A stretch of DNA of 64,000 nucleotides from NCBI RefSeq assembly GCF_900115075.1, contig NZ_FOVG01000004.1, positions 310,001 to 374,000 on the forward strand, in the 5' to 3' direction. The notes beneath the pieces are model-generated. The model did no database searches. It was not told where the DNA came from and saw nothing but the letters and a program-made list of their open reading frames with translations. The position numbers and the translations under genes are program-made. This document shows, piece by piece, positions 1 through 64,000 of this stretch; the first letter of the stretch is position 1, and the number at the start of each line of letters is the position of its first letter. This DNA is from Candidatus Pantoea varia (lineage in GTDB: Bacteria > Pseudomonadota > Gammaproteobacteria > Enterobacterales > Enterobacteriaceae).

Positions 1-466
1 ATCGCTGGAAAGCGCACACCGTTCAGCAGTCCAGACGGTACGTTCATCGTTTAACAACGTGAATGCGTCTATCAGCAGCATCAACGCCTACAAACAGGCT
101 GTGGTCTCTGCGCAAAGCTCCCTCGATGCGTCAGAAGCAGGCTATCAGGTTGGTACGCGTACCATCGTTGATGTGCTGGATGCGACAACCGTGCTCTACA
201 ACGCTAAGCAGCAGCTCTCTGATGCGCGTTATAGCTACCTGATTAACCAGCTGAATATCAGCTATGCGCTGGGTACGCTCAATGAGCAGAGCCTGCAGAA
301 ACTGAACAGCCAGCTGGGTAAAGAGATCCCGACTTCACCGGAAACGGTGGCACCGGAAAATGCACAACAGACCGCACGCGTGGATAGCGGTCCGGTGGCA
401 ACCGGCTCTTCTGAGGCAGCGCGTCCTGCGGCTCGCCACAGCAGCGCTAATCCTTTCGGTAATTAA
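1..466 (+). CDS. tolC: TolC outer-membrane channel, C-terminal part
   Basis: This is the 3' end of the gene for the trimeric outer-membrane tunnel used by RND efflux pumps and type I secretion. The frame is already open at base 2, so the gene begins before the window; about 154 residues are visible. They match the last helices of E. coli TolC, including the stretch VGTRTIVDVLDATTVLYNAK, followed by a poorly conserved Ala/Pro/Ser-rich periplasmic tail ending NPFGN. The C-terminal tail is dispensable and variable in the family. A hairpin lies just downstream and ygiB and ygiC follow on the same strand, the usual tolC-ygiBC arrangement. Confidence 0.97.
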   Translation, partial: SLESAHRSAVQTVRSSFNNVNASISSINAYKQAVVSAQSSLDASEAGYQVGTRTIVDVLDATTVLYNAKQQLSDARYSYLINQLNISYALGTLNEQSLQKLNSQLGKEIPTSPETVAPENAQQTARVDSGPVATGSSEAARPAARHSSANPFGN

Positions 467-472
467 TCAGCG

Positions 473-500
473 GACGGGCTGCTTTGCGGCCCGTCTCTCT
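473..500 (+). terminator. Hairpin after tolC
   Basis: Seven-base arms gacgggc and gcccgtc enclose a small tgc/gcg inner stem. The tail is T/C-rich rather than a clean T run, so termination may be partial and allow read-through into ygiBC. Confidence 0.6.
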
Positions 501-608
501 GTTGAACGTATAACTAAGTAAAGATCCCTGTTGTATCAGGCCTCCAGCTTCAATTTTACCCCCCCATCCCCTATTCTATGCGCTACCTTTGGGCACAGGA
601 TAATCATA

Positions 609-1280
609 ATGAAACGCACAAAATCTATTCGCTATGCCGCTTTTCGTAAGAGCTGGCAGGCACGCCATTTAACGCCCGTTGCTATCGCCGTCTCGGCGGT
701 ATTTATGCTGGCTGGCTGCGAACAGAACGATGAAACTGTTTCGATGTACCAGAACGCGGATGACTGTTCGAAAGCCAATCCGGGTCAGAGTGCGCAATGT
801 ACGACCGCATTCAATGAAGCCAAAAAAGAGGCGGAACGTACCGCGCCAAAATATGCCACGCGTGAAGATTGTGTGGCTGAATTTGGTGAAAACCAGTGTC
901 AGCAGACACCGGTTCAGGCGGGTGTAGGCACCACCAATGCCGAATCACAGCAGAGTGGCGGTAGCTTCTGGATGCCACTGATGGCCGGTTATATGATGGG
1001 CCGCATGATGGGCGGTGGTTCGGGCTTTGCGCAGCAACCGCTGTTCTCCCCGAAAAATGCCCGCAGCCCGGCCAATGGCCAGTTTGTTGATGCATCTGGC
1101 CGTAATTATGGTGCTGCCACCTCCGGCAAAACCATGACCGTGCCTAAAACCGCGATGGCACCCAAACCGGCGACCACCTCCACCATTACCCGTGGTGGCT
1201 TTGGTGAAACCGTCGCGAAGCAGAACAGCATGCAGCGCAGCAGCGCCAGCGGCACCTCCAGCCGCTCAATGGGAGGCTAA
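609..1280 (+). CDS. ygiB: YgiB, DUF1190 family envelope protein
   Basis: This 223-residue protein closely follows E. coli YgiB. A basic N-terminus ([14 protein letters not shown]) is followed by a hydrophobic segment at about residues 27-37 ending in LAGC, so it is either a lipoprotein or an anchored periplasmic protein. The middle is Cys-containing and a Gly/Met-rich segment ([13 protein letters not shown]) follows; the C-terminus is Ser/Gly-rich. An upstream in-frame start at 531 is rejected because conservation begins at the Met at 609. Its function is unknown. It is followed after 7 bases by ygiC, suggesting a joint role in the envelope near TolC; that link is inference from position. Confidence 0.93.
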
Positions 1281-1287
1281 CGCCCCG

Positions 1288-2448
1288 ATGGAACGCATTG
1301 CCATTTCAGAACGCCCAGGCTGGCGCGAAAAAGCCACCGAGTTCGGTTTTCGTTTTCACACCATGCATGGCGAACCCTACTGGTGTGAAGATGCTTATTA
1401 CCAGTTCACGCTGGCGCAAATCGAGCATCTGGAAGAGGTGACCGCTGAGTTGCATCAGATGTGCCTGCAGGTGGTGGAAAAAGTGGTTAACAGCGAAGCG
1501 CTGCTGACTAAATTCCGCATCCCGAAGCACACCTGGGACTTCGTGCGCGATTCATGGCATCAGCGTCAGCCATCGCTTTACTCTCGTCTGGATCTCGCCT
1601 GGGATGGCAAAGGCGATGTGAAGTTGCTGGAAAACAATGCCGATACGCCGACCTCACTGTATGAAGCGGCGTTTTTCCAGTGGCTGTGGCTGGAAGACCA
1701 GCTCAATGCCGGTCAGCTACCCGCAGGCAGCGATCAGTTTAATAGCCTGCAGGAAAAGCTGATTGAACGCTTTGCCGCGTTACATCAGCAGCACGGCTTT
1801 AACTGGCTGCATTTCGCCTGCTGCCGTGACACCGACGAAGATCGTGGCACCGTGCAGTATCTTCAGGATTGCGCCACTGAAGCCGGTCTGCCGAGTGAAT
1901 TCCTTTATATGGATGAGATTGGTCTGGGCGAGAAAGGTGAATTTACCGACGCTCAGGATCAGGTGATTAGCAACCTGTTCAAGCTCTATCCGTGGGAATT
2001 TATGCTGCGCGAGATGTTCTCTACCAAACTCGGCGATGCTGGCGTGCGCTGGCTTGAACCGGCATGGAAAAGCATCATCTCGAATAAAGCCTTGCTGCCG
2101 TTGCTGTGGGAGATGTTCCCGAATCACCCTAACCTGCTACCTGCCTGGTTCGCCGAAGATGACGTTCCGCACATGGACAAATATGTGGTGAAGCCACTGT
2201 TTTCACGTGAAGGGGCCAATATCCGAATCGTAGAAAATGGTCAGGAGATTGCCCGCGTTGATGGGCCGTACGGCGAAGAGGGAATGATCGTCCAGCAGTT
2301 CCATCCACTGCCTAAATTTGGCGACAGCTATACGCTGATCGGCAGCTGGCTGATCGATGATCAACCGGCCGGTATTGGCCTGCGGGAAGATCGCGACCTG
2401 ATCACCCAGGATCTTTCCCGTTTCTATCCGCACGCCTTTATCGGTTAA
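1288..2448 (+). CDS. ygiC: YgiC, glutathionylspermidine synthase-like ATP-grasp protein
   Basis: The 386-residue product aligns end to end with E. coli YgiC, which has the same length. It has the ATP-grasp fold of the C-terminal synthetase domain of glutathionylspermidine synthase; conserved pieces include [14 protein letters not shown] and FSREGANI. YgiC proteins lack the amidase domain, and ligase activity on glutathione and spermidine is not established for them. The start at 1288 is chosen over an upstream in-frame GTG because residues [12 protein letters not shown] match the family N-terminus. It sits 7 bases after ygiB, so the two are probably co-transcribed. Confidence 0.94.
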
Positions 2449-2462
2449 TGCACCGCGATAAT

Positions 2463-2486
2463 AACAGGCCAGCTTCTGGCCTGTTT
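2463..2486. terminator. Terminator between convergent ygiC and ygiD
   Basis: Perfect nine-base arms aacaggcca and tggcctgtt with a five-base loop sit between two convergent genes. The T run is short on the plus side and absent on the minus side. Confidence 0.65.
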
Positions 2487-2501
2487 ACTCTCAGCTTCGC
2501 C

Positions 2502-3287
2502 CTAACCTACCTGAACCGACAACATGCTGATGGCGCCCATCTCCATGCCGTCAATCGGAATGCTGATGGCCTCATCCGGCTGACGTGCGCCCAGCACGTA
2601 GAGCAGCGGCAGATAGTGCTCAGGTGTCGGATTAGAGAGCGCCGCACCAGGGTGATCCATAAAGTTAACCAGCGGATGAGAAGCGGCATCGCTCTGCACC
2701 GTCAGGTTATCGCGGACGAACTGTTCAAAACTGCTGGCCCAGGGATAGACTTCGCTGTTGCCATCCCAGCGCACTTTACGCAGGTTATGCACCACGTTGC
2801 CGCTGGCGACAATCATCACACCCTGATCGCGCAGCGCAGCCAGTTTCCTGCCGATCTCAAAGTGCCATGCCGAGGGTTGGGTGCCATCAATACTTAGCTG
2901 CACGACAGGAATATCCGCCTCCGGATACATCTTAATCAGGACGCCCCAGGAACCATGATCCAGTCCCCATTCATGATCCAGCTTCACCTCAATAGGCGCT
3001 AACTGCTCCACCAGCTGCTGCGCCAGTTCAGGCGATCCCGGTGCCGGATAGCGCGTATCAAACAGCGCCTGCGGAAAGCCACCAAAATCATGAATTGTCT
3101 TTGGCTCTGCCATTGCCGTCACGGCGGTGCCGCGCGTATACCAGTGTGCCGAAACCGCGATAATCGCACGTGGACGTGGCAGAGTGTCGCCAGCGTGACG
3201 CCACGCGGCAGTATAGCGGTTTTCTTCAAGGGCATTCATCGGGCTGCCGTGACCCAAAAACAGGGCTGGCATTCGTAACTGGCTCAT
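2502..3287 (-). CDS. ygiD: YgiD, 4,5-DOPA extradiol dioxygenase family
   Basis: This 261-residue protein belongs to the class III extradiol dioxygenase (LigB-like) family, members of which cleave DOPA-type catechols with a bound divalent metal. Metal-ligand candidates are visible in GHGSPM (His13), SAHWY (His48) and the HEWGLDHGSWG segment. Its length and the whole sequence agree with E. coli YgiD. It is transcribed towards ygiC as a single gene. In E. coli the zinc transporter gene zupT lies between ygiD and ribB; here that interval is only about 220 bases and holds no transporter gene. Confidence 0.93.
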   Translation of the reverse strand: MSQLRMPALFLGHGSPMNALEENRYTAAWRHAGDTLPRPRAIIAVSAHWYTRGTAVTAMAEPKTIHDFGGFPQALFDTRYPAPGSPELAQQLVEQLAPIEVKLDHEWGLDHGSWGVLIKMYPEADIPVVQLSIDGTQPSAWHFEIGRKLAALRDQGVMIVASGNVVHNLRKVRWDGNSEVYPWASSFEQFVRDNLTVQSDAASHPLVNFMDHPGAALSNPTPEHYLPLLYVLGARQPDEAISIPIDGMEMGAISMLSVQVG

Positions 3288-3345
3288 TCGTGATCCCCGG
3301 GATCGGTTATTTGATAGCCACTACGATACGCGCATTCGGCACTTT

Positions 3346-3365
3346 ATCACGCTGATAAGCGTGAT
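3346..3365. promoter_or_regulatory. Perfect inverted repeat upstream of ygiD
   Basis: The arms atcacgct and agcgtgat are a perfect eight-base inverted repeat around gata, about 60 bases upstream of the ygiD start. It could be a regulator-binding dyad or a small hairpin. No regulator is identified. Confidence 0.4.
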
Positions 3366-3470
3366 GGAGATCATCAGGAAATTTGAATGAGATTGAACGT
3401 GGCAAATTTAACCGGTGTTCAGCAGAGAGGAGAGGGAAAGTTGAAGGTCAGGCGGGTATGGCTGTAAGTA

Positions 3471-3496
3471 AAACAGGCCCGGTTCAGGGCCTGTTT
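3471..3496 (-). terminator. Terminator of ribB
   Basis: On the minus strand the hairpin aaacaggcc / ggcctgttt lies just downstream of the ribB stop and runs into a short T-rich tail. Confidence 0.7.
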
Positions 3497-3511
3497 AGTG
3501 CAGCAGACAGA

Positions 3512-4168
3512 TTAGCTGGCGTGACGCGTTTCGTGCGCGCGACGCCAGGCGATCAGATCTTCGATGGTCACGACTGGCATGTCGTGCTGGCGAGCGAAAG
3601 TAATCGCTTCAGGCGCATGGGCCATGGTGCCGTCGTCGTTGGTCAGTTCGCACAGGACGCCTGCGGGCTTAAAGCCGGCCAGCGTCACTAAATCGATGGT
3701 CGCTTCAGTATGTCCGCCACGGGTTAACACGCCGCCTTCGCTGGCACGCAGCGGGAAAACGTGACCAGGGCGATGCAGGTCGGTGGGTTTGGCATTGTCG
3801 GCAATGGCGGCGCGAATGGTGGTGATACGATCCTGGGCAGAGACGCCCGTGGTGACACCTTCTGCGGCCTCAATGGTCACGGTGAACCCGGTGCCAAAGG
3901 AGCTGGTGTTATTTTCCACCATCATGGGCAGATCGAGCTGCTGGCGGCGCTCTTCGGTCAGGCAGAGGCAGACAATGCCGCTGCCGTGACGAATCGTCAG
4001 TGCCATCTGTTCCACGGTCATGGTTTCTGCGGCGAAGATCATATCGCCTTCGTTTTCGCGATTTTCATCGTCGAGTACCATCACACCGCGTCCCTCATGC
4101 AGGGCGGCGATAGCACGTTCTACACGCTGTTCAGGCGTGCCAAATTCAGAAAGTAGCGTCTGATTCAT
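3512..4168 (-). CDS. ribB: 3,4-dihydroxy-2-butanone-4-phosphate synthase
   Basis: RibB converts ribulose 5-phosphate to 3,4-dihydroxy-2-butanone 4-phosphate and formate, the four-carbon precursor of riboflavin, in the cytosol. The protein is 218 residues, the size of the stand-alone enterobacterial enzyme. The acidic active-site loop [13 protein letters not shown] is at residues 33-45 and the phosphate/metal motif [10 protein letters not shown] lies further on. No GTP cyclohydrolase II domain is fused. It is a single gene preceded by an FMN riboswitch, so expression should fall when FMN is plentiful. Confidence 0.97.
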
Positions 4169-4277
4169 GGTAATAAAAACCTTAAAATGTATGGGTTACC
4201 AGAATCAGGGCGTGCTTAGGAGTGACGTCAAAAAGACGTGGCAATAACGTGAAGCAGACACAATTGTCCGACAGATG

Positions 4278-4437
4278 TCGTTACCCTCTCCCATCCGGAC
4301 TGTAACCGTCGGCCCCGGAATTACACCGGATCTGCTGACCTTTATCTCTCTTTTCATCAAGATAAAGCGCTCGCGGGCTTTCAGCCTAAGCTGATTTACC
4401 GCCGGTGGGGAATTGCGCCCCGCCCTGAGAATAAGCC
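4278..4437 (-). promoter_or_regulatory. FMN riboswitch (RFN element) of ribB
   Basis: Reading the minus strand, the element begins GGCTTATTCTCAGGGCGGGG, passes through CCCCACCGGCGGTAAAT, and ends AGTCCGGATGGGAGAGGGTA. These are the conserved P1, P2 and P6 segments of the RFN aptamer. It lies in the ribB leader about 110 bases before the start codon. FMN binding is expected to shut off ribB expression. Confidence 0.96.
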
Positions 4438-4607
4438 TTTCAACTATAACGCCGATCGTTTGAGGCGGCAATCATCAATAGCGCAATTGCTTTTGCATTT
4501 CCTGCGTTACCGATTTGAGGTTTATCCTTTTCATTTCTGGCATTACACTTAACACTTATTACGTTGGTAAACACGCTGACACAGCTCCCCGTAACCAGGA
4601 AATCATC

Positions 4608-4982
4608 ATGATCGACACGAAAAAAATTGAACAACTTGCCCGTCAGGTTCACGAAGCGATGCCTAAAGGTGTTCGTGAGTTTGGTGATGATATCGAAAAG
4701 AAAATTCGTCAGGTTCTTCAGGCGCAGCTGACCCGTATGGATTTGGTCAACCGTGAAGAGTTTGATGTGCAGACGCAGGTATTACTGCGTACGCGGGAGA
4801 AACTGGCGGCGCTGGAGCAGCGTCTGGCCCAGCTGGAAAGTCAGGGTTCATCAGCCGGTACGCCACCGACGGCACCGGTAACGCCTGTTGCCGCGACACC
4901 CTCTGCAGCGGTAGCGAGTTCGCCAGCGGCTTCACCGGTTGCGGATGTGGTGAAACCTGTCGCGGACAATAAGCCAGAATAA
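4608..4982 (+). CDS. ubiK: UbiK, ubiquinone biosynthesis accessory factor
   Basis: UbiK (formerly YqiC, BMFP family) is a small coiled-coil accessory factor that helps the Ubi complex in aerobic ubiquinone synthesis. Residues 1-80 hold the family core: an amphipathic N-terminal helix ([18 protein letters not shown]) and a heptad-rich coiled coil ending near [10 protein letters not shown]. The remaining 40 or so residues are an Ala/Pro/Val-rich low-complexity tail, making this 124-residue protein longer than the approximately 96-residue E. coli form. The start at 4608 is preferred over in-frame codons further upstream because it has an AGGA site and matches the family. Confidence 0.93.
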
Positions 4983-4990
4983 ACGTTTGA

Positions 4991-5009
4991 GCGGGAGCCA
5001 GGCTCCCGC
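4991..5009. terminator. Terminator between convergent ubiK and hldE
   Basis: An eight-base GC-rich stem gcgggagc / gctcccgc has a three-base loop and sits between converging genes. T runs are weak on both sides. Confidence 0.6.
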
Positions 5010-5021
5010 TTACTTTCCGCT

Positions 5022-6446
5022 TCAGCTGCCGCGAATAGTTTTAATAATGTTGGTGGTAGAGATACCGTCCTCGAAGTTCAGCACCTGCACGTCGCCGCCA
5101 TTTGCCCACACTTCTTTACTGCCCGCGATATCTTCCGGCTTGTAATCGCCACCTTTGACCAGCAGGTCAGGCAGAATGCCTGCAATGAGCCGCTGCGGCG
5201 TATCCTCTTCGAATACCACCACCCAGTCGACCGCTTCCAGCGCGCCCAGCACGATCATCCGGTTTTCCTGCGGATTCACCGGGCGGCTTTCGCCTTTCAG
5301 ACGTTTAGTCGACGCATCGCTGTTCACCGCGACGATCAGGCGATCGCCGAGCTTACGGGCATTTGCCAGGTAAGAGACATGACCAGCGTGCAGGATGTCG
5401 AACACGCCGTTAGTCATCACCACTTTTTCGCCACGACGGCGGGCCATCTCAACGGCGACTTTTAGCTGGGCTTCCGTCATGATGCCAAAACCCTGCTCAG
5501 GGCGGGCGTGAATCGCATTTTCCAGCTCAACGGTGCTGACAGTCGAGGTACCGAGTTTACCTACCACTACACCCGCCGCGGCATTCGCCAGGAAACAGGC
5601 TTCTTCCAGCGAATCGCCAGCAGCCAGAGCCGCAGCCAGCACGCCGATCACCGTATCGCCTGCCCCGGTCACGTCATAGACTTCCTGCGCCTGCGTCGGC
5701 AGATGCAGAGGCGCTTTGCCCGGCTGGAGCAGCGTCATGCCATTTTCGGAACGGGTCACCAGCAGCGCGGAGAGGTCAAAATCAGCGATCAGCTGTGTGC
5801 CGCGCGCCACGATCTCCTCTTCGTTTTTGCATTTGCCGACCACCGCTTCAAATTCCGAGAGGTTTGGCGTCAGCAGCGTCGCGCCACGGTAGCGCGTAAA
5901 ATCGGTGCCTTTCGGGTCGATTAATACCGGTACGCCCGCTTCGCGCGCCAGGGTAATCATAGTCTGGACGCTGGAGAGCGCGCCTTTGGCGTAGTCGGAC
6001 AGCACCAGCGCACCCGCTGCGGCCAGCGAATCTCGCATTTTCTGGTGAAGCGGCGCCGGATCAACCTGATCAAAGCCCTCTTCAAAATCGAGACGGATCA
6101 GCTGCTGATTGCGGGAAAGCACGCGCAGTTTGGTAATGGTCGGATGGCTTTTGACCGCCACGAAGTCACAATGAACGTTGACGTCTTTCAGCGTATTACT
6201 TAACACGCGCGCCGCATCATCTTCACCGGTCAGGCCGATCAGGCGAGACGCGGCACCGAGTGCTGCAATGTTCATCGCCACGTTTGCCGCGCCGCCAGGA
6301 CGCTCTTCAACCGTGTCCACTTTCACCACCGGAACCGGGGCTTCAGGGGAGATACGGCTGGTTGGGCCATACCAGTAACGATCTAACATTACATCGCCAA
6401 CAACCAGCACTGAGGCTTGGCCGAACGCGGGCAGAGTCACTTTCAT
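5022..6446 (-). CDS. hldE: HldE, bifunctional heptose 7-phosphate kinase / heptose 1-phosphate adenylyltransferase
   Basis: HldE makes ADP-D-glycero-beta-D-manno-heptose for the LPS inner core, carrying out both the kinase and adenylyltransferase steps. The N-terminal ribokinase-type domain covers about residues 1-315, with [11 protein letters not shown] near the start and DVTGAGDTV as the anion-hole and catalytic motif. The C-terminal nucleotidyltransferase domain starts near residue 340 with [12 protein letters not shown]. The start at 6446 has a GGAG site eight bases upstream and matches the E. coli N-terminus; the in-frame GTG/ATG-like extension to 6467 is rejected. It is the last gene of a ygiF-glnE-hldE minus-strand cluster. 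Confidence 0.97.
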
Positions 6447-6516
6447 TCCAGATACTCCAGACTGCATTAAAAATAGTGCGCGGATGATAGCACAGTTGCG
6501 ATTTGTGCTATCAGCA

Positions 6517-9369
6517 TCACGCCAGGATAGACGCAGGCGTTATCAACCAGCGCTGCCAGCTGTTCAGAACCGTCTGCCGCTCCGCTGCGTAAGCCTCTGG
6601 TTCAACGTGACCCGGCAGCTCCTGCAGGGCGCGATGGTGCAATGCGTCACGCAGCGTTACATAGGCCTGCGTCAGCGCCTGCGCTTCATCAGCGGGCATT
6701 TTATGGTACTTCGCCATCAGCTCAAAAATGCGCACATTGTCAGACCAGCGCGTCAGTTCAGGCTGCTCAGCGGCGTAGCGTAAGACAAGATATTGGGCGA
6801 TGAATTCAATATCGGTGATGCCACCCGCATCGGCTTTGATATCCCAGCGACCTTTATGTTTGTTGCTGAGGTGAGCACGCATCTTTTCACGCATCTCACG
6901 CACTTCAGTTTGCAGCGCGTCTGCGGCACGTGGCAGCGACAGAATCGCCTGACGGATCATGCTGAAGCGCTCACCCAGGGCCGCCTCGCCAAACACCACG
7001 CGCGCCCGGACCAGCGCCTGATGCTCCCAGGTCCAGGCTTCACTGCGCTGATACTCCTCAAAGGCCTCAAAGGTACTGACCAGCATGCCTGCCGCGCCGG
7101 AAGGACGCAGGCGCGCATCCACTTCGTAGAGAATGCCGGAGGAGGTGCGGGTACTGAAGAGATGCATGATGCGCTGGGCGAGGCGCAGATAGAACTGACG
7201 GCCATCAATGCTGCGCTCCCCTTCTGTCACGGCGTCTGCCGGGCAGTCATGCAGGAACACCAAATCGAGATCGGAACTGTAACCCAGTTCCCAGCCCCCC
7301 AGCTTGCCGTAGCCCAGCACCGCAAAGCCGCGCTCATGTTCATTACTCAGGTGCGAAGGACGACCGTAGCGTTGCACCATCATATTCCACGCCTGGCGCA
7401 CCACCGATTCGATAATCGCTTCCGCCAGCCAGGTGAGATGATCGCTGACTTTCATCACCGGCAGCGTGCCAGCAATATCAGCGGCAGCAATACGCAGATG
7501 CTGTGCCTGCTTAAACTGCCGCACGGCTTCCAGCTGCTGCTCCTCATCCTCAGTGGGAATCCGCAGCAGATACTGTCGCAACTCGTCACGATAGGCGTCG
7601 GTGGCGGTCGGCTGATAGAGCGTGGCGGGGTCGAGCAGCTCATCCAGCAATAAGGGATGACGCGCCAGCTGACTGGCTACCATCGGTGAGGCCGCACACA
7701 GACGAATCAGATGACGCAGGGCGCCGTGATACTCCGTCAGCAACTCAAGATAGGTACTGCGTGTCAGCACGCCGATCAGCAGCGGCGTCAGGCGACTGAG
7801 CGTCACCGCCGCATCTTCACGCGGGCAGACTTCGCTCAGCAGGCGCGGCATCAACTGGTCCAGCGCCTGACGGCCACGCGGGCCGATGGTTCGCCGGTTG
7901 ATATCCTGACGAAACGCCTCCAGCGCCTGATGCAGTGCCAGTCGCTGATCGTCACTGAGCTGCGGCACCAGCGGAGCCAGTTCGCTATCCTCCAGCTGGT
8001 CCTGCCACAGCACCTGAAACTCTGCCAGCTCACGCTGATCACCAATTTCAGGGGTATCTTCGCCAATCAGCTCGTCGAAGATAGCGCGCACCGCGGCCAT
8101 CTGGCCATCAAGCCGGGTCATCAGGGAAGCCCAGTCGGCACAATCCATCGCCCACGCCAGCCGGGCGCGATGCAGTTCATCCTCGGGCAGCGTCTGAGTC
8201 TGCTCATCGCCCAGGCTTTGCAGCAGATTTTCCAGCCGCCGCAGGAACAGATAGGCGTCACGCAGTGCATCGACCTGTTCCGCTGGCAGCAGAGCCAGCG
8301 TTTTGATCGCCTCCAGCGTCGGCAGCAGCGCGCGCAACTGAAGCGAGCGCTCACGCCCGCCGCGAATCAGCTGGAACACCTGCACGATAAACTCGGTTTC
8401 ACGGATGCCGCCCGCGCCCAGTTTGATATTGTTTTTCAGCCCGCGTCGCCGCACTTCGCGGCTGATCATCCCTTTCATGTTACGCAGCGACTGGATCACG
8501 CTGAAGTCGATGTAGCGGCGATACACGAACGGCCGCAACATCTGTTGCAGCTCCAGGCTCCAGCGATCGTGGTCATCGCCCATCAGTCGCGCCTTGACCA
8601 TGGCGTAACGCTCCCAGTCGCGTCCCTGCTCCTGGTAGTAATCTTCCAGCGCGGCAAAGCTCATCACCAGCGGACCGCTGTCGCCAAACGGGCGCAGCCG
8701 CATATCCACCCGATAGACAAAGCCATCCATGGTGGGTTGATCCAGCACTTTGATCAGCCGCTGCCCCATACGGGTAAAGAACTGGGCGTTGTCGAGCTCA
8801 CGCCGTCCGCCGCGCGTGGTGCCGTTTTCCGGCCAGGCAAAAATCAGGTCGATGTCAGAAGAGAAATTGAGTTCGCCGCCGCCCAGCTTGCCCATGCCGA
8901 GGATCAGCAGCGGCTGCGCGTCGCCATCTGCATTACAGGGCGTACCAAAATCACGGCAGCAATCCTGATAGACCCAGTCACGCGCCCGGCTGATCAGCAC
9001 TTCGGCTAATACGCTGAGCTGCTGCAGACTCTCTTCGGTTGTGGCGTGTTGCAGAGCCTGCATCCAGGCGACACGTACCAGCATACGGCGGCGAAACAGC
9101 CGCAGTTCGCGCATCAGGCTCGCTTCGCTGTCGACATCGTTCAGCGCCTGATTCAGCCACGCAGAGTAGTGTTGCCACTCTTCAGGCTGAGGCGGCTGGT
9201 CGAGCATCGTCTGCCACCAGTCGGGATGTTGTTGCAGGTTTTCCAGCACAAAATCGCTGAAAGCCAGCCCGGCGGCCTGCTCCGGGCTTAGCGAAGTCAG
9301 AGCCACCCCAAGCTGTCGGGCGGCCTCTTCGGCCTGATCGCGTAGCAACGCGGGAAGTGCTGACAACAT
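6517..9369 (-). CDS. glnE: GlnE, glutamine synthetase adenylyltransferase/adenylyl-removase
   Basis: GlnE attaches and removes AMP on glutamine synthetase, switching it off or on in response to PII protein and glutamine. The 950-residue protein has the two expected nucleotidyltransferase domains. The N-terminal one carries [18 protein letters not shown] (about residues 158-175) and is the adenylyl-removase half in E. coli. The C-terminal one carries [18 protein letters not shown] (about 690) and is the adenylyl-transferase half. A GGAGGGAG ribosome site precedes the start. It lies 33 bases after ygiF and 70 bases before hldE, the same order as in E. coli. Confidence 0.97.
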
Positions 9370-9402
9370 AACTCCCTCCTTGATGGCGTAACGGAATGCC
9401 CG

Positions 9403-10713
9403 TTAGCGGGCAGCGCCGCTGGTGAGCCAGAACGGCGGCTGTTTCAGCGCCTGCATCGCCAGCCAGGCTAATCCGGATGTCTGCTTTTCATGGATTGCCG
9501 ACAGCAGTTGCTGCCAGGGATCGAGCCAGGCCATCACCGTTTCCACCGGATAGGAACCCGCCAGCAGGTGCACCGTCAGCAGCTGACGCGCCAGGCGCGT
9601 AGCTTTGTCCTGATACTCATTGGGCTGTTTTACCGTGATGAACGTTTCTCTTAAATCGGCATTAACGCGGCTCAGCATAATGTCGCTGAAGCGCTTAAAC
9701 GACCCCTGCAGCTTGGTTTCCCCTTTGGCATCGATCCACTGACGCCACTGAGATTCAGCCAGCCAGTGCGTCAGCGCCAGCTGCGTTTCAACGGAGAGAG
9801 AAGAGAGGCAGAAAGCAGTCGCCTCCTGCTCCTCATTCACCAGCGTCTCTTCCAGTCTGGTCAGCTGCTGACGCAGTGCACTGCTGGCTTTGCGTGGCAC
9901 CAGCGCACCAAAGAGGCTAAAGGCCTGACGCAGCAGGTCCAGCGCTTCGCGCACCGCATCCTGAGCCGCCGCGTTACCGCGCAGCCAGACTTCTTCATGA
10001 TATTGCCAGTGACGCAGTCCAGCAGACATTGCAGCGACCATGCCCTGCTCTACGGTCGCTTTAGTGCCGGCTTTCAGCAGCGGGAACGCCTCAACCTGGC
10101 GCGGCAGATTACCCTGCGCCAGCTGATAGCCGCGAGCGGCTTTGCTCAGGCTGCCCATACGCAGACCGCCCAGCCCCACCAGCTGCTGTGCAAAGGCCAG
10201 CAGATCCTGGCGTTCGCCACGTTTCAGCTCCAGTTCGATCTCGCACAGCGGTTCGCTAAGCTCACCCGCGGTGACCGCGCCCTGATCAAACGCCACTTCA
10301 ATTTCACTGTTGCCTGTGGTGATCAGCCAGACTTCGCGCTGGAAATGTGTGGTGAACAGCGGCTCCAGGCGCGACTGTAGCGCCGCGACATCGGTGCCCT
10401 TTGGCCAGATCTCTGCGGGCAGGCGCGCAATATCCAGCACCGGCTCGCTGAGCTCAACGTTATATTCCGGACGCTGATGCAGTCCGCCAAGCGTCTGCCC
10501 CGCCGCTTTCAGCGTCATTTCATAACGCTGGTCAACGCCACGGATACGCAATCCCATGTCCCAGTGTCGCAGCTGGTTGTCGTCAGTTTCAAAGTAGATA
10601 TTGGTCAGCTCGCGTGCAGCCTGATGCTGATGCGGCAGAGTGGAGAGCAGTTCAGCCAGTTTCCCGGCTGCCTGTGGAGTTGCAATGAACTTTAGTTCGA
10701 TTTCGATGGTCAT
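9403..10713 (-). CDS. ygiF: YgiF, inorganic triphosphatase (CYTH-CHAD)
   Basis: This 436-residue protein has an N-terminal CYTH domain opening with the signature MTIEIELKFIA, the ExExK metal-binding motif of triphosphate tunnel enzymes. A C-terminal CHAD domain (from about residue 215) with scattered His and Arg residues follows and is thought to bind polyphosphate. E. coli YgiF hydrolyses tripolyphosphate. It is the first gene of the ygiF-glnE-hldE cluster and is divergent from ygiM across about 270 bases. Confidence 0.93.
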   Translation of the reverse strand: MTIEIELKFIATPQAAGKLAELLSTLPHQHQAARELTNIYFETDDNQLRHWDMGLRIRGVDQRYEMTLKAAGQTLGGLHQRPEYNVELSEPVLDIARLPAEIWPKGTDVAALQSRLEPLFTTHFQREVWLITTGNSEIEVAFDQGAVTAGELSEPLCEIELELKRGERQDLLAFAQQLVGLGGLRMGSLSKAARGYQLAQGNLPRQVEAFPLLKAGTKATVEQGMVAAMSAGLRHWQYHEEVWLRGNAAAQDAVREALDLLRQAFSLFGALVPRKASSALRQQLTRLEETLVNEEQEATAFCLSSLSVETQLALTHWLAESQWRQWIDAKGETKLQGSFKRFSDIMLSRVNADLRETFITVKQPNEYQDKATRLARQLLTVHLLAGSYPVETVMAWLDPWQQLLSAIHEKQTSGLAWLAMQALKQPPFWLTSGAAR

Positions 10714-10986
10714 AATTTTTTATTCACTACGCCGCTGGCACTTAAGAGGGTTTTTCCTGCATATTTCAGGCAATTATCAGCAGGTTACTCACGCTGTCGC
10801 CTGGAGGGCAAGGGGTTTATGAGGCGAAGATTAATGCACAGAAGCCGCGCTGTCTCTGCTTTCTTTGCTCTTTCGCAGACCTTTTCGCACTCTCATGAGA
10901 CCAGGATAGTTCTCATTCAGATTTATGCGAGGCCTCTCCAGACTGTGCCGGTAAATTTTATGTCAGACTAAGCCAAACGAAATCGA

Positions 10987-11607
10987 ATGAAAAAAATCAC
11001 ACTCGCTGGACTCACTTTGCTGGCCCTTAGCACCCTTGCACCTGCCCATGCCGACGAAAAACGCTATGTTTCTGATGAGCTTTCGACCTGGGTACGTAGC
11101 GGTCCAGGCGATCAGTTCCGCCTGCTCGGTAAGCTGAACGCCGGGGAAGAGGTGCAACTGTTACAGACCAATAATGACACCCATTATGGCCAGATCCGTG
11201 ATTCGGAAGGCCGCACCACCTGGATCCCCCTGTCGCAGCTTAGCGCGAATCCAAGCCTGCGCACCCGGGTGCCTCAGCTTGAGCAGCAGGTGAAAGATCT
11301 GACGGCCAAACTGGATAACATCGACAACAGCTGGAATCAGCGCACCGCTGAGATGCAGAATAAAGTCGCCAGCAGCGATGGCGTAATCAATGGGCTTAAA
11401 GGCGAGAATCAGAAGCTGAAAAATGAGCTTATCGTCGCGCAGAAGAAAGTCAGCGCCGCTAACGTTCAGTTGGATGATAAGCAGCGCACCATCATCATGC
11501 AGTGGTTTATGTATGGTGGCGGCGTACTGGGTGTCGGCCTGCTGCTGGGCCTGTTACTGCCGCACATGCTGCCGCGCCGTAAGAAAAGCGATCGCTGGAT
11601 GAACTGA
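10987..11607 (+). CDS. ygiM: YgiM, SH3-domain membrane protein
   Basis: The 206-residue protein has a signal sequence (MKKITLAGLTLLALSTLAPAHA), a bacterial SH3 domain at about residues 28-90 (TWVRSGPGDQFRLLGKLNAG), a long coiled coil (about 95-165) and a C-terminal transmembrane helix followed by a basic tail RRKKSDRWMN. It is nearly colinear with E. coli YgiM. Molecular function is unknown. The topology suggests an inner-membrane anchored protein with its SH3 domain in the periplasm. It precedes cca, separated by a terminator. Confidence 0.93.
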   Translation: MKKITLAGLTLLALSTLAPAHADEKRYVSDELSTWVRSGPGDQFRLLGKLNAGEEVQLLQTNNDTHYGQIRDSEGRTTWIPLSQLSANPSLRTRVPQLEQQVKDLTAKLDNIDNSWNQRTAEMQNKVASSDGVINGLKGENQKLKNELIVAQKKVSAANVQLDDKQRTIIMQWFMYGGGVLGVGLLLGLLLPHMLPRRKKSDRWMN

Positions 11608-11630
11608 CACTATTCTGTCGGATTTAAGCA

Positions 11631-11653
11631 GGGGATCGCAGGATCCCCTTTTT
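11631..11653 (+). terminator. Rho-independent terminator after ygiM
   Basis: Arms ggggatc and gatcccc with a four-base loop are followed by five T residues. Confidence 0.85.
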
Positions 11654-11766
11654 GGCATGTCTGCAATCCGGGGAATCTGTGCAACAATAAAATGAGATGC
11701 ACGGCTGATTTCAGGCGCGGGAGGTGCCCGGCGTGCAGGTCATTTCCTTTTTCTCTGGAGTTTTGC

Positions 11767-12999
11767 GTGAAGACGTTTCTTGTTGGCGGTGCAGTGCGTG
11801 ATGCGCTGCTGAATCTGCCGGTTACAGACAAAGATTGGGTAGTAACAGGTTCCACACCCGAAGCCATGCTTGAGCAGGGCTATCAACAGGTCGGTCGCGA
11901 TTTTCCCGTTTTCCTGCATCCCGTCAGTCGCGAAGAGTATGCGCTGGCACGGACCGAGCGGAAAAACGGGAAAGGCTACACCGGCTTTGTCACCTGGTCC
12001 GCGCCCGACGTGACGCTGGAGCAGGACTTACAGCGGCGCGATCTGACCATCAATGCTATCGCGCAGGATGAAAACGGCGAGCTGGTTGATCCCTACAACG
12101 GCCAGCGTGATATTGCCCAGCGCCTGCTGCGTCACGTCTCTGACGCCTTCAGTGAAGATCCGCTACGTGTACTGCGGGTCGCGCGTTTTGCGGCGCGTTT
12201 TGCCCATCTCAACTTTCGTATTGCCCCCGAAACCCAGCGGCTGATGCAGCAGATGGCCGAAAGCGGCGAGCTGTCGAATCTCACTGCGGAACGGGTGTGG
12301 AAAGAGACAGAAAAGGCGCTGAGTGCCCGTAATCCGCAGGTCTATTTCCAGGTTCTGCGCGACTGCGGTGCGCTGCAGGTGCTGTTTCCTGAGCTGGATA
12401 ATCTATTTGGTATTCCTGCGCCGATTAAGTGGCATCCGGAGATCGACACCGGCGTTCATACGCTGATGACGCTGGCGATGGCCGCCGCGCTCTCCAGTGA
12501 GATCGATGTGCGCTTCGCCACGCTCTTTCATGACGTCGGAAAAGCGCTGACACCGCCTGAGCTTTGGCCCAGCCATCATGGTCATGGCCTGGCGGGCGTT
12601 CCGCTGGTCGAGGCGCTGTGCCAGCGACTGCGCGTCCCAAACACAATTCGCGATCTGGCGCTGATCGTGACCGAATTTCACGACATTGTGCACACCATCG
12701 AACGTCAATCCGCTGCGTCGCTGGTGGCGCTGTTCGACCGGATCGATGCCTGGCGTAAGCCGCAGCGCGTTGAGCAGATGGCGCTAACCAGCGAAGCGGA
12801 CGCGCGCGGGCGAGCCGGACTGGAGAGCATGCCTTATCCGCAGGGCGACTATCTGCGTCGTGCTTTTGCGCTGGCGCAGGCGGTGCCGACAAAAGCGGTA
12901 GTCGAAGCGGGATTCAAAGGGGCAGAAGTGCGGGAGGAGATGACGCGACGACGGATTGACGCCGTCGCGCAGGGTCTGGCGCTCAGGCAGCCTGACTAG
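11767..12999 (+). CDS. cca: CCA-adding enzyme (tRNA nucleotidyltransferase)
   Basis: Cca builds or repairs the 3' CCA end of tRNAs. The N-terminal class II nucleotidyltransferase domain begins [12 protein letters not shown] and holds the catalytic acidic pair in DKDW. RNA-binding neck and body regions follow, and the C-terminal HD phosphohydrolase domain of the proteobacterial long form is present ([19 protein letters not shown]). The start is the GTG at 11767, six bases after a GGAG site and matching E. coli [12 protein letters not shown]; the in-frame upstream ATG at 11692 would add 25 unrelated residues. Length is 410 residues. Confidence 0.97.
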
Positions 13000-13010
13000 C
13001 AGGCTGCCTG
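12984..13010. terminator. Hairpin at the cca 3' end, between cca and uppP
   Basis: The perfect ten-base arms caggcagcct and aggctgcctg surround the cca stop codon in the loop. There is no T run on either strand, so it may block ribosomes or RNases or terminate weakly for the two convergent genes. Confidence 0.5.
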
Positions 13011-13014
13011 GGGT

Positions 13015-13833
13015 TTACATGAAGATCATGTAAACCGCTGCCGCCACAATAAAGCGGTAAATAGCGAATGAGACAAACGAGATGCGTTTAATCAGCTCAA
13101 GGAAGGCTTTAATCGCAATCAGCGCCACGATAAACGCCATCACAAAGCCCACCGCGAACATCGGGAAGTCCGCCATTGTCAGGAAGCCGATGCTCTTGTA
13201 CATGTCCAGCACGGTCGCACCCATCATCATTGGCACCGCCAGGATGAAGGAGAATTCTGACGCTGCATAGCGGCTCACGCCCATCAGCATGCCACCCGAG
13301 ATCGTTGCACCCGAACGCGAGAAGCCCGGCCACAGTGCTAAGCACTGGAAACAGCCAATCATAAACGCCTGACGATAGGTAATATCATCGACGCCGACGG
13401 CTTTCGGCTGTTTTGGCTTAAGATACTCAGCGACCAGCAGCAGCACACCCCCCACCACCAGCGCGTACATCACGTTGATAGGGTTAAACAGCGTTTTGAT
13501 TTGATCGTGCAGCACCAGACCCACGACCACCGCCGGAACCATACCCAGCAGGATGTGGATCAGCGACAGACGGCCGGTGCCAACACCTTCATGTTTAACC
13601 TGGCCAAAGTGGATGCCGATCAGGCCAAACAGACGGCGCCAGAACATCACTACCACAGCCAGAATCGATCCTAACTGGATCACGACTTCAAAGGTCTCGG
13701 CTTTTTCACCCTCAAAGCCCAGCAGGTGACCCACTATAATCATGTGCCCTGTGGAAGAGACCGGTAAAAATTCGGTCAGCCCTTCCACAATGCCCAGGAT
13801 TGCAGCTACCCAAAGCTGATGAATATCTGCCAT
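13015..13833 (-). CDS. uppP: Undecaprenyl-diphosphatase (BacA/UppP)
   Basis: UppP dephosphorylates undecaprenyl diphosphate in the inner membrane, recycling the lipid carrier for peptidoglycan and other polymers; overexpression gives bacitracin resistance. The 272-residue multi-spanning protein has both family signatures, [16 protein letters not shown] near the N-terminus and [13 protein letters not shown] in the middle. An in-frame TTG lies one codon upstream; the ATG at 13833 is preferred from GAGG spacing and the E. coli alignment. It is convergent with cca. Confidence 0.97.
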
Positions 13834-14023
13834 CAAATGTTTCCTCTATCCGTTTCAAACCATTAAAAAGGCGGTAGCGCGCTGCTATCGCCTGAAATTA
13901 TGCCGCTATCAGCCTGAATTAAACCTTAAGGTCTACACCGTTTCGCCTGCTGTAACGAAACGGTACACGCTATGACAGACAGTAATTTGGTTTGGTTTCA
14001 TTGTGATGGCAATCACATCGTAT

Positions 14024-14383
14024 TTATTTAGGAATAGTCCCGCGCTCAATTCGCACGCCAACCTGCGCCGCCTGGGCTACAGCGCCCGGTTTGCTTACCT
14101 TTATGCGGACGCCAGGCGAATTGAAACGGTTCATCAACAGATCCGCGATTTCTTCAGCAACCCGCTCAACCAGCGCAAAACGGTTGCCAGTAAGATACGT
14201 CAGAATTGCCGAGGAGACATCCGCATAGCTCAGACAATCCTTTACATCGTCGCTGCTGGCCGCCAGACGGTTATCCCAGGCCATTTCGACATCGAGCACC
14301 AGCTTCTGCTGTATGCCCTGTTCCCAGTCGTAAACGCCAATGGTGGTGAACACCGTGAGTTGTTCTATAAATACGATATCCAT
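14024..14383 (-). CDS. folB: Dihydroneopterin aldolase
   Basis: FolB converts 7,8-dihydroneopterin to 6-hydroxymethyl-dihydropterin in folate synthesis. The 119-residue protein has the family opening MDIVFIEQLTVFTTIGVYDW with the substrate-binding region, and the LVERVAEEIADLL helix. It is divergent from plsY with about 108 bases between them, as in E. coli. Confidence 0.96.
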   Translation of the reverse strand: MDIVFIEQLTVFTTIGVYDWEQGIQQKLVLDVEMAWDNRLAASSDDVKDCLSYADVSSAILTYLTGNRFALVERVAEEIADLLMNRFNSPGVRIKVSKPGAVAQAAQVGVRIERGTIPK

Positions 14384-14491
14384 GATGAGAGTCTCTGTTT
14401 TTGGCTAAGCCGGATACCACTTCCGGCGGATTATGCGTATTATCCACGGTTGATGAGATCAAAACGACCCTAAAGGGAACGGTACGGTGTT

Positions 14492-15097
14492 ATGAGTGCT
14501 TTCGCGCTTGGTATGATTATTTTCGCGTATCTTTGCGGTTCGATTTCCAGTGCGATTCTGGTCTGCAAACTCGCTGGCCTGCCCGATCCCCGCACACACG
14601 GTTCAGGCAATCCTGGTGCCACTAACGTACTGCGTCTGGGCGGTAAAGCCGCAGCCGCAGCCGTATTAGTGTTTGATGTGCTGAAGGGGATGGTGCCGGT
14701 CTGGCTGGCCTATCTGATGCATGTCACTCCGCTCTATCTCGGCCTGACCGCGATTGCTGCCTGTCTGGGTCATATCTACCCGGTGTTTTTTCACTTTCGC
14801 GGTGGCAAAGGTGTGGCGACGGCATTTGGGGCGATTGCGCCGATTGGCTGGGACTTAACCGGGCTGCTCACCGGCACCTGGCTGTTAACGGTTTTACTTA
14901 GCGGCTATTCCTCGCTGGGTGCCATCGTCAGCGCATTGATTGCGCCATTCTATGTCTGGTGGTTCAAACCGCAGTTCACCTTCCCGGTTTCCATGCTCTC
15001 CTGTCTGATCCTGCTGCGTCATCACGATAATATTCAGCGGCTGTGGCGGGGCCAGGAAGGCAAAATCTGGAAGCGCAAAAAGAAATCTCAGCCATAA
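14492..15097 (+). CDS. plsY: Glycerol-3-phosphate acyltransferase PlsY
   Basis: PlsY transfers an acyl group from acyl-phosphate to glycerol 3-phosphate, the first step of phospholipid synthesis, in the inner membrane. The 201-residue, multi-pass protein has the conserved loops [12 protein letters not shown] and [10 protein letters not shown]. The C-terminus is basic (RKKKSQP). It ends within a terminator shared with tsaD. Confidence 0.96.
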
Positions 15098-15123
15098 AAA
15101 AAGCCGGCAAGCCGGCTTTTTTC
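15096..15123. terminator. Bidirectional terminator between plsY and tsaD
   Basis: The arms aagccggc and gccggctt are flanked by an A run on one side and a T run on the other, so it works for both convergent genes. Confidence 0.9.
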
Positions 15124-15126
15124 ACA

Positions 15127-16140
15127 TCAGATGGCGGGCAGTTCCGCCAGCGGCCAGCGTGGCCGCACGCTGACGCTTAACCCGCCCCTGGTGCCGCCTT
15201 TTAACCGCACCATGCCCGCATACGCGATCATCGCACCGTTATCGGTACAGAACTCCGGACGGGCGTAAAACACGTCACCGCCGCGCTTTTGCATCATGAT
15301 CGCCATCTGCTCCCGCAGTGTGCGGTTAGCGCTGACTCCGCCCGCAATTACCAGACGCTTAAAGCCGGTCTGATCCAGCGCACGCTTACATTTAATCGAC
15401 AGCGTATCGACTACTGCATCTTCAAACGCACGGGCGATATCAGCACGGGTCTGATCATCGTCAGGATTCGCGCGAATGGTATTAGCAGCAAAAGTTTTCA
15501 GGCCGGAGAAGCTGAAATCCAGGCCCGGCCGGTCGGTCATCGGACGCGGGAAGGTAAAACGCCCCGCCGTGCCCTGCTGCGCCATCTTCGACAGCATGGG
15601 TCCGCCCGGATAATCCAGACCAAGCAGCTTCGCTGTCTTATCAAAGGCTTCGCCCGCGGCATCATCGATCGATTCACCCAGCAATTCGTACTCACCGACG
15701 CCGGTGACGCTAATCAGCTGGGTATGTCCGCCCGACACCAGTAGGGCCACAAACGGAAACTCCGGTGGATTCTCTTCCAGCATCGGCGCCAGCAGGTGAC
15801 CTTCCATATGATGAACCGGCACAGCAGGCACTTTCCAGGCAAACGCCAGGGCGCGGCCAATGGTCGCACCAACCAGAAGCGCGCCAACCAGTCCAGGACC
15901 GGCAGTGTAGGCCACCGCATCAATCTGCTGCGGCTCCAGACCGGCCTCTTTCAGCGCCGCCTGAATCAGCGGCACGGTTTTACGCACGTGATCACGTGAG
16001 GCCAGTTCCGGCACCACACCGCCATAATCGGCATGCAGTTTTACCTGGCTGTAGAGTTGGTTTGCCAGTAATCCGGCCTCGTCATCATAGATTGCGATGC
16101 CGGTTTCATCGCACGACGTTTCAATACCCAGAATTCGCAT
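15127..16140 (-). CDS. tsaD: TsaD, tRNA threonylcarbamoyladenosine synthase subunit
   Basis: TsaD (formerly YgjD/Gcp) transfers threonylcarbamoyl to A37 of ANN-decoding tRNAs together with TsaB, TsaC and TsaE. The 337-residue ASKHA-fold protein starts [14 protein letters not shown] and has the metal-binding HHMEGH motif near residue 111 and the nucleotide-binding segment [13 protein letters not shown]. It is divergent from rpsU, as in E. coli. Confidence 0.98.
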
Positions 16141-16242
16141 TGCATCACCTCATTCTTGCGGCGCGCAGTTTATCACAGCAATGGGATGTGCAGCGCAGGC
16201 ATCCCGCGTAAAAAGTCATTTTCTGTCGGCTAAAGAGTGCGC

Positions 16243-16248
16243 TATACT
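16243..16248 (+). promoter_or_regulatory. Possible distal promoter -10 for the rpsU operon
   Basis: TATACT at 16243-16248 is a good -10 hexamer followed by a C-rich discriminator. The -35 region (near 16220) is poor. It lies in the tsaD-rpsU divergent region. Confidence 0.4.
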
Positions 16249-16316
16249 CCCGCCCCTGGAAAAACCGGCAGCCGCACAGGCAAACGCTCCTGTTGGTTTC
16301 AAATTATCCATGGTGC

Positions 16317-16633
<317 letters not shown>

Positions 16634-16687
16634 GTCGTTCCGGAGGTTCGCCTCCACCGCGTGATTCACGCAGACAGAGTCAAGTAA

Positions 16688-16723
16688 AAGGCCGTGCTTT
16701 CCGAAAGGAAGCGCGGCTTGTTG
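16688..16723 (+). terminator. Internal attenuator between rpsU and dnaG
   Basis: An imperfect stem (ggccgtgctttcc pairing with ggaagcgcggctt, one bulge) around GAAA is followed by a broken T run. In E. coli a partial terminator at this position keeps dnaG expression low relative to rpsU. The same role is inferred here. Confidence 0.7.
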
Positions 16724-16751
16724 CCGTTTATGAGCTGAAAATCTGGGGCGT

Positions 16752-18497
16752 ATGGCTGGACGAATTCCACGCGTATTTATCAATGATTTACTTGCCCGCA
16801 CGGATATCGTGGATCTTATCGATGCCCGCGTTAAGCTGAAAAAGCAGGGTAAGAATTTCCATGCGTGCTGTCCTTTCCATAATGAAAAAACGCCCTCTTT
16901 CACCGTAAACGGCGAAAAGCAGTTCTATCACTGTTTCGGCTGTGGTGCACATGGCAACGCTATCGACTTTTTAATGAACTTTGATCGTCTGGAGTTTGTT
17001 GAAAGTATTGAAGAGTTAGCCACGTCCCACGGTTTAGACGTGCCTTACGAAGCAGGCAGCGGGCCCAGCCAGATGGAACGCCATCAGCGCCAGAGCCTGT
17101 ATCAGCTGATGGAGAACCTGAACGGTTTTTATCAGCAGGGTCTGCAGCAATCCAGTGCGCAGCCAGCACGCGACTATCTTGATCGTCGTGGTCTGAGCGC
17201 CGACATCATCAATCATTTCGCCATAGGTTACGCGCCAGCCGGCTGGGACAATGTTCTCAAGCGTTTTGGTAAGCAATCGGAAGACCGCGAGTCATTGATG
17301 GAAGCGGGCATGCTGGTCAGCAATGACAAAGGCCGTACCTATGACCGGTTTCGCGACCGCGTCATGTTTCCGATCCGCGATAAGCGTGGACGCGTCATTG
17401 GTTTTGGCGGACGCGTGCTGGGCAACGATACGCCGAAGTATCTGAACTCGCCGGAAACCCCTATTTTCCATAAAGGCCGCCAGCTCTATGGCCTCTATGA
17501 AGCCGTTAAGAACCATCCTGAACCCGCCCGCCTGTTAGTGGTTGAGGGATACATGGACGTGGTTGCGCTGGCGCAGTACGGGATAGATTATGCCGTTGCG
17601 TCATTAGGCACCTCCACCACTGCTGAACATATTCAGTTGCTGTTTCGCAGCACCGACACCGTGATCTGCTGTTACGACGGCGACAGGGCGGGACGTGAAG
17701 CGGCATGGCGTGCGCTTGAAACCGCATTGCCTTACATGAATGATGGTCGTCAGCTACGCTTTATGTTTTTACCCGATGGTGAAGATCCGGATACGCTGAT
17801 ACGCAAAGAGGGTAAAGACGCCTTCGAAGCGAGGATGGAGCAGGCGATGCCGCTCTCTTCGTTTTTATTTGATAGCCTGCTGCCGCAGGTGGATCTGAGC
17901 TCACGCGACGGAAAAGCGCGCCTGAGCACGCTGGCTTTACCGCTGATAACGCAGATCCCCGGGGAGACCTTACGTATTTATATGCGTCAGGAATTGGGGA
18001 ATAAGCTGGGTATTCTTGACGACAACCAGCTTGAAAAGCTGATGCCAAAGCTGGCGGCAAGCGGAATGACGCCGGTTGCGCCACCGCTGAAACGCACCAC
18101 TATGCGCGTGCTGATTGCGTTGCTGATTCAGAACCCGCAACTGGTCACCCTGGTGCCTTCGCTTGATGGGCTGTCTGAGTCAAAAATGCCGGGTTTACCG
18201 CTATTTATCGAATTAGTGGGTCGTTGTAATGAGAATCCTGGATTGACCACCGGACAGCTACTAGAGTTATATCGCGGGACAAATTTTAGTCAGACGCTTG
18301 AAACGCTGGCGATCTGGAACCACATGATAGTAGATGAGGAAGCCGAAGCGGTGTTTCAGGACTCGCTGGCCAGCATCTATGATTCAGCTCTCGAAGAGCG
18401 CCTGGAGTTTTTGATTGCGCGCGAGCGCACCCAGGGGCTCAGCACCGATGAGCGCCGGGAACTCTGGACACTCAGTCAGGCGTTTGCCAGGAAATAA
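16752..18497 (+). CDS. dnaG: DNA primase
   Basis: DnaG makes RNA primers at the replication fork with DnaB helicase. The 581-residue length equals E. coli. The CHC2 zinc ribbon is at about residues 39-64 (CCPFHNEKTPSF then FYHCFGCGAHG). The catalytic core follows with the Toprim motif VVEGYMDVVAL near residue 265 and a second acidic site in CYDGDRAGREAAWR. The C-terminal 130 residues form the DnaB-binding domain. No clear Shine-Dalgarno site precedes the ATG, consistent with low expression. Confidence 0.98.
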   Translation: MAGRIPRVFINDLLARTDIVDLIDARVKLKKQGKNFHACCPFHNEKTPSFTVNGEKQFYHCFGCGAHGNAIDFLMNFDRLEFVESIEELATSHGLDVPYEAGSGPSQMERHQRQSLYQLMENLNGFYQQGLQQSSAQPARDYLDRRGLSADIINHFAIGYAPAGWDNVLKRFGKQSEDRESLMEAGMLVSNDKGRTYDRFRDRVMFPIRDKRGRVIGFGGRVLGNDTPKYLNSPETPIFHKGRQLYGLYEAVKNHPEPARLLVVEGYMDVVALAQYGIDYAVASLGTSTTAEHIQLLFRSTDTVICCYDGDRAGREAAWRALETALPYMNDGRQLRFMFLPDGEDPDTLIRKEGKDAFEARMEQAMPLSSFLFDSLLPQVDLSSRDGKARLSTLALPLITQIPGETLRIYMRQELGNKLGILDDNQLEKLMPKLAASGMTPVAPPLKRTTMRVLIALLIQNPQLVTLVPSLDGLSESKMPGLPLFIELVGRCNENPGLTTGQLLELYRGTNFSQTLETLAIWNHMIVDEEAEAVFQDSLASIYDSALEERLEFLIARERTQGLSTDERRELWTLSQAFARK

Positions 18498-19003
18498 CCG
18501 TTTTCAGCACGCTGCCCATTCCGAACGACGAAAGGGTAGCCGCACGAATTTTAGAGGCCAGGCGAGTAAGCCAGGCCCTTAGCACGAATTTAAGGCCGTC
18601 GGCGTCGACGCCAGTCTGGTTACCGCCAGCGCACAGCTTCCGCAGCGTACTGAAGTACGTGAGGAAAGCGAGCACTGCCGGGGAGCAGAATGGCGAGTAA
18701 GCCAGGCCCTTAGCACGGATTTTAAAGGCCGTCGGCGTCGACGCCAGTCTGGTTACCGCCAGCGCACAGCTTCCGCAGCGTACTGAAGTACGTGAGGAAA
18801 GCGAGCACTGCCGGGGAGCAGAATGGCGAGTAAGCCAGGCCCTTAGCACAGAGTTAACACAAGCGGCTTAAGTGCCGAATACTGATGGGCAAAGCCCACG
18901 CCGCGACGAAGGCAGCGGCAAGAACTAAACGCCTTCACTGCTTATTGTTGGCGCGCTGCCGACCGACACCAATCTAATTTAACAGAAGTGTGGATACCGT
19001 CTT
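18498..19003. other. dnaG-rpoD intergenic region
   Basis: These 506 bases hold no credible gene. They contain a tandem repeat of about 132 bp (listed separately) and then some 150 bases leading to the rpoD start. The minus-strand reading frame that spans the repeat is repetitive by construction and is not considered real. In E. coli this gap is much shorter, so the repeat lengthens the leader between the two operon genes. Confidence 0.8.
18561..18849. repeat. Tandem direct repeat, two full copies plus a partial third
   Basis: The marker ggcgagtaagccaggccctt starts at 18561, 18692 and 18825, giving units of 131 and 133 bases that are otherwise almost identical; the third copy breaks off near 18849. 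The two-base difference lies in the run after agcac (cgaattta versus cggatttta). A degenerate piece of the unit tail also precedes the first copy (from about 18542). Each unit contains the palindrome ggcgtcgacgcc and the hairpin cgtac-tgaa-gtacg. The unit may be a dispersed intergenic element duplicated in place; that is inference. Confidence 0.9.
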
Positions 19004-20845
19004 ATGGAGCAAAACCCGCAGTCACAGCTCAAGCTTCTTGTCACCCGTGGTAAGGAGCAAGGCTATCTGACCTATGCTGAGGTCAATGACCATCTGCCGG
19101 AAGATATCGTCGACTCAGATCAGATCGAAGACATCATCCAGATGATTAACGACATGGGTATTCAGGTGGTTGAAGAAGCCCCTGATGCCGACGATCTGAT
19201 GCTGAACGAAAACAGCTCCGATACTGACGAAGATGCCGCGGAAGCTGCCGCTCAGGTGTTATCCAGCGTTGAATCTGAAATCGGGCGCACCACTGACCCG
19301 GTTCGCATGTATATGCGTGAAATGGGTACCGTTGAACTGCTGACGCGCGAAGGCGAAATCGACATTGCTAAGCGCATTGAAGACGGTATCAACCAGGTTC
19401 AGTGTTCTGTAGCCGAATACCCTGAAGCGATTACTTATCTTCTGGATCAATACGACAAAGTTGAAGCAGGCGAGTCACGCCTCTCCGATCTAATCACCGG
19501 TTTTGTCGATCCTAACGCAGAAGCAGATATCGCCCCAACGGCAACGCACGTGGGCTCTGAACTTTCTGAAGCCGATCGTAAGGACGATGCAGAAGAAGAT
19601 GAAGAGGATGACGACAGCTCCGACGACGATAACTCAATCGACCCGGAACTGGCGCGCGAGAAGTTTTCTGACCTGCGTAAGCAGTATGAAACCACCCGAG
19701 CCGTGATTAAAAGCAAAGGTCGCAGCCATGCTGCCGCCGTAGCTGAAATCCAGAACCTCTCTGACGTCTTCAAACAGTTCCGCCTGGTACCGAAGCAGTT
19801 CGATTACCTGGTCAACAGCATGCGCATCATGATGGAACGCGTCCGTACCCAGGAACGTCTGATCATGAAGCTCTGTATTGAGCTGTGCAAAATGCCGAAG
19901 AAGAACTTCATCACGCTATTTACCGGCAATGAAACCAATGAAACCTGGTTCAAAGCCGCACTGGCAATGAACAAACCGTGGTCTGAGAAGCTGCTGGAAG
20001 TGCAGGATGACGTGACACGTTCCCTGCAGAAACTGGCACAGGTTGAAGAAGAGACCGGCCTGACCATTGAGCAGGTCAAAGACATTAACCGTCGCATGTC
20101 GATCGGTGAAGCCAAAGCGCGTCGCGCCAAGAAAGAGATGGTGGAAGCTAACCTGCGTCTGGTTATTTCGATTGCCAAGAAATATACCAACCGCGGTCTG
20201 CAGTTCCTCGACCTGATTCAGGAAGGTAATATCGGCCTGATGAAAGCGGTAGATAAGTTTGAATATCGCCGTGGTTACAAGTTCTCGACCTATGCGACCT
20301 GGTGGATCCGTCAGGCTATCACCCGCTCTATCGCCGACCAGGCGCGTACCATCCGTATTCCGGTGCATATGATTGAGACCATCAATAAACTCAACCGTAT
20401 TTCGCGCCAGATGCTTCAGGAGATGGGCCGCGAACCGACGCCGGAAGAGCTGGCTGAGCGTATGCTGATGCCAGAAGATAAAATCCGCAAAGTGCTGAAA
20501 ATCGCTAAAGAGCCGATCTCTATGGAGACGCCGATTGGTGATGATGAAGATTCGCATCTGGGCGATTTTATCGAAGACACCACGCTGGAGCTGCCGCTGG
20601 ATTCTGCTACCTCAGAGAGCCTGCGTTCTGCCACCCACGACGTGCTGGCTGGCCTGACCGCGCGTGAAGCGAAAGTGCTTCGCATGCGTTTCGGTATCGA
20701 TATGAACACGGACCATACGCTGGAAGAAGTGGGCAAACAGTTCGACGTGACGCGTGAGCGTATTCGTCAGATTGAAGCGAAAGCCCTGCGTAAACTGCGC
20801 CATCCGAGCCGTTCGGAAGTGCTGCGTAGCTTCCTCGACGATTAA
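19004..20845 (+). CDS. rpoD: RNA polymerase primary sigma factor sigma-70
   Basis: RpoD directs RNA polymerase to housekeeping promoters. Its 613 residues match E. coli length. Region 1.1 is at the N-terminus ([20 protein letters not shown]). The non-conserved region carries the acidic stretch [16 protein letters not shown] (near 190-205). Regions 2.1-2.4 include [20 protein letters not shown] and [10 protein letters not shown]. Region 4.2 is at the end ([20 protein letters not shown]). It is the last gene of the rpsU operon; heat-shock promoters within dnaG are known in E. coli but were not mapped here. Confidence 0.99.
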
Positions 20846-20853
20846 GTCCGACA

Positions 20854-20881
20854 AAAACCCCGGTTCGCCGGGGTTTTTTAT
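20854..20881. terminator. Bidirectional terminator between rpoD and mug
   Basis: The stem aaaccccgg / ccggggttt with a ttcg tetraloop has A and T runs on its two sides. Confidence 0.92.
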
Positions 20882-20914
20882 ACCTGCCTGTTACCGCCCC
20901 TGCCCTGACCCACT

Positions 20915-21433
20915 TCAATGACTCTCCGGATGCAGTTCCAGCCAGAGCTGACGATACGCCCCGACCATCTCATCCAGTGATGCGCGATTCAGTCCGCTGG
21001 GATTCGGCAATACCCACACCTGCGTTTTCCCCATACAGATCGGCTGTTTGCCCCATTCGACCTTGCTCTGCTTAAAGGCGCGACGAAAAGCATCTTTACC
21101 CAGAATCGCGAGCGCAGCGGGCTGATAATCCAGCACCTTCTGCATCAGGCGTTTGCCCCCATCGCGCAGCTCATCAGGCGCTAACTCATTCGCCTGCACT
21201 GTAGGACGCTCAACCAGCATGGTGATGCCGCAGCCGGTTTCTGTCAGGCGCTGCTCTTCTTCCGGTTTCAGCTGCTGCCGGGTGAATCCCGCCAGATGAA
21301 TGACTTTCCAGAACCGGTTGCCGGGATGCGCAAAGTGGAACCCCTGATGGGCAGTTGACTGGCCTGGATTGATGCCACAGAACAGCACATCAAGACCGGA
21401 GCTGATGATGTCGCGGATAGCGTGTTCACTCAT
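20915..21433 (-). CDS. mug: G/U mismatch-specific DNA glycosylase
   Basis: Mug removes uracil and ethenocytosine mispaired with guanine. This 172-residue protein has the catalytic motif GINPG with its Asn near residue 22 and the intercalation-loop motif NPSGLNR near 147, both as in E. coli Mug. The N-terminus is a few residues longer. Its ATG overlaps the stop of the upstream tetR-type gene by four bases (ATGA), which suggests translational coupling; this arrangement differs from E. coli, where mug stands alone. Confidence 0.95.
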
Positions 21434-22014
21434 GCTGCTACCTCCAGCGTACGCTGCTTCAGCGCATCGCGGCTGCGTTGCAGCATCTGGCTGGCCTGCT
21501 CCGCATCCGGGCAGGCACGCGCCAGCGCCAGCGCGCCAACCATCTCTGCCAGCATGCTGGAGGCCAGTGCTTCCGCTTCCGGCAGCCTCAGCTCACGCAA
21601 TATCTGCGTCAGACTGGCATGCATCGTATTGAAGCCCTGGGCGAAGATCTGCCGTGTCGGCTGTGGAAGATGGGCCACTTCGCTCACCAGCGCCGCCATC
21701 GGACAGCCCTGAGCCGGCGCATTGCGATGCGCCTCGGAAAGATAGTTATCAATAAAGTCTGCCAGCTGCTGCGCGGGCTTTGTCACGGACTCCGCGGGCT
21801 TGAAGGTATCGGCTTCAGCAAACATATGCTTTAGCACCTCCTCAACCAACTCCTCGCGTGAGGCAAAATGCGCATAAAAACCGCCGTGTGTCAGACCGAC
21901 CCGCTTCATCAACGCCGCCACACCAATTCCTTCGGTGCCGGTTTCACGCATCACACGTGCCGCCTCATCAAGGATACGCTGCCGCGTTTGTGCTTTGCTG
22001 CCCTGCTTTTCCAT
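21430..22014 (-). CDS. TetR/AcrR family transcriptional repressor
   Basis: The protein starts [20 protein letters not shown] and has the TetR helix-turn-helix within residues 10-55 ([22 protein letters not shown]). The remaining approximately 140 residues form the ligand-binding/dimer domain. The start at 22014 has a GGAG site five bases upstream; the frame is open further upstream but that extension shows no family similarity. It is divergent from a short-chain dehydrogenase gene across an operator-like palindrome, so it probably represses that gene and itself. It overlaps mug by four bases. Ligand unknown. Confidence 0.9.
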
Positions 22015-22051
22015 CTCATCTCCTGCGGTGTCTGCTACGTCGCATCTGGCT

Positions 22052-22057
22052 ATTATA
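22052..22057 (-). promoter_or_regulatory. -10 of the tetR-mug promoter
   Basis: On the minus strand a perfect TATAAT lies about 40 bases before the regulator start codon. The -35 region near 22075-22080 is weak and overlaps an ATGATGA half-site like those of the operator on the other side. Confidence 0.55.
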
Positions 22058-22085
22058 GTAATTATTACGCTCATCATATTCCAGC

Positions 22086-22114
22086 TTGACGAATCATATG
22101 ATGATCGTCATATT
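22086..22114 (+). promoter_or_regulatory. Promoter of the short-chain dehydrogenase gene
   Basis: TTGACG at 22086-22091 and CATATT at 22109-22114 are 17 bases apart. The -10 lies inside the left operator dyad, so a bound repressor would block polymerase. Confidence 0.6.
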
Positions 22115-22139
22115 GATGGCTATTATGACGATCATCATA
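22097..22139. promoter_or_regulatory. Double operator palindrome between tetR-type and SDR genes
   Basis: TATGATGATCGTCATA (22097-22112) and TATGACGATCATCATA (22124-22139) are perfect reverse complements separated by 11 bases. Each arm is itself a near palindrome of the form ATGAyGATCrTCAT. This is the pattern expected for two adjacent TetR-dimer sites, here overlapping the -10 and the leader of the dehydrogenase gene and ending 13 bases before its start codon. Confidence 0.85.
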
Positions 22140-22152
22140 CGAGGAACAAGAG

Positions 22153-22944
22153 ATGTCACAATCAGGCACAGCATTAATCACCGGCGCATCCAGCGGTATC
22201 GGCGCGACCTATGCAAAACGACTGGCAGCACGCGGTTATGACCTCATCCTGGTCGCGCGCGATCAGGCTCGACTCACCACCCTGGCTGACACACTGGCAA
22301 AGCAGCACGATATTCGGGTGACGGTTATGACGGCTGACTTAACACACGAGCAGGATCTGCAACGCGTGGAGTCGGAGCTCGCGAACAACGCACAGATTAC
22401 GCTGCTGCTGAACAACGCGGGCATGGGCGTTGAGGGAGAGTTTCTTGAGGCGGACATCACACGCATTAACAGCATGCTGGCGTTAAATATTCTGGCTCCC
22501 ACCCGTCTGGCTCAGGCGGCTGGCCGGGCTTTCAAAGCGCGCGATAACGGCATCATTATCAATATTGCCTCGGTGCTGTCGCTGGTGCATGAGATGTTCA
22601 ACGGCGCCTATAACGCCACTAAGTCTTACGTACTGACTCTGACGCGTGCGATGCAGCGTGAACTCGCAGAGAGCGGCGTGCAGGTACAGGCGGTGTTACC
22701 CGGCGCAACCCGTACAGAGATTTTCGATCGCGCAGGCCAGTCTATTAATGAAATCCCGGCTGAAATGCTGATGGACGTTGATGAGATGGTAGACGCCGCG
22801 CTTGCCGGACTCGACAGCAAGGAGACCGTAACCATTCCGGCGCTGGAGGAGCTGCAGATGTGGCACGACTATGATCAGGCACGTGGCACGATGGTTCCCC
22901 ATCTTTCGCGGAATCAATCAGCATCACGTTATCGTCAGAACTGA
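22153..22944 (+). CDS. Short-chain dehydrogenase/reductase (SDR)
   Basis: This 263-residue classical SDR has the Rossmann nucleotide-binding motif TGASSGIG at residues 10-17, the structural NNAG motif (near 90), a catalytic Ser in the INIASVLSL segment and the YxxxK catalytic pair in YNATK. The basic residue after the second strand (VARDQARL) suggests NADP(H) preference. The substrate cannot be told. A GAGG site precedes the ATG. It is divergent from the TetR-type gene and very likely its target; detoxification or fatty/alcohol reduction would be typical but is guesswork. Confidence 0.9.
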   Translation: MSQSGTALITGASSGIGATYAKRLAARGYDLILVARDQARLTTLADTLAKQHDIRVTVMTADLTHEQDLQRVESELANNAQITLLLNNAGMGVEGEFLEADITRINSMLALNILAPTRLAQAAGRAFKARDNGIIINIASVLSLVHEMFNGAYNATKSYVLTLTRAMQRELAESGVQVQAVLPGATRTEIFDRAGQSINEIPAEMLMDVDEMVDAALAGLDSKETVTIPALEELQMWHDYDQARGTMVPHLSRNQSASRYRQN

Positions 22945-23128
22945 GTCAGCCATCAAACATAATGACTGAAGTCCGGTTTCACTAAAGGCGCGGAGAAGCA
23001 TTTTCCGTGCCTGTTTGCGACTTCGGGATCGCGGTTCGCCAGATTTGCTATAGAAATCAGCAGTTAAATCACTGCTGCTTATTTCAGCAACCGGTGGCTG
23101 AGTGCTGGATTGCCCTGAAGAGATACTT

Positions 23129-23134
23129 TATAAT
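23129..23134 (+). promoter_or_regulatory. -10 of the ileX promoter
   Basis: A perfect TATAAT 12 bases before the tRNA is followed by a GC-rich discriminator (CCCCGCTCCGC), the pattern of stringently controlled stable-RNA promoters. The -35 is poor. Confidence 0.65.
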
Positions 23135-23146
23135 CCCCGCTCCGCT

Positions 23147-23222
23147 GGCCCCTTAGCTCAGTGGTTAGAGCAGGCGACTCATAATCGCTTGGTCGCTGGT
23201 TCAAACCCAGCAGGGGCCACCA
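23147..23222 (+). tRNA. ileX: tRNA-Ile2 (anticodon CAU, lysidine-modified)
   Basis: The 76-base gene has a seven-base acceptor stem (GGCCCCT with AGGGGCC), encoded CCA, and an anticodon loop CTCATAA. It is nearly identical to E. coli ileX, whose CAU anticodon is modified to lysidine to read AUA as isoleucine, so it is not a methionine tRNA despite the CAU. It also sits downstream of mug, as in E. coli. In this genome it marks the boundary of the accessory region to the right. Confidence 0.95.
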
Positions 23223-23250
23223 AAATTTAGCTTTTAAATCATATATTTAG

Positions 23251-23278
23251 GCCACTTAACCGCTAAGTGGCTTTTTTA
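23251..23278 (+). terminator. Terminator of ileX
   Basis: The arms gccactta and taagtggc with a five-base loop are followed by six T residues, 28 bases after the tRNA. Confidence 0.9.
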
Positions 23279-23348
23279 TTACTAAAGCCAATGCCCCCTT
23301 TTTGTCCCCCCACAACCCCCTAACTAGGTAATGGATCGCGGCTCAGGT

Positions 23349-23486
23349 ATGCAAAAAAGAATTTACATGCCCCTCACCAAGTGCAAAGAATGTAAAAAGG
23401 GGGTCACAACACCTGCAGAAGCTTTCTGGCGCTGTCTAAAAACTAAGCAGATTATTGATGTCAGGGCCTACGATGCAAAGCTATAA
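23349..23486 (+). pseudogene. Small zinc-ribbon-like ORF, probably a remnant
   Basis: A 45-codon frame reads MQKRIYMPLTKCKECKKGVT and continues through a third Cys in FWRC. From the Met at 23367 the pattern MPLTKCKEC resembles the start of small zinc-ribbon proteins common in enterobacterial islands, but the second CxxC pair is missing, so zinc binding is doubtful. No strong ribosome site is visible. It lies 43 bases before the DUF6338-type gene. Confidence 0.45.
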
Positions 23487-23528
23487 TCCTTACTTTTAGC
23501 CATTCAATGATTTTCACACACTGAAGGA

Positions 23529-24161
23529 ATGACTGTGGACGTACTTGAAAAAGGTAAATTACTTTTATTCGTACTATTTATTATGCCCGGCTTTATCAGC
23601 ATGAGAGTTTATCGGCTTTTTCATCCAGTTGCAGATAACGATACATCAAAAATATTAATTGACGTAGTATCATACAGTTGCATTAACTACTCATTTTTGC
23701 TAATACCCATTTATTTAATTGAAACAAATAAGATTATCGACTCACATCCATTCTGGTATTACATCTTTTATCTCTTAGTTCTAATTATTGTTCCCGTTTT
23801 TTTACCCATACTCCTGCTGATGATTCGACAGAGCAATCGAATTAGGCAGATACTCCCTCATCCTATGGGACGTGCATGGGATTATTTTTTCTCAACGAAC
23901 CAATGTTGCTGGGTTTTAGTAACACTCAAAAATGGGAAAAAATATGGCGGCTTATATAGCTACAACTCTTTTGCATCAAGTAGGCCGGAACCAGAACAAC
24001 TCTATCTAGAAAAACATTGGGCTTTGGATAACGATGGCGACTTCGATCATGAACTGACCGATACACTAGGCATTATCATATTGACTAATGAAATAGAAAG
24101 TGTTGAGTTTATTAAGTTGCAAGAACCTACAACCAGCAATAGAGAGACGAAAGATGCCTGA
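23529..24161 (+). CDS. DUF6338-type membrane protein
   Basis: The protein (about 210 residues) has three hydrophobic segments at about 8-28, 42-62 and 72-98, with the motif MPGFISMRVYRLF in the first. A soluble C-terminal part follows with WVLVTLKNGKKYGGLY and the SSRPEPEQLYLEKHW segment. This layout and these motifs are what I recognise as DUF6338, a family of unknown function. AAGGA abuts the ATG at 23529, so the GTG at 23535, six bases from AAGGA, is an equally good start. The gene is visibly AT-richer than its neighbours, which points to transfer. It overlaps the next gene by eight bases. Confidence 0.8.
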   Translation: MTVDVLEKGKLLLFVLFIMPGFISMRVYRLFHPVADNDTSKILIDVVSYSCINYSFLLIPIYLIETNKIIDSHPFWYYIFYLLVLIIVPVFLPILLLMIRQSNRIRQILPHPMGRAWDYFFSTNQCCWVLVTLKNGKKYGGLYSYNSFASSRPEPEQLYLEKHWALDNDGDFDHELTDTLGIIILTNEIESVEFIKLQEPTTSNRETKDA

Positions 24162-24324
24162 AGAAAAACCAGTCAGCAAACCAGGGTTTGCAAACGACGG
24201 CTGGCAACCTGTGAACAAGGGTCACCAACCAACCAGCAGACCAAACCAGCAAAATAACGGGTATCAACCTCCCAGCCAAACTCAACAGACACAACAGGTT
24301 TCCCCACCTCCTAAGAAGCGTTAA
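24154..24324 (+). CDS. Small GWQP/GYQP-repeat protein
   Basis: This 56-residue frame encodes a Pro/Gln/Asn-rich, probably disordered protein. The degenerate motif appears as GWQPVNKGHQP and again as GYQPPSQ; the end is PPPKKR. It has no signal sequence or membrane segment. The start at 24154 lies inside the last codons of the DUF6338-type gene, giving an eight-base overlap and likely translational coupling. Similar short proteins next to DUF6338 genes are familiar to me from other enterobacteria, but no function is known. The overlap suggests the two act together. Confidence 0.7.
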   Translation: MPEEKPVSKPGFANDGWQPVNKGHQPTSRPNQQNNGYQPPSQTQQTQQVSPPPKKR

Positions 24325-24390
24325 TGCAAATGTTAGCCGATAGTTAGTTGAATTATTTCAGTCAACAACGAATCTTAAAAATACTGCATA

Positions 24391-24423
24391 GCCCGCAAAT
24401 CAACTGGTTGAGCGGGCTTTTTA
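24391..24423 (+). terminator. Terminator of the DUF6338 cassette
   Basis: The stem gcccgc / gcgggc continues inward with tcaac / gttga and is followed by a T run. It closes the two-gene cassette. Confidence 0.85.
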
Positions 24424-24804
24424 AGTTATCCCTTACTTCCGAGCAGTTAGATCCTCACACATCGCATAAATAAAATTATTCATTAATTATCAGTTAATTA
24501 TGGAAATCACCGCCATGTACTCGATCCTCGAAAACTGAAAAACACTGAAATTTTTTTCACTCTTTTCAGTTGGCGGACTCTGGCCATACCGTTTGTAAAA
24601 AAATCAAACTGAAAAATTTTTATGATGCAAAACCTGCAGGCGGGTGCGGTGTAGCGCCGATTTTGTCTGCGCAGCGATTATTCTGCCGGGGCTGACGCGC
24701 AGCCAGTGCCACGCTCTGCGGATGATCTGGTTGGGGTAATCGTGCGAGATGGCCGCGCCTTTGCGTGGCGCATCGTGCGTCTGAGGCGTTCTGGTGACGG
24801 GCAA
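24424..24804. other. AT-rich intergenic stretch with no supported gene
   Basis: The first half is AT-rich and has repeated actgaaaa-type words near 24535-24615. The second half is GC-richer and has an unsupported minus-strand frame (24604-24804, starting MPVTRTPQTHDAPRKG) lying downstream of the VgrG-like fragment. I could not assign this frame to a family; it may be remnant coding DNA of a phage or secretion locus. Confidence 0.5.
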
Positions 24805-24830
24805 TAAAAAACCCGCTGCGATAGCGGGTT
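24805..24830 (-). terminator. Terminator of the minus-strand VgrG-like fragment
   Basis: On the minus strand acccgct / agcgggt is followed by a run of T residues, just after the stop at 24842. Confidence 0.85.
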
Positions 24831-24841
24831 AGCGTGCTGGC

Positions 24842-25402
24842 TTACTTGCCGATGACGGGGGAATATTTCGTACTGAGCGTGGCGGCCTGCTGGCCACTCT
24901 GTGCGATGGCGCTGCTGTTCGTGGGCTGTCCGGTTGACGGGTGCGTATGGCTGGCCAGCTGCTGCACAAGCGCCACGGTATCAAGCATCAGCTGGGCTAC
25001 ATTAATCTTTTCCGAACCAATCCACACCACCGGCGCGATAATTTCCTGACGCGTCCCGGCAATGCTCTGGCGCAGCTGGCCAATTTTTTCAGTCATCGCC
25101 TGACCGACTTTTATCGCCGCGCTGCCAGTGACGTCCGTTTCCGCATTACCGCCCACTGTAATCAGCCGGCTCTGCTGTGCGGCCATGCTGTAATTACCGG
25201 TCGTCACGTGCTGGATTGCTCCGGCCATCAGGGACGCCGTGCCGATCACGGTCGTTCTGTCAGTGGCTTTGACCGTCGTTTCCCTGCTGACAAGCTCACG
25301 CGTTTCCGTATCGGCTTTAACTTCCCGGCTCATGGACGTTTCACGGATGGCCTGATCGGTCTGGCGCTCCCAGTCTCCCGCCTGTGTTAACCGAAACGAT
25401 GC
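24842..25402 (-). pseudogene. C-terminal fragment of a VgrG / phage tail-spike-like protein
   Basis: From the ATG at 25333 the frame gives 163 residues, and family-like reading continues upstream without a start to about 25400 (LTQAGDWERQTDQAIRET). The sequence is rich in Thr/Val repeats typical of spike beta-prisms (TTVKATDRTTVIGTASLMAG) and ends with a His-Thr-His segment (ASHTHPSTGQPTNSS) and STKYSPVIGK, as many type VI VgrG or phage baseplate spike proteins do. The N-terminal 400 or more residues expected of such a protein are missing. It is a truncated remnant with its own terminator intact. Whether the source was a T6SS or a prophage cannot be decided. Confidence 0.6.
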
Positions 25403-25566
25403 CGGTTCCCCACCTGAATGAAGAAGATGAGCGTGAACATATTCAACAGGTTCTCAGGGAAACTAACGGCGTGGTCGCCGGTCCTTGCGGGGCAGCACAG
25501 CGACTGGGATTAAAGCGCACTACCCTGCGGTCGCGAATGAAAAAGTTAGGTATTGCTGCGCACTGA
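25384..25566 (+). pseudogene. C-terminal fragment of an FhlA-like sigma-54 activator
   Basis: The frame contains EREHIQQVLRETNGVVAGP and then GAAQRLGLKRTTLRSRMKKL, the Fis-type DNA-binding helix-turn-helix that ends sigma-54-dependent activators such as FhlA and HyfR. The AAA+ and sensory domains are absent: family similarity starts about 25400, where the oppositely oriented VgrG-like fragment also begins. The two remnants therefore meet at a recombination scar. A GTG at 25384 could start a 60-residue peptide, but no ribosome site is evident and a free HTH is unlikely to be functional. Confidence 0.75.
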
Positions 25567-26080
25567 TAAAGCGGGTGCGAATGGCGCACCCAGCGAGGTC
25601 CAGTGAGTGTATTTATGAGATTTTTTGCGGGGCTGGCCTATCGGTAAAGCCACCAGCCAGCGTATTGCCATGAGCATACTCTTTACGGCACTGTTACAGA
25701 GGACTCGCAGGATACAATCTGATAAACCGAACCTCGTTTAGAGTTGAGTTAGCATTTCATTAACCGAGCCAATTGGGACTGAGTGCCATTAACTCTGGGT
25801 TTAGCGAGAAATGAAAATAATGACGCCGTCAGAGAGAGTCATGCTTGTATTCCTTCAGGCTATCGACGGTAAAAAGGCGACAAATTTGAACATTTTTATG
25901 CTTATAACTTAATCTAAAACCCACTAACTATAAATGCAAATCATTGATATTTAAAAATAAAAATGAACTCTCTCTCGGAGTAGCGTCATGATAATTTCCC
26001 ACTATACAAACGCTGTTATCGGAACAATAAAAAATTCCGAAAGTTGATGACGACTCTGGTAATGATGGCGGTTATCCATT
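25567..26080. other. AT-rich region with two tiny ORFs, no assigned gene
   Basis: Two short frames have plausible starts. At 25811-25912 one reads MKIMTPSERVMLVFLQAIDG onward for 33 codons. At 25988-26047 one reads MIISHYTNAVIGTIKNSES, with GGAG seven bases upstream. Neither is recognised; they could be leaders, decayed regulators or chance. An interrupted inverted repeat (ctcgtttagagtt near 25731 and aactctgggtttagcgag near 25793) is also present. The base composition changes sharply from the flanking core genome. Confidence 0.4.
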
Positions 26081-26404
26081 ATGAATATCCAGCAACTTGT
26101 CTCCAATCGCTTTCCAGGTGAACACATAGTTTTAGCTGATAAAACAACACAGTATCTGTGCGACAGCCCTGCTGACTGGCAGCTATACCTGAAGAAGGCC
26201 GCTGCGTTCTACGCTGGCGATACGAATAATAAGCGAACATCTCCCCATATTATTGATTCGCATTATCCCATCGTCGGTTTCAAAAAAGGACGTGAGTTAT
26301 TTTCCTTGTTGCTAAACGTAAAAAAAATGCCTGAGATTTGCCCCCCCCATAACAACAGACTCAAAATGCCAATAAATTTAATTAGCGGTTATATGTACCG
26401 CTAA
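26081..26404 (+). CDS. Hypothetical protein upstream of the fimbrial operon
   Basis: This 107-residue frame starts MNIQQLVSNRFPGEHIVLAD. It has no signal peptide, membrane segment or motif that I recognise. The C-terminal third is basic (LLLNVKKMPEICPPHNNRLK). The ribosome site is weak. It lies about 215 bases upstream of the major fimbrial subunit and could be a decayed or divergent regulator, but nothing in the sequence proves that. Codon use is AT-rich like the rest of the island. Confidence 0.4.
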   Translation: MNIQQLVSNRFPGEHIVLADKTTQYLCDSPADWQLYLKKAAAFYAGDTNNKRTSPHIIDSHYPIVGFKKGRELFSLLLNVKKMPEICPPHNNRLKMPINLISGYMYR

Positions 26405-26619
26405 TATTTCCGCATGATAATATACCCTCCCTGATTCAATCAGTCGGGAAAAAATAAAAACTGATTAATGCGCATATAGATTCATTAAATCTATCCCTAT
26501 TTAGACAGTGTATTTTATTACCCGAAAATAAAAACGCATTCGTTACTACACACAGCAATTAAAAACAGGCTGAGCATTCATGACCTGTTATTTATTACCT
26601 ATAACTTGAGAAAACCATT

Positions 26620-27309
26620 ATGCGTAAATTACTTTTAAGCTCTGCCATAGTAATGGCAATGGCATCTGTCAGCTTATCTGGTCAGGCGGCGGAGTCTACC
26701 ACCCTGTCAGTCACCGGTACGATCATCCCCGCGACCTGCGACGTCGCGCTGAGTTCACCAAGCATTGAGCTGGGTAATATCCCGGCATCAACGCTGACTA
26801 ATGATATGAATGTCCAGACGGTCAGCAATGTCACACTGAGTGTCGATTGTGACGCTCCGGCGGCTATCGCGGTACAGACCACCGATAACCGCATCTCAAG
26901 CGCAATGACTGTTGCAGAGATTGAAAGCCAGATGAAGGCCACCTATGTCGGTTATACTGATGCCAACTATTTTGGATTGGGATTGGATAAATCCAGCAAT
27001 AAAGTCGGTGCATTACTTCTGACTATTACTGGCTCAACCAACGACGGCACAGCAAATGCAAATGTGCTGACCAGTACAGATAAAGCAGCCTGGAAAGCAG
27101 TGACCGTATCCCCACAAACAGGTCTGTCTCTGACAAAAAATGATTACTTTGCCTCTGCAGTTGATGCAAATGCCACCACACCAGCGGCCTATACTCAGGC
27201 AACCTATACCATTGTCCCGGGTGTTGCTCTGAAAAAAGGCGACCAATACCCTTCTGGTGAGTCAGTCAGCATCGACGGTAACGTCACCTTCTCGGTTGTT
27301 TATCTTTAA
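26620..27309 (+). CDS. Fimbrial major subunit, DUF1120 type
   Basis: This 229-residue protein has a signal peptide cleaved after about residue 23 (SGQAAES). The mature start TTLSVTGTIIPATCDVAL has the conserved first Cys, with a second Cys in SVDCDAP that would form the pilin disulphide. The C-terminus ends GNVTFSVVYL, an alternating hydrophobic beta strand as recognised by chaperones and ushers. The length and pattern fit DUF1120 subunits of beta-clade fimbriae such as E. coli Yhc; the clade call is from memory. It is first in a four-gene operon and is followed by a hairpin, consistent with higher expression than downstream genes. Confidence 0.85.
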   Translation: MRKLLLSSAIVMAMASVSLSGQAAESTTLSVTGTIIPATCDVALSSPSIELGNIPASTLTNDMNVQTVSNVTLSVDCDAPAAIAVQTTDNRISSAMTVAEIESQMKATYVGYTDANYFGLGLDKSSNKVGALLLTITGSTNDGTANANVLTSTDKAAWKAVTVSPQTGLSLTKNDYFASAVDANATTPAAYTQATYTIVPGVALKKGDQYPSGESVSIDGNVTFSVVYL

Positions 27310-27323
27310 TTGTTAACATCTTC

Positions 27324-27350
27324 AGCGAAGGCCGTCTGGTCTTCGCTGCT
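27324..27350 (+). terminator. Intercistronic hairpin after the major pilin gene
   Basis: The arms agcgaag and cttcgct with a ten-base loop have no long T run. Such hairpins between a major subunit and its chaperone typically stabilise the subunit mRNA or cause partial termination; that role is inferred. Confidence 0.6.
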
Positions 27351-27365
27351 TTATGAGTGACTGGT

Positions 27366-28055
27366 ATGAATATTCTGACTAAATTAGCGTCCGTTGCCGC
27401 TCTTCTCTCGTTGTCCGTTGCAACGGCTTTTGCCGCAGGTATGAAGCCAGAACAGCCGGTACTGTTTCTTGATGATCTAACTCGTGAAGCGACAATAAGC
27501 GTATTAAATACCGACGCCAGTTCCGCACTATTGCACAGTAGTCTGGAAACCATTCCTGAAGATCGTGATAATAAATTGATTGTCACGCCTCAGCTGGCAC
27601 GTGTAGATGCGGGTAAAAAACAGCAGATTCGTGTGATACTGAAAGATGGCGTTAAATTAGATAAACAAAAAATGCAGCGTATAAACTTTATTTCTGTGCC
27701 GCAGGATGATGGCAAAAAAAATCGTGCGCGCATTTTAATTGGGCAAAATATTCCAGTTATTATTTCACCCGCCAGTTTACCTGAAAATACATCACCCTGG
27801 GCCGGCCTGATATTTCGCCGTACCGGTGCCACACTGAATATTGAAAACCCAACGCCCTATATTGTCAGATTGACTAAACAGGTCGATCTGCTGCCCGGCA
27901 AACAGATGGCAGAGTTGCCTAAAACCTATATTCTTCCCGGTGAAAAAATCAGACTGACCTTGCCCCAGACTTCGGCAAACAGCATTACCTCCGTTCGCCT
28001 GCACCCGGTAACCCGATTTGGCATTTTAACCACGCCTTATGACGCGCAGTTGTAA
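27366..28055 (+). CDS. Periplasmic fimbrial chaperone (PapD-like)
   Basis: The 229-residue protein has a signal peptide (SLSVATAFAAG) and the two immunoglobulin-like domains of pilus chaperones. The G1 strand region KLIVTPQLARVDAGKKQQIR precedes a Lys-rich loop; the second domain includes LIFRRTGATLNIENPTPYI. It would cap pilin subunits by donor-strand complementation in the periplasm. The ATG at 27366 is chosen over the in-frame GTG three codons earlier. It is followed after 18 bases by the usher gene. Confidence 0.9.
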   Translation: MNILTKLASVAALLSLSVATAFAAGMKPEQPVLFLDDLTREATISVLNTDASSALLHSSLETIPEDRDNKLIVTPQLARVDAGKKQQIRVILKDGVKLDKQKMQRINFISVPQDDGKKNRARILIGQNIPVIISPASLPENTSPWAGLIFRRTGATLNIENPTPYIVRLTKQVDLLPGKQMAELPKTYILPGEKIRLTLPQTSANSITSVRLHPVTRFGILTTPYDAQL

Positions 28056-28073
28056 TTCAGACTGCCCTCAGCC

Positions 28074-30437
28074 ATGAAAAATATTCTGTTACTCATCCTG
28101 ATTATCTGCTCTGCCAGCGCGTTGGCAGAGGGAGGTTATGACACGGAGATGCTGAAAGCGCTGGGCTACGATGCCAGCGCCTCAGACCTGCTTAAAGAGG
28201 GTGCGCATTTTCTGCCAGGCGATCAGCCGCTCAGCATCGTGGTTAATGGGCAAAGCAAGGGCGTGCATATTATTCGCGTAGACTCGTCTGCCGCTCTCTG
28301 CTGGTCAGCACCGTTATTGCAAACCCTGGGCATCAACCCCGAGAGCTTTGAAAAAAACGACTCGTCCGACTGCCTGAAACCGCTCACCGACAGCCAAATC
28401 CAGATTGAGCAGCAGGTTGACCGCAGCAGTCTGGTACTGATGGTTCCTGTCACCCGTTTGTTGAGCGAGACCCAATATTCAGCTGGCGGCAAAGCGCTAA
28501 TCATCAACTACGATGGGCGTCGCTATCAATACCAGACACGCACCGGAGAGAATCACAACTCGCAAACATTAACATCCGAAGTTGGTGCTAATTTTAATAA
28601 CTGGATTTTTCGCAGCGGTCAGAGCTATTCCAGTTTGGATAACCGCAGCCAGTTCACCCGTCTTTACAGTTATGGTCAGCGCTCCATTCCCGGCTGGGCC
28701 TCGGTGGTGCAGATTGGTGAAATTACCTCCGATGATTCGCTCTTCTCCGGGATTAATCTGCTCGGTGCACAGATCGTGCCTGAACGTGATCTACAAAAGG
28801 GCGGCGGAAACCGGGTATCGCTGAATGTACTCATGTCACAGGCTGGAACAGCAGAGGTCTGGCAGAACAATGTGTTGCTGAAAACCTTTACCGTTACCGC
28901 CGGGATGAATCAACTGGATGAGATCCCAGCGCTTAACCAGCAGGACGATTTTATCGTCAAAATTCATGATCAAACGGGTCAGGTTCAGCAGCAGTCTATC
29001 CCCTATATTCAGGCACAATCGGACAGTGCGCTGGTGCAAACCGGTAGCTCACTGGCCGTAGGCCGTTTGCGTCTGACCCAGCAAGAATTTCCGCTGCTAC
29101 TGGGTTCAGGCTCTGTTTATCAGAATCACCGCCTGGCAGTAATGGCCGGTGGGCTGGTGAGCGAGAATTATCAGGCCGCTTCCTGGCGTACCACTCTGCG
29201 GTTGACCGAACGCCTGATGACCTCGTTCTCTCAGACAGCCTCTCTATCACAGGACACTGCCGACAGCACGGGCAAAAAACAGGGACTGAGTCATCAGCTA
29301 AGCGTTAATACGTTACTCACGCCGACACTGTCCCTGACAACCTCTGCCAACTTTCGTAGCCGTGACTACATGGATGCCGGCAGCTCATGGTCATCCAGAA
29401 AAACCACCGGGCAAAATGGACAAATCAAAACGCAATACGCGGTTGGGCTGAGCTACAGTCAGCCATGGCTGGGCGTTTTTTCCTTTTCCGGCAGCCAGTC
29501 GCAGAGCTGGAAAGGCCGGGAAAGTCTGGGTTATATGCTGGGCTGGGGCCGCGCGTTTGGAAAAGTTAACGTAAACCTTGGCATTCAGAAAAACCGTTTA
29601 AGTGACGATCGTCAGCGCAGTGACAGCCGCTATGTTTATCTCAACTTCTCGATCCCGCTGGGCAATAGCAGCAGTCTTCGCAGCTGGATCAATAGCAGCG
29701 AGAGTAAGACCCGTGCGGGTATTGGCTACGACAGCACCCCGAATGATAAATTTGCCTGGAGCCTGTCGAGTGAGAAAAGTCAGCAGCAGGATGCTTCTGT
29801 TGCTGGTTCTGCCACCTGGACCAATAAATATAGCCAGCTCAGCGGTGGTGCTTCGCACAGTGAAAGCAATAACAGCTTTAACGTAGGTGCTCGGGGTGGT
29901 GCCGTATTGCACAGTGAAGGCCTGACGTTTACACCACGTAAGGTTGGCGATACTTTTGGCATCATCTCACTAAACAGCGCGCAGCCTGACGTAGAAATTC
30001 GTACGCCAGGTGGCAAAGTCTGGAGCGACCGCAGCGGGCATGCTATCGCCACATGGAACCCGTGGCAGAAAAATACAGTGCAGATTGAAAATCAGAGCTT
30101 GCCCAAAAATGTTCAGATTATCAGTGGCATTGCCGATGTCATGCCCTACCGTGGCGCAGTGGTGCCTGTGATCCTGCCGGCCTTTACCGTACGTCGTGCG
30201 CTGGTGAGCTTCCCGGCGGGAGAGAGCCCGGCTCCAGGCAGCCCGGTAAAAAATGACAAAGGCATGTTGATTGGCTTTGTGAATGAGGATGGCACTCTGT
30301 TTTTTGACGATCTGCCCGCCGATCCCCTGTATGGCCAGTTGCGAAGTGGTAACCGCTGCACCCTCAATATTCTTACGCCCTGGTATGATGAGCCGGGCAC
30401 CCTTTATGCTTCACTTTCAGCGAGATGTGTACCATGA
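28074..30437 (+). CDS. Outer-membrane fimbrial usher
   Basis: This 787-residue usher has a short signal peptide, an N-terminal periplasmic domain that binds chaperone-subunit complexes, a beta-barrel with plug (for example LNVLMSQAGTAEVWQNNVLL, then many aromatic strands) and C-terminal domains with a Cys-containing end (LRSGNRCTLNIL and ASLSARCVP). The size is at the short end for ushers, consistent with the beta clade. Its stop overlaps the next start by four bases (ATGA), so the minor subunit is translationally coupled. Confidence 0.93.
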   Translation: MKNILLLILIICSASALAEGGYDTEMLKALGYDASASDLLKEGAHFLPGDQPLSIVVNGQSKGVHIIRVDSSAALCWSAPLLQTLGINPESFEKNDSSDCLKPLTDSQIQIEQQVDRSSLVLMVPVTRLLSETQYSAGGKALIINYDGRRYQYQTRTGENHNSQTLTSEVGANFNNWIFRSGQSYSSLDNRSQFTRLYSYGQRSIPGWASVVQIGEITSDDSLFSGINLLGAQIVPERDLQKGGGNRVSLNVLMSQAGTAEVWQNNVLLKTFTVTAGMNQLDEIPALNQQDDFIVKIHDQTGQVQQQSIPYIQAQSDSALVQTGSSLAVGRLRLTQQEFPLLLGSGSVYQNHRLAVMAGGLVSENYQAASWRTTLRLTERLMTSFSQTASLSQDTADSTGKKQGLSHQLSVNTLLTPTLSLTTSANFRSRDYMDAGSSWSSRKTTGQNGQIKTQYAVGLSYSQPWLGVFSFSGSQSQSWKGRESLGYMLGWGRAFGKVNVNLGIQKNRLSDDRQRSDSRYVYLNFSIPLGNSSSLRSWINSSESKTRAGIGYDSTPNDKFAWSLSSEKSQQQDASVAGSATWTNKYSQLSGGASHSESNNSFNVGARGGAVLHSEGLTFTPRKVGDTFGIISLNSAQPDVEIRTPGGKVWSDRSGHAIATWNPWQKNTVQIENQSLPKNVQIISGIADVMPYRGAVVPVILPAFTVRRALVSFPAGESPAPGSPVKNDKGMLIGFVNEDGTLFFDDLPADPLYGQLRSGNRCTLNILTPWYDEPGTLYASLSARCVP

Positions 30438-30976
30438 AACAGTGTTTTTATCTGGCGCTCGTATTGACCACCAGCTTTTGCAGCCTCGCCACTGCCCATG
30501 CCGCCTGCCAGATACAACTCAGTGAACCTCAGGTGAATTATGGTGCGATGACACGTGGCGAATTGGTGCAGCACTCTGGTAATTCACTGTCAGCCAATGA
30601 ACTGCAAATGGGGGATAAGCGTGATCTTGACCTCATGGTCACTTGCGACCGCCCCACGCTGCTCACCCTGAGCTTTAACGGGCCAGCTAAAGATGCCGAA
30701 AGTTACCGATTCGGCGAGCATGGAAGAGCCACGCTGACGCTGCACAACGTTATGATTGATGATCGCCCGGCATCTATCGAAAGTAATGGAAAACGCGAAT
30801 CGAAAATGGCCTTTGTTGCCAATAACACTCTGCGCTTCTGGAAGGATGATGCTCCGGCTATTGGATCTCTGCTGCGGGCCAGAGTCACCGTGACGACCTG
30901 GATCTCCTCTGGGGCGACCCGGGTCGGCGAAAGCCAGTATATGCAACTGGAAGGCAGTTTCGTCGCAGGTCAGTAA
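30434..30976 (+). CDS. Minor fimbrial subunit / adhesin candidate
   Basis: The 180-residue product has a signal peptide ending AHA and a mature start ACQIQLSEPQVNYGAMTRGE. Cys pairs in the first part and MVTCDRP resemble the major subunit. The last strand (GESQYMQLEGSFVAGQ) fits a chaperone-bound pilin. It is shorter than the major subunit and lies last in the operon, the usual place for a tip or assembly-limiting subunit; that role is inferred. The ATG at 30434 overlaps the usher stop. Confidence 0.82.
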   Translation: MKQCFYLALVLTTSFCSLATAHAACQIQLSEPQVNYGAMTRGELVQHSGNSLSANELQMGDKRDLDLMVTCDRPTLLTLSFNGPAKDAESYRFGEHGRATLTLHNVMIDDRPASIESNGKRESKMAFVANNTLRFWKDDAPAIGSLLRARVTVTTWISSGATRVGESQYMQLEGSFVAGQ

Positions 30977-31073
30977 CCTGGTGATACCCCATAATTATCT
31001 GCTGTCCCACCCTGTTTTCCCGCGCAAACCCCATGCTATCTTGTGGTTTTGATTTTTTCAGTGGGCAAAGTAG

Positions 31074-32171
31074 ATGACAAAGTTGCGGGTAGGGATCGTG
31101 TTTGGCGGGAAGTCGGCTGAGCATGAGGTGTCTTTACAGTCGGCCAAAAATATCCTTGAGGCGATCGACAAAACCAGGTTTGACGTGGTGTTGCTGGGCA
31201 TCGATAAGCAGGGACACTGGCGTCTTAACGATGCGTCGAACTTCTTACTTAACGCTGAAAATCCGGCGCTGATCGCGCTGAATCAAACCGCTGAAGATGT
31301 GGCGCTGGTGCCGGGTACGACTCAGCAGCAGATCATCACCCGCCACAACGCCCATCCGCTGTCGCAGATCGACGTCATCTTCCCGATTGTGCACGGTACG
31401 CTGGGTGAAGATGGCTCCCTTCAGGGCCTGCTGCGTATGGCCTCGCTACCCTTCGTCGGTTCCGACGTGCTAGGTTCGGCGGTCAGCATGGATAAAGATT
31501 TTACCAAGCGTTTGTTACGCGATGCCGGTCTCAACGTCGCGCCATGGCTGAGCGTCACTCAGGCACAACGCGCCCATCTGGATCCAGAGGCCGTGATTGC
31601 CCGCTTTGGACTGCCGCTATTTATCAAACCCGCCAACCAGGGTTCTTCAGTGGGCGTCAGCAAAGTGGATAGCATTGAAGAATTTGATGCTGCGCTGGCG
31701 CTGGCCTTCTCCTTTGACCGTAAAGTGCTGATTGAACAGGGTATCAAAGGTCGGGAAATTGAGTGTGCCGTGCTGGGCAACGATGCTCCCGAAGCCAGTC
31801 CCTGCGGAGAAGTGGTGGTGCATGACGCCTTCTACTCGTATGACACCAAATATATCTCTGAGAGCGGTGCGCAGACGGTGGTCCCGGCGGCTATTGCAGC
31901 GGAAACCAGCGAGGCGATTCGTGAGGTTGCCATCAAAGCCTTCTCCGCGCTGGAGTGCTTTGGCATGGCGCGCGTCGATGTATTCCTGACCGACGATGGC
32001 GAGATTATCGTCAATGAAGTCAATACTCTACCCGGCTTCACCAATATCAGTATGTATCCGAAACTCTGGCAGGCAGCCGGACTCAGCTATCAGGATCTGA
32101 TCAGCCGTCTGATCGACCTGGCGATTGAGCGCCACCAGCAGGCCAGCACTCTGAAAAGCAGCGTCAGCTAA
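31074..32171 (+). CDS. ddlA: D-alanine--D-alanine ligase A
   Basis: Ddl joins two D-alanines with ATP for the peptidoglycan stem peptide. The 365-residue protein follows E. coli DdlA rather than DdlB in length and sequence: it starts [20 protein letters not shown], has the ATP-grasp segment [14 protein letters not shown], and the metal- and substrate-binding [20 protein letters not shown]. It stands alone outside the mur cluster. Its leader follows the fimbrial operon by about 100 bases. Confidence 0.96.
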
Positions 32172-32191
32172 TTGAATCTGGCGGCGTGGCG

Positions 32192-33613
32192 TTAAGCCAC
32201 GTCGCTGGTAATGGCGCGGTAGTTAACCGGTGAAGTCTGATTACGGCCATTGCGTTTCGACAGATAGAGATTTTTATCCGCCGCGGAGATGAGCCGGTTG
32301 ATTACGCGGTGCCACTCCGCCGCCTCACCGGCACAGCCATGTGACAGCCCCAGACTGACCGTCACCGTGGCCGTACTGCCCTGCAGCCAGAACTTCTCTT
32401 TCGCCATCTTCTGGCGGATGCTTTCGGCAAGGAAATAGAGCTTTTCGGGGTTCTGATCAAACAGCACCACTACAAATTCTTCTCCGCCAAAACGGCAGAT
32501 GCGCCCTTCTTTACCGACGACCCGCTGCATCCGGCGCGCGATCTCTTCCAGCACGCTGTCGCCCGCATCATGACCAAAGTTGTCATTAATCGCCTTGAAA
32601 TAGTCGACATCTAACAGGATCAGGCCCACTTTGCGATCCGGGAAAATAGGCTCCGCGCGCAGGCTTTCATATAAGCCGGAACGCGACAGCAGCCGGGTCA
32701 GGAAATCGTAATTCGCGCGCAGTGCCAGCCGCTGATTCAGCTGGCGAATCGCATCCATGCTCGCGGCCACAATCAGTGGGCTGATTGCGATGGTCGCCAC
32801 GCCCAGCCGCGCTGAGGTCAGATGGCTGATCGGCAGCAGCGTGTCATCGCCCCCAATATTCATTACCCCATGAGAGACCAGAATGATCTCAGCGATGCCG
32901 GCCAGCAGAATGACCAGGCTGGTCAGCGGCATCGGCAACACGATGGCGCACCACACCAGCGCCGGAACCGGCAACGTCAGGCTGCCCGCGACGCCCATCA
33001 TCGTCCCAATCATCATCGAAAGGACTACGGCAACCACCGGTGCCAGCTTGCGCATCTGTAAAAACTGGCGGGGCGACAGAGACGACCAGTCGCGCGTCAG
33101 TAAAAAGGGCAGCACCATTAGCCCGGTGGAGAACTGCTCGCTGAACCAGTCACCCCACGCCGTCGCCAGTCCGGCTGCGAAATCAGCCTGCTGAGCCAGT
33201 GCCCCCCAGCTGGCACAGGCCAGCGCGGCCAGCAGGCAGGCCGGGAAAATGCGCAGCACATTGGTAATACGTTCGCTGCCGGAGTCGTGCTGAAGATGCT
33301 TTACCAGCAGCGTCACCGCCACCAGCACAAACAGCAGGTTCGCCAGGTTGAGAGTAAAAGCAGAGAGCGCCCAGCCTGAAAACACGGTGTCGTTAAACAC
33401 CATCGCGGCAAAGATGATGAGGTAAGAGCGGGTCCGATGCAGAAAAGGGTTCCGGACGATGACACCCGTGACGATCGCGTTGACCGGCCAGAACAGTGAC
33501 AGCTCCTGTGGGATGCGCAGGTGTCCGCCGATAAAGCTAAATAGCAACGTGACTAAAAACAGCGAAAATACGTTCTTCTTAGCGTTGTGCTCTTCAAACA
33601 GCTGCATGCGCAT
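32192..33613 (-). CDS. Membrane-bound diguanylate cyclase (MASE1-like, GGDEF)
   Basis: About eight hydrophobic segments fill residues 15-290, resembling the MASE1 sensory module. The GGDEF domain covers about 300-455 with the active-site motif RFGGEEFVVV and the metal site LLDVDYFKAINDNFGHDAG, so it should synthesise cyclic di-GMP from GTP. The RxxD inhibitory site expected five residues before GGEEF is not present (KEGRICRF), so product inhibition may be absent. Two Met codons, 33613 and 33607, are possible starts. It is convergent with ddlA. Signal sensed unknown. Confidence 0.9.
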   Translation of the reverse strand: MRMQLFEEHNAKKNVFSLFLVTLLFSFIGGHLRIPQELSLFWPVNAIVTGVIVRNPFLHRTRSYLIIFAAMVFNDTVFSGWALSAFTLNLANLLFVLVAVTLLVKHLQHDSGSERITNVLRIFPACLLAALACASWGALAQQADFAAGLATAWGDWFSEQFSTGLMVLPFLLTRDWSSLSPRQFLQMRKLAPVVAVVLSMMIGTMMGVAGSLTLPVPALVWCAIVLPMPLTSLVILLAGIAEIILVSHGVMNIGGDDTLLPISHLTSARLGVATIAISPLIVAASMDAIRQLNQRLALRANYDFLTRLLSRSGLYESLRAEPIFPDRKVGLILLDVDYFKAINDNFGHDAGDSVLEEIARRMQRVVGKEGRICRFGGEEFVVVLFDQNPEKLYFLAESIRQKMAKEKFWLQGSTATVTVSLGLSHGCAGEAAEWHRVINRLISAADKNLYLSKRNGRNQTSPVNYRAITSDVA

Positions 33614-33815
33614 ACATCCGGACCTTGTCGCAGAGAGGCTGGCTGTCCACGTCAGCCTGCACAGGCGCGTGGTGTCAGAATGATTAAATCCTGGATACCC
33701 TCAATGTCATCCGGCGATCAACCCCCCTTCATGGGGTGACTCAGGAAAGTGACCCTGAAGAGTCTAACTCCATCAGATGACAGTAAAAATTGGGGCCTCA
33801 TTATGCCTCGCAAAT

Positions 33816-33847
33816 AAAAAAATCGGATATCCGAGATATCCGATTTT
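33816..33847. terminator. Strong bidirectional terminator downstream of sulP
   Basis: The 13-base arms aaaatcggatatc and gatatccgatttt have a cga loop and A/T flanks. It lies between the 5' end of the cyclase gene and the 3' end of the SulP gene, and terminates the minus-strand SulP transcript. Confidence 0.9.
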
Positions 33848-33881
33848 TGCCTCTCAAACGACTTTACCGTTGCGTTTAGCG

Positions 33882-35357
33882 CTATTTTACCGCAACCGGC
33901 CACTGACTCAGGCGAATGCCGCGTTTGTCGGCGTTATCGCCAAAATCTTTCAGCACCGCTTTGACGTCGGGATCGATATATTCCGCGTTGTCGTTATCAA
34001 CGATGACCACGCTGTTCTCCGGGATCTCATCCAGCAATCCCTGCAGCTTTGGATTGTGCATAAAGGTCAGGTTTTGCTGAAAGCGCAGCACGTAGTGGTC
34101 GTCATAGCGGGTGAGCTGCAGTGCGTTGCGATGGCTTTTGTAGATGCTGTAGAGGATCTGCGTGGCGATACCGATGCCAATACCGACCAACATACCCAGC
34201 GTGATAATCCCAACGATGGTGGCCAGAAACGGCACGTACTGCTGTGCGCCCATCCGGAACTGCTCAACGAACAGTCGCGGTGTCGCCAGCTTATAACCGG
34301 TGTAAAGCAACACAGCAGCAAGGCTGGCCAGCGGAATGGCGTTCAGCATCTCGCTGAACCACATGCCGCAAATCAGCAGCAGCACACCGTGAATGAAGAT
34401 CGACAGTTTGGTCTGCGCGCCCGCACTGACGTTAACCGAGCTGCGCACTATCACCGCCGTTATCGGCATCGCACCAAGGAAACCCGCCGCGAGGTTACCG
34501 ATGCCCTGCGCGAACATCTCTTTGTTGGGCGACGGCGCGGGCGTCTGAGGACGCAGTTTTTTCAGCGCCTCCTGACTCAGCAAGGTCTCCAGACTGGCGA
34601 CCAGTGCCAGCGTTACAGCAACCACCCAGACCTGTGGATTCTGCCAGGCCATCCAGTCGGGCGTTTCCAGTTCAGCCATCAGCGCGGAGACGCTGTCAAA
34701 AGCGGGCAACGAAATACGCGCCAGTCCCTGGGTCATCTCAGGGAAGAATCGCCCGCCTGCCACCGTAGCCAGGCAGCCGATCAGTACGGCTATCAGCGGG
34801 CCGGGGATCCAGGCCAGCGCTTTGATGCGTTTCACCGGCGCGGTGGTCCAGAGACATAAAATGGCTAATCCAACACCCGCTACCAGGATTGCGGGCAGCG
34901 AAAAGGTCATCTCGCCGGTCACCAGTGATACCAGCTCCGCATCGCCAGCGGCGCCCAGCGCCACCGGAATCTGCTGCATGATCAGCAGCAAACCGATTGC
35001 CGCCAGCATCCCTTTGATGACGCTGCCCGGCACCAGCGAGATAAACCGTCCGGCGCGCAGCAGGCCAAACAGACATTGCAGTGCCCCCGCGATAATCAGC
35101 GCGGTGAGAAAGGCGGAAAAGCTGCCCAGTGATGCCATTGAGGCAACAACGATGGTGACCAGGCCCGCCGCCGGGCCGCTGACGGCAAACCGCGACGGAC
35201 TCAGCGAGGTGACCACCAGGCCGCCAATCACACCGGTCAGCAGACCGGCAAACGGCGGTAATCCGCTGGCCTGGGCGATGCCAAGACAGAGCGGTAAGGC
35301 GACCAGAAACACCACCAGACCCGCCGGGATGTCGCGGCGCAGGGTATCGAGGTTCAT
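33882..35357 (-). CDS. SulP family anion transporter
   Basis: This 491-residue inner-membrane protein has about 12 hydrophobic segments. The SulP opening IPAGLVVFLVALPLCLGIAQ and the motif PITAVIVRSSVNVSAGAQTK are present. A short STAS-like cytosolic domain covers about residues 405-491. Its start overlaps the stop of a carbonic anhydrase gene by four bases, so bicarbonate (or another anion) uptake linked to CO2 hydration is the likely role, as proposed for other SulP-carbonic anhydrase pairs. Sulfate transport cannot be excluded. Confidence 0.9.
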   Translation of the reverse strand: MNLDTLRRDIPAGLVVFLVALPLCLGIAQASGLPPFAGLLTGVIGGLVVTSLSPSRFAVSGPAAGLVTIVVASMASLGSFSAFLTALIIAGALQCLFGLLRAGRFISLVPGSVIKGMLAAIGLLLIMQQIPVALGAAGDAELVSLVTGEMTFSLPAILVAGVGLAILCLWTTAPVKRIKALAWIPGPLIAVLIGCLATVAGGRFFPEMTQGLARISLPAFDSVSALMAELETPDWMAWQNPQVWVVAVTLALVASLETLLSQEALKKLRPQTPAPSPNKEMFAQGIGNLAAGFLGAMPITAVIVRSSVNVSAGAQTKLSIFIHGVLLLICGMWFSEMLNAIPLASLAAVLLYTGYKLATPRLFVEQFRMGAQQYVPFLATIVGIITLGMLVGIGIGIATQILYSIYKSHRNALQLTRYDDHYVLRFQQNLTFMHNPKLQGLLDEIPENSVVIVDNDNAEYIDPDVKAVLKDFGDNADKRGIRLSQWPVAVK

Positions 35358-35989
35358 AGTGAAGGCTCCTCTGCAGATTGATGAATCAGCTCTTTGAGAT
35401 GGCCGGAGCGCAGGTCATAAACACAACCAAACACCTCCAGTTCCTGGCCGGATTGCCAGATTTGCCGGACTGGCTCAGATTTCACCAGTCTGGCGAATTG
35501 CGCCTTAACGTTGGCCTCAACCAGCCGATCGAGCTGTTCACCCGGCTCCGCGTCTGAGGCGGGACTTTCTGCCAGCCCCTCCTGAATATCATGACGCAGT
35601 GTCTGAATGCGTCTCGCCAGCGCGCTCTCCTGCCCGTCCAGCACGCTGCCCGGCAGGTTTTGCGCAGCTTCTACCCCACCGCAGCCATAATGGCCGCTTA
35701 ATACGATGCGTTTAACACCGAGAAAGAAAAGCGCGTATTGCAGCACGCTCAGTAAATTGTCGTCATCCTCAATCACCATATTGGCGATATTACGATGCAC
35801 AAAGAGTTCGCCAGGATGGGAGCCGGTTAATACCTCAGCCGGAACGCGACTATCAGAACACCCTATCCAGAGTGAGTGCGGCTTTTGCTGATGAAGGAAA
35901 TTTTTAAAATAGTCCGGATTACGCTGGCGGCGCTGTAATGCCCAACTGCGATTTTTCGCTAATAAGGGTTTAAGTGTCGTCACATTCAT
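35354..35989 (-). CDS. Beta-class carbonic anhydrase
   Basis: The enzyme interconverts CO2 and bicarbonate. The zinc ligands are visible in CSDSRVP (Cys and Asp) and GHYGCGG (His and Cys). The 211-residue length from the Met at 35989 (MNVTTLKPLLAKNRSW) fits the Can/CynT type. A longer frame to 36166 would add a hydrophobic 59-residue extension with no counterpart in the family and is not favoured. It is the first gene of a two-gene unit with the SulP transporter, overlapping it by four bases. Confidence 0.94.
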   Translation of the reverse strand: MNVTTLKPLLAKNRSWALQRRQRNPDYFKNFLHQQKPHSLWIGCSDSRVPAEVLTGSHPGELFVHRNIANMVIEDDDNLLSVLQYALFFLGVKRIVLSGHYGCGGVEAAQNLPGSVLDGQESALARRIQTLRHDIQEGLAESPASDAEPGEQLDRLVEANVKAQFARLVKSEPVRQIWQSGQELEVFGCVYDLRSGHLKELIHQSAEEPSL

Positions 35990-36470
35990 CTTCTCTCTAC
36001 TACCGGGATGTCGCATCCTGGCTAACCACAAAGTGTATCGGCTCACAAATAAAGCGTGAGCCGCCAGGCAAATAAGAACTAAGTCACAGAAAAAGGTTAT
36101 AGCCGCTAACCATTGCCAATGCACGGGCAATATTTCACAGCACGTCACCCTCGCGGCTTTTGTCAATTCACCGTCAGTAAGAGTCAGGGTTAAGTAAATT
36201 TAATTAAGCAGGAGAGAGCGAAATAATGAAACGGGCTGCAATTTAAAGTTATTTAAATCAACAACATAAAACAATAAATATAATAAACTAAAGTTATTGC
36301 TGACAAATAAATACAAGCATTAACAGAGTGGATATTGACTGCCATACCAACCCTCTCCCTTTTTACCAGGAATACTCTTAATTAAAAAATTAACCATTAG
36401 CACAATCCACCGGCTTAATTGCTTAAAGCCAGTCAGATAGACCTGTACTGAGTTAAGAATGGAGCAAGAG
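35990..36470. other. Long AT-rich intergenic stretch
   Basis: About 480 bases separate the carbonic anhydrase start from a small plus-strand ORF. The part near 36180-36470 is strongly AT-rich. It must hold the carbonic anhydrase promoter on the minus strand and may hold a promoter for the small transcript on the plus strand, but no convincing -35/-10 pair was found. A six-codon frame with a good AGGAG site near 36210 is too short to call. Confidence 0.5.
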
Positions 36471-36518
36471 ATGATTAATTTAATTTGCAGGAAAATAGTG
36501 ACAGCAGTAAGTAAATAA
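36471..36518 (+). CDS. Possible 15-residue small protein
   Basis: ATG at 36471 follows GGAGCAAGAG, with GGAG six bases away, and opens a 15-codon frame MINLICRKIVTAVSK. An intrinsic terminator lies 17 bases after the stop, as expected for a short independent transcript. The peptide is amphipathic to hydrophobic with a basic end. I do not recognise it. It could also be a small RNA whose terminator is the only functional element. Confidence 0.35.
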   Translation: MINLICRKIVTAVSK

Positions 36519-36534
36519 GGACCAATTATAAACA

Positions 36535-36559
36535 GAGCCTGAACGAGCAGGCTCTTTTT
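36535..36559 (+). terminator. Terminator of a small plus-strand transcript
   Basis: The stem gagcct / aggctc with an eight-base loop is followed by five T residues on the plus strand. No annotated plus-strand gene precedes it apart from the 15-codon ORF. On the minus strand it could also end the phosphatase transcript, but there is only a weak T run in that direction. Confidence 0.75.
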
Positions 36560-36568
36560 CTTGACGAA

Positions 36569-37381
36569 TTATTTACCGTTCCAGCTTTGCAGGCGTGATT
36601 CCCGCACTGAGAGCTGCTGCTCCGGCGTCAGCTTATTGTAGTTTTCCGCCATTCCGCTCTCCCAGTCGCCGTAGAGTGGATTGGGCAGCACGATGAACTG
36701 CGTACCAAACTGCTGATGGTTGAGATTCACGAAATCGCGACGCGTCTGATTACCCTTATGCCAGGTCGCCCCACCGAAATCGTTGAGGTTATCGCCGACG
36801 TAGAGCACCACGTTATAGCCCGCGTTTTTGATGGCATCGAAACGCGCCTGCTTGTTGGAGCTGTCGGTATTCAGACGTACCGTTTTATCGCTGACATTCG
36901 GGAAACCGAGCTGCTGCATGTTGGCGACCGTGGCAGCGTAATCTTTCTGATCGCGGTTCGACACATAGAACAGCGTGCCGCCATTCTCTGTCACATGACG
37001 TGCGAACTCAACCGCGCCAGGCACCGCTTTCGCCTGACGCGCCTGCGTCCAGGCTGACCAGGTTTTGCTGCTGAACGGCTGGCCATTCTTCGCCTGCCAT
37101 GCACTGTAGGCGCTGTTATCCAGCATGGTTTCATCCAGATCGACAATCACCGCTTTGGGTTTGCCGGTCAGTGACGGCGCCTGATCAAACGCCATGCGCG
37201 CGGTGTTAAATGCCTGCCAGGTCAGCGCCTGATATTCGCCAGACTGCTGGAACCAGTTTACCGCCAGCACCGATTGCTGGCCGAGTTGCTGTTGCGCGGT
37301 CTGATGTGTCGACGAGGCGCAGCCGGTCAGGAGCAGCGCGACCAGTCCGGATGCTGCGAGTTTTGCGGAGGTTTTCATCAT
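36569..37381 (-). CDS. e(P4)-type 5'-nucleotidase / acid phosphatase lipoprotein
   Basis: This 270-residue protein starts with a lipoprotein signal peptide whose lipobox is LLTGC (Cys near 21). It has the class C acid phosphatase (HAD) motif VIVDLDETMLDNSAY with both catalytic Asp residues, FYVSNRD as motif II and GDNLNDFG as the C-terminal acidic motif. Haemophilus e(P4) is the best-studied member; it dephosphorylates nucleotides such as NMN at the outer membrane. Two adjacent Met codons (37381, 37378) are possible starts. It is divergent from the YfiH-like gene. Confidence 0.93.
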   Translation of the reverse strand: MMKTSAKLAASGLVALLLTGCASSTHQTAQQQLGQQSVLAVNWFQQSGEYQALTWQAFNTARMAFDQAPSLTGKPKAVIVDLDETMLDNSAYSAWQAKNGQPFSSKTWSAWTQARQAKAVPGAVEFARHVTENGGTLFYVSNRDQKDYAATVANMQQLGFPNVSDKTVRLNTDSSNKQARFDAIKNAGYNVVLYVGDNLNDFGGATWHKGNQTRRDFVNLNHQQFGTQFIVLPNPLYGDWESGMAENYNKLTPEQQLSVRESRLQSWNGK

Positions 37382-37484
37382 TTCATCCTTAAGGTGAGAA
37401 AGGTCTGAGGAGAAGCTTCAAAAATGTAGCAGTTAACGTAAGCTGTGGGCAGCCCAACGCACGCTGTTATAACAGGAGATTCTT

Positions 37485-38192
37485 ATGGCCGTGATCCCGC
37501 GCTCGCCGTTGCTCGATTCGCTGGAGTGGCTCGATTATGCGTTTCAGCCAGCCGGTGAGCCACCTCCCGCCGATGCCGCCTATGGACATCAGCGCCACAG
37601 CGCAACCGTGGTCACCGATGTTGAGAACATTCCGCCCAAAAGCTGTGAGTCCGATGGCGTGATCGGCTGCGGAACGCGACCGGTGGCGGTCTACACCGCC
37701 GATTGCCTGCCGGTGCTGTTCGCCGACCGCCAACAGCGGATCGTGGCGGCGGTGCATGCCGGACTTAAGGGCACGCTGGCGGGTGTACTGACCCGCGCCG
37801 TGGAAAAACTGGGCGAGCAGGGCTGCAACCCGCAGGATCTGGTGGTGGCGATTGGCCCGGCGATGGGCCCCTGCTGCTATGAGCTGGCCGAACCGCAGCT
37901 GGCGGAGATTGCGCAGAATCCAGCGTTTGCCACCGGGCTGCGCTGGCACCGGAACCAGCCGGTAAACCCACAATCACTTCGTCCACAGGCTTCTGCTCAT
38001 CAGCAGGGCGTCTGGTTCGATCTGCCCGCACTGGCGACGCAGCTGCTGGTAAACGCGGGTGTGCCGGCCCCGCAGATCGACAACGTTAATGTCTGCACCT
38101 ATTGCATGGCCGAGAGCGGTTCCAGCTACCGCTTTAATACCCACCATGGCAGCGGCTATCGCTCGCGCTATTCGTGGATCCGGCGGCGTTAA
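37485..38192 (+). CDS. YfiH/LACC1-type multicopper oxidase-like protein
   Basis: The 235-residue protein has the DUF152 (PgeF/YfiH) fold markers YTADCLPVLFAD, AAVHAGLKGT and GPAMGPCCYEL, followed by VCTYCMAESG near the end. These place the zinc/copper-binding Cys and His residues of this family. Family members have been reported as purine nucleoside phosphorylase/adenosine deaminase-type enzymes and in peptidoglycan editing. E. coli yfiH lies in a different locus (near rluD/clpB), so this is probably a second paralogue. It stands alone, divergent from the phosphatase. Confidence 0.8.
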   Translation: MAVIPRSPLLDSLEWLDYAFQPAGEPPPADAAYGHQRHSATVVTDVENIPPKSCESDGVIGCGTRPVAVYTADCLPVLFADRQQRIVAAVHAGLKGTLAGVLTRAVEKLGEQGCNPQDLVVAIGPAMGPCCYELAEPQLAEIAQNPAFATGLRWHRNQPVNPQSLRPQASAHQQGVWFDLPALATQLLVNAGVPAPQIDNVNVCTYCMAESGSSYRFNTHHGSGYRSRYSWIRRR

Positions 38193-38359
38193 CGGTTTCA
38201 GAACCAGAAACATCAAAAGCCATACACGCCACGGATGGCCGTGTTGCTTACGGCACAGGCTCCCTGCGCCCGCTCGCTCGACTCACCTGCCGATGTTTAT
38301 GATTTCACTCACACCCTGACATTCTTTCACTTTTTTTTAACGCAGAAGTGGCTAGAGTA

Positions 38360-38376
38360 AACTCATCCGACCACTT
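38360..38376 (+). promoter_or_regulatory. Candidate FadR operator upstream of fadH
   Basis: AACTCATCCGACCACTT matches the E. coli FadR consensus (AACTGGTCNGACNAGTT) at most positions including the central TCnGAC core. It lies 18-34 bases before the fadH start, just after a TAGAGT hexamer. E. coli fadH is repressed by FadR, so the same control is expected. Confidence 0.6.
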
Positions 38377-38384
38377 TGCTGTGA

Positions 38385-40412
<2,028 letters not shown>

Positions 40413-41531
40413 CTAGCGCATTTTCACCGCACGCAGTACCACAAACTTCTGATTAGAGGCGATCAGCGTGCAGTTGCCGAACAGCTTCTTCAGCTTGTGG
40501 TGATAATCAAGGTGGCGGTTGCCGACAATGCGCAACTCGCCGCCATACTGAAGGCAGCGTTTCGCATCGCGGAACATCTGCCACGCCAGATGATCAGTGA
40601 CAGCATGCTGCTGATGGAATGGCGGGTTACAAAGCACCGCGTGCAGCCTATCCGACGGATAGCCGCTCAGCACGTTATTCACCAGGAACTGACAGCGCGA
40701 CAGATCATCAGGACGGTTCACTTCCACATTAAGCTTGCTGGAGGCGACCGCCATGTAAGACTCATCAAGGAAATGCACCTCAGCCTGCGGATTCTGCTCC
40801 AGCGCCACCAGTCCAACCACACCGTTGCCACAGCCCAGATCGACAATCTCGCCTTCAATGTTTTCCGGCAGATGCTGCACAAACAGCCGTGCGCCGATAT
40901 CCAGCGAAGCGCGCGAGAAGACGTTGGCGTAGTTGTGAATCTGATAAGGAGTGCCATCCAGCGGCCAGACCAGCGTCGGCGTGGCCTCACGCAGTTCAGG
41001 CTTGCTGAACTGGCTGTAGATCAGGCGCGCTTTTTTCCACGCCAGTGAAGTTTTGGTTTCACCGATAATCTGTTCGAACAGCTGCAGGGTAGAGTTATGG
41101 ATCTCTTTGGCGCGCGCCGCCGCCAGAATCACCGTATCGGGTGTGACCACTTCGCGAATGGCGCGCAGCTGGTGCTCCAGCAGCGCCAGAGTTTTAGGCA
41201 CCTTGATCAGCACCGCCGCCGGGGCCGCAGGCAGTTCTGCCAGGCTATCAACAAAGTGAACCTCGCTGTCATCCAGCTCATTAAACGTCAGGTTCTGACG
41301 GGCGGCCTGCTGGCTCAGCCAGGAATCGCTGACGTGCCAGACGGTGCGTGGATTCAGGGCGCAGGTTAGTGCCCCGAAACTGTCGTTGAACACCAGCACC
41401 GGTCCTTCCGGCAGCGCCTGCTGTAACAGATATTCATCAGCCGCATCCCAGGCTTGTAATGGACTTTCGTCACGCATCTGCGGGAAGCGATGCAGGATCA
41501 GTGTGCGATCGTTCAGTTCAAGTTGGCTCAT
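40413..41531 (-). CDS. rlmG: 23S rRNA (guanine-1835-N2) methyltransferase
   Basis: RlmG (YgjO) methylates G1835 of 23S rRNA. The 372-residue protein has an N-terminal degenerate methyltransferase-like domain and a C-terminal catalytic domain with the SAM-binding motif [11 protein letters not shown] and the catalytic NPPF motif ([10 protein letters not shown]). The start at 41531 ([13 protein letters not shown]) has GGAG five bases upstream and matches the family; the frame extending to 41624 is rejected. It is divergent from ygjP across 83 bases. Confidence 0.96.
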
Positions 41532-41614
41532 GAATTCTCCGGCGTGGTACACTTTGGTTGATTTTCGCCCCAAAATCGGGGGCGCAGTATACTGTCTTTC
41601 GCCTGGAATCCCTA

Positions 41615-42118
41615 ATGTCCTCACTGATCTACCTTCAGGGTTATCCTGCCCCCCTTCTTGAGCAGGTGCAGACGCTGATCACCCAGCAGCGCTTAGGTGC
41701 GTTTCTGCAGGAACGCTATCCCGACACCCACGATGTGATGAGTGATAAAGCGCTGTATGACTACACGCAGGCGCTGAAAAACCGTTATATGCGTAACGCA
41801 CCGCCGATCAGCAAAGTGATGTGGGATAACAGGATTAAGGTGATGAAGCATGCACTTGGCCTTCACACGGCCATCTCACGGATTCAGGGCGGCAAACTCA
41901 AGGCGAAAGCGGAAATCCGCATCTCGACCTTTTTCCGCCTCGCGCCGGAGCCGTTTCTGCGGATGATCGTGGTGCATGAGCTGGCACACCTGAAAGAGAA
42001 AGATCACGACAAGGCGTTCTACCAGCTCTGCTGCCATATGGAGCCGGATTACCATCAGCTCGAATTTGATGCCCGCCTGTGGATGACAGACCAGGCAATG
42101 CGCGGCAACGCCGCTTAA
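41615..42118 (+). CDS. ygjP: YgjP, DUF45/WLM metal-dependent hydrolase
   Basis: The 167-residue protein has the zinc-metallohydrolase motif [18 protein letters not shown] (HExxH followed by a downstream His), and it is colinear with E. coli YgjP, which has been described as a UTP pyrophosphatase. The fold is that of zincin peptidases. The start at 41615 matches MSNLTYLQGYP of E. coli; a longer frame to 41558 is rejected. Its stop overlaps the stop of the convergent ClC gene by three bases. Confidence 0.93.
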
Positions 42119-43803
42119 AGAAACTCCTGCGCTTTCTGAATCAGGCTGGTTTTGGTCAGCGCCCCCAGAAAGCGTCGCTCCTGGGGATTATTCAGCACCG
42201 GCAGTCGTTCCAGCGTCACCGCCGCAAACGCCTCCCACCCTTCACGCATACTCTGATTCTGATAGACCACCGGGAAATCCTGATCCATGACGCACTGTAC
42301 CGGTGAGTCGAGAGTAATCTCCTGCGCCAGCACCCGGCGTGAAATCTCATGGATCGAGACCACACCGAGGAAAGCACCTGCGGCGTTGATCACATAGACG
42401 TAGCGCTCACGCTTCAGCGAACTGACCGCCAGCGCCTGCCCCACTGACTCCTCCGGCTGCAACGCCGCACCGGGAATAATCAGCTCAGCTATGCGCATGT
42501 TATCGAAATCATATTTCGCCTCTGAACGGCTGAAGTGATGACTTACGACCGGATAGGTACTGGCGGACTGCAGGCGATAGACCACCATCGACGCCAGCAC
42601 GGTGGCAATCATCAGCGGAAACAGCAGGCTGCTGTTGAGCGTCATCTCCAGCACCATCAGCATCGCCATCAACGGCGCCTGACTGACCGCCGCCAGCACC
42701 GCCGCCATACCAATCGCGGCATAGAGCAGCACATTGCCGAGCGGCAGATGCAGCACCGCCCCCACCGTCGCGATGATGACCCCAAGCAGCGCCCCAATCA
42801 GCAGCGAAGGCGTAAAGAGTCCGCCGACGGCGTTCGACCCTACCGACAGGCTGGTGGCGAGGGTTTTCAGCACCAGCAACAGCAGCAGACCCGGCAGCAG
42901 ATAGTCGCCCGCCATGACTTTGACGATGACTTCGTAGCCGTTGCCGAGGATATCGGTGGAGATCAGCGCCAGTAAGCCCACCGCAAAGCCGCCCGCGCCC
43001 AGACGCACTGGCAGCGAGGTGACCCGGCTGAACAGCACTTTGCTGCGGGCGATGCATTTAATCAGAATCCAGCCCGCCAGACCGGCGCTCAAACCTATCA
43101 CCACCGTCATCAGCAGGCTGCTGAGATCCATGACGAAGCTCGCATCCGCCAGCGGATAGAGCGCGCTGCGAAAGCCCAGCGCCCACATGGTCATCACCGC
43201 CGTTGCTGAGGCGATAATCAGGGGGATCAGTCGCTGCAACGCGGAAATACCGAAGGCGATCTCCGCGACAAAAATCGCCGAGGCCAGCGGCGCATGATAG
43301 ACCGATGCGAGACCCGCCGCGGCCGCCATTGCGACCACATCGCTGTTTTTCAGGTTAAGAGACGCCGGTAACAGGCGGCCAATCGCGCTGCCGCACAGGG
43401 CTGAGAGCTGCACCATCGGCCCCTCTTTACCGATCGACGCGCCGCTGCCGATACTGGCAATTGACGATAAGGCGCGGAATAGCGAGGTTTTGGTCGGCAC
43501 CGCATCGAGCCGGGCATTGATCACTTCAAGGTAATCCGTTTTCACCGTCTGCTGCTGCTCAATGGCAACTGCATAACGCAGGAAAAAGCCCGCCAGCACC
43601 CCACCCGCGCCCACCAGCAGTGGCCAGAAGATCCACGGCCAGAGATGTAAAGATTCGGTAATATCGCCACTGCGGGCGAAAAGCAGATGGTTGATCAGTT
43701 CAATCACGCCGCGAAAAGCCAGCGTCACCAGCGACGCCGCACACCCGACCGGAATGGCGATCAGAAGTGTGGTCCAGTTTAATGCGTGCTTACTTGCTTT
43801 CAC
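42115..43803 (-). CDS. ClC-type chloride channel/antiporter with CBS domains
   Basis: The 562-residue inner-membrane protein has the ClC fold over about residues 1-420. Selectivity motifs are GSGASIGKEGPMVQ (with the gating Glu in GKEGP) and GSNAVGGLFTPSLLIGA. The C-terminus (about 425-560) contains a CBS pair (RIAELIIPGA, SIHEISRRVL, CVMDQDFPVV). It is ClcB-like but longer because of the CBS domains. In E. coli ygjQ occupies this spot between ygjP and ygjR, so this gene is a replacement or insertion in this lineage. Channel or H+/Cl- antiport activity cannot be decided by eye. Confidence 0.9.
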   Translation of the reverse strand: MKASKHALNWTTLLIAIPVGCAASLVTLAFRGVIELINHLLFARSGDITESLHLWPWIFWPLLVGAGGVLAGFFLRYAVAIEQQQTVKTDYLEVINARLDAVPTKTSLFRALSSIASIGSGASIGKEGPMVQLSALCGSAIGRLLPASLNLKNSDVVAMAAAAGLASVYHAPLASAIFVAEIAFGISALQRLIPLIIASATAVMTMWALGFRSALYPLADASFVMDLSSLLMTVVIGLSAGLAGWILIKCIARSKVLFSRVTSLPVRLGAGGFAVGLLALISTDILGNGYEVIVKVMAGDYLLPGLLLLLVLKTLATSLSVGSNAVGGLFTPSLLIGALLGVIIATVGAVLHLPLGNVLLYAAIGMAAVLAAVSQAPLMAMLMVLEMTLNSSLLFPLMIATVLASMVVYRLQSASTYPVVSHHFSRSEAKYDFDNMRIAELIIPGAALQPEESVGQALAVSSLKRERYVYVINAAGAFLGVVSIHEISRRVLAQEITLDSPVQCVMDQDFPVVYQNQSMREGWEAFAAVTLERLPVLNNPQERRFLGALTKTSLIQKAQEFL

Positions 43804-43838
43804 CTGCGCTCCCTGGTTGATACATAAACATCATCGCT

Positions 43839-43861
43839 TCCGCATATTATTGGAATGCGGA
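43839..43861. promoter_or_regulatory. Inverted repeat between the ClC gene and ygjR
   Basis: Arms tccgcat and atgcgga are separated by nine AT-rich bases in a divergent promoter region. This may be an operator or a small hairpin. Confidence 0.35.
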
Positions 43862-43949
43862 TCGCAGGATCAATCCCTGCCCGCCCGGCACCATTGCACA
43901 GCGTCGGGGAGATGTTACTCTGCCGTTTTAACGCTGCCGGAGAGATGAC

Positions 43950-44936
43950 GTGATTCGTTTTGCCATTGTGGGAACAAACTGGATTACACGCCAGTTTATT
44001 GATGCCGCTCATGAAACCGGAGCGATGAAGCTCTGTGCGGTTTATTCACGTAGTCAGCAGCAGGCCGACACCTTTATTGCCGATTATCCCTGCAAACAAA
44101 CCTTTACCTCACTGGAAGCTCTGGCCGCCAGTCCGGAGATCGATGCGGTCTATCTTGCCAGCCCCAACGCCCTGCACTGCCAGCAGGCGCGGCTGTTTAT
44201 GTCGCACGGCAAGCATGTCATTTGCGAAAAACCGCTGGCCTCGAATGTGACAGAAGTGGAGCAGCTGATCGCCTGCGCCCGTGAGCATCAGGTGGTGCTG
44301 TTTGAGGCATTTAAAACCGCCAGCCTGCCGAATTTCAAGCGACTGCAGCAGGCACTGCCTGACGTGGGTAAACTGCGAAAAGCGCTGCTGAGTTACTGCC
44401 AGTACTCTTCACGCTACCCGCGCTATCTCAACGGCGAAAACCCCAATACCTTTGATCCACGCTGGTCGAACGGTTCGATTATGGATATTGGTTATTACTG
44501 TCTGGCCTCGGCGGTGGCATTGTGGGGCGAACCAGAACGCGTGCAGGCCACCGCGACGTTGCTTGCGAGCGGCGTTGATGCACATGGTGTGGTGGTGCTG
44601 AGCTACGGCGATTTCGACGTGACGATTCTGCATTCGAAGGTGAGTGATTCCAGCCTGCCCAGCGAGATTCAGGGTGAAGCGGGCACGCTGGTGATTGAAA
44701 AGTTATCGGAGTGCCAGCAGCTAACCTTTATTCCTCGTGGCGCTGAAAAGCAGGCGCTGAGTGAGCCGCAGCATATCAACACTATGCTGTATGAAGCGGT
44801 CGCGTTTGCCCGGCTGGTTGAGCAGCGCCAGGTGGACCATCCCGGACTGGAGGTTTCGCGGATTACCGCATCGCTACTGACTGAGATCCGCCGCCAGACC
44901 GGCGTCATCTTCCCGGCCGATCAGGCTGCAGTGTAA
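43950..44936 (+). CDS. ygjR: YgjR, Gfo/Idh/MocA family oxidoreductase
   Basis: The 328-residue protein has an N-terminal Rossmann NAD(P)-binding domain (FAIVGTNWITRQFIDA) with the family motif CEKPLASN, then the C-terminal alpha/beta domain with NGSIMDIGYYCLASAVALWG. It is closely related to E. coli YgjR throughout. The start codon is GTG, preceded by GGAGAG. The substrate is unknown. It is upstream of alx, as in E. coli, but the two are separated by the alx riboswitch leader. Confidence 0.93.
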   Translation: MIRFAIVGTNWITRQFIDAAHETGAMKLCAVYSRSQQQADTFIADYPCKQTFTSLEALAASPEIDAVYLASPNALHCQQARLFMSHGKHVICEKPLASNVTEVEQLIACAREHQVVLFEAFKTASLPNFKRLQQALPDVGKLRKALLSYCQYSSRYPRYLNGENPNTFDPRWSNGSIMDIGYYCLASAVALWGEPERVQATATLLASGVDAHGVVVLSYGDFDVTILHSKVSDSSLPSEIQGEAGTLVIEKLSECQQLTFIPRGAEKQALSEPQHINTMLYEAVAFARLVEQRQVDHPGLEVSRITASLLTEIRRQTGVIFPADQAAV

Positions 44937-44994
44937 ATATTTCTAAATATGTCTGAGAGGTGTTGCTTCCTGTGCGGCTAAACCGTAACTTAGC

Positions 44995-45172
44995 CTCCTG
45001 CAAAGGGGAGTAACTTGTAAGCTGATTGATCGTCATTACGATGCGAAAGCATCCGGTCATCAGGCAACCCGGAATCCATTTCTGAGTTGTAAGTGAGACC
45101 TTGCCGGAAGGCGAGGTTTGCTTACACAAAAATAAGCGGCTGACGTCTTCTGACTTCAGCCGTTTTTTTTAT
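44995..45172 (+). promoter_or_regulatory. yybP-ykoY Mn2+ riboswitch (PRE element) of alx
   Basis: The conserved AAGGGGAGTA box is at about 45003, a GGCAACCCGG loop follows, and the stem GACCTTGCC-ggaa-GGCGAGGTT pairs next to GTAAG/CTTAC. An intrinsic terminator (cggctga / tcagccg plus eight T) ends at about 45170, 22 bases before alx. In E. coli this leader senses Mn2+ and alkaline pH. The same control is expected. Confidence 0.93.
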
Positions 45173-45192
45173 TTTTCGGACAGGATACGAAT

Positions 45193-46161
45193 ATGCAAAC
45201 TGTGGGTACGCCTTTACTGTGGGGCAGCTTTGCGGTTGTGGTGCTTATCATGCTGGCTATCGACCTGCTATTGCAGGGACGCCGCGGCGCGCAGACCATG
45301 TCTTTCAAGCAGGCGGCTGTCTGGTCGCTGATCTGGGTTTCCGTCTCACTGCTGTTCAGCGCCGCATTCTGGTGGTATCTGGAGGGCAGCGCAGGACGTG
45401 AAGTGGCTAATACGCAGACGCTCGCCTTCCTGACCGGTTACGTGCTGGAAAAAGCGCTGGCGGTGGATAACGTCTTCGTCTGGCTGATGCTGTTCAGCTA
45501 CTTCTCTATTCCGGCCAACCTGCAGCGCCGTGTGCTGATTTATGGCGTATTAGGCGCTATCGTGCTGCGTACTATCATGATCTTTGCCGGTAGCTGGCTG
45601 GTCACGCAGTTCAGCTGGATCCTGTATGTGTTCGGTGCCTTCCTGCTGTTTACCGGCGTGAAGATGGCGCTGGCGAAAGAGGATGACGGTGCGGTCGGCG
45701 ACAAACCGGTGGTGCGCTGGCTGCGTAAGCATCTGCGCATGACAGACGATCTTGACGGCGAGAAGTTCTTTACCCGCAAAAACGGTGTGCTGTTTGCAAC
45801 CCCGCTGCTGCTGGTGCTGATCATGGTGGAACTTAGCGACGTGATCTTTGCGGTCGACAGTATCCCGGCAATCTTCGCCGTGACCACCGACCCGTTCATC
45901 GTGCTGACCTCAAACCTGTTCGCTATCCTGGGGTTGCGTGCCATGTACTTCCTGCTGGCGAACGTGGCGGAACGGTTCTCAATGCTGAAGTATGGCCTGG
46001 CTATTGTGCTGGTGTTCATCGGCTTTAAGATGCTGATTGTCGACCTCTACCATATCCCGGTCGGTATCTCGCTGGGTGTAGTCGGTGCCATTCTGGCATC
46101 AACCCTGCTGATTAATGCCTGGGTTAACCGCAAAAGAGACCAGAAAAAGATCGCACCATAA
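45193..46161 (+). CDS. alx: Alx, TerC family Mn2+ efflux protein
   Basis: The 322-residue membrane protein of the TerC family has about nine hydrophobic segments. The acidic membrane motifs [15 protein letters not shown] and [13 protein letters not shown] hold the charged residues thought to bind metal. E. coli Alx exports Mn2+ and is induced by alkaline pH and manganese through its leader RNA. The gene stands alone behind the riboswitch and its own terminator region. Confidence 0.95.
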
Positions 46162-46170
46162 TTACCTGCG

Positions 46171-46197
46171 GGGGCAGCGGATGCCCCTGTTTTATTT
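46171..46197 (+). terminator. Terminator of alx
   Basis: The stem ggggca / tgcccc with a five-base loop is followed by a T-rich tail. Confidence 0.75.
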
Positions 46198-46314
46198 TGC
46201 GACAGCCTGTCACGCCATTTCATCTCTCTGTCACACTTCCACTATCCAGCATAATAAAAATCTGACCTGCTCCACAGCGACAGAACTTTCTCTTTTCTCA
46301 TCCGATGTTTTCCT

Positions 46315-46320
46315 TATACT
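46315..46320 (+). promoter_or_regulatory. Candidate -10 of sstT
   Basis: TATACT lies about 77 bases before the sstT start; the -35 region is weak. It implies a leader of about 70 bases. Confidence 0.4.
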
Positions 46321-46396
46321 CCGCCGGGCAAACCGTTTTAGCCGATGCAAAACATCGCGTCTGAAACTACATCCGCGACAAAATATAGAAAATATT

Positions 46397-47629
46397 ATGC
46401 AGAAAACTCTCTCCGCACGTCTGGGCACGCTGCTCGCCGGAAGCCTGGTGAAGCAAATCATGATTGGGCTGATCGCCGGTGTGGCGCTCGCCTGGGTTTC
46501 ACACGATGCCGCGCTGGCGGTCGGTCTGCTGGGTGAACTGTTTGTCAGTGCGCTGAAAGCGGTGGCGCCGTTGCTGGTACTGATGCTGGTGATCGCTTCG
46601 ATTGCCAACCACCAGCAGGGCCAGAAAACCAATATCCGGCCAATTATCATGCTCTATCTGCTGAGCACCTTTTTCGCGGCGGTCGTCGCGGTGGTCTTCA
46701 GCCATCTGATCCCGCAGACGCTGACGCTGGCAGTGGGTACCACGGAAATCACACCACCATCCGGCATCACCGAAGTGTTACGTGGACTGCTGATGAGCAT
46801 GGTGTCAAATCCGATCACGGCACTGATGAACGCCAACTACATCGGCATTCTGGTGTGGGCGATTGGCCTCGGGCTGGCGTTCCGTCACAGCAGTGACAGC
46901 ACACGAGCCTTTCTCAACGATGCCTCTCATGCGGTGACCTGGCTGGTACGCTGCGTCATCCGCTGCGCGCCAATCGGTATTTTCGGTCTGGTGGCGTCAA
47001 TCCTGGCTTCAACCGGCTTTGGTGCGCTGTGGCAATATGCGCATCTGCTGACGTTACTGATCGGTTGTATGCTGCTGATGGCGCTGGTGGTGAACCCGAT
47101 GCTGGTGTTCAGCAAAATCCGCCGTAACCCCTATCCGCTGGTCTTTACCTGCCTGCGCGAAAGCGGCGTGACCGCCTTCTTTACCCGCAGTTCGGCCGCC
47201 AACATTCCGGTGAATATGGCGCTGGCGAAACGTCTGGATCTGGATGAGGATACCTATTCGGTGTCGATTCCGCTGGGCGCAACCATCAGTATGGCGGGAG
47301 CGTCGATCACCATTACTGTGCTGACGCTGGCGGCGGTGCATACGCTGGGTATCAGCATTGATGTGCCGACGGCGATTCTGCTGAGTCTGGTGGCATCACT
47401 TTGTGCCTGTGGGGCATCAGGCGTGGCGGGTGGTTCGCTGCTGCTGATCCCGGTGGCCTGCAATATGTTTGGCATTCCGAATGACCTGGCAATGCAGGTG
47501 GTGGCAGTCGGCTTTATTATTGGTGTACTGCAGGATTCGGCGGAAACCGCGCTGAACTCCTCAACGGATATTCTGTTTACCGCCGCCGTTTGTCAGGCAG
47601 AAGCGGAGCGCGAAACCAGCCGGGCATAA
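46397..47629 (+). CDS. sstT: Na+/serine-threonine symporter SstT
   Basis: SstT (DAACS family) imports serine and threonine with sodium. The 410-residue protein has the family hairpin and substrate motifs: [18 protein letters not shown] near residue 255 and [13 protein letters not shown] after it. Length is close to E. coli. The long in-frame extension starting inside alx (46115) is rejected; conservation starts [20 protein letters not shown]. The ribosome site at 46397 is weak. E. coli sstT is repressed by the small RNA GcvB; that site was not identified here. Confidence 0.95.
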
Positions 47630-47654
47630 CCTTTCAGATAGCTCAAAGAGCGGG

Positions 47655-47827
47655 TGGCAGAATCCGAAGAGCAAAGCGTCCCGCGCCATGGACAAAAACG
47701 CCGGGAGCGTTTTTGAACAACGCAAAGCGTTGGCCCGGCAACGGGCGCACCTCAGGGATGAGGTGCGTAATCGCGCGGGACGAGCGAGCAGGGATGCTTT
47801 AAGCGACTTTGCGATCGGACTCTGCCA
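47655..47827. repeat. Highly structured intergenic element downstream of sstT
   Basis: A 173-base nested palindrome. The outermost arms tggcagaatccga (47655) and tcggactctgcca (47815) pair at 12 of 13 positions, then gcaaag with ctttgc, then a perfect ten-base stem cgtcccgcgc (47677) with gcgcgggacg (47773). Inside are four small hairpins: aaaacgc/gcgtttt, caacgc/gcgttg, cccg/cggg, and gcacctc/gaggtgc. This architecture suggests a folded RNA or a MITE-like dispersed element, not a gene. It fills most of the 265-base gap between convergent sstT and uxaA. Confidence 0.85.
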
Positions 47828-47894
47828 TCCGCGAATGGCACAGGATTAACCGACGTTATGACCACATCAGGATCGCCATTGTTTGTCTGACAAA

Positions 47895-49385
47895 CTAAAG
47901 CGTCACACCACTTTTAAAAATCGCCAGCTCGCGGAAGTCGTTCTTCTCGTTGTTGGTCGGCTGACCGCTGGCAATCGCCACAATGCTGTCGACAAAATCT
48001 TCCAGCATTGCATCCATGCTCATCCCCTCGATCAACCGTCCGGCATTAAAATCGATCCAGTGCGGCTTCTTCTCCGCCAGCGGTGTGTTGGTAGCCAGCT
48101 TCACCGTTGGCACAAAGCCGCCATACGGCGTGCCGCGTCCGGTACTGAACAGCACCATGTGGCAACCGGCTCCCGCCAGCGCACTGGTGGCAACCGCATC
48201 ATTACCCGGCGCACTCAGCAGATTCAGCCCAGGCGTTTTTAACCGTTCGCCATACTTCAGCACATCGACCACCTGGCTCTGCCCCGCTTTCTGAGTACAT
48301 CCCAGCGACTTCTCTTCCAGCGTGGTGATGCCGCCCGCTTTATTGCCCGGCGACGGATTCTCGTAAATCGGCTGCTGGTGATCGATAAAGTACTGTTTGA
48401 AGTCGTTGATCATCGCCACCGTTTTGCTGAAGGTCTCTTCATCGCGACAGCGGCTCATCAGAATTCGTTCTGCGCCAAACATTTCCGGCACTTCAGTCAG
48501 CACGGTGGTACCGCCATTGGCGATCATCTGGTCTGAGAACCGTCCCAGCAGCGGATTAGCGGTGATACCTGACAAACCATCCGAACCGCCGCACTCCAGA
48601 CCAAACTTCAGCTCGCTGAGCTTGCCTGGCTCGCGACGGTCATGCCGCATTTTTTCATACAACGCATGCAGCCGCTCCAGTCCGGCTTCAACCTCATCGT
48701 CATGCTGCTGGCACACCATGAACTCGACCCGGTCGCTTTCAAACGCGCCAAGGGTGTCACGGAAGGCGTCGACCTGATTGTTTTCACAGCCGAGACCAAT
48801 CACCAGCACCGCGCCAGCATTAGGATGGCGCACCATATTCTGCAGCATGGTGCGGGTATTTTCGTGGTCCTGTCCCAGCTGCGAGCAGCCGAAGGTGTGG
48901 CTGAACAGGAATGCCCCATCGGTGCCCTCTGCCTGCTGCGTCTCTTTCAGGAAACGCTGCAGGATCTGACGCGCAATGCCGTTGACGCAGCCAACGGTCG
49001 GCAGGATCCACAGCTCATTGCGGATGCCGACCTCGCCGTTAGCACGACGGTAGATCTGCACCTCACGGTCACCCGGCTGCGGGGGTAACGTCACGAACTC
49101 GGGCTGATACGCATACTCATCCAGGTCGCTGAGATTGGTGCGGGCGTTCTGCGAATGGATTAACTCACCGGCAGCCACAGGCTGTGTGGCATGGGCAATT
49201 GGCAGCCCATATTTGATCACCAGTTCATCCTGCGCGATAGGCTGCAGGGCAAATTTATGCCCGCGTCCAACGGCCTGTTGCACCGCCACACTCAGTGGCG
49301 GCAGCTCTATCGTGGCGCCCGCCTCTAAATCACGTAACGCCACGGCGACATTGTCGCGGGGATCAATTTTAATTGCGTCTTGCAT
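47895..49385 (-). CDS. uxaA: Altronate dehydratase
   Basis: UxaA dehydrates D-altronate to 2-keto-3-deoxygluconate in galacturonate catabolism. The 496-residue protein has the N-terminal SAF domain (about residues 1-90) and the large C-terminal dehydratase region, with GCSQLGQDHENTR and LECGGSDGLSGITANP as conserved iron-site regions. It is the last gene of uxaC-uxaB-uxaA; its start is four bases after the uxaB stop, indicating co-translation. Confidence 0.97.
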   Translation of the reverse strand: MQDAIKIDPRDNVAVALRDLEAGATIELPPLSVAVQQAVGRGHKFALQPIAQDELVIKYGLPIAHATQPVAAGELIHSQNARTNLSDLDEYAYQPEFVTLPPQPGDREVQIYRRANGEVGIRNELWILPTVGCVNGIARQILQRFLKETQQAEGTDGAFLFSHTFGCSQLGQDHENTRTMLQNMVRHPNAGAVLVIGLGCENNQVDAFRDTLGAFESDRVEFMVCQQHDDEVEAGLERLHALYEKMRHDRREPGKLSELKFGLECGGSDGLSGITANPLLGRFSDQMIANGGTTVLTEVPEMFGAERILMSRCRDEETFSKTVAMINDFKQYFIDHQQPIYENPSPGNKAGGITTLEEKSLGCTQKAGQSQVVDVLKYGERLKTPGLNLLSAPGNDAVATSALAGAGCHMVLFSTGRGTPYGGFVPTVKLATNTPLAEKKPHWIDFNAGRLIEGMSMDAMLEDFVDSIVAIASGQPTNNEKNDFRELAIFKSGVTL

Positions 49386-49389
49386 AGCG

Positions 49390-50841
49390 TTATCTCAGTT
49401 GGCTCAGCGCCTCACGCATTCCGTGGGCGATGATATTTTGCAGGTGTTGGGTGACAGCCGCAGCCAGTCCGGGCTGCCGGGTTAAATCTTCACCCCAGTG
49501 TTGCGCGTCGCTGAGTACGCCGTTCACCAGCTGTTGCGGTGACAGCTGATCCGCATCAAGTGCTTTCCAGGCGTCAGCGTAGCGCTGTAGCCACTGCGGC
49601 TCATCCTGTAACGGCCAGCTCTTTCCGGCTGACTCGCCGCGATAAAAGGCGATTAGCGCGGCCAGCGCAAAGGTAATGTGTGTCGGCCACTCACCGGTTT
49701 GCTGATGCGCTGCAAGCAGTGACGTCAGCAGACGGGTGCGGAACTTGGTCATGCCATTGAGGGCAATCGACAGCAACGCATGACGAATAAACGGATTGCG
49801 AAAGCGGCGCTGAACCGCATCGGCAAAGGCGTGCAGTTCACCGGCAGGCAGATCGAGCGTCGGGATCACTTCGTGACGCAGCAGGTTGTCCACAAATCCG
49901 GCAATCGCCGGATCGGCCATCGCCTCCCCCACACTTTCAATACCGGCCAGAAACGCCACCGGCACCATCGCAGTGTGCGCGCCATTGAGAATGGCCACTT
50001 TCTGCGCTTTATAAGGCGCAATGTCATCCACATGCCGGACCTGCGGCGACAGCGCCACCAGCTTCAGTTCGCTGAACAGCGCCGACGGTCCCTGAATCAC
50101 AAACTGGTAATAGACTTCGCCCGCCACCAGAAAGCGATCTTCATAACCCAGTTCGCGTTGCAGTTGCTCGCTTTCCGCCGGGAAGCCGGTAACGATGCGA
50201 TCCACCAGGGTGTTGTAGAAGGCACAATGCTGATGAATCCAGGTTTTGAATTCTGACGGCAGATGCCAGTGATCGGCATAACGCAGCACCAGATCGCGCA
50301 GCGTGTCGCCGTTATGGTCAATCAGCTCACACGGCACCACCAGCCAGCCCCGGTCGCTGGCACCATTGAAGTGGGAATAGCGCGCCCACAGCAGCTGCGT
50401 CAGTTTGCCGGGGAAGCTGCTGGCGGGCTGATCGGTGAGCTGATCCGTACCAACAAAGGCGATACCCGCTTCGGTGGTGTTGGAGAAGACCATGCGCAGG
50501 TCAGGATTCCGGGCCAGCGCCATAAATTCACCAAACTGCTGCCAGGGCTGGATCTCACGGTTGAGGCTGCGGATCAGCCGGGTTTCGCTGACCTGCTCAC
50601 CCTGGTCGTTCAGTCCGCGGATCAGCGTGGTGTAGAGACCATCCTGCTGATTCAGGCTGTCGCTGACTTCACGGTTGCGCGGCCGCACCACCACGATCCC
50701 GGCATCGGTGCCCTGATGTTCATTCAGCCAGTCAATCTGCCAGTCAATAAAGGCGCGCAGGAAGTTACCTTCGCCGAACTGGATCACCCGGTCGCGATAG
50801 ACCGCGCCCGGAAAGTCGTGGCGGTTTAGCCTTTTCATCAT
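49390..50841 (-). CDS. uxaB: Tagaturonate reductase (altronate oxidoreductase)
   Basis: UxaB reduces D-tagaturonate to D-altronate with NADH. The 483-residue mannitol dehydrogenase-family protein starts [20 protein letters not shown], with the NAD-binding FGEGNFLRAFIDW at residues 23-35, and carries the catalytic-region motif GAHTAMVP later. Its first Met overlaps the uxaC stop by one base (TGATG). In E. coli uxaB is at a separate locus, so the three-gene hexuronate operon here is a different arrangement. Confidence 0.95.
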   Translation of the reverse strand: MMKRLNRHDFPGAVYRDRVIQFGEGNFLRAFIDWQIDWLNEHQGTDAGIVVVRPRNREVSDSLNQQDGLYTTLIRGLNDQGEQVSETRLIRSLNREIQPWQQFGEFMALARNPDLRMVFSNTTEAGIAFVGTDQLTDQPASSFPGKLTQLLWARYSHFNGASDRGWLVVPCELIDHNGDTLRDLVLRYADHWHLPSEFKTWIHQHCAFYNTLVDRIVTGFPAESEQLQRELGYEDRFLVAGEVYYQFVIQGPSALFSELKLVALSPQVRHVDDIAPYKAQKVAILNGAHTAMVPVAFLAGIESVGEAMADPAIAGFVDNLLRHEVIPTLDLPAGELHAFADAVQRRFRNPFIRHALLSIALNGMTKFRTRLLTSLLAAHQQTGEWPTHITFALAALIAFYRGESAGKSWPLQDEPQWLQRYADAWKALDADQLSPQQLVNGVLSDAQHWGEDLTRQPGLAAAVTQHLQNIIAHGMREALSQLR

Positions 50842-52256
50842 CAGGCTCCCAGCTCGATGCCGAAGTAATCGCGGGCATTGTTGAAGCAGATGTTCTGAAC
50901 CATCTGGCCTAACAGTGCTTCATCGGCTGGCGCTTCGCCCTGCTCTACCCAGCGGCCCATCATCTGGCACAGCAACCGGCGGAAATATTCGTGGCGGGTG
51001 TAAGAGAGGAAGCTGCGGCTGTCGGTCAGCATCCCGACGAAGCGGCTCAGCAGGCCAATCTGCGCCAGCTGGGTCATCTGACGCTGCATACCGTCCAGCT
51101 GATCGTTGAACCACCAGGCGGAACCGAACTGCATTTTGCCCGCCTGACCCTCTCCCTGGAAGTTACCCGCCATCGTCGCCAGCACTTCGTTGTCGCGCGG
51201 ATTCAGGCAGTAGAGGATGGTTTTCGGCAGCGCATTATTGAGATTCTGCGCGCCCAGCAGGCGTGCCAGCGGTTCTGCCAGTGGCTGGTCGTTGATGGAG
51301 TCGAAGCCCACATCCGGCCCCAGCAGTTGATACTGGCGCGGGTTGGTGTTGCGCAGTGCGCCAATGTGATACTGCTGCACCCAGCCACGGCGCGCATATT
51401 CGCTGCCCAGCCAGACCAGTACCGCCGTTTTGAACTGTGCCGTTTCCTGCGGATTTGGCGCGGCACCGCTGCGACGACGCGCCAGAATCGCATCCAGCGT
51501 GGCGTCATCCGCCTCGGCATAACAGACCACATCCAGCGCGTGATCCGAGACTTTACAGCCGTGCGCGGCGAAGTGATCCAGCCGCTGATGCAGGGCGCTG
51601 CGCAGATCGTCAAAACGCTGCACGCTGATGTCGGTCAGCTGCTCCAGCGTCTCGATCCACGGCAGAAAGGTTTCGGCTTCGATATTAAAGGCTTTATCCG
51701 GACGCCAGCTCGGCAGTACTTTGACGCTGAAGCTCGCATCATCTGCCAGCGCGCGGTGATGGCGCAGGTCATCCAGCGGGTCGTCCGTGGTGCCGACCAT
51801 CTTCACCTTCATCTGCTGCATGATGCCGCGTGTGGTGAAGCTATCCTGCGCCAGCAGTTCATTGCAGCGATGCCAGATGCTGTCGGCAGTTTTCTCAGAA
51901 AGCAGTGTGTCGGTGATGCCGAAAGGCCGGCGTAATTCCAGATGGGTCCAGTGATAGAGCGGATTGCCAATGGTATGCGGCACAGTGCGCGCCCAGGCGT
52001 CAAACTTTTCACGATCGCTGGCGTTGCCGGTACAAAATGCCTCAGCCACACCGTTGGCGCGCATTGCCCGCCACTTGTAGTGATCGCCCTTGAGCCAGAT
52101 GTCATAAAGATTGGCGAAGCGATAATTTTCGGCAATCTGCTGCGGGGGTAAGTGGCAGTGATAGTCGAAAATCGGCTGATCTTTCGCATAGTCGTGATAG
52201 AGACGTCGGGCGAATTCACTATCCAGCAAAAAATCCTCGGTCATGAAACGTGACAT
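50841..52256 (-). CDS. uxaC: Uronate (glucuronate/galacturonate) isomerase
   Basis: UxaC isomerises D-galacturonate to tagaturonate and D-glucuronate to fructuronate. The 471-residue amidohydrolase-fold enzyme has the metal motif FDYHCHL near residue 30, conserved WRAMRANGV and [10 protein letters not shown], and ends [14 protein letters not shown]. Length and sequence agree with E. coli UxaC. It has AGGA seven bases before the start. It is the first gene of uxaCBA, divergent from exuT across a 400-base regulatory region. Confidence 0.97.
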
Positions 52257-52291
52257 ACAGGCTTCCTCATCTACTGAACCACTGATGGCTC

Positions 52292-52310
52292 AAAGTTATC
52301 ATACCAATTT
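52292..52310. promoter_or_regulatory. ExuR-type operator near uxaC
   Basis: AAAGTTATCATACCAATTT matches the ExuR/UxuR palindrome pattern (AAATTGGTATACCAATTT type) with mismatches in the left arm. It lies 36 bases upstream of the uxaC start. Confidence 0.7.
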
Positions 52311-52330
52311 TAGTCCGTTACGGATTTATT

Positions 52331-52346
52331 TGCGATCATGCTCACA
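52331..52346. promoter_or_regulatory. CRP-type site upstream of uxaC
   Basis: TGCGA-n6-TCACA differs from the CRP core TGTGA-n6-TCACA at one position. Its distance to uxaC suits activation. Confidence 0.65.
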
Positions 52347-52453
52347 TAAACGGCGGTACCAGACTGCCGTTATGGACGTTTTAGTCGCCCGTATCGCGCT
52401 AAATGGCTGTCATTACGCAGGTTTCCAGTATCCCACAGTGCAGAAAGGGTTTT

Positions 52454-52469
52454 TGTGATGGCTCTCAAC
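52454..52469. promoter_or_regulatory. Second, weaker CRP-type site, near the exuT-side operator
   Basis: TGTGA-n6-TCAAC has a perfect left half and two mismatches on the right. It lies just upstream of an ExuR-type operator. Confidence 0.45.
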
Positions 52470-52473
52470 TTTT

Positions 52474-52491
52474 AAAGTTGTATAACAAGTT
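52474..52491. promoter_or_regulatory. ExuR-type operator on the exuT side
   Basis: AAAGTTGTATAACAAGTT is an imperfect palindrome of the ExuR type, similar to the one before exuR (AAGTGGTATAACAACTT). Confidence 0.75.
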
Positions 52492-52656
52492 AGGCTCTCG
52501 CTCCATCATGAGGTCGTTAATGACTCAGATAATGGCAAGGTCAGAACAGGGTTGCTCAGACAGAACCTGCGGGCGTGAGCAGAGCTGCATCACGTGCTGT
52601 CCCGCTCCAGATAACAACAGCGGCAAGACCGCATACAGAACTGGAAGAGGTAGAGG

Positions 52657-53961
52657 ATGCGTAAGATCAAAGGGTTACGCTGGTACATGATTGGACTGGT
52701 GACGCTCGGTACGGTGTTAGGGTATCTGACCCGTAACACCATTGCCGTGGCGGCCCCGACATTGATGACAGAGCTGCATATCACCACGCAGCAGTACTCA
52801 TATATCATTGCGGCCTATTCAGCCTGCTACACGCTGATGCAGCCGGTGGCAGGTTATGTATTGGATCTGCTGGGTACCAAAGTCGGCTACGCGGTGTTTG
52901 CTGTACTGTGGGCGATCTTCTGTGCCGCTACCGCGATGGCAGGCAGCTGGGGCGGCCTTGCTCTGGCGCGTGGTGCCGTCGGTGCGGCTGAAGCGGCAAT
53001 GATCCCGGCTGGCCTGAAAGCGAGCAGTGAGTGGTTTCCGGCCAAAGAGCGTTCGGTCGCGGTAGGCTACTTTAACGTCGGTTCATCTATCGGTGCGATG
53101 CTGGCTCCGCCGCTGGTTGTCTGGGCTATCGTGGCGCACAGCTGGCAGCTGGCCTTTATCATGACCGGTGTGTTGAGCATGGCCTGGGCACTCTGCTGGC
53201 TGGTGTTTTACAAGCACCCGAAACAGCAGAAGAAGCTGAGCGATGAAGAGCGCGACTATATTATCTCCGGTCAGGAAGCGCAGCATCAGACTGGCAACAC
53301 CCGCAAAATGTCGGCCCTGCAGATTATCCGTAACCGCCAGTTCTGGGGTATTGCCCTGCCGCGTTTTCTGGCAGAACCGGCGTGGGGTACGTTCAACGCC
53401 TGGATTCCGCTGTTCATGTTTAAGGTTTACGGCTTCAATCTTAAAGAGATTGCGATGTTTGCCTGGATGCCGATGCTGTTCGCGGATTTCGGCTGCATCC
53501 TGGGGGGTTATCTGCCGCCGCTGTTTCAGCGCTGGTTCGGCGTTAACCTGATCGTCTCCCGTAAGATGGTGGTGACGATGGGTGCGGTGTTAATGATTGC
53601 GCCAGGCACCATCGGCCTGTTCACCAGCCCTTACGTTGCGATTGGTCTGCTGTGCATCGGCGGCTTTGCGCATCAGGCCCTTTCTGGTGCGCTCATCACC
53701 CTGTCGTCAGACGTTTTCGGCCGTAATGAAGTCGCGACGGCTAACGGCCTGACCGGCATGGCAGCCTGGACCGCCAGCACGATGTTTGCGCTGGTCGTCG
53801 GTGCACTGGCCGACACGCTGGGCTTCAGCCCGCTGTTTGCTGCCCTGGCGGTGTTCGATCTGCTGGGTGCCGTAGTGATCTGGACAGTCCTGAAAAATAA
53901 ACCGATTTCAGAGCTGGAAACGGACGCTGTGATTCCGCCAGCCAGCGCCGTACACAATTGA
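52657..53961 (+). CDS. exuT: Hexuronate transporter ExuT
   Basis: ExuT is an MFS permease importing galacturonate and glucuronate by proton symport. The 434-residue protein has 12 hydrophobic segments and opens [20 protein letters not shown]. The MFS loop region with [20 protein letters not shown] is characteristic of the anion:cation symporter family. GAGG precedes the start. It feeds the divergent uxaCBA pathway and is followed by its repressor gene exuR. Confidence 0.95.
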
Positions 53962-54005
53962 TCTGCCGGGCTGGCGCGAGCCAGCCCATTTCCTCGCACA
54001 GCCTG

Positions 54006-54022
54006 AAGTGGTATAACAACTT
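54006..54022 (+). promoter_or_regulatory. ExuR-type operator upstream of exuR
   Basis: AAGTGGTATAACAACTT lies 26 bases before the exuR start and resembles the operators near uxaC and exuT, suggesting autoregulation. Confidence 0.7.
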
Positions 54023-54047
54023 ATCTGTCTGCTACCAGGATTGTGCT

Positions 54048-54824
54048 ATGGACCTCACTGAATCCCGTCGACTCTATCAACAGCTGGCCAGCGAGCTGAA
54101 AAGCCGCATCGAAACCGGGATCTATCCGGTTGGTGAAAAACTGCCTGCTGAGCGCCTGATTGCCGAAGAGATGGAAGTGAGCCGCACTGTCGTCCGCGAA
54201 GCGATCATCATGCTGGAAGTGGAAGGCTATGTTGAGGTCCGTAAAGGATCCGGCATTCACGTCATAGCCAGCCAGCAGCAGAACCGTATCGCCCCGACCA
54301 GCAGTCAGCTTGAGTTCGCGACGTTTGGCCCGTTTGAATTACTGCAGGCGCGCCAGTTGATTGAGAGTAATGTGGCGGAGTTCGCAGCAACTCAGGTCAC
54401 GCGTCAGGACATCATCGACCTGATGGCGATTCAGGAAAAAGCCCGTCAGGAGGATCACTTCCGCGACTCCGAATGGGACATGCAATTTCATGTGCGCATC
54501 GCACAATCCACCCAGAACAGTGCCTTAGCCGCCATCGTTGAAAAAATGTGGCTGCACCGCCTGCACAATCCTTACTGGCTCAAACTTCACGAACACATCG
54601 ACCAGCGCAGCATTCTCAGCTGGTGCGACGACCACGATCAGATTCTCAAAGCGCTGATGCGCAAAGATCCCGCCGCCAGCAAACTGGCGATGTGGCAACA
54701 TCTGGAAAATACTAAACAGATGCTGTTTAACGCAACGGCGGATGATTTTGAATTTAACGTGGACCGCTACATGTTTGGTGAGAATCCGGTCATCCTGCCT
54801 GATGGGTCCAATAACGCCCGCTAA
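54048..54824 (+). CDS. exuR: ExuR, GntR-family repressor of hexuronate genes
   Basis: ExuR represses the exu/uxa regulon until galacturonate or glucuronate derivatives bind. The 258-residue protein, the same length as E. coli ExuR, has a winged helix-turn-helix at about residues 10-75 ([20 protein letters not shown]) and a FadR-type FCD ligand-binding domain after residue 95. The start at 54048 is chosen over a frame extending into exuT because [14 protein letters not shown] matches the family. Confidence 0.96.
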
Positions 54825-55148
54825 AATTGCCTGAAAAACCCCTGAAAGGGTCAGTTAGTCTGCAATAGTGTCAGGTCATGTAAAGCTCCTTTTTACAGAC
54901 CGTTTCACAAGGTAAAACTCCTGTTCGCAAGAGAGTTTTCCTGTCTCAGACAGGCGATTTTTGTTACAGTTATCGCCCTTTTATTACCCTTTGCGACAGG
55001 GGATTATAAAGTCGCTGATTTAACAATCAATTCTGGAAGGATCCGGAAAACCCCGCCCAGGCTGCGCTCCTAAAATTTATAACGAAATGCCGGTCTGCGT
55101 TTAAGTCCCTGTGGGACATGTTTAACAATGATGTTCAGGAATGAATTG
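54825..55148. other. exuR-yqjA intergenic region
   Basis: These 324 bases hold no gene. A hairpin cctgtc / gacagg (54940-54954) followed by a short T-rich tail may end exuR transcription, and a second small stem gtccc / gggac lies near 55106. The yqjA promoter must lie here; no clear -35/-10 pair or CpxR box could be fixed by eye. Confidence 0.6.
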
Positions 55149-55823
55149 ATGGATATTTTGCAATCGTTGCTGCATGCCCTGTGGCAGCAGGACTACGAAA
55201 CCCTCTCCGATCCCACGCTGGTATGGGCCATTTACGGCGTGCTGTTTATGATTTTGTTTTTAGAAAATGGCCTTCTTCCCGCCGCATTTCTGCCGGGTGA
55301 CAGTCTGCTGATTCTGGTCGGCGTACTGATTGCCAAAGGCGCCATGAGTTTCCCGATAACGATTCTGGTTTTGACCACCGGCGCCAGTCTTGGCTGCTGG
55401 GTGAGCTACATACAGGGCCGCTGGCTGGGTAACACGCCCACGGTACAGAAATGGCTCTCCCACCTTCCCGCCCAGTATCATCTGCGCGCGCACAGCATGT
55501 TCCACCGTCACGGCTTATCTGCCCTGCTGATCGGTCGCTTTATCGCGTTTGTGCGAACGCTGCTGCCGACCATCGCCGGATTGTCTGGCCTCAGCAATGC
55601 CCGCTTTCAGTTCTTCAACTGGGTCAGTGCGTTCCTGTGGGTCGTGATTCTGACCGTGATCGGCTTCGCGCTGGGTAAAACCCCGATTTTCCGTCGTTAC
55701 GAAGATGAGATGATGTTCTTCCTGATGATGCTGCCGCTGGCACTGCTGGTGTTTGGTCTGGTGGGATCGCTGGTGGTGATATGGCGTAAGCGACAGGCGA
55801 ATCAAAACGGGAAAGCCGAGTAA
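55149..55823 (+). CDS. yqjA: YqjA, DedA family inner-membrane protein
   Basis: DedA proteins support proton-motive-force maintenance and envelope lipid transport; E. coli YqjA is needed for growth at alkaline pH and with YghB for cell division. The 224-residue protein has several hydrophobic segments and the acidic motif [17 protein letters not shown], plus the basic motif [19 protein letters not shown]. The start at 55149 ([12 protein letters not shown]) matches the family better than 55128. It overlaps mzrA by one base (TAATG). Confidence 0.94.
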
Positions 55824-56170
55824 TGAAATTACTGCAGGCAATTCCTAAACGGTGGTTACCGTGGTTGATAGCTGGCGCGCTGGTGCTGGTCGCGGTTTGC
55901 GCGATCCCGCCGCTGATGAAACACGAAACGGTAGTTCAGATTCGTGTTTCCCATGCTGGCGCAACGCTGCCCGATGGTTTTTATCTTTATCAGCAATTAA
56001 GCGCGCAGGGTATTCGTATCAAAAGCATTACCCCTGCGGGTGATGCACTGATCATCCATTTTGACAGCGAAGAGCAGAGTCTGGCTGCCCAGAAGGTGTT
56101 ACGCCGCCTGCTGCCACAGGGCTTTATTGTGGCGCAGCACGATCACTCTCAGCACCTCTCACTGGCGTAA
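55823..56170 (+). CDS. mzrA: MzrA, EnvZ/OmpR modulator
   Basis: MzrA is a small inner-membrane protein that binds EnvZ and links the Cpx and EnvZ/OmpR stress systems. The 115-residue protein has a basic N-terminus and one transmembrane helix (about 13-30, [20 protein letters not shown]), then a periplasmic domain with [11 protein letters not shown] and [17 protein letters not shown]. It diverges from E. coli in sequence but keeps size, topology and position after yqjA, with which it is translationally coupled. Confidence 0.85.
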
Positions 56171-56189
56171 TCTCCCGATTCCCTCTCTT

Positions 56190-56223
56190 TTAAGACCGCT
56201 GCGGGTGGGTGTGGCGGTCTTAA
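56190..56223 (+). terminator. Ten-base stem after mzrA
   Basis: Perfect arms ttaagaccgc and gcggtcttaa around a G-rich loop. There is no T run, so this is a stable mRNA-end or processing structure at least as plausibly as a terminator. Confidence 0.5.
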
Positions 56224-56361
56224 AGGCGCTCTATCTCCCGGTCTTCTTTGAACTTTTTACTTTGGGTGTCTATGCTTAACCCAGAGTCGATTCTCAGCAC
56301 CCGCAGGCATAAGATTCAGCGAGTGATGACGAGTCAGGTCGCAATGGAAGGTTCAGGACCG

Positions 56362-56736
56362 ATGAAATATCAAGTATTACTGGGAGTCGCGCTGTTTTCG
56401 CTGTCGGGTTCGCTGCTGGCAGCAGAATCGCTGTGTGAACAGAAAGAGCAGGATATTCAGCGTGAAATCGGGATGGCGCAGAAGCATAACAACGAGCGCC
56501 GGGTTAATGGTCTGGAGCGTGCGCTGACCGAAGTCCGGGCAGATTGCAGCGATAAAAAGCTTGAGGCCGCCCATCTGGAAAGAATTAACGCTCAAAAGCA
56601 GAAAGTTGCAGAGCGTGAGCACGCACTCAGGGAAGAGCGTGAAGAGGGCCATGACAAGGACAAGATTGCTAAGCGACAGGAAAAACTGGATGAAGCACGC
56701 CGGGAGCTGAAAAAGCTACAGGCGGAGCCCTATTAA
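56362..56736 (+). CDS. yqjC: YqjC, periplasmic coiled-coil protein (DUF1090)
   Basis: This 124-residue protein has a signal peptide (MKYQVLLGVALFSLSGSLLA) and a highly charged coiled coil thereafter, with two Cys (SLCEQKEQDI and ADCSDKK). It is colinear with E. coli YqjC, of unknown function. The start at 56362 matches the family; frames extending to 56248 or 56344 are rejected. It starts the yqjC-yqjD-yqjE-yqjK run. Confidence 0.92.
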   Translation: MKYQVLLGVALFSLSGSLLAAESLCEQKEQDIQREIGMAQKHNNERRVNGLERALTEVRADCSDKKLEAAHLERINAQKQKVAEREHALREEREEGHDKDKIAKRQEKLDEARRELKKLQAEPY

Positions 56737-56771
56737 TCGGAATTAACCAACTGATGTTAAAGGAGTATTTT

Positions 56772-57077
56772 ATGTCTAAAGACACATCATCGGAACATTT
56801 GCGTGCTGAACTGAAAAACCTGGCTGATACCCTGGAAGAAGTGCTGAGCAGCAGCACTGAAAAATCTAAAGGTGAGCTGGATAAACTTCGCAGTAAAGCG
56901 CGTGATGCGCTGGATAGCTCACGTGAACGTCTGGGCGAATCAAGCGAGCGCATCGCTGCGACCACCCGCGAAGCGGCACAGAAAGCCGAAGGCTACGTGC
57001 GTGAAAATCCATGGCATGGTGTGGGCATCGGTGCAGCGATTGGCGTCGCACTGGGCATGCTCATCTCGCGTCGATAA
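56772..57077 (+). CDS. yqjD: YqjD, DUF883 ribosome-associated membrane protein
   Basis: The 101-residue protein has an amphipathic, charged N-terminal helical part and one C-terminal transmembrane helix with Gly motifs (GVGIGAAIGVALGMLI) ending in the basic SRR. E. coli YqjD is a stationary-phase protein that tethers ribosomes to the membrane; this protein has the same length. AGGAG precedes the start at 56772. It is followed after two bases by yqjE. Confidence 0.95.
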   Translation: MSKDTSSEHLRAELKNLADTLEEVLSSSTEKSKGELDKLRSKARDALDSSRERLGESSERIAATTREAAQKAEGYVRENPWHGVGIGAAIGVALGMLISRR

Positions 57078-57079
57078 CT

Positions 57080-57475
57080 ATGGCAGACTCACAGCATAAC
57101 CACGGCCCGGCTAAAGGGGTCATTAACATCGGCCAGCGCATTGTGACCACGCTGGTTGGCATGGTCGAGACGCGCGTTCGTCTGGCAGTGGTGGAACTGG
57201 AGCACGAGAAAGCTAACCTGATTCAGCTGCTGTTGATGGTTGGCCTGACAATGCTGTTCACTGCATTTGGTCTGATGAGCCTGATGGTTCTGATTATCTG
57301 GGCAGTGGATGCGCAGTATCGTCTGATGGCCATTGGCATCACGACCGGCACACTGCTGCTGCTGGCGGTTATTTTAGGGCTCTGGACGCTGCGCAAATCA
57401 CGTCAGTCCACGCTGTTGCGCCACACGCGCAAAGAGCTGGAAACAGACCGTAATTTGCTTGAGGACCAGCGCTGA
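57080..57475 (+). CDS. yqjE: YqjE, membrane protein (phage holin superfamily III-like)
   Basis: The 131-residue protein has two transmembrane helices (about residues 47-75 and 78-103) between a polar N-terminus (MADSQHNHGPAKGVINIGQR) and a basic C-terminal helix. It corresponds to E. coli YqjE, of unknown function but linked with YqjD in membrane-ribosome association. It lies two bases after yqjD and overlaps yqjK by one base. The frame opening at 57011 inside yqjD is rejected. Confidence 0.92.
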   Translation: MADSQHNHGPAKGVINIGQRIVTTLVGMVETRVRLAVVELEHEKANLIQLLLMVGLTMLFTAFGLMSLMVLIIWAVDAQYRLMAIGITTGTLLLLAVILGLWTLRKSRQSTLLRHTRKELETDRNLLEDQR

Positions 57476-57759
57476 TGAGCCGCCGCGAGCGTGAAGAACG
57501 CATCCATGAACTGCTTAAGCATGTGCAGCAGCAGCGGCTGGATTTAAGTGCTGCGCGGCGTGACTGGCTGGATGGCACCGCCCATTACGATCGCGGCTGG
57601 TTTACTTTCCTCAGCTTACGTCGCTATCTGGCTATTGGCAGCAGCGCGCTGGCTATCTACTCAGTTCGCAGTCCCAACATGCTGTTACGCTGGGCAAAAC
57701 GGGGATTCAGCGCCTGGAGTACCTGGCGCATGATTAAGTCCGCATTGCCTCCGCGTTAA
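57475..57759 (+). CDS. yqjK: YqjK, small membrane-associated protein
   Basis: This 94-residue protein opens with a very charged segment (MSRREREERIHELLKHVQQQ), then a hydrophobic middle (YLAIGSSALAIYS) and a basic C-terminus. It is homologous to E. coli YqjK by position and pattern. It starts with TGATG overlap to yqjE and ends the operon before a terminator. Confidence 0.88.
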   Translation: MSRREREERIHELLKHVQQQRLDLSAARRDWLDGTAHYDRGWFTFLSLRRYLAIGSSALAIYSVRSPNMLLRWAKRGFSAWSTWRMIKSALPPR

Positions 57760-57767
57760 TTCTGCTC

Positions 57768-57796
57768 AAAGCCGGTCCTGAAAAGGCCGGCTTTTC
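57768..57796 (+). terminator. Terminator of the yqjCDEK operon
   Basis: The stem aaagccgg / ccggcttt around tcctgaaaagg is followed by TT-rich sequence. Confidence 0.85.
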
Positions 57797-57961
57797 TTCA
57801 TCAGATTTTCTGAAAAACACTGACAGTATATCTCGCTTACAACCTTTCCCCTCCGCGACTATCATCTCCAGCCATCAACCCAATGAACGCAGTACTGCTT
57901 TCAGCGGGCATAAACCTTGCGGGCAGCTTGCCCTGCATCCCTGATAGCGCTGGAGTAAATG

Positions 57962-58357
57962 ATGAAAAAATTCGAAGACGTTGGTTTGTTAGTGGCTCGC
58001 ATCCTGATGCCAATCCTGTTCATTACGGCCGGCTGGGGCAAAATTACCGGTTATGCCGGTACTCAGCAATATATGGAAGCGATGGGCGTCCCGGGCTTTA
58101 TGCTGCCGCTGGTTATCCTGCTGGAGTTTGGCGGTGGTCTGGCGATTCTGTTCGGTTTCCTGACCCGTTTCACTGCCCTGTTCACTGCAGGCTTCACCAT
58201 CCTGACCGCGTTTCTGTTTCACAGTAACTTTGCCGAAGGCGTGAACCAACTGATGTTCATGAAGAACCTCTCTATCGCGGGTGGTTTCCTGGTGTTAGGT
58301 CTGGTGGGTCCAGGCGCATACAGCATTGATCGCCTGATCAGCAAAAGAAAATCATAG
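57962..58357 (+). CDS. yqjF: YqjF, DoxX family membrane protein
   Basis: The 131-residue protein has four transmembrane helices and is closely similar to E. coli YqjF throughout (MPILFITAGWGKITGYAGTQ). DoxX proteins act in quinone or thiosulfate redox contexts in some organisms; YqjF itself is uncharacterised. GGAG lies six bases before the ATG at 57962, so that is preferred over the overlapping ATG at 57959. It precedes yqjG, an enzyme that reduces glutathionyl-hydroquinones, so a shared quinone-related role is plausible but unproved. Confidence 0.93.
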   Translation: MKKFEDVGLLVARILMPILFITAGWGKITGYAGTQQYMEAMGVPGFMLPLVILLEFGGGLAILFGFLTRFTALFTAGFTILTAFLFHSNFAEGVNQLMFMKNLSIAGGFLVLGLVGPGAYSIDRLISKRKS

Positions 58358-58405
58358 ACGATTGCGCGCTAATCTCACATAAAGCGTAATGCCACATATA
58401 CTTAG

Positions 58406-58434
58406 CAGGGCGGGGACATTTCCCCGCCCTGTTT
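58406..58434 (+). terminator. Hairpin between yqjF and yqjG
   Basis: The arms cagggcgggga and tccccgccctg with a four-base loop are followed by TTT. The stem is strong, so read-through into yqjG should be limited. Confidence 0.8.
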
Positions 58435-58448
58435 GCATTGGAGCCATT

Positions 58449-59423
58449 ATGGGACAGTTAATTGACGGTGTCTGGCATGACACCTGGTACGACACCAAAT
58501 CCACCGGCGGACGTTTCAAACGTTCAGAGTCGGCTTTTCGCAACTGGGTCACGGCGGATGGTAGCGCCGGTCCGGTGGGCAAAGCGGGATTTGCTGCTGA
58601 GCGCGATCGCTATCATCTTTATGTCTCGCTGGCCTGCCCCTGGGCGCACCGTACGCTACTGATGCGTCAGTTGAAGGGTCTGGATAGCATGATCGACGTC
58701 TCCGTGGTGCATCCGCTGATGCTGGAGAACGGCTGGACCTTCGATGATACCTTTCAGGATGCGACCGGCGATAAGCTCTACCAGAATGAGTTCCTTTATC
58801 AGCTTTATCTGCATGCCGATCCGCAATACAGTGGTCGCGTGACCGTGCCGGTATTGTGGGACAAGCAGCAGAACACCATCGTCAGCAATGAGTCTGCCGA
58901 TATCATCCGCATGTTCAACAGTGCGTTTGATGCGGTCGGTGCCCGTGCGGGTGACTACTATCCGGTAGCGCTGCGCGAGAAGATTGATGAGCTGAATGGC
59001 TGGATCTACGATACCGTGAACAACGGCGTCTATAAATCGGGCTTCGCCACCTCGCAGTCCGCTTATGACGAGGCAGTAACTGCGCTGTTCCATTCGCTGT
59101 CGCGGCTGGAGCAGATCCTGGGCCAGCATCGCTATCTCACCGGCGATCAGCTGACCGAAGCAGATCTGCGGTTGTGGACCACGCTGGTGCGCTTCGATCC
59201 GGTCTATGTGACCCACTTTAAATGCGATCGCCATCGCATCAGTGACTATAGAAACCTGAGTGGTTTCCTGCGTGATATCTATCAGATGCCGGGTATCGCA
59301 GAGACGGTTAATCTGCCGCATATCCGTCATCACTACTATTGCAGCCACAAGACCATCAACCCGAACGGCGTCATTTCGCTGGGCCCGGCGTTTGACTGGG
59401 ATGAACCGCACGGCCGCGGTTAA
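58449..59423 (+). CDS. yqjG: Glutathionyl-hydroquinone reductase YqjG
   Basis: YqjG (Xi-class glutathione transferase) removes glutathione from glutathionyl-hydroquinones using a catalytic Cys. The motif SLACPWAHRTLL holds that Cys near residue 62; the C-terminal helical domain has TEADLRLWTTLVRFDPVYV. Length 324 residues, close to E. coli (328). The ATG at 58449 follows GGAG by five bases; the frame extending upstream through the hairpin is rejected. It ends just before the rnpB repeats. Confidence 0.95.
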   Translation: MGQLIDGVWHDTWYDTKSTGGRFKRSESAFRNWVTADGSAGPVGKAGFAAERDRYHLYVSLACPWAHRTLLMRQLKGLDSMIDVSVVHPLMLENGWTFDDTFQDATGDKLYQNEFLYQLYLHADPQYSGRVTVPVLWDKQQNTIVSNESADIIRMFNSAFDAVGARAGDYYPVALREKIDELNGWIYDTVNNGVYKSGFATSQSAYDEAVTALFHSLSRLEQILGQHRYLTGDQLTEADLRLWTTLVRFDPVYVTHFKCDRHRISDYRNLSGFLRDIYQMPGIAETVNLPHIRHHYYCSHKTINPNGVISLGPAFDWDEPHGRG

Positions 59424-59689
59424 GCTGCATTCGTATAGCGCCACAAAGCAAAAACCCCGACGAAGCGGGGTTTTTGGTAAAAAGCCGACGCTGACCGTTA
59501 AGCCGCGTTCTTTTCATAGAGAGCGTCGTGGACAGTCATTCATCGCTGCCTGCACGTCATCCGAAAAGCAAAAACCCCGCCGAAGCGGGGTTTTTGGTAA
59601 AAAGTCGACGCTGACCGTTAAGCCGCGTTCTTTTCATAGAGAGCGTCGTGGACAGTCACTCATCGCTGCCTGCACGTCACCCGCAAAGC

Positions 59690-59720
59690 AAAAACCCCGC
59701 CGAAGCGGGGTTTTTGGTAA
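59690..59720 (-). terminator. First terminator of rnpB
   Basis: It is the repeat copy closest to the mature 3' end: caaaaaccccgc, short loop, gcggggttttt. Two further copies lie at 59570 and 59450. Confidence 0.9.
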
Positions 59721-59721
59721 A

Positions 59722-60101
<380 letters not shown>

Positions 60102-60109
60102 GGCGCGGG

Positions 60110-60138
60110 ATAATAGGACATTCGCCGGCGTTTGTCAC
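60110..60138 (-). promoter_or_regulatory. rnpB promoter
   Basis: On the minus strand GTGACA (60138-60133) and TATTAT (60115-60110) are 17 bases apart and end nine bases before the RNA start. A GC-rich discriminator (CCCGCGCC) follows. The -35 overlaps the rsmI stop codon. Confidence 0.85.
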
Positions 60139-61001
60139 GCCTCTTGCTGCTCCAGCGCATACTTATAGAGGGCATTCTTCTTCACGCTGTGGATCTCAGC
60201 AGTCAGCGCAGCCGCGCGTTTCAATGGCAGCTCTTTTTGCAGCAGTGCCAGCGTGCGCAGCGCATCGGCCGGTAACGCATCTTCATCATCGACTTTATAT
60301 CCTTCGACAATCAGCACCATCTCGCCTTTGCGACGATTCTCATCCTCTTTAACCCAGGCCAGCAGCTCGCCGACTGGCGCACCGTAAATCGACTCCCAGG
60401 TCTTAGTCAGTTCGCGCGCCAGCACCACATAACGTTCGGCGCCCAGCTCACTCACCATATCCTGCAGACTGTCGATCAGACGGTGGGTCGACTCATAGAA
60501 AATCAACGTGCGCGGCTCCTGCACCAGCGCTCGCAGTGCATCGCAACGGCCTTTGGTTTTGGCGGGCAGAAACCCTTCGTAACAGAAACGATCAGAAGGC
60601 AGTCCTGCAGCACTTAACGCGGCAATGGCGGCACAGGCGCCCGGCAGCGGCACCACACGGATGCCTGCTTCACGGCAGCGACGCACCAGATGGTAGCCCG
60701 GATCATTAATCAGCGGCGTGCCAGCATCAGAAACTAAGGCTATGCTTTGACCCTCCTGCAGCTTCGTCAGCAGCACCTCAGCCTTGTACTGCTCGTTGTG
60801 GTCATGAAGTGAGAAGAGTCGCGCATTGATGGCGAAATGTTGTAGCAACAGTCCGGTATGACGTGTATCTTCCGCAGCGACCAGATCGACGCTCGAAAGC
60901 ACCGTCAGCGCCCGCTGGGTGATATCACCCAAATTACCAATCGGGGTTGGAACGATGTAGAGCGTACTGGCAGAAATCTCTGCCCGATCGAGTTGTTTCA
61001 T
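60135..61001 (-). CDS. rsmI: 16S rRNA 2'-O-methyltransferase RsmI
   Basis: RsmI (YraL) methylates C1402 of 16S rRNA together with RsmH. The 288-residue tetrapyrrole-methylase fold protein has the SAM-binding motif [17 protein letters not shown] near residue 15 and [16 protein letters not shown] further on; it matches E. coli in length and sequence. The start at 61001 is supported by conservation. It is divergent from lpoA across 62 bases and sits immediately upstream of rnpB. Confidence 0.96.
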
Positions 61002-61063
61002 TGTTTCATCCGAATTGCCGATTTAATATTGAGCATCTTGAAAAAAACATCACTGGATACAGT

Positions 61064-63106
61064 ATGCTTCCTTCAAAAGTCGTTCGTCATAAAGCAGGAC
61101 GCTTTCTGCCTGTCATTCTTGCTGGGCTGATTTTAGCCGCATGTAGCGGTCAGGGGCCGCAAACCTCAACCGTCAATATTCAGGGGCCTGTCACAGCCAG
61201 CTCCGCTTACTATCTGCAGCAAGCGCAGCAAAGCAGCGATGATAGCAAGACCGACTGGCAATTACTCGCAATCCGCGCCCTGTTGAAGGAAGGAAAGTAT
61301 CCTGAGGCGACCCAGCAACTGAGCCAGTTGCCGCAGCAGCTCTCTGAGACGCAGCAACAGGAATCCCTGCTGCTGAAAGCGCAATTGCTGATTGCACAGC
61401 AGAAGATCAAAGACGCTGAACCGCTGTTAGCGGCAGTAAAAACCGGCGCTCTGTCGCAGGATCAGCTGGCGCGTTATTACAGCCTGCAGATTGCCAGCGC
61501 ACAGGGTCACCCTTCACTCTCGCTGCTGCGCAACTATATTGCCCAGGAGCCGCTGCTGAAAGGCACCGATCATCAGGGCAATATTGACGCCACCTGGCAG
61601 ACACTGACGCAGATGTCGCCGCAGGATGTCAGCAACCTGGTGATCAATGCTGATGAGAATGTGCTGCAGGGCTGGCTGGATCTGCTCGCGGTCTGGCGCG
61701 CCAATGCCCAGGATGCTGAGATGCTTAAGTCAGGCATCAAAGACTGGCAGACCCGCTATCCGCAGAACCCGGCGGCCAAAACGCTGCCGACGCAGCTGAG
61801 CCAGATGCAGAACTACACTAAAGCCTCTACCAGCATCATCGCCCTGCTGCTGCCGCTGAATGGCCAGGCGCAGGTGTTCGCCAATGCGATTCAAAAAGGC
61901 TTTAACGACGCGAAGAATGGCATTTCCGCACCCGTCGCACAGCCTGCTGCTGCCCAGCCCGCCGCTGCGGATGCAGCAGCCAGCACGCAACCTGCAGCAG
62001 CCGCGGGATCGTCTGCCGATCCGATCAGCGCGCCGCAGCAGTCTGCCGCCACCACGCCGCAGCCTCAGTCCCAGCCTCAGCCTCAGCCTCAGCCTCAGCC
62101 TGCTGCAGCCGCACCGGCCAGCAACGCTCAGATCAAGGTCTATGACACCAGCAGCCAGCCGATTGAGCAGGTGATGCAGCAGGCACAGCAGGATGGCGCC
62201 ACTATCGTGGTTGGCCCGCTGCTGAAGAGCAACGTTGAGAAGGTCGCTAACAGCCAGACATCTCTGAATGTGCTGGCGCTCAACGAGCCTGAGAAGATCC
62301 AGAACCATCCGAATATCTGCTACTTTGCGCTCTCTCCTGAAGATGAAGCGCGCGATGCTGCGCACCATATCTGGGATCAGGGCAAACGCCAGCCACTGTT
62401 GCTGGTTCCGCGCAGCGGACTGGGCGATCGCGTCATCAACGCCTTTGCTCAGGAGTGGCAGACGCTGGGTGGCAGTACCGTCATGCAGCAGCGCTTTGGA
62501 TCGACCGCTGAGCTGAAACAGGGCATTAACAGTGGTGCGGGCATCAGCCTGTCGGGTACGCCGGTAAACGCTGCACCCGCGCAACCGCAGGGCGTTTCGA
62601 TTGCGGGCATGACCATTCCGGCACCGCAACAGAGCACGCCTGATGTGGTCAGCACCAGCAGCGGCGGCGGCGTCGATGCGGTCTACATCGTCTCAACGCA
62701 GGATGAACTGCAGCTGATCAAACCGATGATCACCATGCGCACCGGCAGTCGCAGCAATATCTCGCTCTACGCCAGCTCGCGCAGCGCGCAGGCCGGCGCT
62801 GGCCCGGACTTCCGGTTAGAAATGGATGGCCTGCAGTTCAGCGATATTCCGCTGCTCTCCGGCAGCAATCCTGGCCTGATGCAGCAGACGTCGAAGTCAT
62901 TCAATAATGACTACTCGCTGGTGCGCCTCTATGCCATGGGTATGGATGCCTGGACGCTGGCGAATCACTTTAACCAGATGCGCCAGTCTCCTGGCTTCAC
63001 GCTGGATGGCAATACTGGCAAGCTCAGCGCCGACACGGACTGTGTGATCAACAGGAAGTTGACATGGAACCAGTATCGCCGGGGCGAAATCGCACCGGCC
63101 AACTAA
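61064..63106 (+). CDS. lpoA: LpoA, outer-membrane activator of penicillin-binding protein 1A
   Basis: LpoA is a lipoprotein that spans the periplasm to stimulate the transpeptidase of PBP1A. The 680-residue protein has a signal ending LILAAC (lipidated Cys), an N-terminal TPR-like domain to about residue 250, then a PQA-rich linker (about 287-350), and a C-terminal periplasmic-binding-protein fold. The start at 61064 ([19 protein letters not shown]) is the family start; the frame opening in the rsmI leader (60947) is rejected. The linker contains a QPQPQPQP stretch from a hexamer repeat. Confidence 0.95.
62058..62103 (+). repeat. CAGCCT hexamer repeat within lpoA
   Basis: Several consecutive copies of cagcct (with one variant tccc) encode alternating Gln and Pro in the flexible linker of LpoA. 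Such repeats can change length in register without frameshift. Confidence 0.8.
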
Positions 63107-63459
63107 ATCGCCGTCAGGTTGGTGCCGGGCATGAAGAAGATGCCCGGCGCTATCTGGAGCAGGCTGGCCTGATATGGGTCGCCAGTAATGTTCACTTTCG
63201 TTATGGTGAACTTGACCTGATTATGCGTGACGGGCACTGTTGGGTGTTTGTTGAAGTTCGCTACCGACGCGATGCGCGTTATGGTGGCGCGCTCGCCAGC
63301 GTAACCCGGAATAAACAACAAAAGCTGCTGCGCGCTGCCGCTCTCTGGCTGGCGCAACGCGGCGGCAGTTTTGAAACAGTGAATTGCCGTTTCGACATCA
63401 TCGCCATTACCGGCACGGCGCTCGAGTGGCTGCCGAATGCCTTTAATGCAGACGTTTAG
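63064..63459 (+). CDS. yraN: YraN, UPF0102 nuclease-like protein
   Basis: The 131-residue protein has a restriction-endonuclease-like fold with the motif [10 protein letters not shown] and then FVEVRYRR, giving a D-ExK type active site. It is homologous to E. coli YraN, of unknown function. It starts inside the last 43 bases of lpoA, with AGGA seven bases before the ATG, the same overlap arrangement as in E. coli. It precedes diaA. Confidence 0.94.
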
Positions 63460-63473
63460 AACCAGGTGGTCGT

Positions 63474-64000
63474 GTGCAGGAAAGAATTAAAGCGTGTTTT
63501 ACCGAAAGTATTCAGACTCAGATTGCCGCAGCCGAGGCGTTGCCCGATGCCATCTCCCGCGCGGCCATGACGCTGGTGCAGTCGTTATTGAATGGCAATA
63601 AAATCCTGAGCTGTGGCAACGGTGCCTCATCCGCCAATGCCCAGCATTTCGCTGCCAGCATGATCAATCGTTTCGAGACCGAACGCCCCAGCTTACCGGC
63701 ACTGGCGTTGAGTGCCGACAACGTGATGCTGACCGCGATTGGTAATGATCGTCTGCACGATGAAATTTATGCCAAGCAGGTACGCGCGCTGGGACACGCA
63801 GGTGATGTGTTACTGGCCATCTCGACCCGTGGCAACACCCGTGACATCGTTAAGGCCGTAGAAGCGGCGGTGACGCGCGATATGACTATCGTTGCGCTTA
63901 CCGGGTATGATGGCGGAGAGCTCGCCGGACTGCTGGGGCCGCAGGATGTGGAAATCCGTATTCCTTCGCACCGCAGCGCCCGTATTCAGGAGATGCATAT
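63474..64000 (+). CDS. diaA: DiaA, DnaA initiator-associating protein (partial at the right edge)
   Basis: DiaA binds DnaA and promotes timely initiation at oriC. The frame starts with GTG at 63474 after an AGGTGG site and reads [20 protein letters not shown]. It has a SIS-domain fold with [15 protein letters not shown] and [18 protein letters not shown]. 175 codons are seen, out of about 196 expected from E. coli; the end lies outside the window. It follows yraN after 14 bases, in the lpoA-yraN-diaA operon. Confidence 0.95.

What the first reader, a model, noticed from the sequence alone, without database searches (positions are those of the whole stretch)
23349..24324. AT-rich tRNA-adjacent cassette: zinc-ribbon remnant, DUF6338-type membrane protein, overlapping GWQP/GYQP micro-protein
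Directly downstream of ileX lies a short operon, closed by its own terminator, of a three-helix membrane protein with a soluble C-terminal domain and a 56-residue disordered protein with repeated GWQP/GYQP-like motifs, overlapping by 8 bp. Composition is AT-rich against the flanks and the location is a tRNA 3' side. A conserved, coupled pair of uncharacterised genes at a tRNA hotspot is the best candidate in this window for an undescribed accessory system, such as envelope stress or phage defence. That function is speculation; only gene order, overlap and composition are seen.
Basis: partly seen in the sequence, partly recalled or inferred. Interest (0 to 1): 0.55.

Follow-up and report, generated by a model that had tools for sequence, protein, structure and literature searches.

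The report
Phage-borne membrane protein with tiny partner
Next to a tRNA gene sits a relic of a P2-like prophage carrying a two-gene unit, a membrane protein with an Sm/Hfq-like domain and a tiny disordered GYxP-repeat protein; the pair recurs together in distant bacteria, in some of them beside phage-defence genes, so it is a good but untested candidate part of bacterial antiviral systems.

Summary
Window 23529-24161 encodes a DUF6338 protein (132 bits); 24154-24324, overlapping by 8 nt, encodes a 56-aa GWQP/GHQP/GYQP protein; both lie 3' of an ileX-type tRNA in AT-rich DNA before a terminator-like hairpin. The zinc-ribbon remnant is real (about 378 bp deleted from a 498-bp gene). The cassette is cargo of a decayed P2-like prophage: a baseplate-gpV fragment follows.

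The pair is not local. A small GYxP ORF follows DUF6338 in 94 of 99 intact loci (53 of 57 clusters at 80% identity) against 34 of 697 control ORFs; both genes are under purifying selection. The model has three membrane helices and a C-terminal barrel whose best matches are Sm/LSm/Hfq. DUF6338 is rare (5 of 5426 E. coli genomes) and mobile. Neighbours elsewhere include TIR+caspase, CHAT, CD-NTase, E1/E2/JAB and reverse-transcriptase genes.

Best explanation: a mobile, defence-associated membrane effector with a disordered regulatory partner. Defence, membrane damage and binding are inferred, not shown. The one paper found that names DUF6338 reports proline-rich small proteins in its operon in P. 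stutzeri.

The parts
23147..23222 (+). tRNA gene, CAT anticodon (ileX-type); integration site
   Evidence: ARAGORN and Rfam; at least 33 of 60 same-genus genomes carry a downstream duplicate of its 3' end (hand count)
23249..23279 (+). terminator-like hairpin (23249-23273) with T-run after the tRNA
23367..23486 (+). remnant of a 165-aa zinc-ribbon membrane-protein gene: about 68 nt of its 5' end joined to about 44 nt of its 3' end
   Evidence: alignment with full copies in L001, L003 and L011; the shortened stretch aligns at 85-89% in L049, L005 and L051; zinc-ribbon models match L003 only below their cut-offs
23529..24161 (+). DUF6338 protein: three membrane helices (residues 2-31, 39-66, 74-101) and an Sm-like barrel (about 127-196); possible GTG start at 23535
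   Evidence: Pfam, AF2, Foldseek and VIA-align, dN/dS
24154..24324 (+). 56-aa disordered GWQP/GHQP/GYQP protein ending PPPKKR; overlaps DUF6338 by 8 nt
   Evidence: conserved partner, purifying selection, pLDDT about 30
24390..24422 (+). terminator-like hairpin with T-run closing the cassette
24842..25333 (-). C-terminal fragment (163 aa) of a P2-like baseplate protein gpV
   Evidence: PHROG 2258, E 3e-36; 94% to L049, 92% to L050, 83% to L040
24325..25393 (.). DNA matching P2-like prophages; the match to L049 ends at about 25393
   Evidence: blastn, 88% over 1106 columns to L049

Best explanation
The cassette is the attachment-site-proximal cargo of a P2-like prophage that integrated at the tRNA and then lost most of itself. 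The cargo is a mobile two-protein unit. DUF6338 is an inner-membrane protein with three helices and, by positive-inside reasoning, a cytoplasmic C-terminal Sm/LSm-like domain. The overlapping gene makes a short disordered protein with up to three or four GYxP-type motifs and a proline-rich tail. Proposed action: the small protein holds or tethers the Sm-like domain through its repeated motifs; a phage-triggered signal, supplied by a partner enzyme where one is encoded (TIR/caspase, CHAT, CD-NTase, E1/E2/JAB, RT) or by an unknown cue in solo copies such as this one, frees or assembles DUF6338 in the membrane, which is damaged, and infection aborts. Shown here: the pairing and its conservation, purifying selection, accessory and mobile location, predicted architecture, and defence-type neighbours in some loci. 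Inferred: physical interaction, trigger, membrane damage, and any defence phenotype.
For: Pair conserved: 94 of 99 intact loci, 86 with two or more motifs, against 34 and 3 of 697 control ORFs; 53 of 57 clusters, 46 with two or more motifs. Purifying selection against L005, L007, L049 and L051: DUF6338 dN 0.012-0.031, dS 0.15-0.35; small ORF dN 0.023-0.031, dS 0.27-0.41. In the window's clade the upstream genes are gone but the pair stays constrained. Sm-like barrel. Mobile settings: P2-like prophages or relics, plasmids, Tn7-like element. Defence-type neighbours: ThsB-TIR and caspase after the pair in Proteus L042 and Lysobacter L074, and diverging from DUF6338 in Curtobacterium L195 (caspase there by annotation only); CHAT in Streptomyces L047 (annotation) and Alteromonas L072; SMODS CD-NTase in Mesorhizobium L048, with a SLATT protein by annotation; E1/E2/JAB in Acinetobacter L079 and E1/JAB in L041; RT in L084 and, with one small ORF between, L060; KAP NTPase in L119; GajA downstream in L053. 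Precedent for membrane helices plus a soluble barrel as an effector: OptE/Cap15 (passages of PMC12657218).
Against: No phenotype exists. The window's copy has no recognisable sensor or signalling gene beside it, nor do prophage copies such as L007 and L012. PADLOC has no model matching the pair. AF2 of an artificial fused chain gave pLDDT about 30 over the GYxP part, so no docking was predicted. The neighbour sets were chosen by hand, and the control compares numbers of redundant family models, not loci. Many neighbours match nothing: 5 of 10 proteins had no Pfam match over a cut-off, 5 of 10 and 4 of 10 had none. In 8 distant plasmid loci, 7 of them actinobacterial, a plausible GYxP-type ORF was found in 4. 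Five of 99 intact loci lack a strict GYxP ORF. The fold match is modest (best Foldseek E 9.4e-3).
Confidence: 0.42

Rival explanations
1. Lysogenic-conversion or superinfection-exclusion gene of P2-like phages: the membrane protein alters the envelope so that related phages cannot inject, with no cell death, and the small protein is a chaperone or stabiliser.
For: Cargo of P2-like prophages next to the attachment site; copies without recognisable partner genes in prophage contigs such as L007 and L012; P2-like phages carry exclusion genes such as old and tin (section read in PMC9122126).
Against: The pair also sits beside TIR+caspase, CD-NTase and E1/E2/JAB genes on plasmids and chromosomes, and in Actinomycetota, which an injection blocker would not need.
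Confidence: 0.2
2. Toxin-antitoxin-like addiction pair: DUF6338 is a membrane toxin neutralised by the small protein; it stabilises prophages and plasmids rather than defending.
For: Two co-encoded genes, overlapping in the window and some relatives, mobile settings, repeated small-protein copies in Acinetobacter.
Against: The small gene comes second and is multiplied in some loci, unlike the usual antitoxin-first order (order recalled, no call); no toxicity data.
Confidence: 0.13
3. Membrane-anchored RNA-binding Sm ring that captures phage or host RNA at the membrane; the GYxP protein is a recruitment tail.
For: The barrel's best structural matches are Sm/LSm/Hfq, many of them RNA-binding.
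Against: Best Foldseek E is only 9.4e-3; a shared fold shows no function; some LSm domains bind peptides (6f9w, LSM14 with a 4E-T peptide, is in the list); RNA-contact residues were not tested.
Confidence: 0.15
4. A stress, envelope or metabolic accessory pair unrelated to phages; defence neighbours reflect only that mobile islands collect many genes.
For: Islands are mixed; [quoted passage not shown] stutzeri cultures (passage of PMC10433244).
Against: ThsB-TIR with caspase recurs beside the pair or DUF6338 in two phyla; E1/JAB or RT genes end only 10-14 nt before DUF6338 in L041, L079 and L084.
Confidence: 0.1

Closest known systems
DUF6338 (Pfam PF19865)
   Same: The window protein is a clear member (132 bits).
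   Different: Pfam gives no function. The Sm-like domain, the conserved GYxP partner and the defence-type neighbours come from this work.
Proline-rich small proteins in a DUF6338 operon of Pseudomonas stutzeri (PMC10433244, one passage read)
   Same: Three proline-rich small proteins, detected by mass spectrometry, in a predicted operon with a DUF6338 gene.
   [quoted passage not shown] stutzeri. I did not see those sequences, so identity with the GYxP family is untested; the GYxP partner itself is widespread.
OptE / Cap15 S-2TM-beta effectors (PMC12657218, passages read)
   Same: Membrane helices followed by a soluble beta-barrel, encoded in immune operons; both are reported to disrupt the membrane.
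   Different: Two helices and a nucleotide-binding barrel there; three helices and an Sm-like barrel here, plus a disordered partner, and a nucleotide synthase seen only in L048 among the neighbours scanned.
TIR plus caspase-like immunity, type IV Thoeris (recalled; only the reference of Rousset 2025 seen)
   Same: ThsB-TIR and caspase genes lie beside DUF6338 in L042, L074 and L195.
   Different: DUF6338 would be an additional membrane component there, and it occurs without them elsewhere.
Nuclease-protease pairs recurrently acquired by unrelated immune systems (PMC12799240, search listing with start of abstract only)
   Same: A two-gene module found with otherwise unrelated immune systems.
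   Different: Different proteins; here a membrane protein and a disordered micro-protein.
Bacterial gasdermins (PMC9612521, passages read)
   Same: Membrane-damaging effectors often encoded next to caspase-like proteases.
   Different: No gasdermin match in Pfam; a protease was recognised beside only a few DUF6338 loci.

Membership tests
DUF6338 (PF19865) | Score above the Pfam cut-off over the domain | tested here: met
   132.1 bits against 26.5, profile 7-203 of 205
Sm/LSm/Hfq fold | Helix and small bent barrel like solved Sm proteins | tested here: inconclusive
   Best VIA Z 8.4 (1i5l, 2.5 A over 73), Hfq 4jrk Z 7.4; Foldseek best E 9.4e-3, list led by Sm proteins; no sequence match in the PDB at E up to 1
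Sm/LSm/Hfq fold | Ring oligomer and RNA binding | not testable with these tools
   Needs biochemistry
S-2TM-beta effectors (Cap15/OptE) | Two membrane helices fused to the nucleotide-binding barrel | tested here: not met
   The model has three long membrane helices
S-2TM-beta effectors (Cap15/OptE) | Linked nucleotide synthase | tested here: not met
   None beside the window copy; one SMODS gene among 66 scanned upstream neighbours elsewhere
Known phage-defence systems in PADLOC-DB 2.0.0 | Match to a defence model | tested here: not met
   0 families at E up to 1 for all three ORFs
P2-like prophage cargo | Lies between attachment site and P2-like structural genes | tested here: met
   tRNA on one side, gpV fragment on the other, same order as L049, L050 and L040
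P2-like prophage cargo | Flanking attL/attR repeats | tested here: not met
   No second copy of the tRNA 3' end in the window at up to 3 mismatches; read as decay of the prophage
Toxin-antitoxin | Toxicity relieved by the partner | not testable with these tools
   Needs expression assays

The most novel reading that the evidence does not exclude
DUF6338 plus the GYxP micro-protein is a transferable membrane-killing module of bacterial immunity: an Sm-like barrel on a three-helix membrane anchor, restrained or scaffolded by a disordered GYxP peptide, and plugged into unrelated sensors (TIR-caspase, CHAT, CD-NTase, ubiquitin-like conjugation, reverse transcriptase), with proteolysis or modification of the peptide as a plausible common trigger.
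Probability: 0.27. Interest if true: 0.82.

Novelty: new variant of a known kind. Interest (0 to 1): 0.6.

Why it matters
A two-gene unit that keeps its odd disordered partner from Enterobacterales to Alphaproteobacteria and some Actinomycetota, while its neighbours change, looks like a reusable part. If it is an immune effector, it would add a membrane-effector architecture (Sm-like barrel plus micro-protein) to bacterial immunity, give a role to a Pfam family of unknown function, and show that GYxP micro-proteins, annotated only as hypothetical in the records read here, are real genes. It allows simple tests: delete either gene, mutate GYxP, add or remove the TIR-caspase neighbours.

Tried and rejected
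Chance ORF: rejected; the small ORF has dN far below dS and is conserved in 53 of 57 clusters.

Core gene: rejected.

Docking of the GYxP peptide on the barrel in a fused chain: not predicted, pLDDT about 30; this neither supports nor excludes binding.

Trypsin-like partner in Cupriavidus L082, suspected by eye: 0 Pfam families, so not used. L082, L091 and L092, which lack the small ORF, have longer DUF6338 C-termini; a fused partner is a guess.

PDB by sequence: no match. Cap15/OptE does not appear in the fold lists, which proves nothing.

A mixed alignment of DUF6338 and small proteins (A7) was misaligned and dropped.

Literature: 'DUF6338' gave 1 paper; 'GYQP' gave 20, none on this pair by title. 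The capped lists show no title on the pair. Most papers of subscription journals are not held.

Rows dropped before counts; 11 viral loci left out; 10 repeat contigs already counted, and one (L134, the contig of L016, with a frameshifted DUF6338) was dropped altogether; also 1 cut locus (L085) and 3 broken ones (L093, L040, L138). The window itself and the unnamed genome-search loci (L004, L017-L038) are not in that count; of the latter, 14 were read, where loci on the minus strand were read the wrong way, so only L017, L018, L027, L030 and L033 are informative: small GYxP ORFs in L017, L018 and L027, a PPPP-type one in L030, none in L033. One search's 42 of 45 includes one false 249-aa ORF (L082) and misses L065, whose motifs read SYxP; a 37-aa ORF of L195 with GYTP was taken as spurious; L196, with a truncated DUF6338, was not read. 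Of 82 upstream and 64 downstream neighbour ORFs listed, 66 and 47 were scanned, chosen by hand, leaving out short or doubtful ones; family tables show only the first 25 rows.

Full report
What is there. A tRNA with CAT anticodon (ileX-type) lies at 23147-23222, followed by a terminator-like hairpin. Then come a 39-codon zinc-ribbon remnant (23367-23486), a DUF6338 gene (23529-24161, PF19865, 132 bits) and a 56-codon ORF (24154-24324) overlapping it by 8 nt. A hairpin with a T-run closes the cassette (24390-24422, z -3.06). GC of 23331-24430 is 0.394 against 0.553 for the window; 0.4% of 1258 overlapping windows of 1100 bp are as low, the cassette's own included.

It is prophage cargo. The 163-aa ORF at 24842-25333, minus strand, is the C-terminal part of a P2-like baseplate protein (phrog_2258, E 3e-36). 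It is 94%, 92% and 83% identical to copies in L049, L050 and L040, where it follows the cassette in the same order and orientation (the DUF6338 of L040 is broken). DNA similarity to L049 runs to about 25393. No second copy of the tRNA 3' end exists in the window, so the rest of the prophage seems to be gone. All 60 same-genus genomes have a match to the tRNA region, and at least 33 carry a second copy of the tRNA 3' end downstream on the same contig and strand, mostly 3-38 kb away (my hand count from the cut listing): a busy integration site. Two same-genus handles have contigs exactly as long as two Pantoea records, so the genus is probably Pantoea.

The zinc-ribbon remnant is real. In E. coli L001 and L003 and viral contig L011, a 165-aa protein with a zinc-ribbon-like start and a membrane helix, and an 85-aa protein, precede DUF6338 (zinc-ribbon models match L003 only below cut-off). 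The window keeps about 68 nt of the 5' end and 44 nt of the 3' end of the first gene and lacks the second. The shortened stretch aligns at 85-89% in L049, L005 and L051, so the loss is shared by the close relatives, yet DUF6338 and the small ORF stay under purifying selection (dN/dS about 0.05-0.12 for DUF6338 and 0.06-0.11 for the small ORF against four close relatives; dS with more distant ones is saturated). The pair by itself therefore seems to be the maintained unit here.

The pair is conserved far beyond the genus. DUF6338 relatives were taken from E. coli genomes, viral contigs, plasmids, one phage record and genome contigs. In 99 intact loci, 94 have an ORF of 35-100 codons with at least one G[YWFH]xP motif starting -60 to +300 nt from the DUF6338 stop, and 86 have two or more motifs; of 697 other ORFs in the same loci, 34 and 3 do. 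After clustering DUF6338 at 80% identity, 53 of 57 clusters have it and 46 have two or more motifs; the four without are L065, which has SYxP instead, L082 with L092, L091, and L136. The spacing varies: an 8-nt overlap in the window's closest relatives, small gaps or overlaps elsewhere. Acinetobacter loci L075, L079 and L081 have three such ORFs in a row. MAG contigs labelled Nitrospirota, Synergistaceae and Sumerlaeota have it too (bins may be contaminated). In 8 remoter plasmid loci, 7 of them Actinomycetota, a plausible GYxP-type ORF was seen in 4: L189, L190, L191 and L192. A proteomics paper reports three proline-rich small proteins in a predicted operon with a DUF6338 gene of P. stutzeri, detected by mass spectrometry, which its authors found only in that species (passage of PMC10433244); I did not see those sequences.

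Architecture. AlphaFold2 with a 68-sequence alignment gives mean pLDDT 77.3 and pTM 0.54, three long helices (2-31, 39-66, 74-101) and a C-terminal barrel of seven short strands. The barrel's best Foldseek matches are Sm and LSm proteins, with Hfq lower down, though no E-value is below 0.001 (best 9.4e-3); VIA-align gives Z 8.4, 2.5 A over 73 residues, for an archaeal Sm protein and Z 7.4 for Hfq, values that the tool itself calls middling. This is a good but not conclusive fold assignment. Arginines near the ends of helices 1 and 3 suggest a cytoplasmic barrel (inference). The small protein has no predicted structure, and an artificial fused chain showed no docking.

Distribution. DUF6338 is rare and mobile: 5 of 5426 E. 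coli genomes (the 3 loci read are prophages or prophage relics by my reading of the annotation); over the Pfam cut-off in 4 of 60 genus, 6 of 295 family and 8 of 369 class genomes, the window's own genome included each time; 24 of 72,556 plasmid records; 1 of 50,697 phage records. In the P2-like elements read, the unit lies next to the attachment site or integrase, not at the cos-proximal Q-A hotspot described for E. coli P2-like phages (section read in PMC9122126).

Neighbours. Genes adjacent to DUF6338 elsewhere include ThsB-type TIR plus caspase (L042 inside a Tn7-like element, L074, and divergently L195), CHAT (L047 by annotation, L072), a SMODS CD-NTase with an annotated SLATT protein (L048), E2/E1/JAB in L079 and E1/JAB in L041, ending 14 and 10 nt before DUF6338 (L045 similar by annotation), reverse transcriptases (L084, 11 nt upstream; L060 with a small ORF between), a KAP NTPase (L119), a GajA gene downstream in L053 (the GajB hit of the same set is probably its neighbour) and a convergent DUF4062 gene in L046. 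Against PADLOC, 66 upstream and 47 downstream neighbours matched 252 and 205 models, with GajA at 3e-273; 113 random ORFs from 20 control regions, mostly of enterobacterial genomes, matched 24 models, best 3.9e-53. These are redundant models, not independent loci, and the neighbours were picked by hand, so this is indicative only. Many other neighbours matched no family. Phage genes also occur among the neighbours (Mor, GemA), as expected of prophage cargo.

How it may work. The layout resembles effectors with membrane helices and a barrel such as Cap15 and OptE, which disrupt the membrane (passages of PMC12657218), but DUF6338 has three helices, an Sm-like barrel and a nearly constant disordered partner, and a nucleotide synthase was seen beside it only in L048, so it is not filed in that family. 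Co-occurrence with caspase, CHAT and JAB enzymes makes cleavage or modification of the small protein a plausible trigger, as adjacent proteases do for bacterial gasdermins (passages of PMC9612521). For the window's solo copy the trigger is unknown; superinfection exclusion remains the main rival.

Verdict.

Noticed in passing
window 25384-25566: A 60-aa Fis-type helix-turn-helix fragment (HTH_8, E 4.7e-9), probably the broken end of a regulator, at the edge of the prophage relic.
   Followed up: no
window 26620-27309: A DUF1120 protein, perhaps the start of a fimbrial gene group downstream of the relic (the fimbrial reading is recalled).
   Followed up: no
window 4279-4436 and 59723-60101: FMN riboswitch and RNase P RNA, both ordinary.
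   Followed up: no
L075 3754-4217, L079 6604-7096, L081 6625-7139: Acinetobacter loci carry three tandem, divergent GYxP micro-proteins after one DUF6338.
   Followed up: partly
L082 6001-6789, L092 5989-6768, L091 5144-5854: DUF6338 proteins without a small partner have longer C-termini, perhaps a fused or replaced partner.
   Followed up: no
L046 5971-7928: DUF6338 and two small ORFs lie convergent to a DUF4062 gene; DUF4062 was recently reported as an antiphage NADase (abstract of PMC13174449).
   Followed up: no
L195 1-3770: Curtobacterium plasmid: TIR, caspase and TIR genes beside DUF6338, similar in content to the Proteus Tn7-like cargo in L042.
   Followed up: partly
L030 1480-2239: A remote DUF6338 protein has a different proline-rich small ORF (PPPP-type, no GYxP) overlapping it by 8 nt.
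   Followed up: no
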